NCBI GenBank assembly: GCA_038734945.1
Contig: JAVYOA010000002.1
Span: 310,001-374,000 of the forward strand
Length of the DNA: 64,000 nt
Direction: 5' to 3'
DNA from: Fervidicoccaceae archaeon
GTDB taxonomy: Archaea; Thermoproteota; Thermoprotei_A; Sulfolobales; Fervidicoccaceae
Below, one piece after another: positions 1 through 64,000 of the stretch. Under the pieces are notes generated by a model that searched no databases, was not told where the DNA came from, and worked only from the letters and a program-made list of their open reading frames with translations. The first letter of the stretch is position 1; each line of letters begins with the position of its first letter. The position numbers and the translations under genes are program-made.

Positions 1-882
1 CCGACGACACCAGATGGAGTGCCTACTCCAGCTCTATTAACAAGAGTTGCCATACAGCTTTCAGGGATCCCTTACCTAGTTGTAAACTGTGGAAGCTATA
101 TAGATCCCCAGATACCGCATGTGGACATACCAGGCAAAGCTGTTGGAGGAAGGATCGATGTTGAGGACTCTCTCACTCCAGAGGCTGTATCTAAACTTTT
201 CGATGGTTCGAGAACTCTGGGAAAGATGCTTGGGTCGGAGAGCTCTCTTCTGGTTGTAGGTGAATCTATGCCTGGAGGGACAACTTCGGCTATGGCCATT
301 ATGGAGGCGCTAGGCTATAGAGCCGTTGGAAGGGTGAGCAGTGCGAGTCCATCAAACCCACATGACCTGAAGAGAGAAGTCTTTGAGAGCGCTGTTAAAA
401 GAGTTGGAAAAAGGCTTCCGCTAGTTGAACCACTAGAGGTAGTTAGCCACTTCGGAGACCCCCTCCATATATCGATTACAGGTTTTCTCGCTGGAGCGCT
501 TGAGAGAGGCGCCAGAGTTATATTGGCAGGTGGCACCCAGATGTCTGCTGTACTCGCCCTGGCTAGAGCTCTCGGTATTCGCTTTGGCGGTAGAGTAGCC
601 ATAGGCACCACCCGCTGGATTGTCGAGGACAGGAGCTCAAACCTTTTGGGGCTTGTTAAAGATATATATCCAGATGTTCCTGTAGCCTATGCTGATGTGA
701 ACTTCTTGAGCGTTAGGCATCGGGGTCTCAGAGCTTACGAGGAGGGGTATGTTAAGGAGGGGGTTGGAGCTGGTGGCACTCTGATAGTTAGTGCTCTCCT
801 CAGGAATATTAACATGGAAGAGTTGTTGAAAGCGGTGCAGGAAGAGTATGAGAGGGTCGTTAGTCTTGCCCAAGAGAGCTAG
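1..882 (+). CDS. cobT: Archaeal CobT-type phosphoribosyltransferase (5' end outside window)
   Basis: Predicted nicotinate-nucleotide:dimethylbenzimidazole phosphoribosyltransferase of the archaeal type, which activates the lower-ligand base of cobamides to its alpha-ribotide. The frame is open from base 1, so the N-terminus lies outside the window; a GTG at 19 is only an internal codon. The visible part has Gly-rich loops typical of the family: GESMPGGTTSA near the middle of the visible part, then LAGGTQMSAV. It runs to about 294 residues, consistent with a roughly 350-residue family missing its first 50 or so. The next gene starts 35 nt before this stop, and four more cobamide genes follow, so the context supports the call. 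Codon use (more GGC and GGT glycine, CTT and GTT) looks unlike the genes after 5.9 kb. Confidence 0.85.
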   Translation, partial: PTTPDGVPTPALLTRVAIQLSGIPYLVVNCGSYIDPQIPHVDIPGKAVGGRIDVEDSLTPEAVSKLFDGSRTLGKMLGSESSLLVVGESMPGGTTSAMAIMEALGYRAVGRVSSASPSNPHDLKREVFESAVKRVGKRLPLVEPLEVVSHFGDPLHISITGFLAGALERGARVILAGGTQMSAVLALARALGIRFGGRVAIGTTRWIVEDRSSNLLGLVKDIYPDVPVAYADVNFLSVRHRGLRAYEEGYVKEGVGAGGTLIVSALLRNINMEELLKAVQEEYERVVSLAQES

Positions 883-1873
883 ACGCTTAGATGCAGACAC
901 TATACTGAGAGGTTTCGACAGCCCTATGGAGGTAGTCTCAACACCCCCACTAATCACCCCAGACAGGCCTATAAGAGGGGAAGTGGAGGTCCTAGTATTT
1001 AAGAGGGTAAGGACCGAGGAAGTGGAGAACCCCATAAAATACTATACGCGAGTTGCTAGAACGCTAGGCCTGAAAAGAGCCCTGATGGTCACAACCTCGG
1101 TGTCTTTAGACGATAAATTCAGTTACATAAGGGTTGAGAAAGCTGTTGCCTTTCTTTACATGACTGCGAGCCCAAAGCCCCCGGTATGCTCAGATTCTGT
1201 TACATGCCTTCCCCTTCTCTTTGGCACAATCAATGCAGTTGCTGTAGATTACCAGCCGCTGAGCTATAATGCTCTAGTAGATCTATTGAGAACCTCAGCT
1301 GAAGCGAAGGTTTTAGCTTCAATCGACCCTCTGCTGCGATGTAGAACCTGGTCGCCAGAGACGGTGTCTGATTCTATATTGATCCTCGAGCCGTCGGAAG
1401 TGAATGAGAGAATCGCTTTTGCAGGTATATCCACTAACATTGGGAGGCTGCTAGACGTGTTCTCTGAAGTTTCTTCCGGCTGCCTCATACCCGAGGTAAA
1501 CATATCCAAAGCTAAATCTCTTGCCTTGAAGCCGCTAAAGAGAGCTCAGCAAGATCCTAATGTTTGGGCCCTTTTAGTTGCAGCCAGAGAGCTAGACCTT
1601 CTTGGACTAGCCGGAAGCATACCAGAGATAGCCAAGGAAGAGCTCGAGGAGGACGGCAAAAAATTAGTTGCTGATGAGGTCATCGACACAGCTTTACTCA
1701 CATACCCAGCTGGACTCAGTGGCTTGTTCATAATATACCGGGTCGATAGGCAGAAAGACTACGGCATTGTTGACCATGAAGAGCTCGGCGTTTTCATGGA
1801 CTATGTGCTTTCAGCATTACTAGTATGCATGATAGTAGATCTCCTTGCTAGGGTAGATAGAGATGAGGAATAG
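848..1873 (+). CDS. CbiZ-CobZ fusion: adenosylcobinamide amidohydrolase-like plus alpha-ribazole phosphatase-like
   Basis: Two domains are visible. Residues about 30-210 resemble CbiZ, which strips the side chain from incoming cobamides for salvage: the motif FGTINAVAVDYQPLS, an EAK segment (SAEAKVLA) and the stretch AFAGISTNIGRLLD fit that family, although the usual TGT-TD signature is poorly kept. Residues about 220-341 resemble CobZ, the PgpA-like alpha-ribazole-5'-phosphate phosphatase, with an acidic segment around KLVADEVID and PAGLSGLFIIYRVDRQKDYGI. The gene overlaps cobT by 35 nt and cobY by 11 nt, so it is probably translationally coupled. Domain assignments come from remembered family patterns; the phosphatase half is the more certain. 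The start at ATG 848 was kept because no other in-frame start retains the N-terminal segment, though TTG 866 is possible. Confidence 0.65.
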   Translation: MRGSLVLPKRARRLDADTILRGFDSPMEVVSTPPLITPDRPIRGEVEVLVFKRVRTEEVENPIKYYTRVARTLGLKRALMVTTSVSLDDKFSYIRVEKAVAFLYMTASPKPPVCSDSVTCLPLLFGTINAVAVDYQPLSYNALVDLLRTSAEAKVLASIDPLLRCRTWSPETVSDSILILEPSEVNERIAFAGISTNIGRLLDVFSEVSSGCLIPEVNISKAKSLALKPLKRAQQDPNVWALLVAARELDLLGLAGSIPEIAKEELEEDGKKLVADEVIDTALLTYPAGLSGLFIIYRVDRQKDYGIVDHEELGVFMDYVLSALLVCMIVDLLARVDRDEE

Positions 1874-2396
1874 GGTCATTTGTGTAGTGATGGCTGGTGG
1901 TGAGGGAAGAAGATTTGGCAACCCAGAGAAGTTCATGGAGAAGGTATGTGGGGAGCCGATACTTTCCAGACTCGTGAAGCAGCTAGAGAGGCTCTGCGTG
2001 CATATAGTATTAGCACTCTCTCATAGGACTGAGGAGGTCTGCTCTGCCTTCGGAGACGAGCTTGCCATTAGCTGTGTCGAGCTCCCGGGTAGGGATTACG
2101 TCGAAGACCTGGGCATGGTTGTTAGAGCTCTTCCTAAGCCCCTCCTAGTGGCAGCGGCCGACTTGGTCATTAGCTACGAATCCCTTCTAGGTTTCGTCGA
2201 GATAGCTCTTGAGCTTCGAACAAGTATAGTAACAGCTGAAGCGGTTGGTGATGGTTCGCCCTCGTTGCTGGGCCTCTCCTTGTTTCATGAGGAAAGAGGA
2301 GAATGGGTAAATGTCTTGTTAGATGGTCGGAGCGCAGTAGATGTAGACGAGCGTGATGACCTTGAGAGAGCTGAAAGAGTATGTAGGCAATTGTAG
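1863..2396 (+). CDS. cobY: CobY, GTP:adenosylcobinamide-phosphate guanylyltransferase
   Basis: A 177-residue nucleotidyltransferase of the MobA/GlmU fold. The N-terminus CVVMAGGEGRRFGNPEKF is the nucleotide-binding loop with the conserved Lys about ten residues later, and VAAADLVISY is the metal-binding segment. Archaea use CobY in place of bacterial CobU to make adenosylcobinamide-GDP. The placement between CobZ-like and CobD-type genes supports CobY over MobA. It overlaps the previous gene by 11 nt and the next by 44 nt. Confidence 0.82.
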   Translation: MRNRVICVVMAGGEGRRFGNPEKFMEKVCGEPILSRLVKQLERLCVHIVLALSHRTEEVCSAFGDELAISCVELPGRDYVEDLGMVVRALPKPLLVAAADLVISYESLLGFVEIALELRTSIVTAEAVGDGSPSLLGLSLFHEERGEWVNVLLDGRSAVDVDERDDLERAERVCRQL

Positions 2397-3480
2397 AGGG
2401 CACGGGGGCAGAGCACCTGAGGGCTATCTAGACTTTTCTGCCCCTCTCAACCCACTGGGCACTCCTGAAGTAATCAAGAAGCTCATTCTTGAGGCAGTAA
2501 CAAAAGGTGCTTACAGTAAATACCCTGACTACGAGTATGACCGACTTAGGGGGGCTATCGCAGGCTTCTACGGCATTGAGGCAGAGGGAGTGGTGCCGCT
2601 AAATGGGGCTAGCGAGGCTCTGTATCTGCTCTTACTCACTTTGAGACCGGATACCTTAGTTGTATTTGAGCCAACTTTCGGAGACCATGGGTGTTTGTCT
2701 AAGACTGTAGGATTGAAGATAGTTCCCCTCCAGTACATAGAGTCCGGACTCAGCTACGAGCTGCCCATGCAGGCCCTCAGAAACATAAGTGCTCTCAGAG
2801 GGAGTAAAGCTCTGGTGATGTTATCCAACCCTAATAATCCTACTGGGGCTGTGCTCTCAATAGACCAGGTTAAGGAAGTTCTTGAAGTCTTCACAGACTC
2901 GGTAGTGGTAGTTGATGAAGCATATTTGGAGCTATGCTACTCATGCGATAGTGCAGGTTCTCTTAGGCTGACAAAAAGCTATGATAACTTAGTTGTCCTC
3001 AGGAGTCTAACTAAGATATATGTAGTTCCGGGCCTGAGGGTAGGGTTCCTTTATACGTCAAATGCTAAACTAGCAAACGTGGTTGAAAACTCAAGACCCC
3101 CGTGGAACGTTAACTCTATAGCTGAGGAAGTATTTTCGACTGCACTTAGCGAGCATGCAGGAGAATTGAAGTCGTTCATATCGCTGTCTAGAGATGTAGT
3201 CAGGTTGGAGGGAGAGCACCTATCTAGGGGCTTGAAGTCGCTTGGGTTAACTGTATACAGGTCCTCAGTTCCCTATTTTCTCGTTAAGCATGATCGAGTC
3301 ACGACCAGCGAAGTAGTGAAAGCCTTATCTCAAAGAGGAATATACATTAAAGACGCGTCTGTCTACTTAGGCTTGTCCCAATACCACGCTAGAGTGGCAG
3401 TTAGACTAAGGCATGAAAATGAGGTACTATTATCAGCATATAGAGAGGTGCTCCAGTCTGTCCGCAAGCAAGAGGATTAA
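2353..3480 (+). CDS. cobD: L-threonine-O-3-phosphate decarboxylase, CobD type
   Basis: A PLP-dependent fold-type I enzyme related to histidinol-phosphate aminotransferase, 375 residues. The start of the protein (GHGGRAPEGYLDFSAPLNPLG) is the classic CobD opening. MLSNPNNPTG is the aminotransferase motif, VVVDEAYLEL binds PLP, and LRSLTKIYVVPGLRVGF holds the Schiff-base lysine. It makes (R)-1-amino-2-propanol O-phosphate, the linker that CbiB attaches to the corrin ring. HisC is the alternative, but the HGG start and the cobamide context favour CobD. GTG 2353 and ATG 2356 are adjacent possible starts. Confidence 0.85.
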   Translation: MMTLRELKEYVGNCRGHGGRAPEGYLDFSAPLNPLGTPEVIKKLILEAVTKGAYSKYPDYEYDRLRGAIAGFYGIEAEGVVPLNGASEALYLLLLTLRPDTLVVFEPTFGDHGCLSKTVGLKIVPLQYIESGLSYELPMQALRNISALRGSKALVMLSNPNNPTGAVLSIDQVKEVLEVFTDSVVVVDEAYLELCYSCDSAGSLRLTKSYDNLVVLRSLTKIYVVPGLRVGFLYTSNAKLANVVENSRPPWNVNSIAEEVFSTALSEHAGELKSFISLSRDVVRLEGEHLSRGLKSLGLTVYRSSVPYFLVKHDRVTTSEVVKALSQRGIYIKDASVYLGLSQYHARVAVRLRHENEVLLSAYREVLQSVRKQED

Positions 3481-4252
3481 GGCACTCCTATCTCTGATGA
3501 CAAGGATACCTCTCGGAGAGCAGCCTATAGAGGAGGCTGCTAAAGCATTCTACCTTGTGCCCCTTATTGGGACTCTTGAGGGTCTAATTGTGGGCTCCAT
3601 AGTTGCTCTTTTGGTCTGGCTAGGTGTTATTCCAGTAATCATATCTATCCTTTACTTCTTTCTCCACATAGTACTAACAGGCGGTATTCATCTAGACGGT
3701 TTTGCTGATTATTTAGATGTGATTGGGTCACATAAGTGCGGAGACCAGGCCTTAAGGGTATTGAAGGACCCTAGGAAGGGGTCCTATGCTGTGGTAGTTA
3801 CTTCACTGAGGGTAGTTGCAGGAGTAGCGAGCCTATCTGTGCTGGTAGAATACCTTGGAATGATGATTGTTTTTCCATTAGTAGCATCGTATATAGCATC
3901 TGCCGAGGCGATGTTTGTAAGCTGCCTTTTTGGAATCGAGGAACCGTACGAAGGTATGGCTAGAAGCTTCTGCAGGTATTCCAAGAACCGCATGCATGTT
4001 CTCAAGAACATTCTATACTACTTAATGCTCTCCATAACATTAGTAGCCCTGGGAGGCCTAAGCAGAGCAGGACCTAGTACTGTTGTAGTTCTCGCACTGC
4101 CGGCTATAGTAGGCACTTTAGTTTCTCATGATGCAAACAAGAGACTAGGGTTTGTTAATGGAGATGTTATGGGGTTCTCCTATGAGCTCACCCAAACGAT
4201 CTCTCTAATACTGGTTGCAACACTGATCTCGACTAGAAGCTTAGCAAGGTGA
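3413..4252 (+). CDS. cobS: CobS, adenosylcobinamide-GDP ribazoletransferase
   Basis: A polytopic membrane enzyme of about 279 residues that joins adenosylcobinamide-GDP to alpha-ribazole (phosphate), the last assembly step. The signature TGGIHLDGFADYLDVIG with the downstream LKDPRKGSYA is the conserved metal and substrate site of CobS. Several hydrophobic segments follow, ending with NGDVMGFSYELTQ near the C-terminus. It overlaps the decarboxylase gene by 68 nt. A start slightly inside the overlap, at ATG 3419 or a later GTG, is also possible. Confidence 0.88.
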   Translation: MKMRYYYQHIERCSSLSASKRIKALLSLMTRIPLGEQPIEEAAKAFYLVPLIGTLEGLIVGSIVALLVWLGVIPVIISILYFFLHIVLTGGIHLDGFADYLDVIGSHKCGDQALRVLKDPRKGSYAVVVTSLRVVAGVASLSVLVEYLGMMIVFPLVASYIASAEAMFVSCLFGIEEPYEGMARSFCRYSKNRMHVLKNILYYLMLSITLVALGGLSRAGPSTVVVLALPAIVGTLVSHDANKRLGFVNGDVMGFSYELTQTISLILVATLISTRSLAR

Positions 4253-4256
4253 AGTT

Positions 4257-5192
4257 ATGCTCTATACCTTGTTTGACCTATTGCTAGTTCTCTTTCTTGC
4301 TCACCTCATGGACTTCATCTACCCATACCATACTGGACCCCTCTTTCTTATACATCCAGTTCACACGTCTTATGTGATGGCTGTGAAGCTGGGGAAGCCA
4401 TTCTCTTCAAAGGCTAAAGGAGCTATAGTGTGGATTCTAGTCATCTCTGCACATATACTTGCCTACTTCTTCCTCATTTACTTCTCTTCTCTTATTCACA
4501 AAGCCCTCTTAATAGTGATCTCGGCCTATATTTTGAAGACCTCTTTCTCCCTTAGACTACTTTTCGACATAGTTGGGAAGACCTCTGTCTGTTTAAAAAA
4601 TGGGGATTTGGAATGTGCCAGGTTCTGGGTACAGCAGATAGTTAGGAGAGATGTTAAAAAGCTCCAGGAACAACATTTAGCTTCTGCGGCTATAGAGTCC
4701 TTAGCTGAGAGTCTAGTTGATGGTTACATCTCACCTCTCTTCCTCTTCATTTTTCTTGGTCCCCTAGGAGCCCTATTCCAGAGAGTTGCAAACACTCTCG
4801 ATAGTGCACTAGGATATAAGGACCCCCCATTCAGAGATGTTGGATGGTTTTCAGCGAGAGCAGACACGGCAGTAAATTATGTTCCAGCAAGACTTGCGAG
4901 CCTCTTCATAGCTCTCGCGTCTCCGGCTGCTGGAGGAAGTATTGGGGTTGCTTTCAAGACAATTAAGAAAGAGCACGGTAGAACTGAGAGTTTCAACGCA
5001 GGATACCCTATGTCCGCCATGGCTGGAGCTCTTGGCGTGAGGCTGGAGAAGATCGGGTGCTATACTATAAACAACAGTGCCAGATGGCCTGGATGGCAGG
5101 ACATAGTGAGAGCCCTTAAAGTTGCTAAGCTCGCTGTGTTCTTATGGTTAGCTGTGTCTCTGGGAGCTATACTCGTAATCAAGAGCATTTAG
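4257..5192 (+). CDS. cbiB: CbiB, adenosylcobinamide-phosphate synthase
   Basis: An integral membrane amide synthase of 311 residues. Family motifs are clear: YPYHTGPLFLIHPV near the N-terminus, VRRDVKKLQEQHLASAAIES, ESLVDGYISPLF, ANTLDSALGYKD and GWFSARADTAVNYVPARL. It attaches aminopropanol phosphate, made by the CobD-type enzyme two genes upstream, to adenosylcobyrate. The gene starts 5 nt after cobS and is the last of the operon. With CobT, CobZ-like, CobY and CobS this completes nucleotide-loop assembly, so the cell can remodel or finish imported corrinoids. No corrin-ring synthesis genes are visible here. Confidence 0.88.
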   Translation: MLYTLFDLLLVLFLAHLMDFIYPYHTGPLFLIHPVHTSYVMAVKLGKPFSSKAKGAIVWILVISAHILAYFFLIYFSSLIHKALLIVISAYILKTSFSLRLLFDIVGKTSVCLKNGDLECARFWVQQIVRRDVKKLQEQHLASAAIESLAESLVDGYISPLFLFIFLGPLGALFQRVANTLDSALGYKDPPFRDVGWFSARADTAVNYVPARLASLFIALASPAAGGSIGVAFKTIKKEHGRTESFNAGYPMSAMAGALGVRLEKIGCYTINNSARWPGWQDIVRALKVAKLAVFLWLAVSLGAILVIKSI

Positions 5193-5810
5193 TTCAAGCT
5201 ACTAGAGCACCGCTGTTCATAAATAGAGGACTTCTTTGGGCTCGACAGCCACCCATGAGTCCGCGCGGATACCTAGATTCGCGTGGGAAGGTAGAAGTTC
5301 CTGATATGAAAGAACATAAAAATGAATATCCAAGACAAGCAGTTTACGAGGCTGGCATCTTTCCTCATAATATCAAACTCTAGTAATTTAAAAGCCTCCC
5401 AAAGTGATGGTAGATTCACAACACTCTCCAATGTTTTCTCTTTATGTAGAAAGAGCAGTGATTAACAGGTCGGGCAAATTTTTATGACTTAGTAAGTTTT
5501 ATTTTTAAAAGGATGACGCTTATTAAAAATAAATTTTCTATTGATCTCCAATCCAGCCTTCTCTTGTTTTCTTTAACAGTTTCTCCTTTCTTTCCACTTT
5601 ATTCTATCATATTTACAAAGAGCAGATCAGGAATAATCAAAACAGGATAAATCATGCTGAAGATTTCCAATTAAGATTGACATCCTCATAGTTCCGAAGA
5701 GCTAGGATGCAACTTTCAGAAAAAAATTAACGGAACTTCTTGATAGTTATTTTGTAAAGTGAAGCTATACAGCAGCAAGACATTGTGAGCGCTCTTGAGG
5801 GCTAGGAAAG
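5193..5810. other. 618-bp AT-rich intergenic stretch
   Basis: No protein-coding gene is supported. A short ORF at 5144-5383 overlaps the end of cbiB in another frame and has no family features. The only compositional feature is the GC-rich structured segment at 5227-5302, listed separately. From about 5390 to 5800 the sequence is AT-rich with poly-T and poly-A runs and no recognisable motif. This is the junction between the cobamide cluster and the tRNA-Ser gene. Confidence 0.6.
5227..5302 (+). ncRNA. Candidate small structured RNA
   Basis: A 76-nt segment that folds by eye into a closing stem with two internal hairpins. The closing stem pairs AGGACTTCT (5227-5235) with AGAAGTTCCT (5293-5302) with one bulged base. 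The first hairpin is GGCT-CGAC-AGCC (5239-5250). The second pairs CCGCGCG (5261-5267) with CGCGTGG (5280-5286) around a 12-nt loop. GC-rich islands in AT-rich spacers of hyperthermophiles are often RNA genes. It has tRNA size but no T-loop motif, so I do not call it a tRNA. It may also be a 3' UTR structure of the cobamide mRNA, and the strand is uncertain. Confidence 0.3.
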
Positions 5811-5932
5811 CGCCGGGGGCGGGATTTGAACCCGCGCGCCCCCAACGGGACAGTAGGTCTCTCTCCTTCTGCCGGAAACCTCCATTGCCCTGGTCTCGAG
5901 CCTACCGCCTTAGACCGCTCGGCCACCCCGGC
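5811..5932 (-). tRNA. tRNA-Ser(CGA) with a 36-nt intron
   Basis: Read on the minus strand, the acceptor GCCGGGG pairs with CCCCGGC, followed by G73, the serine discriminator. The T arm is GCGGG-UUCAAAU-CCCGC, and a long variable arm with a CCC/GGG core marks a type II tRNA. The anticodon stem GUAGG/CCUAC encloses the loop CUCGAGA with anticodon CGA (plus-strand 5896-5898). The stem halves are separated by about 36 extra nt (5859-5894) inserted after position 37, the canonical archaeal intron site. CCA is not encoded. The 3' end faces the cobamide cluster. Confidence 0.93.
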
Positions 5933-5967
5933 TCATAATTATTTTAAAATAAAACGGCAATTTATTC

Positions 5968-6294
5968 TTATTGAGAATGAGAACTTAGCTCCTTCAGTCC
6001 TCTAAAGACGGTTGTTCCATTTTCGTTGCTGAGCTCCACCAGCATCCCAGTTGAAAGGCTCTGAGGATCTCCTTCATATCTACCAAGAATTTTCATTCCG
6101 TTGAATTCCGCAATTCCTATGTAAATTGGGGGCGTAAAACCTTTAGGCGGAACAAGAATTATTGTATATGTTAAAATTTTTCCCACAGCCCTCTCCACTG
6201 TGACCTCTCTGAACTTGGTGCTTCCGCAGAAGCATCTGAACTTAGGGGGAAAGAATTTCCTTCCGCATTTCTCGCATTCATAGTACCTGAACAT
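5968..6294 (-). CDS. DUF35 OB-fold protein with zinc ribbon, thiolase partner
   Basis: A 108-residue protein with an N-terminal rubredoxin-like zinc ribbon (CEKCGRKFFPPKFRCFCG, four Cys) followed by an OB-fold domain. DUF35 proteins bind acyl-CoA and bridge thiolase and HMG-CoA synthase in archaeal mevalonate synthesis, and other thiolase/DUF35 pairs act in acyl-CoA metabolism. The chosen ATG at 6294 lies one base after the thiolase stop, with a GGGTGGT ribosome site inside the end of the thiolase gene. An upstream in-frame ATG at 6339 would overlap the thiolase and is less likely. It is co-transcribed with the thiolase. Confidence 0.8.
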   Translation of the reverse strand: MFRYYECEKCGRKFFPPKFRCFCGSTKFREVTVERAVGKILTYTIILVPPKGFTPPIYIGIAEFNGMKILGRYEGDPQSLSTGMLVELSNENGTTVFRGLKELSSHSQ

Positions 6295-6295
6295 T

Positions 6296-7465
6296 CTACC
6301 ACCCTCTCTCATATAGAACTGTGAAGGCATTGTTTCCAAATCCGCCCATGCTCATTGAAATCGCATAGTTGAAATCCCTCTTCACCTGCCTCTGACCTGC
6401 CTCCCCTCTCATTTGCAGAGCAATTTCATATGCTTGAGCAACTCCTGTTGCTCCTATAGGATGCCCCTTAGCCTTGAGGCCACCACTAGTGTTTACGGGA
6501 AGCTCGCCGTCATACCTTGTTTCATATTCCATAGAGGCCTTCCATGATTCCCCCCTTGGATAGAAGCCCATGCTCTCCAGCTCAACAAGCTCAAGAATTG
6601 TTGCCATGTCATGTAGCTCTATGAGTCCTATTTGCTCTCTAGTTACTCCGGAGAATCTCAGTGCTTTTTCCAATGAATTCTTCACTGCATTTAGAATCAA
6701 CAGATCCTCTCTCTCATGAACCACATGGGTATCGGTAGCACCAGCTACGCTTTTTATTATTATAGGCTTGCTTGTGATGGTTGTTGCTGTATCCTTTCTC
6801 ACCAGCAGAATGGCTGCAGCTCCATCGCTTATTGGCGTGTAGTCCATGACCTTGAGAGGATCATTGACAATCTTGGAGTTCATGTATTCTTCAATTGTTA
6901 TTGCTTTCTGGAAGTGAGCCTTTGGATTCATGCTTCCGTGGAGATGATTCTTCACAGCTACATAGCCAAGTGCTTCCCGGGGAACAGAGAACTTTTCCAT
7001 ATATAGCCTAGCAAGCATGGCAGCATAGCTAGGAAGGGTTACACCGTGCCTCCTCTCATAATCATGTACTAGCCCTGATATTATAGCTGCATTTTCCTCA
7101 GTCGATATATGGGTCATCTTCTCTCCTCCGACAACGAGCACTGCCTCTGCTTGACCCGATGCTATGAGGAGCCAGCCATTGTAGAGAGCAGCACCGCCGC
7201 TTCCGCTTGTGTTCTCCACTCTGAATACTGTTGCATTTTCAAGCCCGAGAAGGCCTGCTAAGATGTTCGCCGGCCCCATTATATTCTCATATCTTCCTGG
7301 GCTCATGGCAGAGGCAATGAGGGCATCTATTTTTTCTACGTTTGTTCTGTGAAATACCTCTTCAATAGCCTCCATGTAAAGATCTATGAGGCCCTTTCCC
7401 TCCCTCTTGCCGAACTTCGTCATCCCATAGGAAACAACTGCTACTTCCTCTAGATCCCTCGGCAT
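6296..7465 (-). CDS. Thiolase-family protein with an altered active site
   Basis: A 389-residue protein of the SCP2/archaeal thiolase family. The C-terminal motif GGLKAKGHPIGATGVAQAYE carries the catalytic His. The nucleophile motif, normally like VEAACASGGAA, reads VENTSGSGGAA, so Ser stands where the reactive Cys should be. The C-terminal loop reads SMSMGGFGN and has no Cys either. Family thiolases make or cleave acetoacetyl-CoA. This copy may be a non-catalytic scaffold or may act on other acyl-CoA substrates. Its DUF35 partner follows directly. On the minus strand upstream, AAATTAAATACG is a plausible TATA box. Confidence 0.8.
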   Translation of the reverse strand: MPRDLEEVAVVSYGMTKFGKREGKGLIDLYMEAIEEVFHRTNVEKIDALIASAMSPGRYENIMGPANILAGLLGLENATVFRVENTSGSGGAALYNGWLLIASGQAEAVLVVGGEKMTHISTEENAAIISGLVHDYERRHGVTLPSYAAMLARLYMEKFSVPREALGYVAVKNHLHGSMNPKAHFQKAITIEEYMNSKIVNDPLKVMDYTPISDGAAAILLVRKDTATTITSKPIIIKSVAGATDTHVVHEREDLLILNAVKNSLEKALRFSGVTREQIGLIELHDMATILELVELESMGFYPRGESWKASMEYETRYDGELPVNTSGGLKAKGHPIGATGVAQAYEIALQMRGEAGQRQVKRDFNYAISMSMGGFGNNAFTVLYERGW

Positions 7466-7610
7466 GCTGCTTAACCTCTGGGATTTCTATGCCCAGAACG
7501 TATTTAATTTTTTCGTCTTTTGAATATAATCAATTCGATTTATGACTATTTTCCAAGCTTCTTGAAAGAACTGTTTCTCTAGGCTTTCGACTAGCGAGAA
7601 TAGGAACTGG

Positions 7611-7685
7611 TGCCGCGGCCGGGATTTGAACCCGGGTCACGGGCTCGAGAGGCCCGCATACTTGGCCGGGCTATACTACCGCGGC
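7611..7685 (-). tRNA. tRNA-Glu(CUC), CCA encoded
   Basis: On the minus strand the acceptor GCCGCGG pairs with CCGCGGC, followed by A73. The T arm is CCGGG-UUCAAAU-CCCGG. The anticodon stem CGGGC/GCCCG encloses the loop CUCUCGA, giving anticodon CUC (plus-strand 7647-7649). No intron is seen (75 nt). The genome encodes CCA immediately downstream (plus-strand 7608-7610 is TGG). Confidence 0.95.
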
Positions 7686-7825
7686 ACAGGAGACTAATTC
7701 CATAAGAAAATATTGGGCTTTATATTGATTTCCTCAATCTGTGATTTCTATCCGCATTGACTTCAAGCTCAATACTAGCATTTCCAGAGAGAAGATGATC
7801 TGTGAATTTTAAAATAGGATTTTGG

Positions 7826-7898
7826 TGGACCGGCCGGGACTTGAACCCGGGACCTCTCGGGTGCAAACCGAGTGCTCTTCCAGCTGAGCTACCGGCCC
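7826..7898 (-). tRNA. tRNA-Ala(UGC), CCA encoded
   Basis: On the minus strand the acceptor GGGCCGG pairs with CCGGUCC, containing the G3-U70 pair that specifies alanine, followed by A73. The D arm is GCUC...GAGC, the anticodon loop UUUGCAC gives anticodon UGC (plus-strand 7863-7865), and the T arm is CCGGG-UUCAAGU-CCCGG. No intron. CCA is encoded (plus-strand 7823-7825). Confidence 0.95.
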
Positions 7899-7949
7899 TC
7901 AATGTTAAAAATAGAAAAAGGAGTTTTTAATCTTTAACAGCTTTTCCAA

Positions 7950-8342
7950 TCATTTCTTACTAAAAGATCCAAGCAGCTTGAGAAGCTTTATTAGCTTTGT
8001 GAGCCCTATTTGCACTTCTGGATCTTTCAGAGCTTTCAATAGTCCCCCTATGCCAGTTTTCTCCCTCTCCTCTGAGAGAATTATCTCCCCGCTTCTTTCA
8101 AGCAACTCAGCATAGTTATCCAGCCTATCAGCCAGTCTCAAGATCTCTGGATTCATCAAGTACTTCAGTAGGCTCTCTAGAACTTCACTGCTTGATATGA
8201 CTTTGAGAAGATCGATAAGGCCGCTCTCGTTCATTGCTATGAGCAATTCGGTCAAATTTGCTACAGCTTCCTCCATCCTCGGATCCTCCAGATAATTCAG
8301 AATCCTCTCATTTGCCTGAGCTTTTTCATTTGCCTCTACCAT
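7950..8342 (-). CDS. DUF1641 protein
   Basis: A 130-residue, mostly helical, soluble protein rich in Leu, Glu and Lys, with the repeated pattern LLKYLMNPEIL and LLKALKDPEVQIGLTKLIKLLKLLG that I associate with DUF1641. Members are often encoded beside sulfide:quinone oxidoreductases or formate dehydrogenase genes, but no biochemical function is firmly known. It starts inside the last codons of the oxidoreductase gene (7-nt overlap), so the two are translationally coupled. It is the last gene of the sulfur cluster. It probably serves as an accessory or membrane-association subunit of the flavoprotein; that is inference. Confidence 0.7.
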   Translation of the reverse strand: MVEANEKAQANERILNYLEDPRMEEAVANLTELLIAMNESGLIDLLKVISSSEVLESLLKYLMNPEILRLADRLDNYAELLERSGEIILSEEREKTGIGGLLKALKDPEVQIGLTKLIKLLKLLGSFSKK

Positions 8343-9520
8343 CCTCTCTCACCCAATACGCTAGGCTCAGTAGCCTCGAAATACGCATTGAATATTGGCT
8401 CAAACTTTCTTGGATGCATGAGCGATGGGAAGTACATAGAAACGAAAAGATCCTCCATTAGTCTCTTCAGCTTGGAGAACCTCTGCCCCACTGGCTTATT
8501 CTCGTAGTCACTAATCACGAATATTGCCTCATTGTCTGTTATCATGGGACAGTTCGTTCTTCCAGTGTACACGGCATTCTCTCCTCTAATTCTCCTCCAT
8601 ACAGTGAAGGCACCAAGATGGGCGGCAACACCTGTCTTCGATGTTGGAGCGTTGGTGCAGTCTCCAATAGCATAGGCATCATCATAGGAGGAAATGCTTA
8701 GCTTGTTCTTGTCGACCTTTATGAATCCATCTTCGTCTCTGGCATCCGCTGGGTTGATCTCTATTTTGGGCCCCTTGTGAAATGGTATCACAGCCAGAGC
8801 ATCGTATGCTACTTCCTCTCCATTCATTCCTACCACTACTTTTCTCTCCACATCAATGCTATCTATCAAAAACGATGTCCTGACTGATATGTTTCCGAAC
8901 TCCTCCATTTTTTTCTCAATTGTTCTGGCAAGCTCAGCTTCTGTATATGCATGCGGTGATGGATATAGGAGCTCTACGCTTACATCCCTTTTCTCTTTCT
9001 TGAAGAAAGATGCTGAGAGAAATGTCCCCTTGTGGGGAGCGGGAGGGCACTTTATAATGAGATCCGGAACTCCTATCACGAATTTTCCCTTCTTCAAGCC
9101 CCTGATTGTTTCCCATAGCCTCACTGCTGATTGAGGAGTTGAGTAGTAGTCTCCAAACCTATTGAGGCTCTCCCTCATGCCAGGAAGGGAGTCATAGTCA
9201 AGGCTTGCTCCCGCAGCTACAACTACAACATCATAATCAAGCTTTCTATTTTTCTCAGTGATAGCAAACCTATTTTCCAGATCTAGCTTTGTAACCTTTT
9301 CCAGTATTAGCTCCACATTCTGATGCAGAAGAGAATTCACGCTTCTGGAATACTTCTCCGGCGGTTCTCCTCTGAATGCTATGAAGAGATTCGCTGGTTG
9401 GAAGAAATGAACTGGAGAGTCAGTAACGAGTGTTACTTTCTTTCCCTCTTCGGCAAGCAAATTTGCCGCTATTATTCCTCCTGATCCTCCTCCTATTATC
9501 AGCACTCTATTCTCTGCCAT
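8336..9520 (-). CDS. Sulfide:quinone oxidoreductase-like flavoprotein
   Basis: A FAD-dependent disulfide oxidoreductase family protein. The N-terminal dinucleotide-binding motif is VLIIGGGSGGIIAANLLA, the central segment YDVVVVAAGASLDYDSLPG is the second family motif, and DDAYAIGDCTN near the C-terminus binds FAD. Two Cys fit redox positions of sulfide:quinone oxidoreductases (IKCPPAPHK and GRTNCPMIT). A third family Cys is not evident, so it may belong to a variant class. The C-terminal part resembles the amphipathic membrane-binding end. The likely reaction is sulfide or persulfide oxidation passing electrons to quinone. ATG 9520 was chosen over TTG 9538, which lies six codons upstream. It overlaps the DUF1641 gene. 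Confidence 0.75.
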   Translation of the reverse strand: MAENRVLIIGGGSGGIIAANLLAEEGKKVTLVTDSPVHFFQPANLFIAFRGEPPEKYSRSVNSLLHQNVELILEKVTKLDLENRFAITEKNRKLDYDVVVVAAGASLDYDSLPGMRESLNRFGDYYSTPQSAVRLWETIRGLKKGKFVIGVPDLIIKCPPAPHKGTFLSASFFKKEKRDVSVELLYPSPHAYTEAELARTIEKKMEEFGNISVRTSFLIDSIDVERKVVVGMNGEEVAYDALAVIPFHKGPKIEINPADARDEDGFIKVDKNKLSISSYDDAYAIGDCTNAPTSKTGVAAHLGAFTVWRRIRGENAVYTGRTNCPMITDNEAIFVISDYENKPVGQRFSKLKRLMEDLFVSMYFPSLMHPRKFEPIFNAYFEATEPSVLGERGW

Positions 9521-9544
9521 TGTTCTCACTTGGCTCAATTTTAG

Positions 9545-9784
9545 CTATTTCTTCGCTGTAACTTCTATGACAGCCCTAATAACTCCTGAACTATCCTGTT
9601 TCAGCTCAACAAGCTTATTTCCGGTGCTCTCAGTCCATGATTTCACATCTGCAACAAATCCCTGATCTGTTGCAAGAACTTCAATTATGTCTCCATTCTT
9701 TGCTTCTCTGTAGGCTCTTGTTAGCTTTGCTATAGGTCCGGGACATGCCATGCCTCTAGCATCCACTAGTTTTTTTTCTCCCAT
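9545..9784 (-). CDS. TusA/SirA-family sulfur carrier
   Basis: A 79-residue protein with the motif ARGMACPGPIAKL. The Cys of CPxP is the persulfide carrier residue of TusA. In archaeal sulfur oxidisers TusA and DsrE proteins pass sulfane sulfur between enzymes. Here it lies between a DsrE-like gene upstream and the flavoprotein downstream, all on the minus strand with short spacers. The start ATG follows a GGTG ribosome site. Confidence 0.88.
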   Translation of the reverse strand: MGEKKLVDARGMACPGPIAKLTRAYREAKNGDIIEVLATDQGFVADVKSWTESTGNKLVELKQDSSGVIRAVIEVTAKK

Positions 9785-9830
9785 CTTTTCAGCACCTCAT
9801 TTTCAAATGCCTTTAGAAAGACTCAAGAGA

Positions 9831-10235
9831 TTAAATATATATCACAGTGTCTCCCGCTGTTTTTGTCAAAAAGAAGGTTGCTCCCACTACATCATCAACG
9901 ATGGGATCCCAGTCCTCCTTCTTTACGCCGAGAGCCTCTGCTGTCATTGAGCATCCATATACCTTCACATCCCCCATCTCCTTTGCCATCTTCAGCATAT
10001 CATACCAGCTTGGAGCATTCATCTTCTGCATTCCCTCGAACATCTTCTTAGCGAAGTCGCTGAACTCCGCAGACGGTCTGGGCTCTGGCTTGTTCTTTGT
10101 GAAATAGGGAACTGCGAAGCCCGTGACGAAGATCTTGACTGGAATTCCGAGGCTGGCTGCTGTCTGGGTTAGAACTCCAAGAGAAATGAAGTTCTCCGCC
10201 TGTCCTCTTGCTATTATTATTGAAAGACCTGCCAT
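9831..10235 (-). CDS. DsrE-like sulfur relay protein
   Basis: About 134 residues from the start chosen at ATG 10235, which has a GGTG site upstream; the longer frame to 10295 reads through an AT-rich leader. The opening MAGLSIIIARGQAENF and a single conserved Cys in VKVYGCSMTAEALG are typical of DsrE/DsrF-like proteins, where that Cys takes up persulfide sulfur. Related archaeal members lie beside TusA and heterodisulfide-reductase-like genes. It is the first gene of the sulfur cluster and is likely cytoplasmic. The cargo enzyme is not visible in this window. Confidence 0.8.
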   Translation of the reverse strand: MAGLSIIIARGQAENFISLGVLTQTAASLGIPVKIFVTGFAVPYFTKNKPEPRPSAEFSDFAKKMFEGMQKMNAPSWYDMLKMAKEMGDVKVYGCSMTAEALGVKKEDWDPIVDDVVGATFFLTKTAGDTVIYI

Positions 10236-10331
10236 ATCTAGCACCGCAAATTCATATGCTCTTTGCCATATAAAAAGAATGTATATATTTATCATGTCTA
10301 ATTTATGTCTTTAAATATTCAAAAAAATTAC

Positions 10332-11129
10332 CTACTCTTGAAGGCTGAGGACGATCTCTACCTTGTTCGCTCCAGATAGAAAGATGCTTGGCTCGTCAAG
10401 CTTCAAGCCATACTTTTTCTCCAGATATGTCTTCATAGAGCTGGAAAGGCTCCTTGTGAGACAATCAGCTTTCTTCACATTCAATTTCGGATGAGAGATA
10501 AAGCTTACATAGAGAGAGAATGGTTTTCCATTTAGGTACAGAGTTTTTATAGATGTGAGCTTGAAGAGGGAGCTTTCCTCTAGCTTATGCATAATTCGAT
10601 CCAGGCTTTTTTCAAGAGAAAATGAGTTTTTGACAAGCTGTTCCAGCTCCTCGCAAGAGTCCGAATCCCTTAATATCTTGAATAAAACTGCTCCTCCAAA
10701 ATCGGTTGAATAGAACAAGGCTTTTGTCAGTTCACTGGGATTTTTGACTATTTGAATTGTCTGGAGACCCTGGCAACATGCTGAAAGGAGAGAGCTTGCT
10801 TCTGGGAGTGACTTGCCGAGATTCTTCCATTGAAGAGCTATGAGTCCTATGTGCTTTCCATCTTCCTTCGGAAAAATCCACGTAGCTGCAATTTCTGCCC
10901 CTTTTTTCTGCAGATTGATTACTGCCTGTGCTATCTCGAGCACTGAGGATTCAATGAAAAGAAGGAGAAGATCTCTCTTCCCTGAAAAGAGTCTCAGGTT
11001 TTCGTTCCTGAGGGAAGGAAGAAGGGCAACCAAGCCATCTAAAGATTTGGAAGACTCATATGATATTTCCGGCATGCTCTCCTGCTCAGCACTTATCTCC
11101 ACAATCTTTCTGTCAAATTTTTCTCCCAA
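10332..11129 (-). CDS. Unknown protein, 265 residues
   Basis: I do not recognise a family. The product is soluble with no signal peptide or transmembrane segment, and has alternating strand- and helix-like segments, several isolated Cys (the SACCQG pair is notable) and no P-loop or metal motif. It lies upstream of the sulfur cluster on the same strand, separated by 97 nt of AT-rich DNA, and divergent from the PEP carboxykinase-like gene. It could be part of the sulfur cluster or an independent gene. Codon use matches the neighbours, so it is probably a true gene. Confidence 0.6.
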   Translation of the reverse strand: MGEKFDRKIVEISAEQESMPEISYESSKSLDGLVALLPSLRNENLRLFSGKRDLLLLFIESSVLEIAQAVINLQKKGAEIAATWIFPKEDGKHIGLIALQWKNLGKSLPEASSLLSACCQGLQTIQIVKNPSELTKALFYSTDFGGAVLFKILRDSDSCEELEQLVKNSFSLEKSLDRIMHKLEESSLFKLTSIKTLYLNGKPFSLYVSFISHPKLNVKKADCLTRSLSSSMKTYLEKKYGLKLDEPSIFLSGANKVEIVLSLQE

Positions 11130-11211
11130 TGCTATCTATCTCCCTCAAATGAATAATCCGGCAACAATTTAATAAAATTATTAAAATGAAAAGTTAAAAG
11201 GAATCCTTGAA

Positions 11212-13008
11212 GTGTTTAATATGGTTAAGCTTATACCAGATTTGGATGATATAACTCCTGAATCCTTTCTCTCATCTCTGTTTTCAATTTTCGAATACAA
11301 GAGAAAGGCTGGGATCACGCCATATCTCGACAATCCAAGCGACCTTAGAGAGAGAGCAACGCTGTATGCTACAAGCTTCAAAAACGGTTCCTACGGATGG
11401 GCATCGAATATCTGGTCAAGGTCTGCCGCAAACACGGTAATAATTAATGATGCTAAGGAGATGAAGAGAGAGCACAAAATCCTGCTGCAGAGAGTGCTGG
11501 AGCACGTTCTTGCGCAGGGTCCGCTGATTAAAGTGGATGGAGCTTATGGATCTCCTGGAAGCAAGGTCAGAATGAACGTTAGAGTCTTTGTCGATCCCCA
11601 GTTTCCCGATCTAGCCTACCGCTGGAGACAGCTTGTATTTGAGCCTGACAGAGACAGGGATCCAGATGCTACATTGATTGTAATACCACACTATTTGGGT
11701 AACCCCATAATACCTGGAACTGACAGGTTGATGGCCGTAATCAGATTTCCAAACCACAATTTCACAGTAATAACTCTATCATCATACCAAGGAGAGATAA
11801 AAAAGGGTGCTCTGTGCCACTGGATTTATTATGCATATAAGGCGGGATGCACGGGAGAGCATGCTGCCCTCAGGGAATTCAGTGTAAAGACCATTGATGG
11901 ATCCTGGAAAAGGGTTGTTCTGGCCATATGGGGATTGACTGGAAGCGGAAAGTCGACTCATGGCTTCTATGTATGGACTGAGAGAAATGCTGAAGTCTAC
12001 CAGAGGCTCTTCGGAATCAACCCACTTGAATATGTGAAGGAGCAGGAAATAAAGAACGATGATATCATAGCAATCTGTGAGGACAGGGTTTACGGCTCTG
12101 AGCTGGGAGCTTGGACGAAGACTGAAGATTTAACACCAGATCTGGAAGCTATGTGGAATGGGGCAATGAGCAGCAGAGCTCTTCATGAGAACACAGAGTT
12201 CGATGAGAGGGGATATCCAGGATTTGAGGGAAAGCTTTTCCAGTACTTCGGTTCTCCGAATAGGAATGCGAGGTCTGTGCTTTACCTAGAAGATACGGGC
12301 TACTTCAGAGGTAGTGTGGACAGCAGCGGAAGGCTCAATGCTGCTGTATTCCTAAGTCCGGGATACTTCACTGATTATGCATGGGTTAAGATAGTCGACC
12401 CAGCACTAGCAGCTAAGGTACTCGCCGATGGAAGGACTGTAGGCCACGCAGCGCAGGCCAGAGAGCTTGTTGGAAAAGTTAGGTTCGTTCCGAGGTACTC
12501 TGAGTTCACAATTGGTGTTAAGGATGACGTCCATGTTATCAGATTCTATGAATTCCTGAAAAAGTGGAGAGAGAAGGGACATGAGGTCAACATATATCAG
12601 TGGAACACAACAGGCAGAATAGTTGCTAAATACAGATGGGTTGAGAAGAAGCTTGGAGATAGAACAATAATGGCCCCAGAGCCAATCCTGCAGGAAGTGA
12701 ATGGAATTCTGAAGCCCGTTGGAGGAGAGAGGCCCCTAATAGAGGAGACTGAGCTGTTCTTGCTACAAGCGGAAAGGGGGGCTGTGGAGTGGTCTCCGCA
12801 TCCAGTTTGGGGCGAAAAGGTGCTGGTTCCAAAGAAGGTGGAGGGGATTAGTGAGGAGAGGTTGAAGCAGCTGAGTCCGCTCACATATATGAGCATGGAG
12901 GAGTTCAGGGCCCTGCTGAAAGCTCAGCTGGAGGAGAGTAAGTACAATTTAAGCAGATTGGGTCTGAAGCTTCCACCAGAGATAATGAACTCCATGGACT
13001 TCGAGTAG
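11212..13008 (+). CDS. Phosphoenolpyruvate carboxykinase-like (ATP type)
   Basis: About 598 residues. The P-loop IWGLTGSGKSTHG (near residue 240) matches the kinase-1a motif of ATP-type PEP carboxykinases, although GS-KS replaces the usual GT-KT. Downstream, IAICEDRVYG and LFQYFGSPNRNARSVLYLED hold acidic and aromatic segments typical of the nucleotide and metal sites, and the C-terminal half keeps PRYSEFTIGV. The family interconverts oxaloacetate and PEP in gluconeogenesis or anaplerosis. The protein is longer than the bacterial ATP enzyme (about 530). GTG 11212 and ATG 11221 are both possible starts. It is transcribed alone; thrB follows convergently 3 nt after its stop. Confidence 0.7.
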   Translation: MFNMVKLIPDLDDITPESFLSSLFSIFEYKRKAGITPYLDNPSDLRERATLYATSFKNGSYGWASNIWSRSAANTVIINDAKEMKREHKILLQRVLEHVLAQGPLIKVDGAYGSPGSKVRMNVRVFVDPQFPDLAYRWRQLVFEPDRDRDPDATLIVIPHYLGNPIIPGTDRLMAVIRFPNHNFTVITLSSYQGEIKKGALCHWIYYAYKAGCTGEHAALREFSVKTIDGSWKRVVLAIWGLTGSGKSTHGFYVWTERNAEVYQRLFGINPLEYVKEQEIKNDDIIAICEDRVYGSELGAWTKTEDLTPDLEAMWNGAMSSRALHENTEFDERGYPGFEGKLFQYFGSPNRNARSVLYLEDTGYFRGSVDSSGRLNAAVFLSPGYFTDYAWVKIVDPALAAKVLADGRTVGHAAQARELVGKVRFVPRYSEFTIGVKDDVHVIRFYEFLKKWREKGHEVNIYQWNTTGRIVAKYRWVEKKLGDRTIMAPEPILQEVNGILKPVGGERPLIEETELFLLQAERGAVEWSPHPVWGEKVLVPKKVEGISEERLKQLSPLTYMSMEEFRALLKAQLEESKYNLSRLGLKLPPEIMNSMDFE

Positions 13009-13011
13009 CAG

Positions 13012-14025
13012 CTATTCTCTCCTTTTTATTCCTTCCTCAGAGGCCTCTGAGACAATGTACATTGAGCTAATGCCCTTCTCCTCAAGCAGCTCGGTGAGGG
13101 CCTTTCCCACATTATTGGCAACTTTCTCGTTTGGAGAAACTGCGAAGACTGAGGGGCCTGCTCCAGAAATGTTGAAGCCAAGAGCTCCGTGCGAAAATGC
13201 TTCCTTCTTCAACAGGTCGTAGTAGGGAATTAGTTTTTTTCTGTGAGGTTCCGCTATGTGATCGGTTGAAACTGATTCACCGAACATTTTAAGATCCTTT
13301 AGAAAAAGTGATGCTGTTAGCTTCCCCACAGCGGAGCTCTGCCTTATGCTGCTCTCCAAGCTTATATCCTTTGGAAGGATCCCTCTTGCTGCCCTGGTCT
13401 TTCCCTCGACCTTTCCGAGACCAGTTGGGACAATTACTGTGAAGAAGGCATTTGCTGGAATTGGGAGCTTTATGAACTTTAGAGTTTCGTAGTCCGTGAG
13501 AACGACTCCTCCGAGATAGCTGGCAGAAACGTTATCATAGTGCAGCGAGCCAGCTGCCATCATTTCACCGCAGGCTGAAATTAGAATGGATTCCCTTTCT
13601 GAAAGAGGCAAACCAAAGAGGTGGGAAAAAGCTCCGACTGCTGCTACCGAGGATGCTGCAGAGCTTCCGAGCCCTCTTGAAATTGGAACTCCTTTCTCCA
13701 GCGTGATATGGAGATCGACCTTTCTTTCCATTCCACATGCTCGGAGCAGCTCTCTGATCAAGAGAAATGCTATGTTTTTTTCATTTCCACCGGGGATTTC
13801 CTCGCCTCTTGTCTCGAGCTCTATCGAACCGCTTCCCTCCTTTGCCTCCAATGTGAGTGCATCTCTAGGATGCCTCAGAGCTAAGCCAAAAATATCGAAT
13901 CCTGGGCCCAAATTTGCTATAGAAGCTGGGCTCTCCACTGCAACGCGCTCTAGCCTGAGAGAGGCTCCTCTGCATTTTTCCTCGAATATTTTCAAGTGCT
14001 CGCAAAAGGGCTGAACTGCGCCCAA
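13012..14025 (-). CDS. thrB: Homoserine kinase (ThrB, GHMP family)
   Basis: A GHMP kinase with the ATP-binding motif PISRGLGSSAASSVAA, the N-terminal ESPASIANLGPGFDIFG and a C-terminal glycine motif FNISGAGPSVFAV. It phosphorylates homoserine for threonine synthase. The TTG start at 14025 is supported by a GGAGG site 8 nt upstream that overlaps the asd stop region. It adds about 25 residues before the conserved part, so a later start is possible. It is the last gene of the threonine operon. Confidence 0.9.
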   Translation of the reverse strand: MGAVQPFCEHLKIFEEKCRGASLRLERVAVESPASIANLGPGFDIFGLALRHPRDALTLEAKEGSGSIELETRGEEIPGGNEKNIAFLLIRELLRACGMERKVDLHITLEKGVPISRGLGSSAASSVAAVGAFSHLFGLPLSERESILISACGEMMAAGSLHYDNVSASYLGGVVLTDYETLKFIKLPIPANAFFTVIVPTGLGKVEGKTRAARGILPKDISLESSIRQSSAVGKLTASLFLKDLKMFGESVSTDHIAEPHRKKLIPYYDLLKKEAFSHGALGFNISGAGPSVFAVSPNEKVANNVGKALTELLEEKGISSMYIVSEASEEGIKRRE

Positions 14026-14037
14026 TTTCTCTGCCTC

Positions 14038-15105
14038 CTAGCTGAGTTCCCCCCTTTTCAGGTACTCTGCATATAGCTCTGCCATGAGAACTCCAGTTCC
14101 TGCTGCTCCTCTAACTATGTTGTCTCCTAGAACAACATATCTAAGCAATCGGCCTTCTCCATCGAGCTTTATCCTTCCCACAGTAACTGCCATTCCTTTT
14201 CCATTTCCCCTGTCAAGCCTCGGCTGAGGCCTGTCATCCTCTTCTTTAACTATTATGGGCTCCTTTGGCGCTGTAGGAAGATGCAATCCAGATATCTTGT
14301 TCCAGGAAGTGCTTCTCAACGATCTGACTATCTCTTCCTTGCTCACGCCGCTTTGAGAGAGCTCAACGACAACGGATTCTGTGTGTCCATACAGGACTGG
14401 GACCCTTGTTGTGGTTGCATATATATTGAAATCAGCATGTGAAATTTCTCCATTCTCCAGCCTTCCAAGCATTTTTTTGGGCTCGCTCTCCACCTTCTCC
14501 TCCTCCCCCTGAATGAAGGGAATGAGATTATCGATAATTTGCATTGAGGGAACGCCGTGGATCCCTGCTCCGCTGAGAGCCTGCATAGTTGTTACGAAAA
14601 CTTTTCTGATGCCGAAGGCATCATATATTGGTTTGAGGGAAAGAGTCAATATTGCTGAGGTGCAGTTCGGCACCTTCAGCACTTTTCCGCTTCCAAAGTT
14701 CTGCTTCCTGAGAAGCAATATGTGATCTGCATTAACTTCTGGGTTCAGAAGGGGGATGAGAGGATCCATTCTCCAGTTGCTTGCATTGGAGAAGACTATT
14801 TTCCCTCTATCAATCAGCCTTCTCTCTACTTCAATTGCTTCCTCTGCAGGTAAAGCTGTAAATGCAAAATCAAAGTCATTCCTTTCCAGAAGCTCCTTAT
14901 TTGAGATGAGCCTGTTTTCCTCAACCTCGCTTGGAATAGGCTCGGGAAGAAGCCAATTCACAGCCTTGGAGTATGGCTTCCCAATGCTTCTCTCAGAAGC
15001 TGTGAGATAGACTGGCTCAAACATCCTGTGACCTGAGAGAAGAGAAATGAATTTCTGACCAACGAGACCTGTGGCTCCCAGAACAGCAACTCTGAACTTA
15101 TCCAT
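14038..15105 (-). CDS. asd: Aspartate-semialdehyde dehydrogenase
   Basis: About 355 residues of the archaeal/fungal ASADH type. The N-terminus [16 protein letters not shown] is the NADP site, [13 protein letters not shown] holds the catalytic Cys, and the C-terminus contains [13 protein letters not shown]. It reduces aspartyl phosphate to the semialdehyde. I chose ATG 15105, preceded by GGGGTGCTG, rather than the longer frame to 15174, because it begins exactly at the conserved core. It overlaps aspartate kinase by 8 nt. Confidence 0.92.
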
Positions 15106-16228
15106 TTTCAGCACCCCAGATGAGATTTTCATGTATGAAATCGAGTAGTTCCAGAGCTGGGGATTTTTTGTCAAGAGATAGAAAAAGTAAATGAGGCCCC
15201 CTTATTTCGAATTTCGCCCCAAATTTTTCAGAATCCAAGTCATATGTTCTCAGCTTCCTCATGGCTAGAGCAGAGCTGTTCTTTCCTATGACCGCTATTC
15301 CGTATCTATCTGAGAGCTCCTTCATTGATATGACCTTAACTCCCTCGCTCGAGCATCCATTACCGCATATGTTTGTCCCCTCTCCAGAAATGGATCTCAC
15401 AATAATTTTTCTCGGAAAGGAGAGGAGCTCTGCTGGCTCTAGGGTCTTTGGATGTAGGCGCTTTACTCCATAGAGAGAAGCCAGCTTCGCTTCCATCATC
15501 TCCAAGCTATCCACTTTTTTTGGTCTCCTCACGAGCTTTGGATCGCAGCTCATTATTCCACTAGTCTCCGTAATCAGCTGCACCTCCTCAATGGATAGAG
15601 CTCCAGCCACCGCTGTAGCAGTATAATCTGAACCTCCCCTTCCAAGAGTGGTAACTCTTCCATTTTCCAAGGAAGCTATAAATCCCTCTATTATTATTGG
15701 AGAGCTTTCCCTATTTACTGCCGAGATTTCCTCCCTCAGCCTGAAGGAGGTCTTCTCATAATCTATTGAGATATCACCATTGCTTTGTGAAGCAACAATG
15801 CTCTTTATGGCGCTTATATGTGCTGGTTTTTTTCCAATGACTCTGAAAGCACCAGCCATTAAAGCTGCACTCAGCCTCTCTCCAAAGGAAAGTATCAGCT
15901 CCCTGCAGAGCTGCCTCTCTAGACATTTATCGAAAATTGAAAACTGAAGATCATTCAGAAGCATTGATACTTCTTTTTCAGCTTCTGGATCCCCTATTTC
16001 TTCAGCAAATCTTAAGTGCAGATCTCTGATCTTATCTAACTTCTCCAGATTTCCAGCAGATATGTCAATTAGCTCATCCGTAATTCCTCTTGCTGCGCTC
16101 ACAACCAGGAGAATTGTGTTTTTTTCTCTCAAAAATTCCTCCGAGATCCTCTCAGCTATCCTTATATATTCCCTCCCTGAAAAAAGGAGGGAGCCTCCAA
16201 TCTTCACGACCTTCTCTATCTGTATCAC
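15098..16228 (-). CDS. Aspartate kinase
   Basis: 376 residues. The N-terminal KIGGSLLFSG binds ATP, IIIEGFIASLENGRVTTLGRGGSDYTATAVA is the catalytic amino-acid-kinase segment, and GVKRLHPKTLEPAE is the family motif before the regulatory part. Aspartate kinases usually have about 450 residues with two ACT domains. Here only about 90 residues follow the kinase core, so one ACT domain is lost or degenerate and feedback control may be reduced. The GTG start at 16228 has a strong GGAGGTGA site that overlaps the thrC stop codon. Confidence 0.88.
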   Translation of the reverse strand: MIQIEKVVKIGGSLLFSGREYIRIAERISEEFLREKNTILLVVSAARGITDELIDISAGNLEKLDKIRDLHLRFAEEIGDPEAEKEVSMLLNDLQFSIFDKCLERQLCRELILSFGERLSAALMAGAFRVIGKKPAHISAIKSIVASQSNGDISIDYEKTSFRLREEISAVNRESSPIIIEGFIASLENGRVTTLGRGGSDYTATAVAGALSIEEVQLITETSGIMSCDPKLVRRPKKVDSLEMMEAKLASLYGVKRLHPKTLEPAELLSFPRKIIVRSISGEGTNICGNGCSSEGVKVISMKELSDRYGIAVIGKNSSALAMRKLRTYDLDSEKFGAKFEIRGPHLLFLSLDKKSPALELLDFIHENLIWGAENG

Positions 16229-16231
16229 ATC

Positions 16232-17416
16232 TCACCTCCTGATTTCCTCAATGGCTTGGGATTCACCCTCTACTTGGATAATTGAGGGGGGGAACCTGGA
16301 TAGCAGTGCGCTCCCTTCTTTGAGAGCGCTCCCAGTTCCTATTAGGACTGCACTTTCTCCCCTCTCCACTATTCTCTCCTCCAGGGCCTTGAGCAGACCG
16401 GCAAGGGTTGAGGCAGAGGCGCTCTCAACCCCTATGCCTCCCTCTCTAGCCAGCTGAAGCTGTGAATCCAATATTTCCCTGTCCTCAACATCTACAGCAT
16501 TGCCTCCAGACTCCCTGACTGCAGCAAGCACTCTCTCCCAGTGTAGGGGGCTCCCAATCCTTATGGCTGAAGCTATTGTCTGTGGAGAGCTCACCTCACG
16601 GAATTTTCCTGTCCTCACTGCATTCACAATTGGTGATGCCCCCTCAGCCTGGACAATAAGAAGCTTTGGCAAGCTATCTATAATTCCCAGCTTCCTTAGC
16701 TCCTTCAAGCCCTTCCATATAGCATATGTGTTCCCTCCATTTCCAACAGGGATAACTATCCAATCTGGCACTCCTAATTCCTCGATAATTTCGAAGGCAA
16801 TTGTTTTCTGCCCCTCTATTCTCCATGGATTCACTGAATTCATCAAATAGATCTCTTTGTCCTTTTCCGAGATCTCCAGAGCTTTCTTCATAGCGGCATC
16901 AAAGTTTCCAGCTATTTCTAGAATTCTTGCTCCATATAGAGCTAGCTGGGAAATCTTCCCCTCTGCTATACCATTCTTTGGGACCATCACTATTGGCTCC
17001 ATCCCGGCCCTTCTGGCATACGCAGACATGCTTGCAGCAGTATTACCGGTAGAAGCAGATATTACTCTTTTGGAGCCAAGGGCCCCTGCAATAGTGATAG
17101 CAACGGTCATGCCTCTGTCCTTGAAGCTTCCTGTAGGATTGGATCCCTCGAACTTCATCCATATTCCAGCCATGCCAAGCCTCTTTTCAATGGACTTCAG
17201 TCTGATCAGCGGTGTGCCTCCTTCCATCATTGATACTATCCTAATGCCCCTTGGAACTGGAATAAAATCTCTATATCTCCACACTCCTCTTCTTCTTGTG
17301 CGGTGACTGGGGAATGAGTTCCTGAGGGGAGAATGCTCGAGGTGGAGGAGGCCGCCGCATTCGCACAGATATCTCTTTTCAAAAATTGAATATCTTCTAC
17401 TGCACCTATCACACAC
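16232..17416 (-). CDS. thrC: Threonine synthase
   Basis: 394 residues with an N-terminal zinc ribbon (CDRC and CECGG) of the long archaeal threonine synthases. The PLP lysine lies in NPTGSFKDRGM, and SASTGNTAASMSAYARRAG and VIPVGNGGN bind the cofactor phosphate. It converts O-phosphohomoserine to threonine. It is the first gene of a four-gene operon thrC-ask-asd-thrB whose products carry out every step from aspartate to threonine except homoserine dehydrogenase, which is not in this window. The start is GTG 17416; no other start is available before the zinc ribbon. Confidence 0.93.
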   Translation of the reverse strand: MCDRCSRRYSIFEKRYLCECGGLLHLEHSPLRNSFPSHRTRRRGVWRYRDFIPVPRGIRIVSMMEGGTPLIRLKSIEKRLGMAGIWMKFEGSNPTGSFKDRGMTVAITIAGALGSKRVISASTGNTAASMSAYARRAGMEPIVMVPKNGIAEGKISQLALYGARILEIAGNFDAAMKKALEISEKDKEIYLMNSVNPWRIEGQKTIAFEIIEELGVPDWIVIPVGNGGNTYAIWKGLKELRKLGIIDSLPKLLIVQAEGASPIVNAVRTGKFREVSSPQTIASAIRIGSPLHWERVLAAVRESGGNAVDVEDREILDSQLQLAREGGIGVESASASTLAGLLKALEERIVERGESAVLIGTGSALKEGSALLSRFPPSIIQVEGESQAIEEIRR

Positions 17417-17541
17417 TAAAGCGTTTGGCTCAAATCGCCCACCTGCTTGAGAAAGTTATTACTGTAAAAAGCACTTTTAAGTGGTTCCCCTACTTTTTTC
17501 CTATTAATAGGAAAAACAGCATTTTTTATAATTTATAATCT

Positions 17542-18747
17542 TCACTCCTTGCTCCTCCAAAGCAGGTGATGATTGAGGGCCAGGGATGCTAGAAGCGCAG
17601 ATCCCATATAGAGCACTTCCTCGTCGACATCAAAGCTTGGGCTATGATGCGGCACATTTGTCCCCTTTGCTGGATTTCCAGTACCAAGAAGTATGAAGCT
17701 TCCGGGAACTTTTTCTAGGTAAAATGAAAAGTCCTCTCCACCCATGCTTGGCCTCGGAATTACAACGCTTTCCTCTCCGAAAAGTGCTGCTGCAACCTTT
17801 CTAGCTACTGACGAAGCTCTAGGCTCATTGATTGTTGGTGGCGTAACATCCATCAGCTCCACATGGGCTGTGGCTCCAAAAGCTTCAGAGACTTTTTCCG
17901 CTGTTTCCCTTATCCTTTTCTTTAATTTTTCTCTTGTCTCCACTGTTAAAGCTCTGTATGTTCCTCTCATAAGCACACTTTCTGGTATTACATTGAATGC
18001 CCTTCCCCCCTCAACAGCTCCCACTGTTATTACTGCTGAATCGAAGGGATCTATATTCCTGCTGACAATGCTCTGGAGGGCCAGAATTACTGCTGCTGAA
18101 GCTACTATTGGATCAACTGTTTGATCGGGATGAGCTCCATGGCCTCCTTTTCCCCTCACAGTGATTCTGAAGTCTCCAGTAGATGCAAGGAGCGGGCCAT
18201 CCCTTATGCCTATTTTTCCGGAGGCAAGATCGCTCCAAACATGGATCCCGAATATTACATCAACCTCGGGATCTTCAAGTGCTCCTCCCTCGATCATCTT
18301 CAGGGCTCCATTTCCTCCCTCCTCAGCAGGCTGGAATATCAGCCTTATTGTGCTCCTCAGCTCTTGCTTTAGGGAGGAGAGAATTCTGGCTGACCCAAGA
18401 AGCATTGCTGTGTGGGCATCGTGTCCGCAAGCATGCATCTTTCCAGGTATTCTAGATCTGTATTCTCTTCCCTCAACTTCCTCTATAGGTAAAGCATCCA
18501 TGTCTGCTCTGAGAGCGATAGCTCCTTCCCCGCTTCCTCTCATAGTTGCTATTATTCCAGTCTCGCCAACATTTGTCTTCACATCATATCCCCAATCCCT
18601 CAGCTTCTGTGCTACAATCTGGGATGTTCTTCTTTCCTCATAGCCGAGCTCGGGATACATGTGGAAGTCCCTTCTCCATCTGATTATTTCTTCGCTGAGC
18701 TCCTTAGCAATGGAAAGGGGTCTCGTATCTATGTTCATGCAGATCAT
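17542..18747 (-). CDS. M20 family amidohydrolase or carboxypeptidase
   Basis: About 401 residues, the usual length for archaeal CpsA-like or N-acyl-amino-acid amidohydrolases. Metal-site motifs are MHACGHDAHTAMLLG, FQPAEEGGNGALKMIEGG and MGGEDFSFYLE near the C-terminus. The lid domain lies between. It hydrolyses peptide or acyl-amino-acid bonds in the cytoplasm; the substrate cannot be told from sequence. It is a single gene, separated from thrC by 125 nt with a T-rich stretch. ATG 18747 and ATG 18738 are alternative starts. Confidence 0.88.
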   Translation of the reverse strand: MICMNIDTRPLSIAKELSEEIIRWRRDFHMYPELGYEERRTSQIVAQKLRDWGYDVKTNVGETGIIATMRGSGEGAIALRADMDALPIEEVEGREYRSRIPGKMHACGHDAHTAMLLGSARILSSLKQELRSTIRLIFQPAEEGGNGALKMIEGGALEDPEVDVIFGIHVWSDLASGKIGIRDGPLLASTGDFRITVRGKGGHGAHPDQTVDPIVASAAVILALQSIVSRNIDPFDSAVITVGAVEGGRAFNVIPESVLMRGTYRALTVETREKLKKRIRETAEKVSEAFGATAHVELMDVTPPTINEPRASSVARKVAAALFGEESVVIPRPSMGGEDFSFYLEKVPGSFILLGTGNPAKGTNVPHHSPSFDVDEEVLYMGSALLASLALNHHLLWRSKE

Positions 18748-18972
18748 CCTCGGTTAACTTTCCAGGATACTCTCTTGTGAACTATCCCTTGTATTGCAGA
18801 GGATTCAGGCACTTGAGCTATTTTAATACATGCATTTAAATCCCTGTCGTATTCCTTTCTGAAGCATGGCAAATACATTACATAGATGCTGCTATGCGCG
18901 AAAGCATCATAAAATATGCTTGAATTCCGAGCATTTAAAAACGCAAATCGTAGAGGAAAGCGAGGAAAAGTT

Positions 18973-19779
18973 ATGAGGAGAAAAATCTATAATTTTTTAA
19001 AAAGAAGAAGATCTCAGGGAGAGAAGAGCATCGTGAGTCAGAAGGTTGTAATAACGCTGCCAATACATCCAATAATGTTCGCTCTCTATGGATTTCTCCT
19101 TTTTCCTCTGTTCATGTATTCCCCAATCATTTTCGCCTCTCTTTCATCCTACTTGGGAGTTTCAAGCAGCGCTGCTGCAGCACTTGGCCTGCTCATGCCG
19201 ACCCTAAGCTTCCCTCTCAGCCTTGTTAATGTTGTTGTGAAGAGAATAGAAACGGAGGAGGAGATCCTCACATATGATTCGAAATACATTACCTTCATGG
19301 GATTTCCAATCCCTGTCTTCATCCCAGTTCTCCAGAGAAAGGAAATCACAATTGCTGTTAATTTGGGGGGAGCGGTCCTGCCAATTTTTTTCAGCACATT
19401 GCTCATAATTGCCATAGGAAGGAGCTCCTCTGATATGCTAATTAGGGCCTTGCTTGATGTGGCAGTAACATCGATTGTAACCTTCTTCACGTCTAGGGCA
19501 GTTCCCCGCGTAGGCATAGTTACTCCCTCTCTCATCCCACCAATTGTCTCCACACTTGCAGCCTTTCTCCTTGGAGGGGGGCACTTCACTTTTCCGATAG
19601 CGTATATTGGAGGAGTTCTGGGAAGCCTGATAGGAGCAGATGTTCTCAGATTGATGAAGGATATTGATAAGTTCAAGAGCGAGCTTGGAAGCGCTTTTCT
19701 GAGCATTGGAGGTGCTGGAACTTTTGACGGAATTTTCCTCTCGGGAATATTCGCTGCCGTATTCTCAGCAATTTTATGA
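18973..19779 (+). CDS. DUF1614 membrane protein
   Basis: About 268 residues. After a basic N-terminus (RRKIYNFLKRRR) come seven or so hydrophobic segments. The patterns VNLGGAVLPI, SRAVPRVGIVTPSLIPP and FTFPIAYIGGVLGSLIGAD match the DUF1614 family of archaeal and bacterial membrane proteins, whose function is unknown. I chose ATG 18973 because GAGGAAAAG precedes it and a TATA-like ATTTAAAA lies near 18931. An ATG at 18916 would lie upstream of that promoter. It is followed 18 nt later by a GNAT gene. Confidence 0.75.
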   Translation: MRRKIYNFLKRRRSQGEKSIVSQKVVITLPIHPIMFALYGFLLFPLFMYSPIIFASLSSYLGVSSSAAAALGLLMPTLSFPLSLVNVVVKRIETEEEILTYDSKYITFMGFPIPVFIPVLQRKEITIAVNLGGAVLPIFFSTLLIIAIGRSSSDMLIRALLDVAVTSIVTFFTSRAVPRVGIVTPSLIPPIVSTLAAFLLGGGHFTFPIAYIGGVLGSLIGADVLRLMKDIDKFKSELGSAFLSIGGAGTFDGIFLSGIFAAVFSAIL

Positions 19780-19797
19780 GCATTGGGAGGGGGGATC

Positions 19798-20250
19798 ATG
19801 GAGAGATGGAGGATAAGAAAGGCAAGCATTTCAGACATAGGAGCAATAACAAGAATAGAGAGGGAGAGCTTTCCCGATTATCCATATCCCCGTGAGGTTT
19901 TTTATTTCTATTTGAGAAAATGTCAAGAGTACTTCCTTGTAGCTGAGATCGATGAGGAGTTGATAGGATATGTTCTGGGATGTGCTGATGAAGATGAGGG
20001 AAGCATAGTATCAATAGCAATTTCCCCCAATCACAGAGGCAAGGGTATTGGAAGAATGCTTATGGAGGCCGTTGAGAAGGAAATGAAGGAAAGAGGAGTT
20101 AGAAAAATCAAGCTAGAGGTATCGAACTTGAATTTCAAGGCAAGAAGGCTATATGAGAAGCTTGGCTACAGGGAAATTAGTAGAATAAGAAATTACTATT
20201 CAGACGGATCAGACGCTATAGTTATGGAGAAGATAATTCGCAGCACTTAA
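19798..20250 (+). CDS. GNAT acetyltransferase, RimI-like
   Basis: About 150 residues with the acetyl-CoA motif SPNHRGKGIGRMLMEAVE, the segment KIKLEVSNLNFKARRLYEKLGY, and the typical ending YYSDGSDAIVMEK of the RimI and archaeal N-terminal acetyltransferase group. It probably acetylates protein N-termini. ATG 19798 follows a GGAGGGG site; ATG 19783 is too early relative to it. It is likely co-transcribed with DUF1614. Confidence 0.82.
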   Translation: MERWRIRKASISDIGAITRIERESFPDYPYPREVFYFYLRKCQEYFLVAEIDEELIGYVLGCADEDEGSIVSIAISPNHRGKGIGRMLMEAVEKEMKERGVRKIKLEVSNLNFKARRLYEKLGYREISRIRNYYSDGSDAIVMEKIIRST

Positions 20251-20287
20251 TTCTTAAAAGAGATTTTTGTGATGCTCGAAGCTTGCT

Positions 20288-20737
20288 TCATTTGAACCAG
20301 GTCCCTAGTGCAGCAACAAGTAGGCTTCCGCTTTTCCCATAGATCCTCACTTCAGTTACTATTGTAGTTTTTCCACTCTTCAAGACCTCTCCAATTACCT
20401 TGAAGGGAGATTCATCCTCAGTGAGTGGCCTGAGATAGTTTATTTTTAGCTCAAGTGTTACTTGATTCTCTCCTCTATGCGAGGTCCATGAAGCAACAGA
20501 TCCTATTTGATCCACAGCAGCTGCAATAATGCCTCCATGAATTGTTCCATTTGGATTGACAAATTGCTTCAGAAAGGGAAAGGTTCCTACTGCTCTCCCA
20601 TTGCCTATTTCCGCCAGCTTCAGTTCAAGAAGAGAATATATTGGGTTGAAGCGCCTTAGAGATATGTCCAAAGCCTCCTCAAGACTTTTCCCCTCTTTAA
20701 TCAGATCTTCGAGCATGTTCCTTATATCGGTATACAT
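20288..20737 (-). CDS. PaaI-type hotdog thioesterase
   Basis: About 149 residues with the hotdog thioesterase motif NPNGTIHGGIIAAAVDQIGSVAS, in which the HGG and the Asp of the central helix belong to the PaaI/YbaW active site. It probably hydrolyses acyl- or aryl-CoA esters in the cytoplasm. It stands alone and convergent to the GNAT gene. GTG 20752 is an alternative start five codons upstream. Confidence 0.82.
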   Translation of the reverse strand: MYTDIRNMLEDLIKEGKSLEEALDISLRRFNPIYSLLELKLAEIGNGRAVGTFPFLKQFVNPNGTIHGGIIAAAVDQIGSVASWTSHRGENQVTLELKINYLRPLTEDESPFKVIGEVLKSGKTTIVTEVRIYGKSGSLLVAALGTWFK

Positions 20738-20924
20738 TCCCAAAATTATCACCTTTTCTCGTGGATAATTGCTTTGAATTTTATATTTTTTTCAGATGGA
20801 GAACTGAAATCCTCTCCGCTATAAAGGACAAGGCCTTTGGTTTGGTAACTTACTGTGATATAATTAAAGGGATTCTGACTTATTTCTCTGTTATTCATTC
20901 ACATTTTTGGTATTGAAGACAGTA

Positions 20925-20940
20925 AAAATATATATATTAA
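20925..20940 (+). promoter_or_regulatory. TATA-type promoter of the aldehyde oxidoreductase gene
   Basis: The AT-only run AAAAATATATATATTAA lies 24-39 nt upstream of the GTG start, which fits an archaeal TATA box feeding a nearly leaderless or short-leader transcript. A GGTGG motif overlaps the start region. Confidence 0.5.
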
Positions 20941-20963
20941 ACATTACTAAATGAAAAACCTAG

Positions 20964-22781
20964 GTGGACATTTTGTTCGGAAATTGGGGGAAGTTCATTA
21001 GAGTTGACATGGCAACAGGAAACATTAAAGTGGAGTCGTGGGGCGAAGAAGTAGCGAAGAAGTGGTTAGGAAGCAGAGGTCTTGGCATCTATCTCATGCT
21101 GAAGGAGGTTGATCCCAAGACCGATCCACTTTCTCCGCAGAACAAGCTCATAATAGCGGCTGGACCTCTAACTGGAACTTCTGCCCCAACGGCTGCCAGA
21201 TACAATGTCATAACAAAGAGCCCCCTCACTGGATACATAACCTTCTCCAATTCTGGAGGATATTGGGGAGCTGAGCTAAAGAGAGCGGGCTATGATGCTG
21301 TAATCATTGAAAATTCTTCCGAGACTCCCAAGTATCTGTTCATAAAGGATGAACATATTGAGCTGAGGGATGCTTCAAAGCTGTGGGGCCTCAAGATGTC
21401 TGAGACCGAGGCGGAGCTCAAGAAGACACACAATGACCAGAACTTGAAGGTTCTTGGAATAGGCCCAGCTGGAGAGAAGCTCGTCAAATTTTCATCGATC
21501 ATGAATGATATTCACAGAGCGGCTGGAAGAGGAGGAGTAGGGGCAGTAATGGGATCCAAAAAGCTTAAGGCCATAGCTGTTAGGGGATCCAAGAACGTTC
21601 CTCTGGCAGATCACGAGAAGTTCATGCTAGAGGTAAGAGAGAAGGTTAACAAGATAAGGAGTGATCCCGTGGGAGGAGGCGGACTGCCGAAGTACGGGAC
21701 TGCCGTCCTTGTTAACATAATAAACGAAAACGGGCTGTATCCGTACAAGAACTTCCAGTATTTGCAGTTCGAACACGCCTATGAGCAAAGCGGGGAGGCA
21801 ATGGTTAAAAAGTACCTCGTGAGAAATAAGCCTTGCTTTGCCTGTCCTATTGGATGTGGAAGGGTGAATAAGCTTCCCACCATCGGCGAAACAGAAGGGC
21901 CAGAATATGAAAGCACATGGGCTCTTGGATCAAATATGGGAATAAACGACTTGGCAGCAATAATTGAGGCAAATCATATGGCTGATGAATATGGATTCGA
22001 CACGATCTCGCTCGGAGGCACACTGGCAACAGCAATGGAGCTCTATGAGAAGAAGCTCATAAAGGACGAGGATCTTGGAGATTTCCCGCCACCAAGATTT
22101 GGGAATACCGAGGTTCTTCACTACTACATAGAGAAAATTGCCAAAAGGGAGGGCTTCGGAGATAAGCTGGCTGAAGGAGGATACAGACTTGCTAAGATGT
22201 ACAATGGAGAGTACTACTTCATGGGAGTTAAGAAGATGGAGCTCCCAGCATATGACCCGAGAGGTGCTGAAGGGCATGGATTAGGATATGCAACGAATAA
22301 CAGAGGAGGATGCCATATAAAGAACTACATGATAAGCCCTGAGATATTGGGATATCCAAAGAAAATGGATCCACATGACATAAGCGATGAGAAGGTAAAA
22401 ATGCTCATAACATTCCAAGATCTGACTGCCGTTATAGATGCTGCTGGACTGTGTCTATTCTCAACCTTCGGACTCTGGGCAGATGATTATAGAGATCTGC
22501 TGAATGCAGCTCTTGGCTGGAACTACTCTACAGAGGACTACCTCAAGATAGGAGAGAGAATTTGGAATGCAGAGAGGCTATTCAACCTTAGAGCGGGAAT
22601 GAAGCCTCAGGAGGAGGACACCCTTCCAAAGAGATTCCTCGAGGAGCCAGCACCAAACGGGCCAAATAAGGGGAGGGTTGTCAGGCTCAAGGAGATGCTT
22701 CCAAGATACTATGCATTGAGAGGATGGACGCAGGAAGGGTTGATTCCAGAAGATAAGCTCAAGGAGCTGGAGTTGCTCTAA
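20964..22781 (+). CDS. aor: Aldehyde:ferredoxin oxidoreductase (tungsten)
   Basis: 605 residues, the standard AOR length. The N-terminal domain contains TGTSAPTAARYNVITKSPLTG and RAAGRGGVGAVMGSKKLKAIAVRG, the tungstopterin-binding region. The 4Fe-4S ligands are visible as CFACPIGC (Cys near 291, 294 and 298) and a later Cys in GLCLFS (near 497). It oxidises aldehydes to acids and reduces ferredoxin. A radical SAM protein is encoded 131 nt downstream, a standard pairing for tungsten enzymes. GTG 20964 begins the conserved FGNWGKFIRVDM start. Substrate specificity (AOR, FOR or another subfamily) cannot be set by eye. Confidence 0.92.
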   Translation: MDILFGNWGKFIRVDMATGNIKVESWGEEVAKKWLGSRGLGIYLMLKEVDPKTDPLSPQNKLIIAAGPLTGTSAPTAARYNVITKSPLTGYITFSNSGGYWGAELKRAGYDAVIIENSSETPKYLFIKDEHIELRDASKLWGLKMSETEAELKKTHNDQNLKVLGIGPAGEKLVKFSSIMNDIHRAAGRGGVGAVMGSKKLKAIAVRGSKNVPLADHEKFMLEVREKVNKIRSDPVGGGGLPKYGTAVLVNIINENGLYPYKNFQYLQFEHAYEQSGEAMVKKYLVRNKPCFACPIGCGRVNKLPTIGETEGPEYESTWALGSNMGINDLAAIIEANHMADEYGFDTISLGGTLATAMELYEKKLIKDEDLGDFPPPRFGNTEVLHYYIEKIAKREGFGDKLAEGGYRLAKMYNGEYYFMGVKKMELPAYDPRGAEGHGLGYATNNRGGCHIKNYMISPEILGYPKKMDPHDISDEKVKMLITFQDLTAVIDAAGLCLFSTFGLWADDYRDLLNAALGWNYSTEDYLKIGERIWNAERLFNLRAGMKPQEEDTLPKRFLEEPAPNGPNKGRVVRLKEMLPRYYALRGWTQEGLIPEDKLKELELL

Positions 22782-22912
22782 TCTCAATCCTTTTTTTAAA
22801 ACTCTTTTCATTTCTCATAATTTTCTGTTGTCCTTTTTTAATTGGCTGAGGATGATAAATACATATAATTTAAATTTCATTGAAAATATGGATCTTTCTT
22901 GATTTACGGAAA

Positions 22913-24043
22913 ATGGAGGCATCGAAATTGTCCAACGGAGAACAAGAATACAGATTCAAGATGTATGGCGGAGACGCTATAGTGAAAGGAGAGCTGGACT
23001 TGAAGCTTCTGTATATTGAGCCGACGACCAGATGCAATCTCTCCTGCAAGATCTGCTTCAAGCAGCACTGGTTCGATAAAGAGGGAGATATGGATTGGAA
23101 TCTCTTCAAAAAGCTGATTGAGGAAAGTGCGGATTTTCCAAAGCTGAGAACAGTTATTTTTGGGGGAATTGGCGAACCGACGGTTCACCCAAGAATAGCT
23201 GATATGGTCTCAGAGGCAAAGAAGAGAGGATTGAAAGTTGCCATCACTACTAATGGACTGTTCTTGAGCACGAGCTCACTTTTGAACCTAGTATCAAGGG
23301 GGATTGACTCCATATACTTCTCGGTTGATGCCCTTCCATCTTCATGGAATCCCATGCAGCATGTCGGCTCCAAAGTAGTTCTTGATAGGATTAGAGCTCT
23401 GGACAAATGGAGAACAGAGAATTCGAAGAATTTACATATAGGGGCTCAGATCGTTGTCACAAAGCTAAACTATATGGATATACCATCCATGGTTAACCTT
23501 CTAAGAAGCATGAATGTGAATGAAATAATTGTATCCAACATATTGCCGACCTCAAAGGAGCATGTAGAGCTGATTGTCTATGATGGTTCCCACGATATGA
23601 AAAAGATTGAGGAGGAGCTTTCTCTTCTTGCATCTAGAGGAGCAAGGATTAGAATGCCGTACTTTCAGCTAAAGACGGAAAGGAGGTGCCTTTTTGATGA
23701 GAACAACGCAACAGTTGTGAGGTGGGATGGAGAAGTCTCCCCATGCTATAGATTTCTCCACAGCTATAAGGAATACATATTTGGAAGGGAAAAGAAAGTG
23801 GAGATGGTCTCCTTCGGCAATATAAGGGAAAAGAGCCTCAAGGAGATCTGGCTGAGCAGAGACTATGTAAGGTTCAGATTTGTGACCAGAAACTATTTCT
23901 ATCCTTCTTGCACTGATTGCAGCCTCAGGGATTCCTGCGACTTTGTCAAATCGAGCAATCTTGATTGCTGGGGAAACTCACCATCATGTGCGGACTGTCT
24001 TTGGGCGAGGAACCTAGTTCACTGTCCAGTTCCCCAAATCTGA
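22913..24043 (+). CDS. Radical SAM/SPASM protein, tungsten-enzyme maturase type
   Basis: About 376 residues. The radical SAM cluster is PTTRCNLSCKICFKQHW (CxxxCxxC), followed by the GGIGEPTVHP glycine motif. The C-terminal Cys clusters (CTDCSLRDSC, then CWGNSPSCADC) are a SPASM-like domain for extra Fe-S clusters. Such genes sit beside AOR-family genes and are thought to mature or modify the tungsten enzyme, though the reaction is not established. ATG 22913 was chosen; the longer frame begins at a TTG inside the promoter region, where an ATACATATAATTTAAA box lies about 45 nt upstream. Confidence 0.85.
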   Translation: MEASKLSNGEQEYRFKMYGGDAIVKGELDLKLLYIEPTTRCNLSCKICFKQHWFDKEGDMDWNLFKKLIEESADFPKLRTVIFGGIGEPTVHPRIADMVSEAKKRGLKVAITTNGLFLSTSSLLNLVSRGIDSIYFSVDALPSSWNPMQHVGSKVVLDRIRALDKWRTENSKNLHIGAQIVVTKLNYMDIPSMVNLLRSMNVNEIIVSNILPTSKEHVELIVYDGSHDMKKIEEELSLLASRGARIRMPYFQLKTERRCLFDENNATVVRWDGEVSPCYRFLHSYKEYIFGREKKVEMVSFGNIREKSLKEIWLSRDYVRFRFVTRNYFYPSCTDCSLRDSCDFVKSSNLDCWGNSPSCADCLWARNLVHCPVPQI

Positions 24044-24304
24044 TCTCCTTCCTTTGAAGTTGCGAGGAGTTTCTGAGAAGTTTAGAGCTGCATTCCAGGC
24101 TGGAGCTTGTTTAAGCTATGAGCACGTCTTGAAAGCTTTGCTCCCTCTTTATACAGCATATAGTTCTGGGATATGCTAATTTCCATAGCCCCTATTCGCT
24201 ATCTCTGTAGTAAAGAAGAGGCTTCCAGCTGTAATTTTCTTCAGCTAGATATTTTCTTATTATTGAGACAAATCCTAGAGCATATCTAGGTTCTTGAAAA
24301 AAGA

Positions 24305-24598
24305 TCATTTTCCCCTTCTAGGCTTTACTTTGATGGTGAACTCAGAGACCTTTCCTCCCTTTCCTTCGCCTCTGTAGTAATTGAATATACCATTGCATTT
24401 TGGACACTGCATTCTTGCAACACTGTAGAACCTGAATTTCCAGCTCTTAAGCTGAGGAATTTCACCCTCATAGCCACAAAATGGGCACTTAACCATGAAT
24501 AGGTGCACCTTTCTATTATGTAATGATGCATCATAATAAATATACTTTCCTCCTTCAAACAGTTCTCTCTGCTCTAACCCTTTCAAGCTCAAAAGCAT
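24305..24598 (-). CDS. Small zinc-ribbon protein
   Basis: About 97 residues with two CxxC knuckles (KCPFCGYEGE and QCPKCNGIF) about 30 residues apart and a basic tail KVKPRRGK. This looks like a nucleic-acid-binding or structural zinc ribbon. I do not recognise a named family. A TATA-like TATAAAAA lies on the minus strand at about 24613-24620, so the transcript is probably leaderless or nearly so; TTG 24610 is another possible start. The 260-bp gap before it (24044-24304) holds no gene I can support. Confidence 0.6.
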   Translation of the reverse strand: MLLSLKGLEQRELFEGGKYIYYDASLHNRKVHLFMVKCPFCGYEGEIPQLKSWKFRFYSVARMQCPKCNGIFNYYRGEGKGGKVSEFTIKVKPRRGK

Positions 24599-24664
24599 GT
24601 TTTTATTCAAAGTTTTTTATAGGAAAAATTGAGTAATTGATTTGTGCTTATTGAAGCAGACTAA

Positions 24665-25405
24665 TTGGTGAAAGAATTGAAAGTCCTGATTATATCAGAT
24701 ATTCACGGAAACTATGATGCGTTGCGTGCTGTTTTGGAAGACGCAGGAAGCTGGGATCAGCTATGGGTTCTTGGAGATCTCGTTGACTATGGACCAGAAC
24801 CGGAAAAAATAGTAGATGAGATCAGGGATATGAGGCCTGAAGTCCTGCTTAGGGGAAATCACGATCATGCTGCTGCCTATAATGTGGACTGTGGATGCGG
24901 TATAAGGACTCATGACATAAGCGTCTATACAAGAGAGCACATCACCAGAAAGCTGCTATCCGAGGACCAATTAGAATGGTTGAAGAATCTTGATCTGAAG
25001 ATTGAGCGCAGCTTCTCTGGAGGCAAAATTATTCTTGTTCACGGCAGTCCGAGAAGCCCCCTCTATGATTACATGCTCCCCTCTCTTCCAAAGAACATCT
25101 TAATGGAAATGATTGGCAGCATTGCAGATGAGCCTTCTAGAAGCCTTGTAATTTTTGGGCACACGCATTTAGGAACAAACATGCTCCTGAAAAATTCTGT
25201 CTTGTTGAACCCTGGAAGCGTAGGCCAGCCAAGAGATGGGGATCCAAGAGCCTCCTATGCTATATTTGACTTGGAATCTATGGATTTCAGGATAATAAGA
25301 GTTAAATACGAAGTGGAGAAAGTAGTTGGAAAGCTAAGAGAGCTTGTCAAGGATGGAGCAGTAATGAAAAAGCTATCCTCTATTTACATGAATGGTAGGG
25401 TCTAA
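24665..25405 (+). CDS. Calcineurin-like metallophosphoesterase
   Basis: 246 residues. All metal motifs are present: ISDIHGNYDAL, LGDLVDYGP, LRGNHDHAA, VHGSPRSPL and FGHTHLGTN. Proteins of this YfcE/MJ0936-like group hydrolyse phosphodiesters or act as protein or nucleotide phosphatases; the substrate is unknown. TTG 24665 and GTG 24668 are adjacent starts. It is convergent with the VirB4-like gene. Confidence 0.85.
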   Translation: MVKELKVLIISDIHGNYDALRAVLEDAGSWDQLWVLGDLVDYGPEPEKIVDEIRDMRPEVLLRGNHDHAAAYNVDCGCGIRTHDISVYTREHITRKLLSEDQLEWLKNLDLKIERSFSGGKIILVHGSPRSPLYDYMLPSLPKNILMEMIGSIADEPSRSLVIFGHTHLGTNMLLKNSVLLNPGSVGQPRDGDPRASYAIFDLESMDFRIIRVKYEVEKVVGKLRELVKDGAVMKKLSSIYMNGRV

Positions 25406-25425
25406 TTGTAGTTAAAAAAAGATCT

Positions 25426-27285
25426 CTATGTTGTTCGATGCTTCTGCATGGAAGGATGGGCTATGCTTGTGCTGAACAGCCGAAGCTCCTTCTCAGTAGG
25501 AAAAATCTTTATTGTGATCCTTTTTCTGTCCGTCCTCAATATGCCTGTTCCAATCGGAAAGTTGGCGAGGAGCTCTGACTCAGCATCTGATAGCTTGTAG
25601 ATCTCCTTTATTAGATCTGTTCCTTGGGGCTCCTGCTTTAGAAGCAGGACTGTAGAGGATTGCTCCAATATTGCTCTTCCCTGTATCTTCAATGCAAGAT
25701 CCTCCGCCCTTTGAGTAATATATAGAAAAGCGATTCCGTGCTTTCTCCCCCTCCTAGCTATTCCTTCAAGGAGAGATGCTATGCTGGGAGTTTCCATGAG
25801 GAGCCATGCTTCATCTATGAATAGAACGCTCTTCTCTGCTCTGCTAAGAAGCTTGTTGTAAGTATATGGTGCTATCATTGCTGTTATCAAAAGCTTAATT
25901 CTCCTGCTCTTTATCCCCCTCATCCCAAAGATCACAGATCCTTTCAATTTGGGAGATGTTCCTTCGAAGACATTGGAGTCAGGTGGGATCCCTGCCCCCT
26001 GGAGATATCTGCGGATCTCTGGGCTCTCAGCTCTCTCTATGACCTCCATCAGATTTCCCGAGCTTCTTGCTCCCCTGAATAGCTCCTTTCTGAGGATCCC
26101 CTGAAGTCTCTCTGGAATTCCATATATTTCAGCTAGGATTTCGGATAGCTGTTCAATCTCTATTGCTCCTTCCTTCATCAGCTTTACAGGATCTAGACCG
26201 AGCTTCTGCGACTCCTGGATCTCCACTGCCTCGGCACCAAATACCTCAGCAATTCTAGAGTACTCGCTCTCTGGATCAATACCAACAATAGGGATAGTTG
26301 GATCCATGCTTCTGAGCCTGCTGAGATACAGCTTTGCTGCCATGCTCTTCCCTGATCCTGTGGTTCCCAATATCGCGAAGTTGTAATTGTGCTTGCTCCA
26401 GAGGTCAAGGAGAATTGGAGAGCCCGTTCCTGAAAAGCCAAGAAATACTCCTCCTGGGTCAAAAAGCTCCTCATCGATCAGTGGGAAAAGGGCTTTCATG
26501 CTCTCTCCGCTTGTATAGCTCCTCTCTGCACAGAGAAAGCCCAGACAGGTTTCAAAGTTGTAGAGCTCTTTCTGAATGGGGACGGCCTCAGCATCTAGGC
26601 CAAAGCCTCTGAGCAGTGCTCTGAGCCTCCTCTCTTTCTCGTTCAGGTCATCCATTCCTGGAGATGTAAGTATTAGAAGAAAGAAGAGTTCGATCAGAGA
26701 TGATCCTGACATTATACTTGAGGCCAGTTCCTCGAGAGCCATGGCTTCCCAAGTCTCTTCGGTTCCTCTTCCTCCATTTATTTTCCTTCTTCTTGCCATC
26801 TCTAAAAACGGCAGAGCTCTATCTTTTCCAATTTCTCTGAAGATCAGTGCTATCTCAGATGCTTCGCTGAGGAGAACATATGCAAAACCTTCAGGAAGGA
26901 GGGAAGAATATCTATAGACAGTGAGTACCCTGGCAAGCATTCCGTTTTCAAGAACCAATGTAAATGGGTTCCTCAGACCAATTGATCTAGGCCGATGAGG
27001 TGGCTCAACCTTTCTTGCATTGAAGTGAAGAACATGTGTTCCTGACTTCACCCTCAGATAGAACTCATTTCTAAAAACTGGAATGCTATAGCTCGAATAT
27101 GAAAATGTGTCCTCTATCCTTCTAACGAGGAGGACTCCTTGCTTTGCATTGCTCAATAGAGATGAAAACTCAGAGAGCGCTATGTCTCTTTCCTGAGATG
27201 GAAGAATTGCGAAGCTAACTCCTTGCAGCAAATACCAGTCATGTTCTCCTCCTTTTCTCCATTTTTTATTGAATTTGCCCAGCAT
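25426..27285 (-). CDS. VirB4/TraC-like secretion ATPase
   Basis: 619 residues. The P-loop ILGTTGSGKSMAAKLYLSRL is near residue 307 and Walker B is SVLFIDEAWLLMETP near residue 484, followed by ARRGRKHGIAFLYITQRAEDL, a typical VirB4 sensor segment. The N-terminal domain of about 300 residues has no P-loop, as in VirB4. This ATPase powers pilus assembly and DNA or protein transfer in conjugation systems; the archaeal Ced/Ted DNA import systems use a related HerA/VirB4 ATPase. The VirB6-like gene lies immediately upstream on the same strand, so the two form an operon divergent from the rest of the pilus locus. Confidence 0.8.
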   Translation of the reverse strand: MLGKFNKKWRKGGEHDWYLLQGVSFAILPSQERDIALSEFSSLLSNAKQGVLLVRRIEDTFSYSSYSIPVFRNEFYLRVKSGTHVLHFNARKVEPPHRPRSIGLRNPFTLVLENGMLARVLTVYRYSSLLPEGFAYVLLSEASEIALIFREIGKDRALPFLEMARRRKINGGRGTEETWEAMALEELASSIMSGSSLIELFFLLILTSPGMDDLNEKERRLRALLRGFGLDAEAVPIQKELYNFETCLGFLCAERSYTSGESMKALFPLIDEELFDPGGVFLGFSGTGSPILLDLWSKHNYNFAILGTTGSGKSMAAKLYLSRLRSMDPTIPIVGIDPESEYSRIAEVFGAEAVEIQESQKLGLDPVKLMKEGAIEIEQLSEILAEIYGIPERLQGILRKELFRGARSSGNLMEVIERAESPEIRRYLQGAGIPPDSNVFEGTSPKLKGSVIFGMRGIKSRRIKLLITAMIAPYTYNKLLSRAEKSVLFIDEAWLLMETPSIASLLEGIARRGRKHGIAFLYITQRAEDLALKIQGRAILEQSSTVLLLKQEPQGTDLIKEIYKLSDAESELLANFPIGTGILRTDRKRITIKIFPTEKELRLFSTSIAHPSMQKHRTT

Positions 27286-27328
27286 TTGAAAGCCTCCAGG
27301 GTTTTTTAAAGCACCTCTTTTTTCAGGC

Positions 27329-29323
27329 TCAAAGCAGAAAGTCCCAGGAAGCGGAGGGCCTTTTTCTCTTGTGCCTCTCGACGCTATCGCCTTGCTCGAA
27401 TTCTTCTGCCATTAATTTTATGCTATTTCTCAAAGCTTCTTTTCCCCTTTTCAGTACTCCCTCTTTATCTTCAATAGCGCTGTTTCTAAGCTCTTTCCAG
27501 CTCATGCCAGAGGCTTCTTTTAAAAGATGCTCCATTTCATTTGACATATCCTGCTCATTTCCTGCCTCATTTAGTTCCTCCTGCTTTCTTGGAAAGCCAA
27601 CCTTTTGCTTCATCGAAGCAATTCTCTCTGTTTCACTATTTTCCTTCCTTTTCAGCATCATCGGTGAGAGAAGAAAAGAATCTGATTTTCTGCTCAATGC
27701 ATTCCAATCACTAGCATCGTTCTTTTTCGCTCTGCGCTCCTTTTCTCCATGGAGCATGAGTCTGGTGATCCCACTTCCCGGGGGCTCTGAGCTGTACCTC
27801 TCTCTCAAAACTTTGCTGTTGGCGGAACTTATTGCCTTTATGGATCCTCTGTAGAGGGATCCTCCAACGGATGCAATTTTCTCTCCAACAAACGATGCCA
27901 TTCCGCCTCCAAATGCTCCCAGGAGACTGGGGACTATTCCTACTATAATAGGATAGAGAATGGCAAAAGTCACTTCTTTTGCAGGGAGGAGGGAGTTCAG
28001 AACTACTAGGAATATAGAGGTGAGGGGACCTGCTAAAAGAAGACCTGCGAAGATCCCTAGAATATGCTTCACAGATGCTCTCAATGCTGGATGCAGGTAA
28101 GCAATGCTCAACAAGGGAGAGGAGGAGACAATTGTGAGGAGGAGAACATATCTAGCGTATATAACAGTGCTGGAAACTGTTAGGAGAAAAGCAAGCATGG
28201 AGCCGTAGTTTGCCGCGAATGGGATGGCATATCCTAGTATTACACTGAGAGCCAGCTGCCCTGCAATCCATGAGAACACCCATCCAATATCTATGCTGCT
28301 CACAAAATGAAGCGATATTGTATTAAGCATGCTTGCTGTGGCGTTATATACTGAGGGGGCAAGGAATGCTAATGCTACTGCTGCTGAAGCATCCTTTATC
28401 GAATCAATCAGAGCTGAGAAGAAGTTATCCTCTCTGAATGCTCTTGCTGCGATATCGAAGGATAGAAACAGGCCTAGAAATCCCATGGAGGCCTTCAGTA
28501 TATATTCATAGAGATCGTGGAGCTCTCCGCTCTCAGGCATTATGGGAGCTGCTGCCAGCTTTCCTAAATCTAGCACGGGGAAAATTATGCTGGCGAACTT
28601 GTAGAGAGGGCAGAGCAGGCTGAAGGGCCAGTCAAAGGGGCAATACTCACTGTTCTGAATCATTATTGTGAATTCATTGAAGCCCTTTTCTTTATTATCA
28701 GAGACGTTTGCAGTCACTGTATATGCTCTGCTCATTTCTGTTGAGTTGAGTGCCGGATAGGAGTGAGAAAAAAGAATTTCATTGGAATTGGCAACACCAG
28801 TGCTAAATGTTCCGTCGCCCCAATCCACAGAGACGGTATAGGGAGGAGATCCCCCGCTCCATCTGATGGTCAGGTTGAAGGTGAGCTGGTCTGGTGCTGT
28901 TAGAGAAGTTGATGATGGATAGACCTCGACTGCTATAGCTCCTCCTATGTTCCCTCCTGCAAGACTGAACGAGAAGTAGCCCAATCCTATGAAGAGGATG
29001 CTCGCTATTAGGCTCCAGTATCCTTCTCTTCTCCCGATTGCTATGTAAATGGAGGATGAAGCAAGCATAATTCCTGCTAGTACATAGAATATCCAGAGAT
29101 AGCTGGAGGAAGAGCTAGGTGCACCATAAATTGCCTCAATCACGCCCCATCCAAAAGATGCCACAAGGATTGAGGAGAGGCCAAAGACAATGTAGCGGGA
29201 GTAGTTCTCCTTTCCAAGAACTCCAAGCATGATGCCGAAAAGGAGGCTTCCCGCCCCTAGAGCCTCACCTATCCAAAGGGCATAATCGATGAGCTTCAGA
29301 AGCAACCCGTATGAGCTCTCCAT
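27329..29323 (-). CDS. VirB6/CedA-like polytopic membrane protein with PKD domain
   Basis: 664 residues in three parts. Residues 1-125 contain about four membrane helices. Residues about 130-223 form a PKD-type beta-sandwich, with the diagnostic VSVDWGDGTFSTG (WGDGT near 168) and HSYPALN, predicted to be extracellular. Residues about 240-500 contain another group of hydrophobic helices resembling the VirB6/TrbL channel proteins. Residues about 505-664 are a charged cytoplasmic tail. VirB6-family proteins form the membrane channel of type IV secretion, and CedA is the proposed crenarchaeal counterpart. The assignment rests on topology and on coupling with the VirB4-like gene rather than on an alignment. 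Confidence 0.6.
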   Translation of the reverse strand: MESSYGLLLKLIDYALWIGEALGAGSLLFGIMLGVLGKENYSRYIVFGLSSILVASFGWGVIEAIYGAPSSSSSYLWIFYVLAGIMLASSSIYIAIGRREGYWSLIASILFIGLGYFSFSLAGGNIGGAIAVEVYPSSTSLTAPDQLTFNLTIRWSGGSPPYTVSVDWGDGTFSTGVANSNEILFSHSYPALNSTEMSRAYTVTANVSDNKEKGFNEFTIMIQNSEYCPFDWPFSLLCPLYKFASIIFPVLDLGKLAAAPIMPESGELHDLYEYILKASMGFLGLFLSFDIAARAFREDNFFSALIDSIKDASAAVALAFLAPSVYNATASMLNTISLHFVSSIDIGWVFSWIAGQLALSVILGYAIPFAANYGSMLAFLLTVSSTVIYARYVLLLTIVSSSPLLSIAYLHPALRASVKHILGIFAGLLLAGPLTSIFLVVLNSLLPAKEVTFAILYPIIVGIVPSLLGAFGGGMASFVGEKIASVGGSLYRGSIKAISSANSKVLRERYSSEPPGSGITRLMLHGEKERRAKKNDASDWNALSRKSDSFLLSPMMLKRKENSETERIASMKQKVGFPRKQEELNEAGNEQDMSNEMEHLLKEASGMSWKELRNSAIEDKEGVLKRGKEALRNSIKLMAEEFEQGDSVERHKRKRPSASWDFLL

Positions 29324-29624
29324 GCTGACTTCACTCTGTTCAAATGTGCTTTACTGGAAGAACGATAAGCAGGCTTCTTCCTCTCGGGTTTTCTCTATCG
29401 ATAATTTTTCCTTCCTATCTGCCTTTACTGGAAATCTGCCTTTTCCCAATTTCTCAAAAGATGAATTCCGGGAGGCAAAATCATCAACGATGAGGGGGGA
29501 AAGCTGCTGAAGCGTAAAAGGAGAGATATAGCTATTCAAGGGGGATCTCCATTTATAGGAATTCCCTTAAAAAGTTCCTCCTCAAATCATCTTTTAAGGG
29601 ATCCTTTTTTGATTGGGAATCCAA

Positions 29625-29927
29625 ATGGAGTTCGAAGCAAGATACATAAAGTTCATCTGGGTCAGGAACATTTCTCTGCTGAATGAAAAGGCTATTGGAA
29701 TTCTCAGAATGAAGCATATAGTTAGCATATTCATGACAATAGTTCTTCTTTGGGGCGGGCATGGAGAAGGATTGACCTCTTCCTGCATGGGATTGAGCCT
29801 TCTAATTTTCACAGCTCTCTCTGCACTTCTCAGCAATGGAGCAATGAGCTTTGAATCCAAAATAATAGCGCTATTGTATTCCTTCATTGAGCTCCTTTTG
29901 AATATAGCTGGGAGGAGAGACAATTGA
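29625..29927 (+). CDS. Small two-helix membrane protein (VirB3-sized)
   Basis: About 100 residues from ATG 29625; a TTG at 29613 is in frame. There are two hydrophobic segments, about IVSIFMTIVLLWG and SLLIFTALSALLS, preceded by a charged N-terminus, and a third hydrophobic stretch near the end (IIALLYSFIELLLNIAG). Size and topology resemble VirB3, the small partner of VirB4, and the small Ced membrane proteins. It is the first gene of the plus-strand arm and is divergent from the VirB6-like gene. Its stop overlaps the next start (TTGA). Function by analogy only. Confidence 0.5.
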   Translation: MEFEARYIKFIWVRNISLLNEKAIGILRMKHIVSIFMTIVLLWGGHGEGLTSSCMGLSLLIFTALSALLSNGAMSFESKIIALLYSFIELLLNIAGRRDN

Positions 29928-31711
29928 GAATCAATTTGCAATACTCCGTGAAGAGCTTCATCGAGCTTCCGCAGGAAATAGAAGAATTTTCATTGAGCCC
30001 CTTTGATCTGGAGAGCATAATCGCAAAGGGATTCGCTCTTCAACCTAGAATATCCTTGGATGGCATCCATGGAGATACATGGATAGGAAAGAGTAGCTGC
30101 GAGAGGGAGGTATTCATAAACAAGGATAGAGCCATATGCAATCCACTAGCAGGCTTTTCACACGAGAAGTTCGGAGTGGCTTTGACAAAGAACGGAAAGA
30201 AGTTCAGAGTTGAGGGGGGTGACGGATTGAAGCTGGAGGGTGAGAAATGCTCATATATGGAGGTTCCAGGAGCAATTATCATTTCAATATATGAGAAGCC
30301 ATATGCTCATATCGTAACATCCGACTATCTCTACGGTTTGAATGTTCATGAGAGGGCATACAGAGGGGAGCCGAGATCTGCTTCGGCTGGCTACAGAGCC
30401 TATACCACAATCTATGCTGACGGAAGGAGCCAGATATTCTGGGGAGGAAAAATAGAGGAAACCGGCATGCTCGCTCAGAGGGCATTGAGAGTTCAAAATT
30501 CAACATTTGTCCTCTCCTCTAGATGGTTAGTAAGGCTGGAGGAAGATCTTCCGAGACCTTTGGTCTTTCTTGGAGAAGAAGCTGATTTTCTGGGCCTCAT
30601 TAACGAGCAACCGGTATTCATGATAGGAGGAGCTCCCTATAGACTTGAGGAGGCCTCTCTTATTCCATTGAGACGCGTTGGAAAGCTTTCTCCTTCAGCT
30701 TCAATCTCAATCTACGATATAGCTGTTGTTTCCCTTCCGGGATGGCTCACAGTATATGATGAGGAGGAGAAAGAGATTCTGAAGGTTTCAAAGGGGGAGG
30801 ATTCTTGGTGCTGGGCAGTTAGGAAGAGCGTATTCTGCTGCACTAGAGGGCTATGCGGCGAGATCTCGGAAGGATCGTCGCAAATTTTTGTGAATGCTGA
30901 GAATTCTGAGGAAAGAGATCGCCATTCCATTGTTATAGATACGGAAGTCCCAGTGGTCATAGATGAAAATGGAGAAGAAAGGCTTCTCAGACCAGGAGAA
31001 AATGCCAAAATTAGCAGAAGCGATGTGAGTATTTTTGAGCCCTACATTTTCGATGTTAGGCTGAGGCACATTCTAGGAGCCGCCTCAGCTCCTATTCCCT
31101 CATCCCCCAGGAAAATCAAGCTGGAGGCAGAGGCAAGAGTGTTTGAGAGCACAGGGATCCATGAGTGCGGAAGGCCTTTTTTCCTTGAAGTAGAAGTTCT
31201 ATCCTTAGAAGCTCCGATGGAAATCAGGCTCTTTATTGAAGGAAAAGAAGTCAAGAGAGGTGAGAAGCTCGAGCTTTGCTTGGAAGAGCTTCCAGATTTT
31301 CTGCATCCCAGAGCATTTGATCCCGTTACCCAGAGATCGATTGAACTTGATCCTCTTATTGTGAACAGAGTGTTTGTGCATGAGCCCAGCCTGGGAATTG
31401 AGATCGAGCACCATGAGGGGAGAAGCGAGATCCTGCTGAAGACAAATGCTGAAGAGGTGAGAGGAAAGCTGATATGCAGCAACAGAGAATTTGGGCTGAA
31501 AATTCCCAAAAGCTTAATTGAGAACTGCCAGCTCCCTGCTTACTTCAGCTTGGAGCTTAGAAAGAACGGCTTTATATATCAGAGGAGGAAGGATATAGTA
31601 ATTGAAGACCTTGACGAGGACATTGTGAAAAAGCTGAAGAATGGAGAGAACGAGAGCAGAATTGGCGGATTTCTGATTCGATATTATGCTTCTCTCGGTC
31701 CTAGCTCTTAG
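29924..31711 (+). CDS. Unknown 595-residue soluble protein of the pilus locus
   Basis: No recognised family. There is no signal peptide or membrane helix. It is rich in short beta-strand patterns (for example KPYAHIVTSDYLYGLNV and DIAVVSLPGWLTVYDEEEKEIL), suggesting a beta-propeller or beta-sandwich body. Six or so Cys occur in short groups (SWCWAVRKSVFCCTRGLCG), unusual for a cytoplasmic protein but compatible with disulfides in hyperthermophiles. It is translationally coupled to the small membrane protein before it (4-nt overlap, TTG start). In Sulfolobales ups operons a similarly large unknown gene, upsX, accompanies the pilus genes; whether this is related cannot be told by eye. Confidence 0.7.
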   Translation: MRINLQYSVKSFIELPQEIEEFSLSPFDLESIIAKGFALQPRISLDGIHGDTWIGKSSCEREVFINKDRAICNPLAGFSHEKFGVALTKNGKKFRVEGGDGLKLEGEKCSYMEVPGAIIISIYEKPYAHIVTSDYLYGLNVHERAYRGEPRSASAGYRAYTTIYADGRSQIFWGGKIEETGMLAQRALRVQNSTFVLSSRWLVRLEEDLPRPLVFLGEEADFLGLINEQPVFMIGGAPYRLEEASLIPLRRVGKLSPSASISIYDIAVVSLPGWLTVYDEEEKEILKVSKGEDSWCWAVRKSVFCCTRGLCGEISEGSSQIFVNAENSEERDRHSIVIDTEVPVVIDENGEERLLRPGENAKISRSDVSIFEPYIFDVRLRHILGAASAPIPSSPRKIKLEAEARVFESTGIHECGRPFFLEVEVLSLEAPMEIRLFIEGKEVKRGEKLELCLEELPDFLHPRAFDPVTQRSIELDPLIVNRVFVHEPSLGIEIEHHEGRSEILLKTNAEEVRGKLICSNREFGLKIPKSLIENCQLPAYFSLELRKNGFIYQRRKDIVIEDLDEDIVKKLKNGENESRIGGFLIRYYASLGPSS

Positions 31712-31906
31712 CTTTGTGAGATGCTTTTGAGTGAGGCGAAACAGCTGTATCTATTCTCATTTCAGCAGAGCTGTGCTTTTGGCTGAAGGTATAGCTGATA
31801 TGGAATAGATGATGCCTATTCACTTTTGAATTGTACACAATTTTCCTGAATCGAATCCATGAAGGATTGCCTTTTTCAGCAGTTTCAAAATAGATATGTT
31901 TGAATA
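31701..31906 (-). pseudogene. C-terminal fragment of a gene split by the IS607 element
   Basis: The minus frame ending at TAG (plus-strand 31701-31703) is open upstream to beyond 31930, through segments such as FETAEKGNPSWIRFRKIVYNSK and HISYTFSQKHSSAEMRID. It has no start of its own and is protein-like. It is on the same strand as the truncated gene at 33718-34068 on the other side of the element. The simplest reading is one gene of about 185-190 codons cut by the insertion. The intact gene would overlap the convergent 595-residue gene by 11 nt at their 3' ends. Confidence 0.5.
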
Positions 31907-31929
31907 TTGGTGGGTATAGAAGAATATTG

Positions 31930-32537
31930 ATGTCCGAAAAGCTCTATACAATCAAGGAGGCGAAGAAGCTTCTTGGAGTCACCACCTGGACTATTCAGCA
32001 ATGGGATAGGCAGGGCAAGATTAGGTGTGTTAGAACTGTGGGGGATGAAGGAGGATCCCTGAAAGTGAAATAAAACGCATCCTTGGTTTAAGAGAGGAAA
32101 GAATTGTCGTAGGGTATGCAAGGGCTTCATCTTCAGCACAAAAGGATGATTTAGAAAGACAGAAACAACTTATTTCAAGCTACGCTAAGGAGAAAGGTTA
32201 TGGTGAAATTCAAGTTTTAACGGATGTTGGTTCTGGACTTAACGAAAAAAGAAAAAACTTCCTGAAACTCTTAGATATGGTTTCGGAAAGGAAAATCTCT
32301 AAAGTTATAGTCGCTTACGAAGATAGGCTCACGAGGTTTGGTTTTGAAACCTTAAGGAAAATGTTCTCAGCTTTCGGAACAGAAATAGAAGTAATAAATC
32401 ATGAAGGGAAGACACCTCAAGAAGAGCTTGTGGAAGACTTAATCACCATAGTTTCCCACTTCGCTGGAAAGCTCTACGGTATGAGGTCACACAAATATAA
32501 GGAGGTTGGCGAAGGTGTCAAGAAGCTTGTTGGTTAA
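31930..32537 (+). pseudogene. tnpA: IS607 tnpA serine recombinase, frameshifted
   Basis: The first 47 codons from ATG 31930 encode the MerR-like helix-turn-helix (SEKLYTIKEAKKLLGVTTWTIQQWDRQGKIRCVRTVG) and run into TAA at 32071. The continuation [38 protein letters not shown] lies in another frame starting about 32049. A single lost base in the run GGGGATGAAGG (32041-32051) explains this. The catalytic domain downstream is otherwise intact: the nucleophile Ser is in YARASSS, with [17 protein letters not shown] later. The element is therefore probably unable to move by its own recombinase. Confidence 0.85.
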
Positions 32538-33717
32538 GGCATACTCAATACCGCATAACCTTGAGGTAAACGGGCTTATAGAGGATTACATGCGTGTCCT
32601 CAACGCTATCTTGGAGGATCTATGGAAGAACATTGCATGGGAGAGGAGGGGTAAGAGGCTTATACCGTTTCCTAGGAAGGACAAGACCTTCAGGAAGGAG
32701 CTTAGGGACAAGTACCTTAAGGGTTGGGTTTATTCCAAGCATTACGTGGACTCCGCGATTAAACAGGCTTATTCCGTGCTCGAGTCCTGGAGGAAGAGGT
32801 ACCTCCGCGGGCGGGCTGGAAGAAGAAGACCTGAGTTGAAGAGGAAGTTCGTGAGGGTCAAGGAAACCCTCTACAGCTACAGGGATGGTGTGCTCAGGAT
32901 TTCGATTAAACCCTATGAAGAAAGCGTGACCGTAGATTTGAGGAAGGCGTGGTGTTTGGATAGGATAAGGGGATTGGAGCTCGGCGAACTCATACTTAAA
33001 CAGGACAGGCTCATAGTTACTGTTAAAAGAGAGGTGGAGCTAAAGATTAAAGACCCAATATCATGGGACACGAACCTCTTAACCTTAGATGGCTTTGATG
33101 GTGAAAAGCATTACTCGATAAGCCTGAAGGAAATCTACACAATTCATAGAACCTATGAGCTGAAGAGAAGGATTATCCAGAAGCTACATGGAAAAATGAG
33201 GAAGAAGCTCCTGGAGAAGTACCGCTCGAGGGAGAGGAACAGGATTGACGACGCGCTGCACAAGCTGGCCAGGCAGCTCTCAGGCAGGACAAATATCTTT
33301 GAAGACCTGAAGAACTTCAAGGAGAGGGTGGCTAGGACGAAGAATAGGAGCATGAACAGGCAGAACAGCAAGCACGACTACATCAAACTGCAAAAGTATG
33401 TGGAATACAAATCTGCGTGGAATGGTTATGCTACCATATATGTGAAGGCGAAGGGCACCTCGAAGACCTGCTCCAAATGCGGGTACTACAACAAAGACCT
33501 AAGGGGAGCAGTCTTCAAGTGCCCAAAATGCGGACTTGTAATCGATAGGCAGAGGAATGCATCAATAAACATTTGGAAAAAGTTCCTTAGGATGTGGGGA
33601 TTCATGGGTTCACCCCGAAAGGAGCTAACCCCGATGAGCCCTCCAATGAACCCTGAGGAGGACAAGAGGGATGAAGCTCAAGGACTAAGTATGGATTCCA
33701 TACGTATCCACACTTAG
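32506..33717 (+). CDS. tnpB: TnpB RNA-guided nuclease of the IS607 element
   Basis: 403 residues. The RuvC-like residues appear intact: an Asp in [12 protein letters not shown], a Glu in [13 protein letters not shown] and an Asp in [15 protein letters not shown] zinc finger ([10 protein letters not shown]...FKCPKCG) lies before the last Asp. The N-terminal helix-turn-helix-like and beta-barrel segments are of usual length. TnpB cuts DNA guided by an RNA made from the element's 3' end and helps retain the element. The TTG start overlaps tnpA by 32 nt. Since tnpA is broken, tnpB may be maintained by its own activity or be recently stranded. Confidence 0.9.
33590..33716 (+). ncRNA. Candidate TnpB guide RNA (omega RNA) scaffold
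   Basis: The last codons of tnpB overlap a foldable segment. GGGTTCA (33606-33612) pairs perfectly with TGAACCC (33647-33653), enclosing GGAG/CTCC (33621-33624 with 33641-33644). In TnpB systems the guide scaffold overlaps the 3' end of tnpB and continues to the element end, with the guide taken from flanking DNA, here beginning about 33717. Position and folding fit, but transcript ends are unknown. Confidence 0.35.
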
Positions 33718-34068
33718 TTCAGAACCCTCTATGTTTGGAGGATATTCTATTCTGAAAAGCTCTTCATCCTTCCTGCTCACAACTATATGGCTTGGAGCAA
33801 TTTCCTCAATCTCGTAGTTTGGATAGAGAAGTACCTCCCTGCCACTGATGTTCTTCAAGAAAGTATATTTGAATTTTCCATTGCTGCGCTCTATCCACCC
33901 AGGATATAAGTATATATCTTCCACTGGAAATATGTCTTCATAGCCTACTTTTTTCTCTTTTCCTTCCACCCTCATTCTCTCCACTATTTCTACAACTCTC
34001 CTTTTTCTCACTTTTCCCTCCTTCAATCCAGTCACACATATTTCCTTATCTTGGAACTTGGATTCCAA
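33718..34068 (-). pseudogene. N-terminal part of the gene split by the IS607 element
   Basis: About 117 codons from a TTG at 34068 with a GGGG site upstream, and with a TATA-like CTTATAAAG on the minus strand about 55 nt before. Residues include CVTGLKEGKVRKRRVVEIVERMRVE, DIYLYPGWIERSNGKFKYTF and ELFRIEYPPNIEGSE, after which the frame enters the element's right end and stops at 33685. No family is recognised; it looks like a small beta-rich soluble protein. The missing C-terminus matches the open frame at 31701-31906. It is divergent from the pilin genes and shares their promoter region. Confidence 0.55.
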
Positions 34069-34123
34069 GGGAGCAGCCCCAATGCAGATGCTCTTCTTTA
34101 AAAGAAGCTGGAGTTTTTGCAGA

Positions 34124-34134
34124 GCTTTATAAGC
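34124..34134. promoter_or_regulatory. Nearly palindromic TATA element between divergent genes
   Basis: GCTTTATAAGC lies 26-36 nt upstream of the first pilin ATG (34160), the normal archaeal TATA distance for a short leader. The reverse complement, GCTTATAAAGC, is an equally good TATA box for the minus-strand gene, so one box may serve both. A GGAGAGG ribosome site precedes the pilin start. Confidence 0.45.
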
Positions 34135-34159
34135 GATTCTTTTATTTTGGAGAGGGCAA

Positions 34160-34534
34160 ATGGCAAAAAGGAGCATTTCCTCGATTTTGGTAGCAATCGC
34201 CATGACATTGATTATTCTTGGTATGTTCACAGCAATCTACAGCAAACTGGAATTTTCTACAAACGCTCTTCGGGAAAAAACTCAGAGCTCAATATCTATG
34301 GCCACAGTCCTAGCTCTCAGGAATGGAGATAGAAACTATGAAGTTATCATATACAATTACGGTGATAGAATCATTGAGAAAATGACAATAGCATATAGCA
34401 ATGGCACTGCAATTGAGTATGAGAATGTCTCTTCAATAAAGCCAAAATCTCTGGTAACGCTGGTTGTCAGTGGAATCCCAATTTTCTATATGGATGCTGC
34501 TGGGGAAACAGGCAGAATAGAGGTGGTCAACTAG
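34160..34534 (+). CDS. Pilin-like protein 1 (class III signal peptide)
   Basis: 124 residues. A short basic head (MAKR) is followed by one hydrophobic stretch SISSILVAIAMTLIILGMFTAIY, the architecture recognised by the archaeal prepilin peptidase PibD. The rest is a small soluble domain ending with a DAAGETGRIEV strand. It is predicted to be a pilus subunit or minor pilin. ATG 34160 has a strong ribosome site and promoter. Its stop overlaps the next start by one base. Confidence 0.75.
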   Translation: MAKRSISSILVAIAMTLIILGMFTAIYSKLEFSTNALREKTQSSISMATVLALRNGDRNYEVIIYNYGDRIIEKMTIAYSNGTAIEYENVSSIKPKSLVTLVVSGIPIFYMDAAGETGRIEVVN

Positions 34535-34968
34535 TGAGAACCAGGGCCCTTGCAGAAGCCATGGCCATAGTGCTAATAGCGATTGTCTCTCTCCTTTTCA
34601 CCATTTTTCTGAGCACAGTGAATGAGAGAATCGCTGGAGAAACTGCGGAGAGAGCAGAAATGGTCAGCGATATGTCGCTCAGGAGCGTGGAGACTCTGTA
34701 CTTAAGCTTAAGCGAGAGTCATCCGTGCATAAAGAGCAATTTGAGGACTCAAATAGTGGCGCTCATTTTCTTCAGTCCAAATACGACGGAGCTATACAGG
34801 CATGATTCCAACCCGATCGAGGTCCAAGTAGGCTCCTGCATTCAGCTGAGCGAAATAGAATCGAAATCTCTCAAAGGTGTATGGAAGCTTCTCGTGATAA
34901 CTGTCCGCGGAAACGTCCACAGCTGGAACTCCACATTTCAGATTCAAGGTGTGAAGATTGAACCATAG
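34534..34968 (+). CDS. Pilin-like protein 2 (class III signal peptide)
   Basis: 144 residues from GTG 34534. The start MRTRALAEAMAIVLIAIV is a class III signal with Glu near mature position 3-5. The soluble part has two Cys (SHPCIKSN and VGSCIQL) that could form a disulfide, and ends with VHSWNSTFQIQGVKI. Likely a second pilin or minor pilin. It overlaps both neighbours by 1 and 11 nt, so the three genes are translationally coupled. Confidence 0.72.
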   Translation: MRTRALAEAMAIVLIAIVSLLFTIFLSTVNERIAGETAERAEMVSDMSLRSVETLYLSLSESHPCIKSNLRTQIVALIFFSPNTTELYRHDSNPIEVQVGSCIQLSEIESKSLKGVWKLLVITVRGNVHSWNSTFQIQGVKIEP

Positions 34969-36763
34969 GGGAATTGCGGAGGGAATTGGCGTCATTCTTT
35001 TAGCCCTGATGCTTACATCCTTCATCTCCATTTTAGCCTACGGAACGAGGCATGCAGAGAGCATAATCAGAACTGAGAGCAGCATCCAGTCAATATTAAG
35101 CTTGAGAAGAGCAGAGAGGATAGTATTTGGGGTAAATGGAAGCACATTGCTGGCAAAGAGCACTATTGAAACTGAGGCAGTTATGCTAGTAGTTTTCTGG
35201 AGCAATACTGTTTACTATTCCAATGAGAGCAGAATCCCTCTGCAACCTGGAGACTGGACTCTCCTTCCATTGCCACAGGAAGTAGCAGCTCTCATACTTT
35301 CATCAGGAAATGCTTCTCTAGGAATAATAACTCGCTACGGGAACTTCTTCGTTTTCACTCCGAATGATCTGGGCTCAATGAATGCATCGGTAAATCAAAT
35401 TCAATTTCTGAGATCTGGGGTCCTGCAGAGGGCAGGGAGCTTCAGTATTTACTATGTTGGAAATAGCTCGGCAATATATTCCTCATATCAAGCGACTGTG
35501 AGCGGTACATATGTAAAAGATTATTCAATGGGAAATGTTTTTGCCTCGCTCTCTATGTCCCTCAGCTCCTTTACTCCAATTTGGTCCCCCATTCTCATAT
35601 TCTATTCAGGAGATGTCTCCATAACTGAGAAATGGAACTGCAGCATTGTGAACGTGACTGTGGAAGATAGGGCTGGAGGAAAGATCAGCTTCTCTGCCTA
35701 TGCTAATGGAACGCTTATCAATAAGAGCACTGTGAATACCACGCAGGGCAGGTCGCTCAAGCTATTTTTATTTGATTTCTCATCGCAGAAGTACTCGAGC
35801 TCAGACGTGAAGATATTCTCGCTTCCAAGCGGTCCTGAGGTCTATGTCGTTTCAATAGTTCCCGTTCTATTCTCTGGGAGCTTCTACATTTACGCTACTT
35901 CGATTCTAGATGGAAGCTTGCTTTCCCTCAGCTACGGATCTCAATCCTCCAGCTCAAGCTCCTATTTATCCCCTCCAGGGAACATGGCTACTCCGAGCTA
36001 CATATATGCTGGATTTGTGAGCTTGATAGAGGGGGGATCTTACATCTATTATGATGGGAGCTTCAATTCCAGAACATCATCTCCCCACAGCATAAGCATT
36101 GAGCTGATAGACCAATCAACTCTTTCTGCCGCGATTGCTACAATCAATGTTGCTACCGCACTGCTTACAGACTACTATGGGGCTGGATATATAAGCTTCT
36201 TGGAACCTCCGGTGAATGTCAGCATGACTGGATTCAGCACTGTAATAAATGCGAAATCCTGGGATCTAAACAGGACTCCTGGAAGCTCAAACAGTTACTA
36301 TCAAGCACAATCTAGCATAACTTTTCCTGGAAGCTGCAGCGCCCAGGTCCTGGGAAAGATCTCGCTCTCAATTTCGTTCACAAATGCGGGAGGAAGCGCT
36401 ATTAATGGACCTCAGCCTAGTCCTCCACCCTACATCCCTACAGCACCTCCGTCGATATACTACATTCAGACTCCGATGCCAATGAATGGCACATCAATAG
36501 CAACGACAGTCTACTTATATGCTGAGAGAATTAACAGCAATCTCACTGCTAACTACATTAAAATAAATTTGGAGGACGGATCTTCTGAGAGCTTTTGGAA
36601 CGTTCCCTTCTCGATTATTTCCTCTCCGATAGGAGAGGTGTATGGGATAGCAATACCTCTAGATGGAGATTCTCGATATTCTTTGAGCATAACTGTGCTC
36701 TTTAACGGACAGAGGCTGGCGTATGGAACATTCTACAATTATCTTGCTCCATCTAATCCTTGA
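34958..36763 (+). CDS. Giant pilin-like surface protein, 601 residues
   Basis: The N-terminus MNHRGIAEGIGVILLALML is a class III (PibD-type) signal with RG before the cleavage site, yet the protein is four times longer than a normal pilin. The body is rich in Ser, Tyr, Asn and Thr with many N-glycosylation sequons (NGS, NSS, NCS, NVT, NGT) and a poly-Ser segment (SQSSSSSSYLSPPG), as in secreted beta-sandwich adhesins. It may form the pilus tip or an adhesin, a role that large minor pilins have elsewhere. TTG start with overlap. Function is inference from architecture. Confidence 0.7.
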   Translation: MNHRGIAEGIGVILLALMLTSFISILAYGTRHAESIIRTESSIQSILSLRRAERIVFGVNGSTLLAKSTIETEAVMLVVFWSNTVYYSNESRIPLQPGDWTLLPLPQEVAALILSSGNASLGIITRYGNFFVFTPNDLGSMNASVNQIQFLRSGVLQRAGSFSIYYVGNSSAIYSSYQATVSGTYVKDYSMGNVFASLSMSLSSFTPIWSPILIFYSGDVSITEKWNCSIVNVTVEDRAGGKISFSAYANGTLINKSTVNTTQGRSLKLFLFDFSSQKYSSSDVKIFSLPSGPEVYVVSIVPVLFSGSFYIYATSILDGSLLSLSYGSQSSSSSSYLSPPGNMATPSYIYAGFVSLIEGGSYIYYDGSFNSRTSSPHSISIELIDQSTLSAAIATINVATALLTDYYGAGYISFLEPPVNVSMTGFSTVINAKSWDLNRTPGSSNSYYQAQSSITFPGSCSAQVLGKISLSISFTNAGGSAINGPQPSPPPYIPTAPPSIYYIQTPMPMNGTSIATTVYLYAERINSNLTANYIKINLEDGSSESFWNVPFSIISSPIGEVYGIAIPLDGDSRYSLSITVLFNGQRLAYGTFYNYLAPSNP

Positions 36764-36813
36764 AGGATTTTTTCTAGCTTTTAAAGCTCTCCTTCATCTT
36801 CTGGGGATGAAAA

Positions 36814-37095
36814 ATGCATTTGCACTTCTACATTCTGAGCTTCTTCTTAAAGTTAGAGTCCCAGGTATTTACAGTATCTCCGGAGCCTCCTCCTGGAATA
36901 AGCGAGGCAATCATGAAGCTGCTTTCATGGTTAGCCTGGATAGGGTGGGTATCAGTTGCTGCTGCTTTAATTGCAGGGGGAATTAGCCTAGTCCTTGGCT
37001 ACATGGAAAGAGGAAAGAGGCTGATTCTTGGAGCCATTCTTGGAGCCCTGATTCTGGCATTCTACAGCGCTATTATCTCAGGGCTCATAGGATAA
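36814..37095 (+). CDS. VirB2/TedC (CedA1)-like conjugative-type pilin
   Basis: 93 residues. Residues 1 to about 25 look like a signal sequence (MHLHFYILSFFL core), followed by PEPPPGISEAI. The mature part has just two hydrophobic helices: LLSWLAWIGWVSVAAALIAGG (about 36-57) and LILGAILGALILAFYSAIISG (about 70-90). They are joined by a short basic turn GYMERGKR. This helix-turn-helix with a positive loop is the fold of bacterial conjugative pilins (TraA/VirB2) and of the archaeal Ced/Ted pilins. It is distinct from the four class III pilins around it. A GGGGATG segment precedes the ATG. A T-rich terminator follows. Confidence 0.65.
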   Translation: MHLHFYILSFFLKLESQVFTVSPEPPPGISEAIMKLLSWLAWIGWVSVAAALIAGGISLVLGYMERGKRLILGAILGALILAFYSAIISGLIG

Positions 37096-37106
37096 ATATA
37101 CAGAGA

Positions 37107-37123
37107 TTTTTTTGCCCTTTTTT
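37107..37123 (+). terminator. T-rich terminator after the VirB2-like pilin
   Basis: Two runs of six or seven T (37107-37113 and 37118-37123), 12 nt after the pilin stop codon, fit archaeal oligo-T termination. A highly expressed pilin gene could be partly insulated from the genes downstream by this. Confidence 0.45.
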
Positions 37124-37154
37124 AAGCCCCTTTTACTCTCTTGGAGGGATATAC

Positions 37155-37616
37155 TTGAGAAAAATCTGCAGAGCAAGAAAAATGAGGGGGATGAGCTCGG
37201 AGCTCATAGTAATGATATCCGTGGTCCTCATAGCGATGGTAGCAGTCTTTGCTCTTAGAGGATGGCTCTCCACCCAGCTAGGGAGGATGGGCAACATAGA
37301 CATGGCAGAGGCAACCTTCACCAGCACTTCAGTCAATCCAAGTAGCATGGTTATTGTAATTAATGTGAAGAATCTCCTTCCGAACCAAATAAGCATCATA
37401 GGATTTCAGATACTTCTCTCCAATGGAACTGTGCTCACTGGAAATTCAGCAGGTATTTCAACTTCGCCTGCCCTTCCAACAGCAGTAGCAGGAAAATCCG
37501 ATGGACTCTTAACCGTGTTCCTGAACAACATGCAGAATAGCATTCTGAAGATCAGCGTGAATGTTCAAGACAATTCGACTGGACAGACACAGTGGATTTC
37601 TGCGGTTGGAAGCTAA
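37155..37616 (+). CDS. Pilin-like protein 3 (class III signal peptide)
   Basis: 153 residues from TTG 37155, supported by a GGAGG site 6-7 nt upstream; ATG 37182 is an alternative. The segment RKMRGMSSELIVMISVVLIAMVAVFALRG contains the RG/MSSE cleavage pattern of archaeal pilins. The mature protein, about 140 residues, is a beta-rich domain (NVKNLLPNQISIIGFQILLSNGTVL) with weak similarity in style to archaellin and adhesion pilins. It lies directly before the assembly ATPase, so it is likely the main type IV pilin of this locus. Confidence 0.78.
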   Translation: MRKICRARKMRGMSSELIVMISVVLIAMVAVFALRGWLSTQLGRMGNIDMAEATFTSTSVNPSSMVIVINVKNLLPNQISIIGFQILLSNGTVLTGNSAGISTSPALPTAVAGKSDGLLTVFLNNMQNSILKISVNVQDNSTGQTQWISAVGS

Positions 37617-37647
37617 CTTCTCGGTCCTCATGGGGAGGCTAAAAATA

Positions 37648-39066
37648 ATGGGGATCATCCTGGAAAGAAAATTTTTCTCTGAAAAAGAAAGGAAAGTAGG
37701 GACACTTTTTTGTAGTGAGGATAAGCACCTCCCCCCTGAAAGCTCCACCCCGCACGAAAATCTTCCTTTGAGGTATAGAGTAGGAGCATATGATGTTCAA
37801 ATAGTGAGGAGCAACGGTGTTTATGAGTACCGCATATGTACAAAGAAGGAGCTGGGCGATCTTCATAATCTCATAGAGTCCAGGCTAGAGGAGATAATTC
37901 TCCTCATGAGAAAAGGGGCAGATGCAGGAGATGTTCTAACAAGCGTGCTCGGAATTCCTAGAGAAAAGGTCCCTGATGCCTTGTTTGTGCTCAGGAGCAT
38001 TCTTGAATATGGGAAAATCCAGGCTCTGCTCGGCGATGCTCACATCCAGGATATAAGCATTGAGGGGGCTGATAGAGTATGGATAAGGCACTCGCTCATT
38101 GAAAAAATGGATGAGGATCAGGACTTCATTCCTACCAATATATTTTTTCAGAGCGTTGAGGAGGTGCTAGTGCTGCAGCAGATAATTGCAACGAAATGCA
38201 ATGTCTACGTCTCCATGAGCAATCCCATTGTGGAGGCACAGCTTCCAGCTGCAGATGGAGGACATAGGGTTCACCTAGTCTTCCCATCTATATCTCAGAA
38301 CAGACCTGAAATAGTAATAAGAAAGAGACTGCAGCGCCCTCCAAGCATTAAGAATCTCTCCGAGAGGGGGGTAATCCCAGATGCTGCTGTGGAGCTTCTA
38401 AGGGGAATAATTGCTGCCAGAGCTTCAGCAATAATAGCAGGACCACCTGGTTCAGGAAAAACTACACTTCTCAGAAGCATACTTCACTACTTGGTACCGA
38501 GAACATGGAAGGTCCTCGTAATTGAAGATACAGGCGAAATAGATCCGCCTCCAGGGTCTCCTTGGACAAAGTACACAACGTTTGAGCTAGGTTCAGTGAA
38601 AATAGATCTTTTCGATCTGGCCAAGGCCTCTCTCAGGGCTTCAGGAACAAAGATCATAGTTGTTGGTGAGACGAGAGGCTCTGAGGCACAAGTCCTCTCC
38701 CAGGCAATGCTTGTGGGATTGGGAGCGCTCACAACTTTCCATGGGTCCAGCCCAAGCGAAGTCATCTCCAGGCTCATGAGCCCTCCAATCAACTTGAGGG
38801 CTCCCCAGATAGGAATGTTCCAATATTTGTTCGTACTTGGATTTGGAAAATCTCCGAGAAGGCAGCTAAAGTCACTGTCGGAGCTAAGCTACAGCGTAGA
38901 GAAGAAAATGGTTGAGCATAGAGTGATTTGGTCCAGGGAAGTTGATGGAATGAAAATTGACCCCGAGGAAATGCTTCGTAGGAGTGAGAGGTGGAAGGAG
39001 CTTCTGAAGAGGTCAATGGATGCTTCACATGGTGGAGATGAAGTTGAGGATCTCGCACAAGCTTAG
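37648..39066 (+). CDS. Type II/IV secretion ATPase (archaeal pilus assembly, GspE/TadA-like)
   Basis: About 472 residues from ATG 37648, which follows a GGGGAGG site; longer starts overlap the pilin gene. Walker A is IIAGPPGSGKTTLLRSIL (near residue 265), the Asp-box is VLVIEDTGEIDPP, and Walker B/His-box is IIVVGETRGSEAQVLSQAMLVGLGALTTFHGSSPSEVISRL. The N-terminal domain carries the ISIEGADRVWI and VSMSNPIVEAQLPAADGGHRVHL segments of the GspE superfamily. It hydrolyses ATP to assemble the pilus, together with the platform gene that overlaps its 3' end by 47 nt. Confidence 0.92.
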   Translation: MGIILERKFFSEKERKVGTLFCSEDKHLPPESSTPHENLPLRYRVGAYDVQIVRSNGVYEYRICTKKELGDLHNLIESRLEEIILLMRKGADAGDVLTSVLGIPREKVPDALFVLRSILEYGKIQALLGDAHIQDISIEGADRVWIRHSLIEKMDEDQDFIPTNIFFQSVEEVLVLQQIIATKCNVYVSMSNPIVEAQLPAADGGHRVHLVFPSISQNRPEIVIRKRLQRPPSIKNLSERGVIPDAAVELLRGIIAARASAIIAGPPGSGKTTLLRSILHYLVPRTWKVLVIEDTGEIDPPPGSPWTKYTTFELGSVKIDLFDLAKASLRASGTKIIVVGETRGSEAQVLSQAMLVGLGALTTFHGSSPSEVISRLMSPPINLRAPQIGMFQYLFVLGFGKSPRRQLKSLSELSYSVEKKMVEHRVIWSREVDGMKIDPEEMLRRSERWKELLKRSMDASHGGDEVEDLAQA

Positions 39067-40492
39067 GGAATCCTGCAGAAGGCATCTGATATCACTGTAT
39101 CCGGGAGTTGAGGAATATGCTGGAGCTAGGAGAAGGCTGAAAATCCTCTGCATTTTAACAGCGACTTCTCTTGTCATGATATCAATTGAGCTTGCTTTTA
39201 GAGCAAGCGCCTTCCCTCTCCTTATCCCCCTTCTCCTCTTTCCAATATTGACTGCACTTGAGATTTCTGCTGCTTTTGTGAGGAAAGCTCTGCTCAATGA
39301 AAGGCTTGAGCAGGAGCTTCCATTCCTGGTAGTTGCCTCTGCCTCTTTTTCCAGAACTGGGCTCGAGCTATCAGAGCTTCTAGAGCATGTTGCCAAGAGC
39401 AGCGTTTTCAGAGGAGCAAGGATGATAGGCGAGAAATACATAATTCTATCGAGATTATTTGGAAGGAATCAGGCCCTGAACTTTATCTCCAAAATTATTT
39501 CAGGAAAGAGCAGGTTCCTCCTATCGGAGTACAGCGTTTCTCTTTTAATAGGAACGTCAGTTCAGTTTCTCAGAGAGAGGGCAGGCGATATACTTAAGAG
39601 CTCAGAGACAATGGTTGACAGGGCAATCCAGCTCAGAGCAACAATTGCAATGATAGCAATAGTTCTCTATGGCCTATTTCCCAGCATCCTCATTGGAATG
39701 GCATTTATCCAGTCAATGAGCATCAGTGAGAGTGAAAACAGCTCTGGCTCCTTGGCCCTGCTCACAATGGGATTGACTTCCGCTAGCTTGCCTGCTGTTT
39801 TAGCTGCAATACCAGACTATCCTCTTTCCATGCTAGTTCTACTGTCCCAGAAGGCAAGCAAAATCTTTAGGGCTCTCTTCATAATTGGACTTATTGCTTT
39901 GATTTTGCCATCAGTGCTCCTCATCTATTTTCCGGAAGAGAGCTTCTCAGAGTTCGCTGTGATCTCTGCTGCAATCTCATGCATTCTCGGCATCCCATCT
40001 TTCTTTTATCCTCTTCTCTCAATTATAACTAGCAAGGTCGATCTCATAGCAGAGGAAATGTTGAACCATGCGAGAGTATGGAGGAGCCTTCACTTATTCA
40101 GATCCGCTGAGCTCGAAAGATTGGAAAGAAGGGATGTGAAGCCATGGATAGCAGAATTCATTGCTGAGATGCTGGAATTCTTCAGGGGCCTGGGAGACTG
40201 CAATCCCTCAATATTCGAGACTTTCGTTTCATTTATCAGTGAGAGCAGGAGAAGTGCTATGCGATTTACTATGAGTCTAGTACTCCTCATGATAGCTTCC
40301 ATAGCTTCCCCTATAATGAATGCAATGATTATCAGAATTTCTCCAGCCCCCAATAGCTCTCTATTGCTATCAGGGTATGTGAGCACGATTGCCATGGGAT
40401 TAATCGCGGGAAAGCTCTCCATAGGTAAAAACATGAGCACTTTTCTCCCGTCCATTTCCGCAATGCTCTATATCATTCTCGCCCCTCTCTGA
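39020..40492 (+). CDS. Pilus assembly platform protein (GspF/TadC/ArlJ-like)
   Basis: 490 residues with about eight or nine hydrophobic segments arranged as two T2SSF modules. The first cytoplasmic module contains LEQELPFLVVASASFSRTGLELSELLEHVAK, a typical TadC/ArlJ pattern, and the second lies around HLFRSAELERLERRDVKPWIAEFIAEMLEF. It forms the membrane base on which the ATPase drives pilin polymerisation. It overlaps the ATPase gene by 47 nt, so the two are coupled. Its length and double module match the UpsF and AapF group. Confidence 0.85.
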   Translation: MLHMVEMKLRISHKLRESCRRHLISLYPGVEEYAGARRRLKILCILTATSLVMISIELAFRASAFPLLIPLLLFPILTALEISAAFVRKALLNERLEQELPFLVVASASFSRTGLELSELLEHVAKSSVFRGARMIGEKYIILSRLFGRNQALNFISKIISGKSRFLLSEYSVSLLIGTSVQFLRERAGDILKSSETMVDRAIQLRATIAMIAIVLYGLFPSILIGMAFIQSMSISESENSSGSLALLTMGLTSASLPAVLAAIPDYPLSMLVLLSQKASKIFRALFIIGLIALILPSVLLIYFPEESFSEFAVISAAISCILGIPSFFYPLLSIITSKVDLIAEEMLNHARVWRSLHLFRSAELERLERRDVKPWIAEFIAEMLEFFRGLGDCNPSIFETFVSFISESRRSAMRFTMSLVLLMIASIASPIMNAMIIRISPAPNSSLLLSGYVSTIAMGLIAGKLSIGKNMSTFLPSISAMLYIILAPL

Positions 40493-40523
40493 GCATAATC
40501 TACCTGAATTTTCATGGAAGGGG

Positions 40524-42509
40524 ATGGATTTTGCTTTTCAAGAAGCCAATGGTTTATCCCATCCAGAAAAGATTCTCTCATATTTTATCTGCGTGATCAA
40601 GATGCTCCTCGAGATATTTCCCAGACTAAAAGGGACAAAGCTCAACATCAACATCTTAGGACCAAGCTTCACATTCTGCATAATGAAAGATTCCGCTAAG
40701 CTCCACATACTGCTGGATACATCGACGTCGCCAAACACACTGCGAACCTACTTTGAATCTAGGCAGTTTAGCTACGATAATTTCCTGGAAGCACTAGGAA
40801 GATCAGTCTATGCATCTGAGGCAAGGCTCAAGAGAGAGGAAGATTTTTGGCTTGGCAATTTCAGCATCTCAGATCTTCCGGGAACTATGGATTCACTTGA
40901 CTATCCATCTGCTGTGTGCTTATCTATCTCGAGGAGCTTGGAGCTCAGCAGGATTTTTTTGAAGCATTCAGCAGGACTCATCAAGAGGGCATCGAAAAAC
41001 GGAGATTACTTTCTCAGATCACAGGCTGAAATCTTTCGAAATATTATGAATAGGGTCCTACTCTTGAAATTAGTTCTGCTGGCTGGGGGAAGAGAAGATA
41101 TTAGAAAAATAGAGAAGCTGATTGATTCCCTTTCTATCGCTAAGCTCAGCTGGATGCGACACATTGTGAATACAAGTCAAGAAATATCGGAGCTTCTGAA
41201 GCCCCCCACAATTAGCCTTTTCGAAACTCTCATTGGGAAGACTAGAAAGATAACAGTTCTCGAGGAAAATTTGAGAGAGATGATTTTCCTTCCGGATCCC
41301 TCCATTTACAGAATAGACTTTTCCAGAGGTTCCCCTCTGCCCCTTCTCTCTGCAGAGAGAGTTGGAAAGAGAGCGTTCAGGATTGGTCTGCTTGAGAATG
41401 GAAAGGAGTTTAGATTGAGCGTTGAGGATCTCTACAGGCATACATACATAATTGGACGAACTGGCTCAGGAAAAACCAGCTTCATGAAGCTCCTAGTTCA
41501 CAGGATGAATGATCTGGGCGATCTCTCGCTGATTGTCGTGGATCCTCACGGAGATATGGCTAAGGAGCTTGCCGAGGAAGCTGCAAATTCAAAATATTTC
41601 CATCCAATCAACAGCCCGTTTGGCATAAACCCCCTTGATTTGCCGAATATGAATAGCAGAGAGCACGCTGTTTCAATAGCTGTGGATGTTGCTCTAGAGA
41701 TCTTCAGGGATGTGCTTAGACTCACTGAAAGCGCTGTGAATGTTAAATACATGCTCCAGGTGATCCTCAGAATTCTGTATGAAAAAAATGACTCGCCAAC
41801 TCTCGCGCAGCTCTATGATATGATATTGGATCTTCATGAGGGGAAAATAGAGAGGATCACAAGCGATGAAAAATGGGAAAAGCAGCTCAGAGTTCTTCAG
41901 AGGATGCAGAGCCAGAGCTTCATCTCAGCTCTCTCGAGGCTGGAGCCATTTGCACATGACAAGCTCCTCCTTAGAATAACCAGCAGAACAACTGTTGATT
42001 TCAGCGAGCTCATGCAGCCAGGGTCTCTTGCTCTATTCTCTGTTCCCAAGGCTGACCTTGGAGAGCACCTAGCTAAGCTCATTGCATCAGCTATAATTAT
42101 GAAGCTCTGGTTTCAAATTCTTGCGAGAGCGAGAAGTGATGAGAAGAGAACTCCCGTGTTCTTGGTTGTGGATGAATTCCAATTCATAGCTGATTTCCCG
42201 ATTATTGATACTATTCTATCGGAAGCTAGAAAGTTCGGGTTGCATTTAGTGATGGCCCACCAACACACTGGACAGATCTCGAGGGAACTATTTCAGTCAA
42301 TTATGACCAACTGCGCTGTGAAAGTCAGCTTCGCAGTCGAGGGGGAAGATGTAGCAAGACTCTCCACAATGGATGCTGCTTTTTCAGAGGCCATAGAGAG
42401 AAGCCTTGGCTCCCTCACTGTTGGAAAAGGCATTGTAAAAATAACTGGAAATTCTGGAGAGCAGCAGCCGCCTCCTGCAATCGTTACCTTTGATTATATT
42501 GAGAAATAG
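40524..42509 (+). CDS. TraD/VirD4/CedB-like DNA-translocation ATPase
   Basis: 661 residues. Walker A is YIIGRTGSGKTSFMKLLVHRM (near 311), with IVVDPHGDMAKELAEEA just after, and Walker B is FLVVDEFQFIADFP (D550-E551). Then come SEARKFGLHLVMAHQHTGQI and IMTNCAVKVSFAVEGEDVARLS, the motifs of the HerA/TraG/VirD4 coupling-ATPase group. The N-terminal 300 residues are mostly helical, with one hydrophobic segment near 15-30 (ILSYFICVIKMLLEIF) that may anchor it. In conjugation this ATPase pumps DNA; in Sulfolobus CedB is needed for DNA import. It is the last gene of the plus-strand arm, 31 nt after the platform gene. Confidence 0.8.
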   Translation: MDFAFQEANGLSHPEKILSYFICVIKMLLEIFPRLKGTKLNINILGPSFTFCIMKDSAKLHILLDTSTSPNTLRTYFESRQFSYDNFLEALGRSVYASEARLKREEDFWLGNFSISDLPGTMDSLDYPSAVCLSISRSLELSRIFLKHSAGLIKRASKNGDYFLRSQAEIFRNIMNRVLLLKLVLLAGGREDIRKIEKLIDSLSIAKLSWMRHIVNTSQEISELLKPPTISLFETLIGKTRKITVLEENLREMIFLPDPSIYRIDFSRGSPLPLLSAERVGKRAFRIGLLENGKEFRLSVEDLYRHTYIIGRTGSGKTSFMKLLVHRMNDLGDLSLIVVDPHGDMAKELAEEAANSKYFHPINSPFGINPLDLPNMNSREHAVSIAVDVALEIFRDVLRLTESAVNVKYMLQVILRILYEKNDSPTLAQLYDMILDLHEGKIERITSDEKWEKQLRVLQRMQSQSFISALSRLEPFAHDKLLLRITSRTTVDFSELMQPGSLALFSVPKADLGEHLAKLIASAIIMKLWFQILARARSDEKRTPVFLVVDEFQFIADFPIIDTILSEARKFGLHLVMAHQHTGQISRELFQSIMTNCAVKVSFAVEGEDVARLSTMDAAFSEAIERSLGSLTVGKGIVKITGNSGEQQPPPAIVTFDYIEK

Positions 42510-42604
42510 CGCTAGGAGAATTTTCGTTTCAGATTTTTCTATTGAACGTTAAAGAATGTCGTACTGCAGAAAAAGCAGTGCGTTTCATCTGAATGAGCAG
42601 ATTT

Positions 42605-42634
42605 GACCTCCCCGCACTAAAGGATGAGGCTTTC
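42605..42634. repeat. Possible IS200/IS605-type end remnant
   Basis: GACCTCCCCGCACTAAAGGA followed by TGAGGCTTTC resembles the terminal hairpin region common at archaeal IS200/IS605 ends (CCTC at 42607-42610 can pair with GAGG at 42626-42629 around CCCGC-CTAAAGG). No transposase lies next to it. It may be a decayed end or a solo element. It lies at the right border of the pilus locus. Confidence 0.3.
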
Positions 42635-42677
42635 GATATGTAAAGAGCCATTTTTTAAAAAACAACAATTTCTTTGT

Positions 42678-43064
42678 TTATCCAACAATTTCCCTTATTT
42701 CCTTGATGATCGTGTTCTCAATATGTTGAGTCCAAAGCATTTCAGGTATATCTATAGCGAGGAAGAGCCAAGTTAGAAGGATCGCTTCTGCAGCTGCTAC
42801 CGCAATATTTTGGATCCACTTTCCTATTCCAATATGAATTGTGAAGTCATTTGGCTGCCCCGCTATTAGAATTGTGAATGCTCTATCTGCTGTTATAATA
42901 TCACGCAAGATGCCTTCCTTCTTTGCCTGGATCACTATTCCTGCAGGAACAGTGGCCACCTGTGTTTTGTATCCATCGCTCTCTAATTTCTGAGCAATCT
43001 GCTGAGCTAACTGATTCAGATCCTTATTTTTGCCTTGGAATCTCAGCACCTTTTCTGAAACCAA
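42678..43064 (-). CDS. Conserved archaeal membrane-anchored protein of unknown function
   Basis: About 128 residues. A soluble N-terminal domain (FQGKNKDLNQLAQQIAQKLESDGYKTQ, then QAKKEGILRDIITADRAFTILI) precedes a single hydrophobic helix (NIAVAAAEAILLTWLFLAI) and a short acidic-basic tail. I recall proteins of this pattern in many archaea, but no function is known to me. The start is uncertain: TTG 43064 follows a GAGGTG site, and GTG 43073 and GTG 43046 are in frame. It is a single gene, convergent with the pilus locus. Confidence 0.6.
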   Translation of the reverse strand: MVSEKVLRFQGKNKDLNQLAQQIAQKLESDGYKTQVATVPAGIVIQAKKEGILRDIITADRAFTILIAGQPNDFTIHIGIGKWIQNIAVAAAEAILLTWLFLAIDIPEMLWTQHIENTIIKEIREIVG

Positions 43065-43225
43065 ATTTAGCACCTCATTGATAAATAAAACAGCTCTTCT
43101 ATTGTTTAAACTTTTGCTTTTTTCAAAAACTTCAATTCTATTTCATTTTTTCCGATTTAGAAACTATATATATTCTCTCCAATCTTGGGAGTCTTTCTTC
43201 TTGGAATTGGTTTCTCAAAAGTGAA

Positions 43226-43301
43226 TGCGGCGGCCGGGATTTGAACCCGGGATTGCCGGCGTGGCAGGCCGGCGTCCTAATCCAGGCTAGACGACCGCCG
43301 C
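43226..43301 (-). tRNA. tRNA-Gly(GCC)
   Basis: On the minus strand the acceptor GCGGCGG pairs with CCGCCGC, followed by A73. The anticodon stem GCCGGC/GCCGGC encloses the loop CUGCCAC with anticodon GCC, and the T arm is CCGGG-UUCAAAU-CCCGG. It is 76 nt, without intron or encoded CCA. Confidence 0.95.
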
Positions 43302-43402
43302 TTCCAATAATTCTAGAATCACAAGAGCTTTTTAAATTAATTGCTTTTTCCGCAAAGACAATTAACTGCATTTGACCATGAACACACAGGAGGGATGACG
43401 GC

Positions 43403-44344
43403 ATGAGCACTGGAAACTTCAACTACTATTGGAACTGGTTCGTAGAATGGATTGCTGATGGAGATGCCTCGCTCAGAGCTTCCTCAAGAGTATATGCATT
43501 TGAAAAAACTCCCTATCAAAGCGTTATGGTTGTAGAGCTTGTTTCCTTGGGAAAAACTCTGATAATTGATGGAAAAGTTCAGTCAAGCCTGTACGATGAG
43601 CACATATATCATGAGAGCCTTGTCCATCCACCTCTAATAACTCACGGCCTCCCCGAGAAAGTCCTAATTCTGGGAGGAGGAGAGGGAGCTACATTGAGGG
43701 AAGTTCTGAGGTACAGAACTGTCCGCGAGGTGCACATGGTTGATATAGACGAGAAAGTTGTTGAGTTCTCTAGAAACTTTCTGAAGGAGTGGCACAGAGG
43801 AGCGTTTGATGATCCAAGAACGAGAATCATAATAGCAGATGGAAGAAAGTTCGTTGAGGAAGCTGCTGCGAGGGGAGAGAAGTACGATGCTGTCATAATA
43901 GATCTGGTTGATCCATTGAGCGGAGGACCAGCAGTTAAGCTCTACACAAGAGAGTTCTATCATCTTATAGGAAAAATTCTTGAAGATGATGGAGTGATGG
44001 TCACACAGGCAACAAGCCCCATTCTATATCAGAGAATGTATGCTGTGATCCTCAATACTGTAGCTTCTGCTTTCTCAATAGCAAGACCTTATTTAACATA
44101 CATCAGAAGCTACAACGGTCCATGGGGATTTGTCTACGGTTCCAATAAAAAAGATCCTCTTGCTTTACAACCAGAGGAAATTAACAAGAGAATTTCCTCA
44201 CTGCTAAGCACCCCCAGCGAATTGAAATTCTACGACGGAGAAACCCATGAAGCTCTATTCAAGATAACAAAGAACATCAGAGATGGTCTAAAAAGCTGGA
44301 GAGAAGTTTCAACTGATGAATCCCCAAAGTACATTGACATCTAG
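43403..44344 (+). CDS. speE: Polyamine aminopropyltransferase (spermidine synthase family)
   Basis: 313 residues. Motifs of the family are YQSVMVVE, IIDGKVQSSLYDEHIYHESLVHPPL, LILGGGEGATLREVLRY (aminopropyl donor binding), VHMVDIDEKVVEFSR, IADGRKFVEE and IDLVDPLSGGPAVKLYTREFY (catalytic Asp). It transfers aminopropyl groups from decarboxylated S-adenosylmethionine to putrescine, agmatine or longer polyamines. Hyperthermophile enzymes often accept several amines and make long-chain polyamines. A GGAGGGATGACG segment lies just upstream of ATG 43403. Single gene. Confidence 0.9.
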   Translation: MSTGNFNYYWNWFVEWIADGDASLRASSRVYAFEKTPYQSVMVVELVSLGKTLIIDGKVQSSLYDEHIYHESLVHPPLITHGLPEKVLILGGGEGATLREVLRYRTVREVHMVDIDEKVVEFSRNFLKEWHRGAFDDPRTRIIIADGRKFVEEAAARGEKYDAVIIDLVDPLSGGPAVKLYTREFYHLIGKILEDDGVMVTQATSPILYQRMYAVILNTVASAFSIARPYLTYIRSYNGPWGFVYGSNKKDPLALQPEEINKRISSLLSTPSELKFYDGETHEALFKITKNIRDGLKSWREVSTDESPKYIDI

Positions 44345-44435
44345 TTTTTTGATGACAAAAATTCTTGGTTTTTTAGCAACCTTCCCCTGCTGTTTATTTT
44401 TTATAATGATTTAAGCTAATATTCCGTCGAAATCA

Positions 44436-44443
44436 ATATAAAG
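44436..44443 (+). promoter_or_regulatory. TATA box upstream of the GC-rich RNA candidate
   Basis: ATATAAAG lies about 25 nt before the point (about 44465) where composition changes abruptly from AT-rich to GC-rich, as expected of a promoter for the RNA at 44466-44604 or for a longer rRNA precursor. Confidence 0.4.
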
Positions 44444-44465
44444 CCTTCAACTTCTATAATATTAA

Positions 44466-44604
44466 ATGGACTCTCCGGGAGCTCAGAGGCTCGCCGCGGC
44501 CTTAGCCCGGCGGCACAGCCGCAACATGGAGCGATTTGCTCCTAGAATGAGCGGGCTGTCTCCGGCTGCGGGAAAACTTCTGCCTCTGGGCGAGTACCGG
44601 GGAC
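44466..44604 (+). ncRNA. Candidate GC-rich structured RNA, possibly pseudoknotted
   Basis: A 139-nt GC-rich block between AT-rich sequence and the rRNA promoter. Terminal stem: TCTCCGG (44472-44478) with CCGGGGA (44597-44603). Two six-base pairings follow in interlocked order: CAGAGG (44484-44489) with CCTCTG (44583-44588), and CTCGCC (44490-44495) with GGCGAG (44589-44594). They form a pseudoknot or two alternative folds. Internal hairpins include GGAGC-GATTT-GCTCC (44528-44542) and a GCCGC/GCGGC stem near 44493-44513. I compared it with RNase P, SRP and tRNA motifs and found no match. It may be a separate RNA gene or part of the rRNA leader. The ORF reading through it is an artefact. Confidence 0.45.
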
Positions 44605-44611
44605 AGCAAAA

Positions 44612-44622
44612 ATCTTATAAGC
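44612..44622 (+). promoter_or_regulatory. rRNA operon promoter (TATA box)
   Basis: ATCTTATAAGC is a strong archaeal TATA box with purine-rich AAAAA directly upstream as a TFB site. Transcription would start about 44640-44645, about 145 nt before 16S. The leader contains two perfect hairpins, CCCCGC-AGGT-GCGGGG (44672-44687) and CTCG-GGTC-CGAG (44692-44703). Confidence 0.65.
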
Positions 44623-44766
44623 CAATTAGAATAATTCGAGTAATCGCAATCAAGATGACGGCTCGAGGAGACCCCGCAGGTGCGGGGAAAACTCGGGTCC
44701 GAGATAGGCTGCGCGAGAATCCCCAAAATCAGGTTGGGGGTGGCGCAGAATTCCACCAAGGGATTC

Positions 44767-44779
44767 ATCCCCCCAACCT
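44767..44779 (+). other. 5' half of the pre-16S processing stem
   Basis: ATCCCCCCAACCT is perfectly complementary to AGGTTGGGGGGAT at 46303-46315, forming the helix that brackets 16S rRNA and presents the bulge-helix-bulge cut by the splicing endonuclease in archaeal pre-rRNA. Confidence 0.75.
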
Positions 44780-44789
44780 TGCGGCCGAA

Positions 44790-46290
<1,501 letters not shown>

Positions 46291-46460
46291 GGTGGCTACA
46301 GGAGGTTGGGGGGATATGACCTTGGTGGGACTGCAGAGCCACTTCTCGCGCGGCCTATCTATTTCCATGCAGCTCGAGACAATGTCTCGGGCGAAGGGCT
46401 GAGGGAGGAGAGATCATCCTCTCAATGCGGCCATGTACAGGAGCATCTGGACGCCTAATT
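46291..46460 (+). other. 16S-23S spacer with processing stems, no tRNA
   Basis: 170 nt. It contains the 3' half of the 16S stem (46303-46315) and the 5' half of the 23S stem, CATGTACAGGAGCATCTGG (46432-46450). The latter matches 18 of 19 positions in complement to 49609-49627. No tRNA-Ala is present, unlike most euryarchaeal operons. Confidence 0.8.
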
Positions 46461-49599
<3,139 letters not shown>

Positions 49600-49608
49600 A
49601 GGTTCAGC

Positions 49609-49627
49609 CCAGGTGCTCCTGTACATG
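49609..49627 (+). other. 3' half of the pre-23S processing stem
   Basis: CCAGGTGCTCCTGTACATG is complementary to 46432-46450 with one mismatch, closing the helix around 23S. A T-rich run near 49669-49690 is the likely terminator. Confidence 0.75.
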
Positions 49628-49712
49628 GCTGTTAGAACATAAATTTCTGCTATTCTGATATATACTAGGTCTTTTATTCGCTTTTTCTTTCATAAAGCTT
49701 GCGGGGATTCAC

Positions 49713-50618
49713 TTGATTCCAACTCCCATTGAACTCATCAACAAAGTTCATCCAACTCCAATTGTAAAGCTTAGGAACAGGATTAATGATTCTGCTCTCT
49801 ACGCTAAGCTCGAGTTCTTCAATCCGTTTTCGCAGAGCATAAAGGATAGACCCGCCAAGCGCATTCTCGAGGAAGCCATCAGCTCTTCTCTTCCAAAAAA
49901 GATCTATGAGGCAAGCTCTGGAAACTTTGCTATAGCTTTGACACTTCTCTCAAACGCATATGGCATTCCAGTTAGAATATACCTCCCCAAGGGCTCTCCA
50001 ACGTCCACTCAGTCACTGCTGAAATTGCTTGGAGCTGAGGTAGTAATAACAGATTTTGATAGCATAAATCCTGAAATGATTGAAATGGTGAAAGAGGAAG
50101 CCGAGAGAGATGGTGCTGTGAATCTAAACCAGTTTGAGAACGATCTAAATCCTCAGACTCACTATGAGGAAACCGGAAAAGAGCTTGTGGAGCAATTGCT
50201 AGAGGAGGGGGTGAAGCCAACTCATCTCATTGTTGGTCTTGGGACTACAGGGACGCTTTGGGGTGTGGTGAGGAGAGTGGAGGAAGTGAGAGAGTGGCGT
50301 GGAATTAAGATAATTGGCGTTCAGCCAGCTAAGGGATCAAAAATTCCTGGAATAAAGAGAATAGAATCCAGGCCAAAGTGGATTGGAATGGTAGAGCTAA
50401 ATGAGATCTTGGATGTCAGCGATCGAGAGGCTGCACTGGGAGCAATAGAGGTTGGCAGAAAAGAGGGATTGCCCATAGGGCTTTCCTCTGGAGCTGTTTA
50501 TATTGCTTATAAGAAAATAGCAGAAAGAGAGAGGGGAGTTTTTGTGACAATATTTCCCGACTCCATCTACAAGTATGTTGAAGTTCTGCAGAAGCTGGTT
50601 GGTGAGGCATTAAGGTGA
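49713..50618 (+). CDS. Cysteine synthase family enzyme, probably O-phosphoserine sulfhydrylase
   Basis: 301 residues of the PLP fold-type II family. The PLP Lys is K44 in NPFSQSIKDRPAKRI, the substrate loop is EASSGNFAIAL, and VGLGTTGTLWGVVRRV binds the cofactor phosphate. It joins sulfide to an activated serine. The next gene, overlapping by 4 nt, encodes a ParB-like SerK-type serine kinase that makes O-phosphoserine, so O-phosphoserine rather than O-acetylserine is the probable substrate, as known for Aeropyrum. TTG 49713 is the start. It is the first gene after the rRNA operon. Confidence 0.82.
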   Translation: MIPTPIELINKVHPTPIVKLRNRINDSALYAKLEFFNPFSQSIKDRPAKRILEEAISSSLPKKIYEASSGNFAIALTLLSNAYGIPVRIYLPKGSPTSTQSLLKLLGAEVVITDFDSINPEMIEMVKEEAERDGAVNLNQFENDLNPQTHYEETGKELVEQLLEEGVKPTHLIVGLGTTGTLWGVVRRVEEVREWRGIKIIGVQPAKGSKIPGIKRIESRPKWIGMVELNEILDVSDREAALGAIEVGRKEGLPIGLSSGAVYIAYKKIAERERGVFVTIFPDSIYKYVEVLQKLVGEALR

Positions 50619-51082
50619 TGGCATCAAAGCTTCTGAGGAGAACAGCCCTGGCAAATATAGGGGATCTTCTCCCCCATGAGATGATAAGCGAGCAAACAGT
50701 CAATCTAGTGCAGAAGATGATTGCTAGCGATGGAGCTTTCAAAGTTCCGGTTCTTGTTGACAGCGAGTTTGGAATAATACTCGATGGACATCACAGAGTT
50801 GAAGCACTTAGAAGGCTCGGAATAAAGCTGGCTCCTGTCTATATTGTGGACTATCGCTCAAACGACATACTCGTCTTCTCAAGAAGGAAGGAGATAATTG
50901 TAACAAAGAATGAAGTTATAAGAAGAGCCCTGAGAGGTGACCTATATCCATATAAGACAACTAGACATGTGGTTGTTGGGGGAAGCATGCCTTGCTCACT
51001 TATATACCTAGATGAGCTGAGAGGGGAGAGAGCCCCCCTGCCTATTGTGAGCTTTCAAAGGAAAGCTTTCTCATTGGGATGA
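50615..51082 (+). CDS. SerK-like free serine kinase (ParB/sulfiredoxin fold)
   Basis: About 155 residues with the ParB/Srx-fold signature ILDGHHRVEALRRLG and an N-terminal LPHE segment corresponding to the catalytic Glu region of Thermococcus SerK. That enzyme phosphorylates free serine with ADP. The segment YPYKTTRHVVVGG follows. The protein is shorter than the Thermococcus one. The GTGA overlap with the sulfhydrylase gene shows coupling, and together they convert serine to cysteine through O-phosphoserine. The alternative, a DNA-binding ParB, is unlikely given the lack of a helix-turn-helix domain. Confidence 0.78.
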   Translation: MMASKLLRRTALANIGDLLPHEMISEQTVNLVQKMIASDGAFKVPVLVDSEFGIILDGHHRVEALRRLGIKLAPVYIVDYRSNDILVFSRRKEIIVTKNEVIRRALRGDLYPYKTTRHVVVGGSMPCSLIYLDELRGERAPLPIVSFQRKAFSLG

Positions 51083-51488
51083 TGAACGTTTTAAGAATGC
51101 TATCTCCTGGATCAAGCCTAGCATAGCCCATGGGAGGGATCCAGTTTGGATAGATCATCCTTATTTCTCTCAGCGAGATGAAGACCTTGTACAGCCTCGG
51201 ATGCCTAATTTCAATGGCAACAGCACTTTTTGATCCCTGAATGAACATCTTTGACTCCGGAGATATGCCCTCTGGATTCCTCCTTCTTACATATCTCCAA
51301 ATTTCCTCTGGAGTGCCGATCCTTATTTTTCCTATAGTAAATTCCCCCCAGATCTCCTTTACCCTCCCACTCACATATACTATGGCCACGCTTCCCTCTT
51401 CCAGTCCTGTTCCCCTTCCTCTCCTTAGCTCAAACTTTTTTCTTCTATCGAATATTGCTCTTGCATACTCAGGCCGAACCGAAAACAT
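51042..51488 (-). CDS. ASCH/PUA-like domain protein
   Basis: About 148 residues. MFSVRPEYARAIFDRRKKFELRRG is the ASCH-type opening (VRPEYA, KKFELR), and VYVSGRVKEIWGEFTIGKI follows. ASCH domains bind RNA or modified nucleosides, and some hydrolyse N4-acetylcytidine, but this one's role is unknown. ATG 51488 was chosen over TTG 51503. It is convergent with, and overlaps, the end of the serK-like gene by 41 nt. Confidence 0.7.
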   Translation of the reverse strand: MFSVRPEYARAIFDRRKKFELRRGRGTGLEEGSVAIVYVSGRVKEIWGEFTIGKIRIGTPEEIWRYVRRRNPEGISPESKMFIQGSKSAVAIEIRHPRLYKVFISLREIRMIYPNWIPPMGYARLDPGDSILKTFIIPMRKLSFESSQ

Positions 51489-51717
51489 GTAGAATGTGCT
51501 CAAAGCACATCGGCCTCCCAGTTTTTCAATTCAGATTCGCAATTTTCATTGACCCTCCTACCAAATCAAAGCTCCTTCCTTTATAATTTCATCCTCTCTC
51601 GCCATGAAGCTTAAATCTCCTGACCTCCATAGCTCTAGAGAAAACGGAGCTCATGGCTGCAAAATTTTAATTCAAGGAGTTTAATAAAAGTGGAGTGAAT
51701 GATTGGAGGATGTGGAT

Positions 51718-52533
51718 TTGAGCAGGAGAATCGTCATAACAAATGATGATGGGATCTATAGCCCAGGGCTCAAGATACTTCATGATTCGGTTTCTGGCCT
51801 GGGAGAAGTCAACGTAATTGCACCAGAAACGCCGAAGAGCAGTACTGGACTAGGACTCACCCTGCACAAGCCTCTCAGAGTGATGAGAATTAAGCTCTGG
51901 GGAGAAAAACCTCTTATAGCAGTAAGTGGAACTCCTAGCGATATAATACACATTTCGGTCCATATACTAAATGGAAGACCTGACCTCGTTCTCTCAGGGA
52001 TAAATGTGGGAGATAACACTAGCCTTCAGGTTATTCTTTCATCTGGAACAGTTGGGGCAGCGATGCAGGCATCTCTCCTGGGAATACCGAGCATCGCATT
52101 GAGCGCAGATGTCAGATCACCGGAGGAACTATTGAGGAAAAGCTACAGAAAGGGTGTAATGGCTGTGTCAAGAGCAATAGCTACCTATGTGCTTGAGAGA
52201 GGAATGCCAAAGGGCTTCGATCTGATTTCTGTCAACTTTCCCTCAGTTGTCGGAAAGAAGACAAGGGTAAAAATAGCTAAGCCTGCTAGAGTTAGATTTG
52301 CTCAGTACACGGAGAGAAGAATAGATCCCCAGGGAAGGCCGTACTTCTGGATATATGGAGAGCCCACATCTCCCGAGCAGGGAACAGATGCCTATGTAGT
52401 ATTGGTAGAGAAGAACATTGCAATCACTCCGCTTTCTCTGAATCTGAGCTCATGCCAAGAGACAGAGGAAATAATTGAGCCAATGAGGGCTGAAGCTGAG
52501 AGGGCTCTGGAAACTGGAATCTCCGGCACATAA
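51718..52533 (+). CDS. surE: SurE 5'-nucleotidase
   Basis: About 271 residues. The metal site IVITNDDGIYSPGLK, then APETPKSSTGLGLTLHKPLR, SGTPSDIIHI and LSGINVGDNTSLQVILSSGTVGAA are clear SurE motifs. It dephosphorylates nucleoside monophosphates. TTG 51718 is 7 nt after a GGAGG site; TTG 51703 would lie before that site. It is followed by the eIF5A gene 48 nt later. Confidence 0.92.
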   Translation: MSRRIVITNDDGIYSPGLKILHDSVSGLGEVNVIAPETPKSSTGLGLTLHKPLRVMRIKLWGEKPLIAVSGTPSDIIHISVHILNGRPDLVLSGINVGDNTSLQVILSSGTVGAAMQASLLGIPSIALSADVRSPEELLRKSYRKGVMAVSRAIATYVLERGMPKGFDLISVNFPSVVGKKTRVKIAKPARVRFAQYTERRIDPQGRPYFWIYGEPTSPEQGTDAYVVLVEKNIAITPLSLNLSSCQETEEIIEPMRAEAERALETGISGT

Positions 52534-52581
52534 AAAACAATATTTACTTTTATAAGAAAAACAGGAAAGAGGTATTGTGCC

Positions 52582-52980
52582 ATGAGCATAGTTTATACCT
52601 CGCTCGGAGATGTGAAGGTGGGTTCATATATAGTAATAGATGGCGAGCCCTGCAGAGTTGTGGAGATAACAAAGGCAAAGACTGGAAAGCATGGAAGCGC
52701 AAAGGCTCACGTTGTAGCAATAGGTCTATTCAGCGGCAGCAAGAAGACGATAACTGCTCCTGTTGATCAGAGGGTTGAGCAGCCGATAATAGAAAAGAGG
52801 GTTGCCCAGGTAATTTCGGACCTTGGAAAATCCTTCCAGCTAATGGATCTTGAGACATATGATACATTTGAGGTTCCAAAGCCGGAGGACCCAGAGCTTG
52901 CTGGGAAAATAGCACCTGGAAAAGATGTTGAATACTGGGAAGTAATGGGAAGAAGGATCATTGTGAGAACAAGAGGATGA
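52582..52980 (+). CDS. Translation initiation factor 5A (aIF5A)
   Basis: 132 residues with an SH3-like N-terminal domain and an OB-fold C-terminal domain. The loop [14 protein letters not shown] carries the lysine (K36) changed to hypusine or deoxyhypusine. It relieves ribosome stalling on Pro-rich sequences. The pairing with a polyamine aminopropyltransferase elsewhere in the window is sensible, as hypusine needs spermidine. SRP54 follows 18 nt later. Confidence 0.95.
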
Positions 52981-52998
52981 AAGAGGATTGAATGATAG

Positions 52999-54357
52999 TT
53001 GAGCTCGCTGTTTTCTGGGCTTAGGGAAGCAATAAAGAAGTATTTTTCCAGCACCTCTCCCTACGAGGAGAGCGTTGAGGAGTTCATAAAGGACCTTCAG
53101 AGAACTCTCATAAAGTCTGATGTGAATGTAAAGATAGTTTTTGAGATGTCAAACAGAATAAAGAAGAGGGCTCTTGAGGAAAAGCCTCCTCAGGGAGCTT
53201 CTAGGAAGGATTGGTTTCTAAAGATAGTCTATGAGGAGCTAGTCTCGATTCTTGGAGGAGAGGAAGAGCCTGAGATAATTCCAAGGAAGAGGCCATATGT
53301 AATAATGCTGGTTGGGCTTCAGGGAAGTGGTAAAACAACCACAGCAGCAAAGCTGGCATGGTACTTTAAAACCAGGAAGCTCAAGTCTGGCCTTATTGCA
53401 GCTGATACTTACAGGGCTGGAGCATACGATCAGCTGAAGCAGCTGAGTGAGAAAGTTGGAGCTCTGTTCTATGGAGATCCAAGAGAGAGGGATCCTGTGG
53501 CTATAAGCTTGAGGGGAGTGGAGGAGCTGAAGAAGCAGGGGGTCGATGTCATTATCATTGATACAGCTGGGCGTCATGGCTATGGAAATGAGGCAGATCT
53601 CCTTGAAGAGATGAGGCAAATCGCTTCTGCTGTCAAGCCTGATGAAATAGTAATGGTTCTAGACGCTTCCATTGGACAGAAGGCTTCGGAAATAGCTAAA
53701 AGGTTTCATGAAGCTACTCCAATAGGAAGCATAGTGATATCAAAGATGGATGGAACTGCAAAGGGAGGCGGAGCTCTATCAGCAGTGGCGATGACGGGGG
53801 CAAAGATAAAGTTCATAGGCACTGGAGAGGAAATAAGCGAGATAGAGCCTTTCAGGACTAAAAGCTTTGTATCTAGGATACTTGGACTTGGGGACATTGA
53901 GGGACTTCTGGAGAGAATGAGATCGCTGGAGATAGATAAGGAGGAGCTGGAGAAGCAGGCTGAGGAGATGCTCACAAAGGGCCTAAATATGAAGCTCATA
54001 TACAAGCAATTGATGCAGATAAGAAAGATGGGTCCTCTGAGCAAGGTGCTGAAAATGATTCCCGGGTTTAGCATGAGTATCCCAGATGACAGCGAGCTGG
54101 AAAAGATTGGGGAGGAAAAGTTCGACAGGTGGATCGCAGCCATCAACAGCATGACGTATGAGGAACTGGAGAAGCCGGAATTAATTGAAAGGGAGAAGAG
54201 CAGGCTGAGAAGAATAGCAATTGGTTCAGGAACAAGGGTGGAGGATGTAAGGGAGCTGCTGAAGTACTATGAGGGGACAAGGAGGATGCTGAAGCAGCTC
54301 AAGAGGAAGAAGTCCGTGCTGAAGAAGCTTGAGAAGGAGGGAGAGGGTCTTTTCTGA
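52999..54357 (+). CDS. srp54: Signal recognition particle GTPase SRP54
   Basis: 452 residues. The N domain is followed by the G domain with VGLQGSGKTTTAAKLAW (near 105), AADTYRAGAYDQLKQL, IIIDTAGRHGY and ISKMDGTAKGGGALSA, and a helical M domain ends in a Lys-rich tail. The last residues include QLKRKKSVLKKLEKEGEG. It binds SRP RNA and hydrophobic signal sequences. TTG 52999 start. No SRP RNA gene is visible in this window. Confidence 0.95.
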   Translation: MSSLFSGLREAIKKYFSSTSPYEESVEEFIKDLQRTLIKSDVNVKIVFEMSNRIKKRALEEKPPQGASRKDWFLKIVYEELVSILGGEEEPEIIPRKRPYVIMLVGLQGSGKTTTAAKLAWYFKTRKLKSGLIAADTYRAGAYDQLKQLSEKVGALFYGDPRERDPVAISLRGVEELKKQGVDVIIIDTAGRHGYGNEADLLEEMRQIASAVKPDEIVMVLDASIGQKASEIAKRFHEATPIGSIVISKMDGTAKGGGALSAVAMTGAKIKFIGTGEEISEIEPFRTKSFVSRILGLGDIEGLLERMRSLEIDKEELEKQAEEMLTKGLNMKLIYKQLMQIRKMGPLSKVLKMIPGFSMSIPDDSELEKIGEEKFDRWIAAINSMTYEELEKPELIEREKSRLRRIAIGSGTRVEDVRELLKYYEGTRRMLKQLKRKKSVLKKLEKEGEGLF

Positions 54358-54363
54358 GCTTTC

Positions 54364-55653
54364 GTGGTGGGAATTTTGGGATCCATTCTGGAGGAAGCAG
54401 CCAATGTCATGAAATCATTTCCTCTCTGTGATTCTTGCCTAGGAAGGATGTTCTCAACTCTGATGAGGGGAATGAGCAATGAGGAGAGAGGAAAAGCTCT
54501 GAAGAGAGCTGTTGTAATGGATATACTGTTGAGGATGAAAAGCGGAGAAAAGGATGCCGAAAATAATTTGAGGGAAATTGCCAGATCGCTGGGAGAGGAC
54601 TTCAATGAGACTCTGAAGTCGGTTGGAATGCAGAGAGATGTTGTGCCATGCTATATTTGCGGAAACAATATCAGGGAATGGAAGAAGCTGTATGAGAAAG
54701 CTGTTGAAAGGCTGAAGGAAGTTTCTGCGGAGTCGTTTCTGGTAGGTGTTCGAATACCAAGAGATATTGAGGAAAGGGAGGAGGAAGTTGTGAGAGCTCT
54801 CTCCCTTTATACTGCAGAATCAATTAAATCTGAGCTTAAGAGGGAAATCGGAAAATCCATTTCCATGCGTCTTGGAATACCTGTTGAGTTCAAGACTCCT
54901 GGGGCCGTTGTATATGTTGATGTTGGGAAAAATGATGTTGAGATTGCTGTGAACCCCCTATTCATAAAGGGAAGATATGTGAAGAGCGGAAGGAACATAA
55001 GCCAGATCAGGTGGTTCGATGAGCCATTGAGCAGCGACTCCCTGTCTATAGAAAAGATGATTTCATCGCTTCTGAAAATATACGATGGATCTGAGATTGT
55101 CCTTCATGCCTCTGGTAGGGAGGATGTCGATGTCAGAATGCTTGGGTATGGAAGGCCATTTGTGGTAGAAATTAAGAATCCAAGAAAAAGAAGAGCAAAT
55201 TTAAAGCTTGTCTCGGATATTCTGAACAGATCCTCTCCATATGGTAGATTTTTCATTGAAGGAATTGGAAAGAGGGATGATGTGAGAACCCTTAAGCTTA
55301 TGGATAGGGCCAAACTGAAAGCATATAGGTTCGTGGCTGTTTCAGAGGAGCCAGTGAATGAAGATGATATTGAGAAAATTGCTGCAGGTTTGAGGGGAGC
55401 TACGATAAAGCAGAGAACGCCCACCAGGGTTCTGAAGAGAAGGGCAGACATTGTGAGGAGCAAGAGGATTCACGATATAAGCCTCACAAGAATTGGAGAG
55501 AATGCGATTTTGGGGATTTTGGTAGCCGATGGAGGTCTATATGTGAAGGAGCTCATTTCAGGAGATGATGGGAGAACTGTGCCTAGCTTCTCTAGCTTGA
55601 CTGGAAAGAAAATGAGCTGTGCTGAGCTGGATGTTCTGAAGGTATTTATTTAG
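54364..55653 (+). CDS. pus10: tRNA pseudouridine synthase Pus10
   Basis: 429 residues. The N-terminal zinc site uses FPLCDSCLGRMF and VPCYICGNN. A THUMP-like domain follows, then the catalytic domain with HASGREDVDVRMLGYGRPFVVEIKNPRKR, where the Asp after the Gly-Arg-Glu is the probable nucleophile. Archaeal Pus10 makes pseudouridine 54 and 55 in the T loop of tRNAs. GTG 54364 and GTG 54367 are both possible. It is convergent with trmJ, overlapping by 8 nt. Confidence 0.9.
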   Translation: MVGILGSILEEAANVMKSFPLCDSCLGRMFSTLMRGMSNEERGKALKRAVVMDILLRMKSGEKDAENNLREIARSLGEDFNETLKSVGMQRDVVPCYICGNNIREWKKLYEKAVERLKEVSAESFLVGVRIPRDIEEREEEVVRALSLYTAESIKSELKREIGKSISMRLGIPVEFKTPGAVVYVDVGKNDVEIAVNPLFIKGRYVKSGRNISQIRWFDEPLSSDSLSIEKMISSLLKIYDGSEIVLHASGREDVDVRMLGYGRPFVVEIKNPRKRRANLKLVSDILNRSSPYGRFFIEGIGKRDDVRTLKLMDRAKLKAYRFVAVSEEPVNEDDIEKIAAGLRGATIKQRTPTRVLKRRADIVRSKRIHDISLTRIGENAILGILVADGGLYVKELISGDDGRTVPSFSSLTGKKMSCAELDVLKVFI

Positions 55654-56347
55654 ATTCACTTTGGATTCTTCTTAGGGCTCTTCTCAGAACGTGATGGACA
55701 ACGCGAATTTCCATTCTGGATGGAGAAGATTTGTAGATGATTTGTCTGAATGCCCTGCTTGCTCTCTCTACCTTGTGTGGATCTCTGTGAACAAGAGCTG
55801 ATATTTGGGAAAAAGTTGAAATTGTGCTTTCAATGTCTTCCCTCGAAGCAGTTTCAATAATGGGCTCGGTCTTCTTCTTCGCAGTGAGCTCATACAGGTA
55901 TATAGCAACTGAGTTTGATAGGTTCAATGCTGGGTATTCTTCCGATGTTGGTATAGTTGATGCCAAATCGCACTTCGAGAGCTCTTCCCTCGTCAGTCCA
56001 GTGCTTTCCCTTCCGAAAACAAGGCACACATTTTTGTATTTGGAAACCAGTTCAGGTAGATGCAAGGAGGATACTGTGTTTCTCAATATATCATCAGAAG
56101 CCCCTTTAGCTGTAGTGCATATTTTAATATCGCAGCCATTCAGTGCATCTTCAATTGTTACATGCCTAACAATGGAATGATACAGATGCCCTGCTCTTAC
56201 TGCATATCTGAGAACCTCTTCCTCGTTGTACTCTCTAGTTGATACTATATGAATATCCTTGATGCTGAAATTTGCTGCAAGCCTCAATATCATGCCAAGA
56301 TTTACTGATCCCTCTGTATCAACTAGCACCAATCTCAGATTATCCAT
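55646..56347 (-). CDS. trmJ: SpoU-family tRNA 2'-O-methyltransferase (TrmJ-like)
   Basis: 233 residues. The SPOUT trefoil-knot motifs are present: VDTEGSVNLGMILRLAANF at the N-terminus, CLVFGRESTGLTREEL, and IPTSEEYPALNLSNSVAIYLYEL. This matches TrmJ, which methylates the 2'-O of position 32 in tRNAs. A short helical tail of about 60 residues may be the dimerisation or RNA-binding part. It is the last gene of a minus-strand run from L21e to here, overlapping the HemK-like gene by 8 nt. Confidence 0.85.
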   Translation of the reverse strand: MDNLRLVLVDTEGSVNLGMILRLAANFSIKDIHIVSTREYNEEEVLRYAVRAGHLYHSIVRHVTIEDALNGCDIKICTTAKGASDDILRNTVSSLHLPELVSKYKNVCLVFGRESTGLTREELSKCDLASTIPTSEEYPALNLSNSVAIYLYELTAKKKTEPIIETASREDIESTISTFSQISALVHRDPHKVERASRAFRQIIYKSSPSRMEIRVVHHVLRRALRRIQSESK

Positions 56348-57005
56348 TTTTTTCCCCTCTCAATAGGTAGAGCCTCTCAAAAAAATAATCTCTTTTATCG
56401 ACAACTTCAGTGATGAAATGTAGAGACCTCATTGTCTTCATGATCTCTTCAGCCCCTCCCAGCGAGGAGGATACTAGGAGAACCGTGTATTTTCCGCTAA
56501 GAAGCCCTTCAAGGCTCTTGAGAATTCTCACGGAAGTCTCGGACCCCTTCTTCCCACCATATAAAGCCATATCCAAAAAATAATCTCCAGTTGACTGATC
56601 GTATGGCAGGTATGGGGGATTGATCAGAACCAGATCGAAGTGAGTCCCCCTGCGAATTATGCCATCAATATCTCCAGCAATGATCTCCACAGATTCAGCT
56701 CTCTCTCCTAGAATTTTTCTTAGGTTGAATTGAGATGTTTCACAGGCCTTTGGAGAAATGTCTACTGACATGACATGTGAGGCTCCTCTTTCGACAGCAA
56801 AAATGGAGAGAATTCCGCTGCCGCTGCCTATATCGAGAACCCTAGCATTCTCAAGCAAGCTAACATTTTTCTCTAAATAGGAGAGAATCATGTATGTATC
56901 ATCGCTTGGGTCATATACTGATGGGGGGATGCATAAGCTGTATCCCCATCTTAGCTTCTCTGGGCTCCCATCAGGGCAGCTCTTGCCAGCTCCTCCATTT
57001 GCCAT
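56340..57005 (-). CDS. HemK/Mtq2-like methyltransferase
   Basis: 221 residues. The SAM motif is VLDIGSGSGILSIFA, the acidic loop follows in MSVDISPKACE, and VLINPPYLPYD is the NPPY motif of N-methyltransferases acting on Gln or Asn of release factors, as in HemK/PrmC and archaeal Mtq2. It opens with the characteristic VYDPSDDTYMIL. The likely substrate is aRF1. It overlaps ksgA by 55 nt; a start nearer VYDPSDD is possible. Confidence 0.82.
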   Translation of the reverse strand: MANGGAGKSCPDGSPEKLRWGYSLCIPPSVYDPSDDTYMILSYLEKNVSLLENARVLDIGSGSGILSIFAVERGASHVMSVDISPKACETSQFNLRKILGERAESVEIIAGDIDGIIRRGTHFDLVLINPPYLPYDQSTGDYFLDMALYGGKKGSETSVRILKSLEGLLSGKYTVLLVSSSLGGAEEIMKTMRSLHFITEVVDKRDYFFERLYLLRGEKNG

Positions 57006-57844
57006 GGTGCTATCTCCCTCACTCTCAGATTCTCGACCTCTCTGAGAATGCTCCTTCCAGTTTCAACATCTATTTTCAAATTGAGCCTCTCCATGCAGAA
57101 TGGAACCACCTTTCTGGCAACCCTATTTCTCTGGGAAAACAAACATCCGCTGATTTTCTCCAGAATTGAATGCAGAACATTATCATAATCTCTTTTTCTC
57201 ACAAGTCTGATTACTGTTACGCTAACTTTTGGTCTGGGAGCGAAGCAGTTTGAACTGAAGGTCCCCTTCATTTCCCTCTCAAACAATAGAGAGGAGAGAA
57301 CGGAAATTCTCCCATAGTTCTCATCTCCAGGAGAGGCAGCAATCCTCATTGCCACTTCACTCTGAACTCCGAGAACTGATTCCCTAATGCTGTTGTTCCT
57401 GGCTATCTCCAGAAAAATGGGGACAGAAAGGGAAAATGGTGTGCTGGAAATCACAAGGGGTATTCTTGTCCTTCGAAGAATCTCTATTCCATCTCCCAAA
57501 ACTAAGGCAACTCTGCTGGATTCTACATTCTTCGATGCAAGCTCGAAGAGCCGGGGATCCTTCTCTACTGAAATTACAAAACCCCTCATTCTGCTTATAA
57601 GGAAAGCTGTTAAGAAGCCTATCCCAGTTCCAATTTCTAGAATTTCGTTGTATTGAGAGGAGGCCGAGGAGCTCAATGTCTCAAGATAATCTCTACTTAC
57701 GGCGAAGTTCTGGCCAAGTCTTCTAGAGGGCCTAATGCCTGCTTCTTTCAAGAAATGTCTTGTTATTTTTCTCAGGCCATCGCTTGAGATTTTTGAAGCA
57801 AATTCCTCTGAGATTATAGCTTGAGGATTTCTCATGGAAATCAA
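56951..57844 (-). CDS. ksgA: KsgA/Dim1 16S rRNA dimethyladenosine transferase
   Basis: 297 residues. SRRLGQNFAVSRDYLETL and ILEIGTGIGFLTAFLISR are the family opening and SAM motif I, and FVISVEKDPRLFELA is motif II. The usual motif IV N-L-P-Y is altered to ISSTPFSLSVPIF. The C-terminal helical domain holds RPKVSVTVIRLVRK. It dimethylates two adjacent adenosines near the 3' end of 16S rRNA. It overlaps the DUF655 gene by 4 nt. Confidence 0.86.
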   Translation of the reverse strand: MISMRNPQAIISEEFASKISSDGLRKITRHFLKEAGIRPSRRLGQNFAVSRDYLETLSSSASSQYNEILEIGTGIGFLTAFLISRMRGFVISVEKDPRLFELASKNVESSRVALVLGDGIEILRRTRIPLVISSTPFSLSVPIFLEIARNNSIRESVLGVQSEVAMRIAASPGDENYGRISVLSSLLFEREMKGTFSSNCFAPRPKVSVTVIRLVRKRDYDNVLHSILEKISGCLFSQRNRVARKVVPFCMERLNLKIDVETGRSILREVENLRVREIAPWQMEELARAALMGAQRS

Positions 57845-58521
57845 TCTGCATATATGGACTCAAGAACTCTTAGATATACAGCGTCCTTCTCAGCAATCTT
57901 TGGTTTAATGAAAAGATAGTACCTCTCCCCTCCCTCGAGCTCTTTTATTATTCTGCTCGCTATTATGCTCTCAATGTTGTGGAGCTTTACTCCTCTTAGA
58001 GCCAGTCTATCCTCGACTTCCTTCAGAGATTTAAACGGTGCCCTCTTTCTCTCATCGAGAATTATGTTTAGGGTTCTCTTTCCTATGCCTGGGAGGAGCT
58101 CGAGGGAGTGCATTCTCAGTGTAATTGCTCCCAATGTGTTGAAAATCTTCACGAAGGCCTTCTCGTTCTCCTTAATTATGTTTGAGAGGACAGTGAGGAG
58201 ATTCGATTTTGAGACAGAAGTTAGATCGGAGTAATCTATCGGTCCAGTAATTGATCTTATAGGACCCTTTCCTATATAATCGGATCCGATGTAGATTTTT
58301 TCCCCCACCTCAAACGTTTCTCCTTCCGGAACTACAAGCTCAACAAGCGTAAAGAACTTAACACCAACAGCCTGAGCAAGGGGAACCCTCCTGTGCTCGG
58401 GATGCCTATCGAATGGATTCCCTTGGGGGAGGTAATCCAGAATTGCGGCAGTATCATCTGGTATCTCTCCTTTTCTACCGAAATATGGTGGGAATCTTCC
58501 TTCACCGGGTCCTCTCTGCAT
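57841..58521 (-). CDS. DUF655 protein (archaeal OB/helix-hairpin-helix)
   Basis: About 226 residues. ILDYLPQGNPFDRHPEHRRVPLAQAVG and LVELVVPEGETFEVGEKIYIG are typical of DUF655, and LELLPGIGKRTLNIILDERKRAPFKSL is a helix-hairpin-helix segment that binds nucleic acid. The function is not established, but the gene lies between RNA polymerase and rRNA methylase genes in many archaea. ATG 58521 follows a strong GGTGGAGG site; the ATG at 58551 is upstream of it. Confidence 0.85.
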   Translation of the reverse strand: MQRGPGEGRFPPYFGRKGEIPDDTAAILDYLPQGNPFDRHPEHRRVPLAQAVGVKFFTLVELVVPEGETFEVGEKIYIGSDYIGKGPIRSITGPIDYSDLTSVSKSNLLTVLSNIIKENEKAFVKIFNTLGAITLRMHSLELLPGIGKRTLNIILDERKRAPFKSLKEVEDRLALRGVKLHNIESIIASRIIKELEGGERYYLFIKPKIAEKDAVYLRVLESIYAD

Positions 58522-58629
58522 TTCGAACCTCCACCGCCAGCTATTTTTCAATTTGCTAATTCAATCTATATTTGGGCTATAGACATGAATATGGTGTTTT
58601 TCCATAAATATCTACTGCATGCAGCACCT

Positions 58630-58734
58630 CTATATACCCTCCCTATATTTGAGGTGGGGGAGCATAGCTTCCTTGGCAGCCTGTTCTTTTTGCACCTCAT
58701 TTTCATTTATGATTTCTCTTGCAGTTTTCTCCAT
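58630..58734 (-). CDS. Possible 34-residue small protein
   Basis: ATG at 58734 to TAG (plus-strand 58630-58632) encodes MEKTAREIINENEVQKEQAA followed by KEAMLPHLKYREGI, a charged amphipathic-helix-like peptide with codon use like its neighbours (AGA, ATA, GAG). GGTGAG lies about 10 nt upstream. It lies 48 nt after rpoF and before DUF655 in the same direction. It is too short to be sure, and no family is known to me. Confidence 0.35.
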   Translation of the reverse strand: MEKTAREIINENEVQKEQAAKEAMLPHLKYREGI

Positions 58735-58782
58735 ATTGCTCGCTCACCAGAGAAGTAAAGTATTTGAGATAGTTTCTCAGTG

Positions 58783-59133
58783 TTAGCTAGAACATTTGGA
58801 TAGCGCTTCTGCTATCCTCTTTACATCTTCCAAAGACATGGATTGGCTCTCAGGTGGCAGAAGGGCCCTTATTTCTGCCTCATCTCTGGGGAGAACATTC
58901 AGGAGCATGATTGCTAATTCCTTGCTCACGCCTATTTCTTCAAGCTCTTTCAGAACTTCGCGTGAAGTTTCATAGCTACAGTCGAATAGAATGCGGGAGA
59001 GAGTTTCGTCGGTTCTGAGAACCAATGGATTGGATTCGGAGGCCTGTGATAACAGCTTCTCCCTAAGGATCTTAATTGCCTCATAGTTGTCGATTGGATG
59101 GGATTCAAGAACTTTTTTTATCAAGGTAACCAT
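58783..59133 (-). CDS. rpoF: RNA polymerase subunit F (Rpo4, Rpb4 homologue)
   Basis: 116 residues, all-helical. The C-terminal HRDC-like part contains LLNVLPRDEAEIRALLPPES and SLEDVKRIAEAL, typical of archaeal RpoF. It pairs with RpoE in the polymerase stalk. It lies 19 nt downstream of the L21e gene, the usual archaeal order L21e-rpoF-DUF655-ksgA. Confidence 0.88.
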   Translation of the reverse strand: MVTLIKKVLESHPIDNYEAIKILREKLLSQASESNPLVLRTDETLSRILFDCSYETSREVLKELEEIGVSKELAIMLLNVLPRDEAEIRALLPPESQSMSLEDVKRIAEALSKCSS

Positions 59134-59152
59134 CTCTCAAATTGATGATGCT

Positions 59153-59464
59153 TCAAGAAAAAGTAGTACCCTGAACGGGTCTGAGGTGCTCTGGTCTGAC
59201 AAACAGCGTTTTTCTAATGCTGCCTTCCTGGAGCACTGCTACGTATGCTCTCCCTCTTCTCCCTACTATTTCGACAGTTCTTCCGTGATACCTTCTGTGC
59301 GGCATTCCGTGATGAACTGACGGGTTTATCTTTATAACTGCTTTATCTCCAGGCTTGTAATCCAGCATGAGCAAGCTAAGCGGAGGAACTGCCCCCCTTT
59401 CCCTTATTTCCTTTTTCAGGAGCTTCCTAGTTCTGTGCCTCAGTCCTCTTGAAGCTCTTACCAT
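59153..59464 (-). CDS. rpl21e: Ribosomal protein L21e
   Basis: 103 residues. MVRASRGLRHRTRKLLKKEI, then YKPGDKAVIKINPSVHHGMPHRRYHGRTVEIVG, are diagnostic of eL21. It has an SH3-like fold in the large subunit. It is the first gene of the minus-strand run. Confidence 0.95.
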   Translation of the reverse strand: MVRASRGLRHRTRKLLKKEIRERGAVPPLSLLMLDYKPGDKAVIKINPSVHHGMPHRRYHGRTVEIVGRRGRAYVAVLQEGSIRKTLFVRPEHLRPVQGTTFS

Positions 59465-59685
59465 GGATTTATCACATCCTTATTGCTAATTGGATAATCC
59501 TACCTAGCTTTTCTGAATCAATTACGTGGAAACTGTTTAATAACGTTTATGTTGTGCTCATTGGTGAGATCAGATATTCAAGCTGCTTCTGCCGCTGAAT
59601 AGAAAGAGCGGAGATAGCCTTTCCAAAATGAATGAAAATATTAATTAACTGAGTAGAGAAATTCTTGCTGTGCGAGTTGATCTAT

Positions 59686-60198
59686 ATGCCAATGAGACCT
59701 GCCAGATGCTATACCCATTTCAGCTCTCCACCGTATACTAGAAAAGAGTATATCCCGGGAGTCCCGCAGCCGAAGATATCGAAGTTCGAGATGGGAAATC
59801 CAAAGGTAGAAGGAGATTATTTGGTAAAATTGATAGTTCTTGAGGATGGACAAATAAGGCATAATGCCCTTGAGGCTATGAGAGTTGCTGCCCATAAGCT
59901 CTTGACCTCGAAGCTTGGAGAAGAGAACTTCTACTTGAAGGTTGTCAGGTATCCTCATCACGTCATAAGAGAGAACAAGATGATGGCATTTGCAGGAGCA
60001 GACAGGCTCCAGGATGGAATGAGGCTTTCCTTCGGGAAGCCAATAGGCACAGCAGCCAGAGTGTATAAAGGGTATGAAGTACTGGAGGTTATAGTAAAGA
60101 AGGAGCATCTAGAGATAGCAAAGAGAGCGGCTAAGGTGGCTTCATCTAAGATCCCCCTGCCATCCAAGATAGAGATCGAGGAAATAGAAAAGAACTGA
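59686..60198 (+). CDS. rpl10e: Ribosomal protein L10e (uL16)
   Basis: About 170 residues. [31 protein letters not shown] and [20 protein letters not shown] match archaeal L10e/uL16. The start at ATG 59686 was chosen because the conserved protein begins MP-RPARCY; the frame to 59665 is too long. Single gene with a TTAATTAA-type box upstream near 59640. Confidence 0.95.
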
Positions 60199-60300
60199 GC
60201 TGCTGTTTTCTTCTGCTGAGAAGCCAGCGTGATAGGTCAGGATTTCTTATATTTACTCTTTGTAATAGTAGAATAGCTACTTTCTGACAAGAGCATGAAG

Positions 60301-61575
60301 CTAGAAAAAGATTATGAAAAGCAAGTATACTACGAGGTTAACAGCTGTAACCAATGCTCCTACTCTAAGGAACGTTGTGAATTTTATGGTTGTATTGAAC
60401 TTGCTTTCAACAACCTCAAGTATTATTATGTTAGATGCTGCTCCAAATAGAGTTAAATTTCCAGCAATAGTTGAGGACATTGCAAGGGATACCCATGCCT
60501 TAACATCCTCTCCAGTGAATCCAAGAGCATTCATGTAATTTATGAAGAGCTTGACAAAAGGCACATTGCTTAGTAGCTGGCTAAGTATTATTGATGTAGT
60601 GGAAATTGCAATGGGCTCGAATAGAGTGTTTGGCTTGCTTTTCATGAAAAGGGATATCAAGTCGCTCGAGACTCCGCTGTTCCATATCCCCTGCATTGCT
60701 ATGAACATTGTTATGAAGAACATTATTGTCCCCCAGTCAATTTCCTTAATTACTTTTCTGGGCTCCTCTACAAAGAAGTACATGGCTGAAGCTACAAGAA
60801 AGGGTATGAATCCTATTTCCTCGATGTGAGGCTCTCCTCTCAACCTAAATATGTCGTTGGCGAGCATTAGAGATATGACTGAAATGAGGGAGAGGGAAGC
60901 AATTAGTGCATCCCTTTTGTTCTTCAGGCTCTCCTCTGCTATGAGGCCAATCTCAATCCCTTTCCTTGGGACCTTGAGAAGAAATGAAATGATCAGAGGG
61001 GTAATGATTAGATTGATGAGCGTTGGAACGAATAAGTAAGACATGAAAGATATGAAAGGGGCCTTCATGCCAGAGCTCACGGAGATCAGAACGTTCTGCG
61101 GATTTCCTATTGGAGTTGTAGCTGAGCCTATAGTTATGGAGAATGCTAGAACAAGGAGGAGGGCTTCAAGAGAAATACCAGTGGCTCTTGATATAGTGTA
61201 TATTATGGGGGGACCCATTACAGCTATAGTATCATTGACAGCAAATGCTGCCATTAGACCGAATACAATAGAAGAAACAATCATTATGCTATATGTTGAT
61301 TTGAGCTTTGTTATGAACCAGTACGATAGGAGGCTCAGAAGGCCAGAGGATTCAGCGAGCGAAACAATGCTGAACATGCCGATGAGAAAGAATATTACAT
61401 TGAGATCTATCACCGTTGGCAGCTCCTCTATGCTGACCAGCTTACCAATGATGCTGAGAAAAGCGAGAAATGACATGAAAGCCCACACGGGCATTTTTGG
61501 ATTTCTAGATCTGAGCATGAGGAAGGATATCAGCATTATTAGCATCAGCCAGCCCAGAAGATACTGATATGTCAA
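60301..61575 (-). CDS. ArsB/NhaD-type anion or proton-coupled permease
   Basis: 424 residues with about 11 hydrophobic segments. AAFAVNDTIAVMGPPIIYTI, ITIGSATTPIGNPQNVLI and SSTIAGNLTLFGAASNIIILE are the two symmetric substrate-binding motifs of the ion-transporter superfamily that holds ArsB, NhaD and SLC13. It could move arsenite, sodium or organic anions; no ars genes lie nearby, so the substrate is unknown. TTG start, divergent from dph2. Confidence 0.82.
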   Translation of the reverse strand: MTYQYLLGWLMLIMLISFLMLRSRNPKMPVWAFMSFLAFLSIIGKLVSIEELPTVIDLNVIFFLIGMFSIVSLAESSGLLSLLSYWFITKLKSTYSIMIVSSIVFGLMAAFAVNDTIAVMGPPIIYTISRATGISLEALLLVLAFSITIGSATTPIGNPQNVLISVSSGMKAPFISFMSYLFVPTLINLIITPLIISFLLKVPRKGIEIGLIAEESLKNKRDALIASLSLISVISLMLANDIFRLRGEPHIEEIGFIPFLVASAMYFFVEEPRKVIKEIDWGTIMFFITMFIAMQGIWNSGVSSDLISLFMKSKPNTLFEPIAISTTSIILSQLLSNVPFVKLFINYMNALGFTGEDVKAWVSLAMSSTIAGNLTLFGAASNIIILEVVESKFNTTIKFTTFLRVGALVTAVNLVVYLLFIIFF

Positions 61576-61721
61576 GAGAGCTCACCGGCTATGAATCAAG
61601 AATGGAAAAAGAGCTTATTAATGGTTCATTTGCGACAAAAAGCAATCTGTTAAATTTAGTTATAACGAAAATATATGAATGCAATAGATTGCACAGCGGG
61701 AGTGCCTTGGAGGCTGGCAAA

Positions 61722-62753
61722 ATGTCAATTGATGATGAAATGCTCTATGATTTCGAACTGGATTCGCTAATAGAAAAGCTAAGAGGAGCAAAGAGGATCC
61801 TCGTTCAGATTCCTGATGGGCTGAAAATGTACTTTCCAGTAATAGAGAAGCAATTATCAAGCTCGCTTGGAAGTGAAGTCATTCTATCGATTAACAGCAG
61901 TTTTGGTGGATGCGATCTGGACATACATGAGGCGCTTCTCCTAAAAGCAGATGCATTAGTTCACTTTGGTCATAGCGAGTACTCTCTCCAGGAAGTTCCA
62001 TACGAGGCTGAGAAATTGAAAGTTCTGTTTGTTCCCGTTTACTATAAGGGAGATATTGGGGATGAACTAATCTTGGAGGCTGCAGAGAAGCTGAGGGCTG
62101 CTGGAGCACAACGACCCGTCATCGGCGCTTCCGTACAGCATGTGAGGCTTATACCGAAAGTATATGAGAGGCTGAGCTCCCTCGGATTCTCACCAAGAAT
62201 TTCGTCTGGAAAAAGAATGTTTTCTGGACAGATAGTAGGATGCGATTATACAGCTCTGATCTCTGCTGTGGATTCCGATTCCGCTCTGATAATAAGCGGG
62301 GGACTCTTCCATGCTCTTGGTGCTTCTTTTGCCTTCAGAGGGCCAGTGATTCAAGTGGATCCATATGCGGGAAAGGTGAGGAACATGGAGGAAGAAAGAA
62401 CAAAGTGGATGAAGAGAAGGTATGCAGAGATGATGAGGGCAAGGGAAGCAAGAATGTGGGGTATTATAATTGGAACGATGATAGGACAGTATAGACCATC
62501 TATACTCGAAAGGCTTAAGAGGAGAATTGTTGAGAGGGGCATGAAATACAGATTGTTTGCTTCTCACATTCTGAAGAGAGAGAACTTACTTAACTTGGCA
62601 AATTATGATATAGATGCTTTTGTGGTCACATCGTGTCCAAGAATCCCAATAGATGACTTCACGCTTGATCCGATGGAAAAGCCGGTCCTCACTCCTGGAG
62701 AAGCTCTATCTGTTATTGAGGGGAAATTGGAGGTATATAGGTTTCCTTGGTAG
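61722..62753 (+). CDS. dph2: Diphthamide synthase radical enzyme Dph2
   Basis: About 343 residues from ATG 61722, after a GGAGG site 8 nt upstream; the longer frame adds 51 residues overlapping the permease promoter. The three cluster Cys are in SSFGGCDLDIHEA, SGQIVGCDYTAL and VVTSCPRIPIDDF, as in archaeal Dph2. It transfers the 3-amino-3-carboxypropyl group of SAM to a His of elongation factor 2. The next gene overlaps by 7 nt. Confidence 0.93.
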   Translation: MSIDDEMLYDFELDSLIEKLRGAKRILVQIPDGLKMYFPVIEKQLSSSLGSEVILSINSSFGGCDLDIHEALLLKADALVHFGHSEYSLQEVPYEAEKLKVLFVPVYYKGDIGDELILEAAEKLRAAGAQRPVIGASVQHVRLIPKVYERLSSLGFSPRISSGKRMFSGQIVGCDYTALISAVDSDSALIISGGLFHALGASFAFRGPVIQVDPYAGKVRNMEEERTKWMKRRYAEMMRAREARMWGIIIGTMIGQYRPSILERLKRRIVERGMKYRLFASHILKRENLLNLANYDIDAFVVTSCPRIPIDDFTLDPMEKPVLTPGEALSVIEGKLEVYRFPW

Positions 62754-63376
62754 AAGGAACAATTGATAAAAAGAAATTGGAGATCATGCTAGATAAGCTT
62801 GAGGGAAAGCTTAAACCGCTGCCGAATCTTGAGCAGCACAGAACGCCAGGATGGATAGCAGCAGACATAGTTTGGACAGCAAGACAGTCTGGAATGCTCC
62901 TAAATAAGAGAATTTTGGACCTAGGGTCTGGAGTAGGGATCTTCTGCATAGCCTCTCTGCTTGCTGGAGCTTCCGAATGCATTTCCATCGAGATCGATCC
63001 AGATTCAATTGAGGTCCAAAGAAGGAACTTGGCCATGTATGAATTGCAGGATGATGCGCATGTTATATTGGGGGATGCTAAACATCTTCCATTGAGAGAG
63101 AGCATATGCGATTTGGCTCTGATGAACCCTCCTTTTGGGACTGTAAAAAAAGGAGATGATGTTGCTTTTCTTTATTCCGCTGTTTCAGCCTGCAGAGCAG
63201 CCTTAAGTCTTCACCTCTCCAGCGAAAAGACCAGGGAATTCATCTACAGAGAGATGGAAAAGATTGGAAAGAAGAGCAAAGTGTTAAAAACGTATAAAAT
63301 GGAGTTAAAACAAATATTCGAATATCACAGATCTAGAATAAAGAGGATAAGCGTGGATCTATATTTGGTGGAGTGA
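62747..63376 (+). CDS. METTL5-like RNA N6-adenine methyltransferase
   Basis: 209 residues. LPNLEQHRTPGWIAADIVW is the opening of archaeal and eukaryotic METTL5 proteins, RILDLGSGVGIFCIASLLAGA is the SAM motif and LALMNPPFGTVKKGDD is the NPPF catalytic motif. METTL5 methylates one adenosine in small-subunit rRNA. It lies between dph2 and csl4, the standard archaeal order. TTG 62747 start. Confidence 0.88.
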   Translation: MVEGTIDKKKLEIMLDKLEGKLKPLPNLEQHRTPGWIAADIVWTARQSGMLLNKRILDLGSGVGIFCIASLLAGASECISIEIDPDSIEVQRRNLAMYELQDDAHVILGDAKHLPLRESICDLALMNPPFGTVKKGDDVAFLYSAVSACRAALSLHLSSEKTREFIYREMEKIGKKSKVLKTYKMELKQIFEYHRSRIKRISVDLYLVE

Positions 63377-63377
63377 T

Positions 63378-63944
63378 ATGGAGAACAATGATGTTGTCGT
63401 ACCAGGAGAGGAGCTGGCAGTCATAGAGGAGTTCTCTCCACTGAACGGAACATACAGCGATGAGAATGGCTTCGTGAGAGCCTCGCTTTTGGGAAAGGTT
63501 TCGAAAGATCTATTGAACAAGGTAATAAGAGTAAATCCCGTGAAGTCCAGGTATGCTTTTCCCATGGTGAAGGATATCGTTATTGGGTATGTTAGCTTCT
63601 TGAGGGGAGAGATAGCCATGGTGAATATTGTGAGAGATGGAAACCTCAGGCCTTTGACAGGACAGCTGGCTGGCTTTCTCCATATCTCACAGACGGGAGC
63701 TGAGGGAAGGCACATCAGTGAGCACATTGCCCCAGGGGATCTTATAAGAGCAAGAGTGATATCGTCTGAAAATCCATTTCAGCTTTCAATAAAGCATCCC
63801 TCACTCGGAGTCATCCTGGCCTCGTGCTCTCAGTGTGGGGCCATACTGCGGAGAGATGGAGACAAGCTAGTTTGTCCAAAGTGTGGAAACATTGAGAAAA
63901 GAAAAATTGCCTCAGGATATCTGAATTTAAAAAGAATAGAGTAG
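63378..63944 (+). CDS. csl4: Exosome RNA-binding subunit Csl4
   Basis: 188 residues in three parts: an N-terminal domain (VVPGEELAVIEEFSPLNGTY), an S1 domain (LAGFLHISQTGAEGRHISEHIAPGDLIRARVIS) and a C-terminal zinc ribbon (CSQCGAIL and LVCPKCGN). It forms part of the cap of the archaeal exosome and recruits DnaG and RNA. ATG 63378 starts one base after the previous stop. The 56 nt left in the window after it hold no identifiable gene. Confidence 0.93.
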   Translation: MENNDVVVPGEELAVIEEFSPLNGTYSDENGFVRASLLGKVSKDLLNKVIRVNPVKSRYAFPMVKDIVIGYVSFLRGEIAMVNIVRDGNLRPLTGQLAGFLHISQTGAEGRHISEHIAPGDLIRARVISSENPFQLSIKHPSLGVILASCSQCGAILRRDGDKLVCPKCGNIEKRKIASGYLNLKRIE

Positions 63945-64000
63945 AGATCTTCTAGAGGTTTGTTGAAACGAGAGAGAAGGTGGGTTTTCCGTTTTGACGG

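Follow-up and report, generated by a model that had tools for sequence, protein, structure and literature searches.

The window considered here, the whole 64,000-nucleotide stretch of the Fervidicoccaceae archaeon contig JAVYOA010000002.1 (positions 310,001 to 374,000), belongs to a genome of 1.34 Mb in 9 contigs. It contains, just upstream of an rRNA operon, a cluster of pilus and type IV secretion system (T4SS) genes, whose features are listed below (coordinates, strand, description; a slash marks the PibD-like site).

25426-27285, -, VirB4-family T4SS ATPase, 619 aa (NCBIfam VirB4-like CD1110, 1.2e-31, and TraC, 8e-31; Pfam AAA_10, 9e-13)
27329-29323, -, VirB6/CedA-like polytopic channel protein, 664 aa (homology in related clusters and plasmids)
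29924-31711, +, protein of unknown function, 595 aa (kept in related clusters L029, L034, L035, L037 and L158)
34160-34534, +, class III pilin (weak UpsB/UpsA match, NCBIfam UpsB 2.4e-4, under cut-off; PibD-like site)
34534-34968, +, class III pilin-like protein (site RA/LAEAMAIVLIAIV)
34958-36763, +, large class III pilin-like protein, 601 aa (site RG/IAEGIGVILLALML; homolog in genome G004)
36779-36785, +, putative TATA-box-like element TTTTAAA, 28 nt 5' of the pilin ATG
36814-37095, +, predicted VirB2-like conjugative pilin gene (ATG start, 93 aa, stop 37093-37095)
37107-37134, +, T7-T6-T4 tract, archaeal-type terminator, directly 3' of the pilin gene
37155-37616, +, class III (PibD-type) pilin (site RG/MSSELIVMISVVLIAMVAVF; kept beside the pilin in relatives)
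37561-39066, +, type II/IV secretion ATPase, FlaI/UpsE/VirB11 superfamily (Pfam T2SSE, 7e-23)
39020-40492, +, predicted polytopic TadC/UpsF-like platform protein (from position and topology only; directly 3' of the ATPase in relatives)
40524-42509, +, VirD4/TrwB-like (also CedD-like) ATPase, 661 aa (Pfam DUF87, 4.5e-14, and TrwB_AAD_bind, 1.2e-13)

The VirB4, VirB6-like and VirD4-like genes share 17 kb with the pilin gene, so that the pilin, which the initial annotation considered the key evidence for a conjugation-type pilus, is not the only key evidence for one. In NCBIfam, the ATPase at 40524-42509 matches both CD1115 (VirD4-like, 1e-16) and CedD (4.8e-16), and that at 37561-39066 matches the archaellum ATPase FlaI (2e-44) and VirB11 (2e-22). 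The ATPases of the window match CedB weakly, and none of the 18 genomes searched, G000 included, encodes a protein over the curated CedB cut-off (NF041017). The presence of VirB4 in this Fervidicoccaceae cluster agrees with Wu et al. (2025, PMC11868833), who reported that Fervidicoccales and Desulfurococcus have VirB4 in place of CedB/CedD. A role as VirB3-like partner was weighed for the 115-aa ORF at 29594 and rejected, since its product is unlike the VirB4-adjacent small proteins of relatives.

The class III pilin genes lie on both sides of the 93-codon ORF. As had been proposed for these neighbours, a [KR][GAS]/ site followed by a hydrophobic segment is encoded at 34160, 34534, 34958 and 37155; no PibD-like site with a following hydrophobic helix is present in the 93-codon ORF, whose product, by this site test, is therefore not a class III pilin. 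The 601-aa pilin-like protein is possibly an adhesin. No family match was obtained in Pfam or NCBIfam for the product of 39020-40492. In G001, which belongs to the same genus, the T2SSE ATPase (L023:1700-4351, minus strand) is interrupted in frame by several hundred extra residues between query positions 391 and 392, possibly an intein. The 595-aa protein, which is without a family match, may be a counterpart of UpsX, and the MerR-type HTH, truncated resolvase and TnpB-like genes at 31900-33717 are what is left of an IS607-type element within the cluster.

The 93-residue protein and its family

The ORF at 36814-37095 is real and conserved: homologs in other genera display 44-59% identity in a single-sequence search, and a leave-one-out profile, built from 13 homologs with the window sequence left out, retrieved it at E 8.6e-35 as the sole match among the 379 ORFs of the window, so that it is more than a chance reading frame. 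The TTTTAAA element directly follows a T6/T4 tract that trails the upstream gene, and from this arrangement the pilin gene appears to have its own promoter. The T-rich terminator that had been described directly 3' of the gene is indeed there, with runs of T7 (37107-37113), T6 (37118-37123) and T4 (37131-37134) within 45 nt of the stop codon, a T-run content reached by just 0.016% of 45-nt windows on either strand; a terminator of its own suits a high-copy subunit.

The protein combines two hydrophobic helices and a short basic loop, as do VirB2-class pilins, and both elements of this earlier description held. Its hydropathy maxima lie at residues 43 and 70, within the helices 29-60 and 64-92 of the AlphaFold2 (AF2) model (pLDDT 84-96 across residues 31-90), and the basic turn GYMERGKR forms the inter-helix loop, where it matches the family pattern G-x-x-E-x-[GA]-[KR]-[KR], in which the G is invariant. 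The first helix is preceded by an S/T-P-x-PPPG linker (PPPG being residues 25-28), which the family alignment shows as a constant S/T-P-x-PPPG-I/V together with W residues in helix 1. The signal-like start was upheld in part: it is weak in the 93-aa protein, where the N-terminus MHLHFYILSFFLKLES/Q has a short hydrophobic run only, and is clear in several relatives, with Sec-type signal peptides in G046, G141, G051 and the plasmid members, while relatives G001 and G140 begin directly at the mature part without a signal peptide. The mature 93-aa protein possibly starts from about Q17.

Searched by itself, the 93-aa protein showed no match at a meaningful level in Pfam or NCBIfam and matched no solved pilin in the PDB by sequence, and the family profile found no PDB match at E < 4, the CedA1 and VirB2 structures not being reached. 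A Foldseek search of the PDB with the AF2 hairpin also gave no significant match, bare short hairpins being poorly discriminating in such comparisons. Among the 25 members of the extended family, 12 match the Pfam model T4SS_pilin (PF18895; best 6.6e-11) and two match TrbC/VirB2 (PF04956); an archaeal member, from G060, is over the T4SS_pilin cut-off (2.6e-10). The Pfam pilin models are passed only by distant members of this extended set, the nearest relatives having no match or one under the cut-off. Holins and ATP synthase c-like subunits, which the initial annotation had named as outcomes that would speak against a pilin, came up in neither the Pfam nor the PDB searches. That the protein is such an unrelated small membrane protein, as a two-TM hairpin of like size might suggest, is hardly credible, given that no family of this kind occurs in Pfam among the 25 members, that the PDB search with the family profile was empty, that the T4SS context is constant and that a reversed-profile control returned nothing.

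Gene order and homology to the channel protein

In the window as in relatives, the pilin is encoded together with T4SS VirB4 and VirB6-like genes. Across 165 genomes of the class, a VirB4 of the window type was present in 23 of the 26 genomes with the pilin, versus 18 of the 139 others (Fisher 4.6e-14, a value that overstates independence because the genomes are related). The local arrangement depends on the family. In the Fervidicoccaceae, the VirB2-like gene is located between class III pilin genes, 54-96 bp from the homolog of the 37155 pilin, and in relatives of this family it lies ~0.7 kb from the type II/IV secretion ATPase gene. In the Desulfurococcaceae, its distance is 23-35 bp to VirD4 and 134-356 bp to VirB4. 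Taken alone, the Fervidicoccaceae order would be compatible with a small membrane protein that serves the adjacent class III (type IV) pilus and not the conjugative apparatus, a reading that we consider very unlikely, since the protein lacks a PibD site, since its Desulfurococcaceae counterpart is encoded beside VirD4/VirB4 with the type IV pilus genes 5-7 kb away, and since homologs occur on conjugative plasmids, where type IV pilus genes were not seen.

Pilin and T4SS are also linked through the channel protein. The 664-aa product of 27329-29323 has no Pfam match, and its homologs are channel-like proteins in related clusters and on the plasmids pNOB8, pING1 and pKEF9. It is composed of an N-terminal pilin-like hairpin (residues ~6-65), a weaker, partial second match (~80-113), a predicted beta domain in which the sequence is Ig/PKD-like, and further TM helices; its AF2 model, of low confidence (mean pLDDT 51), shows the N-terminus as two hairpins. 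When the pilin profile was aligned by hhalign with the N-termini of the VirB6-like channel proteins, a match of 97.5% (E 8e-12) was obtained, and one of 95.6% (E 1.3e-8) with the chromosomal channel proteins alone, versus at most 0.7% for control stretches past column 120 of the channel and 4.8% for a reversed control. The second, partial match just downstream of the first scored 62-83%. Beltran et al. (2023, PMC9905601) described homology between the CedA1 pilin and the N-terminus of CedA, and a fainter one between VirB2 and VirB6. As a positive control, CedA1 of Aeropyrum pernix matched CedA by BLASTP at 2e-8, the pilin of PDB entry 8dfu being found as an exact match in genome G032. Based on the hhalign comparison of pilin and channel N-terminus, the family thus shares the diagnostic relation of the CedA1/CedA and VirB2/VirB6 pairs.

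The same homology could be read differently, namely that the 93-aa protein stays in the membrane as a subunit of this T4SS that does not polymerise (an accessory of VirB3 or CedA2 type, or a part split off from the channel), contributing to the pore and forming no filament. CedA1, too, was initially regarded as an integral membrane protein (PMC9905601), and polymerisation of the 93-aa protein is a prediction. We regard this reading as improbable, though as the most serious of the alternatives: the proven pilin CedA1 stands in the same relation to CedA, many relatives have, in the manner of secreted pilins, a cleavable-looking signal peptide and a mature N-terminus rich in Pro, plasmid loci encode a second small 2-TM protein that is another candidate for the accessory role, and the gene's own terminator fits a subunit made in many copies. 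The proposal of a VirB2-like conjugative pilin stands as the best explanation, considering its fold, the T4SS genes, the co-occurrence with VirB4, the homology to the channel and the relatives that match Pfam pilin models; the 93-aa gene very probably encodes the major subunit of a VirB2-class conjugative pilus belonging to a chromosomal archaeal T4SS, a pilus whose subunits would polymerise and serve in DNA transfer.

Comparison with the Ced, Ted and Ups systems

The archaeal mating machines known so far are Ced and Ted. CedA1 (A. pernix, PDB 8dfu) is, like the 93-aa protein, a chromosomal archaeal VirB2-class pilin with two helices and a basic loop, and shares homology with the N-terminal part of its own VirB6-like channel protein. 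It differs in that no sequence similarity was found (hhalign of CedA1 against the family profile, P 0.55 over 34 columns; 8dfu not matched by the profile) and in that CedA1 was reported to be unprocessed and lacks the Pro-rich linker. The Ced system relies on CedB/CedD, whereas VirB4 and a VirD4-like ATPase are encoded here. TedC (Pyrobaculum calidifontis, PDB 8dft) is likewise a two-helix pilin, encoded beside TedA (VirB6-like) and TedB (VirB4-like), and the VirB4-type ATPase and VirB6-like polytopic partner of the window resemble these by type. TedC loses its signal peptide by cleavage, and several relatives of the 93-aa protein appear to carry one; more generally, a Sec signal peptide is present in TedC and the bacterial pilins, absent from CedA1 and weak in the 93-aa protein. 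PDB entry 8dft was not matched by the family profiles A1 and A4. Ted loci carry ParA/HerA/Rad50 (PMC9905601); unlike them, the window locus has class III pilins, a T2SSE ATPase, a TadC-like protein and VirD4. The earlier description of the protein as TedC-like or CedA1-like is therefore retained for its architecture and not for its sequence, for which CedA1 gave no match and 8dft none in the PDB search. As CedA1 was not matched and 8dft was not hit in the PDB search, the family is handled provisionally as a separate chromosomal lineage, and we file the 93-aa protein, as judged from sequence, as a putative VirB2-class pilin and not under CedA1 or TedC.

The neighbouring genes recall the Ups pili of the Sulfolobales (UpsA/B/E/F), with clustered class III pilins, a FlaI/UpsE-type ATPase and a TadC-like protein, the protein at 34160 being a weak UpsB match; the VirB2-like gene differs in having no PibD site. 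In Sulfolobales the ups and ced loci are apart, whereas, given this neighbouring Ups-like set, Ups-like and Ced-like parts share one cluster here. The machine could operate as follows. Sec would insert the pilin as a lipid-bound hairpin, and VirB4 would lift it out of the membrane; pilin and lipid would then polymerise on the VirB6-like protein, with the pilin-like hairpin of the latter as a possible docking platform, and the basic loop would line the pilus lumen in the way known from F-type pili. Single-stranded DNA transfer, either import as in Ced or export, would be driven by the VirD4-like ATPase, and the class III pilins, the FlaI/UpsE-type ATPase and the TadC-like protein would together assemble an Ups-like type IV pilus drawing cells together. 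Having Ups-like and Ced-like functions side by side supports the notion that pili for aggregation and for mating work as a single device.

Candidate pilins on archaeal plasmids

According to one study (PMC9905601), a pilus protein cannot be recognised on conjugative plasmids of archaea, and a review of 2025 names only VirB4 and VirD4 homologs on them (PMC12857230). A pilin profile made solely from chromosomal sequences retrieved one small secreted protein, annotated as hypothetical, from each of five Sulfolobus plasmids, of which pNOB8, pING1 and pKEF9 are conjugative and the other two bear a T4SS; pARN4 (L174) gave no match to this profile.

pNOB8, L171:29617-29946, candidate pilin
pING1, L172:22310-22630, candidate pilin
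pKEF9, L173:5544-5873, candidate pilin
pRT2 (T4SS plasmid), L170:14986-15321, candidate pilin
pHGQ25 (T4SS plasmid), L175:11971-12330, candidate pilin

Among the 9,328 ORFs of all collected loci, every match with E < 0.01 fell on a small pilin-like protein or, in those inspected, on the N-terminal part of a VirB6-like protein. With the profile reversed there were 0 matches, and block-shuffled profiles gave at most seven weak ones, those listed being family members; these controls speak against the concern that any hydrophobic two-TM protein would be caught by the profile. The pNOB8 candidate directly precedes the VirB6-like gene, in the way that tedC precedes tedA. These plasmid relatives are, on their sequences, the best candidates yet for the missing pilus protein of the classic archaeal self-transmissible plasmids. 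The family ties a chromosomal system of Fervidicoccaceae and Desulfurococcaceae to plasmids, with one testable gene per plasmid; since pM164, a pNOB8-like element of S. islandicus, has already been genetically edited (PMC9899855), the missing archaeal pilin becomes testable, provided that the pM164 homolog is confirmed. What was unexpected is the reach of the family, from a chromosomal lineage next to an Ups-like locus to single-gene plasmid candidates. An evenly balanced, broader proposal is that it constitutes a third lineage of archaeal conjugative pilins apart from CedA1 and TedC, which would include the pNOB8-type pilins WP_176705373.1, WP_192964118.1 and WP_192963572.1 and would have been domesticated on Fervidicoccaceae and Desulfurococcaceae chromosomes together with an Ups-like type IV pilus as one combined DNA-exchange locus.

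The VirB4 tree places the chromosomal systems apart from most of the plasmid ones (support 96/93), the pARN4 branch being very long and the inner chromosomal forks partly open. On plasmid-type elements, a second small 2-TM protein is encoded beside the pilin (L149:14726-14941 and L148:14166-14474) and is possibly a CedA2-like partner.
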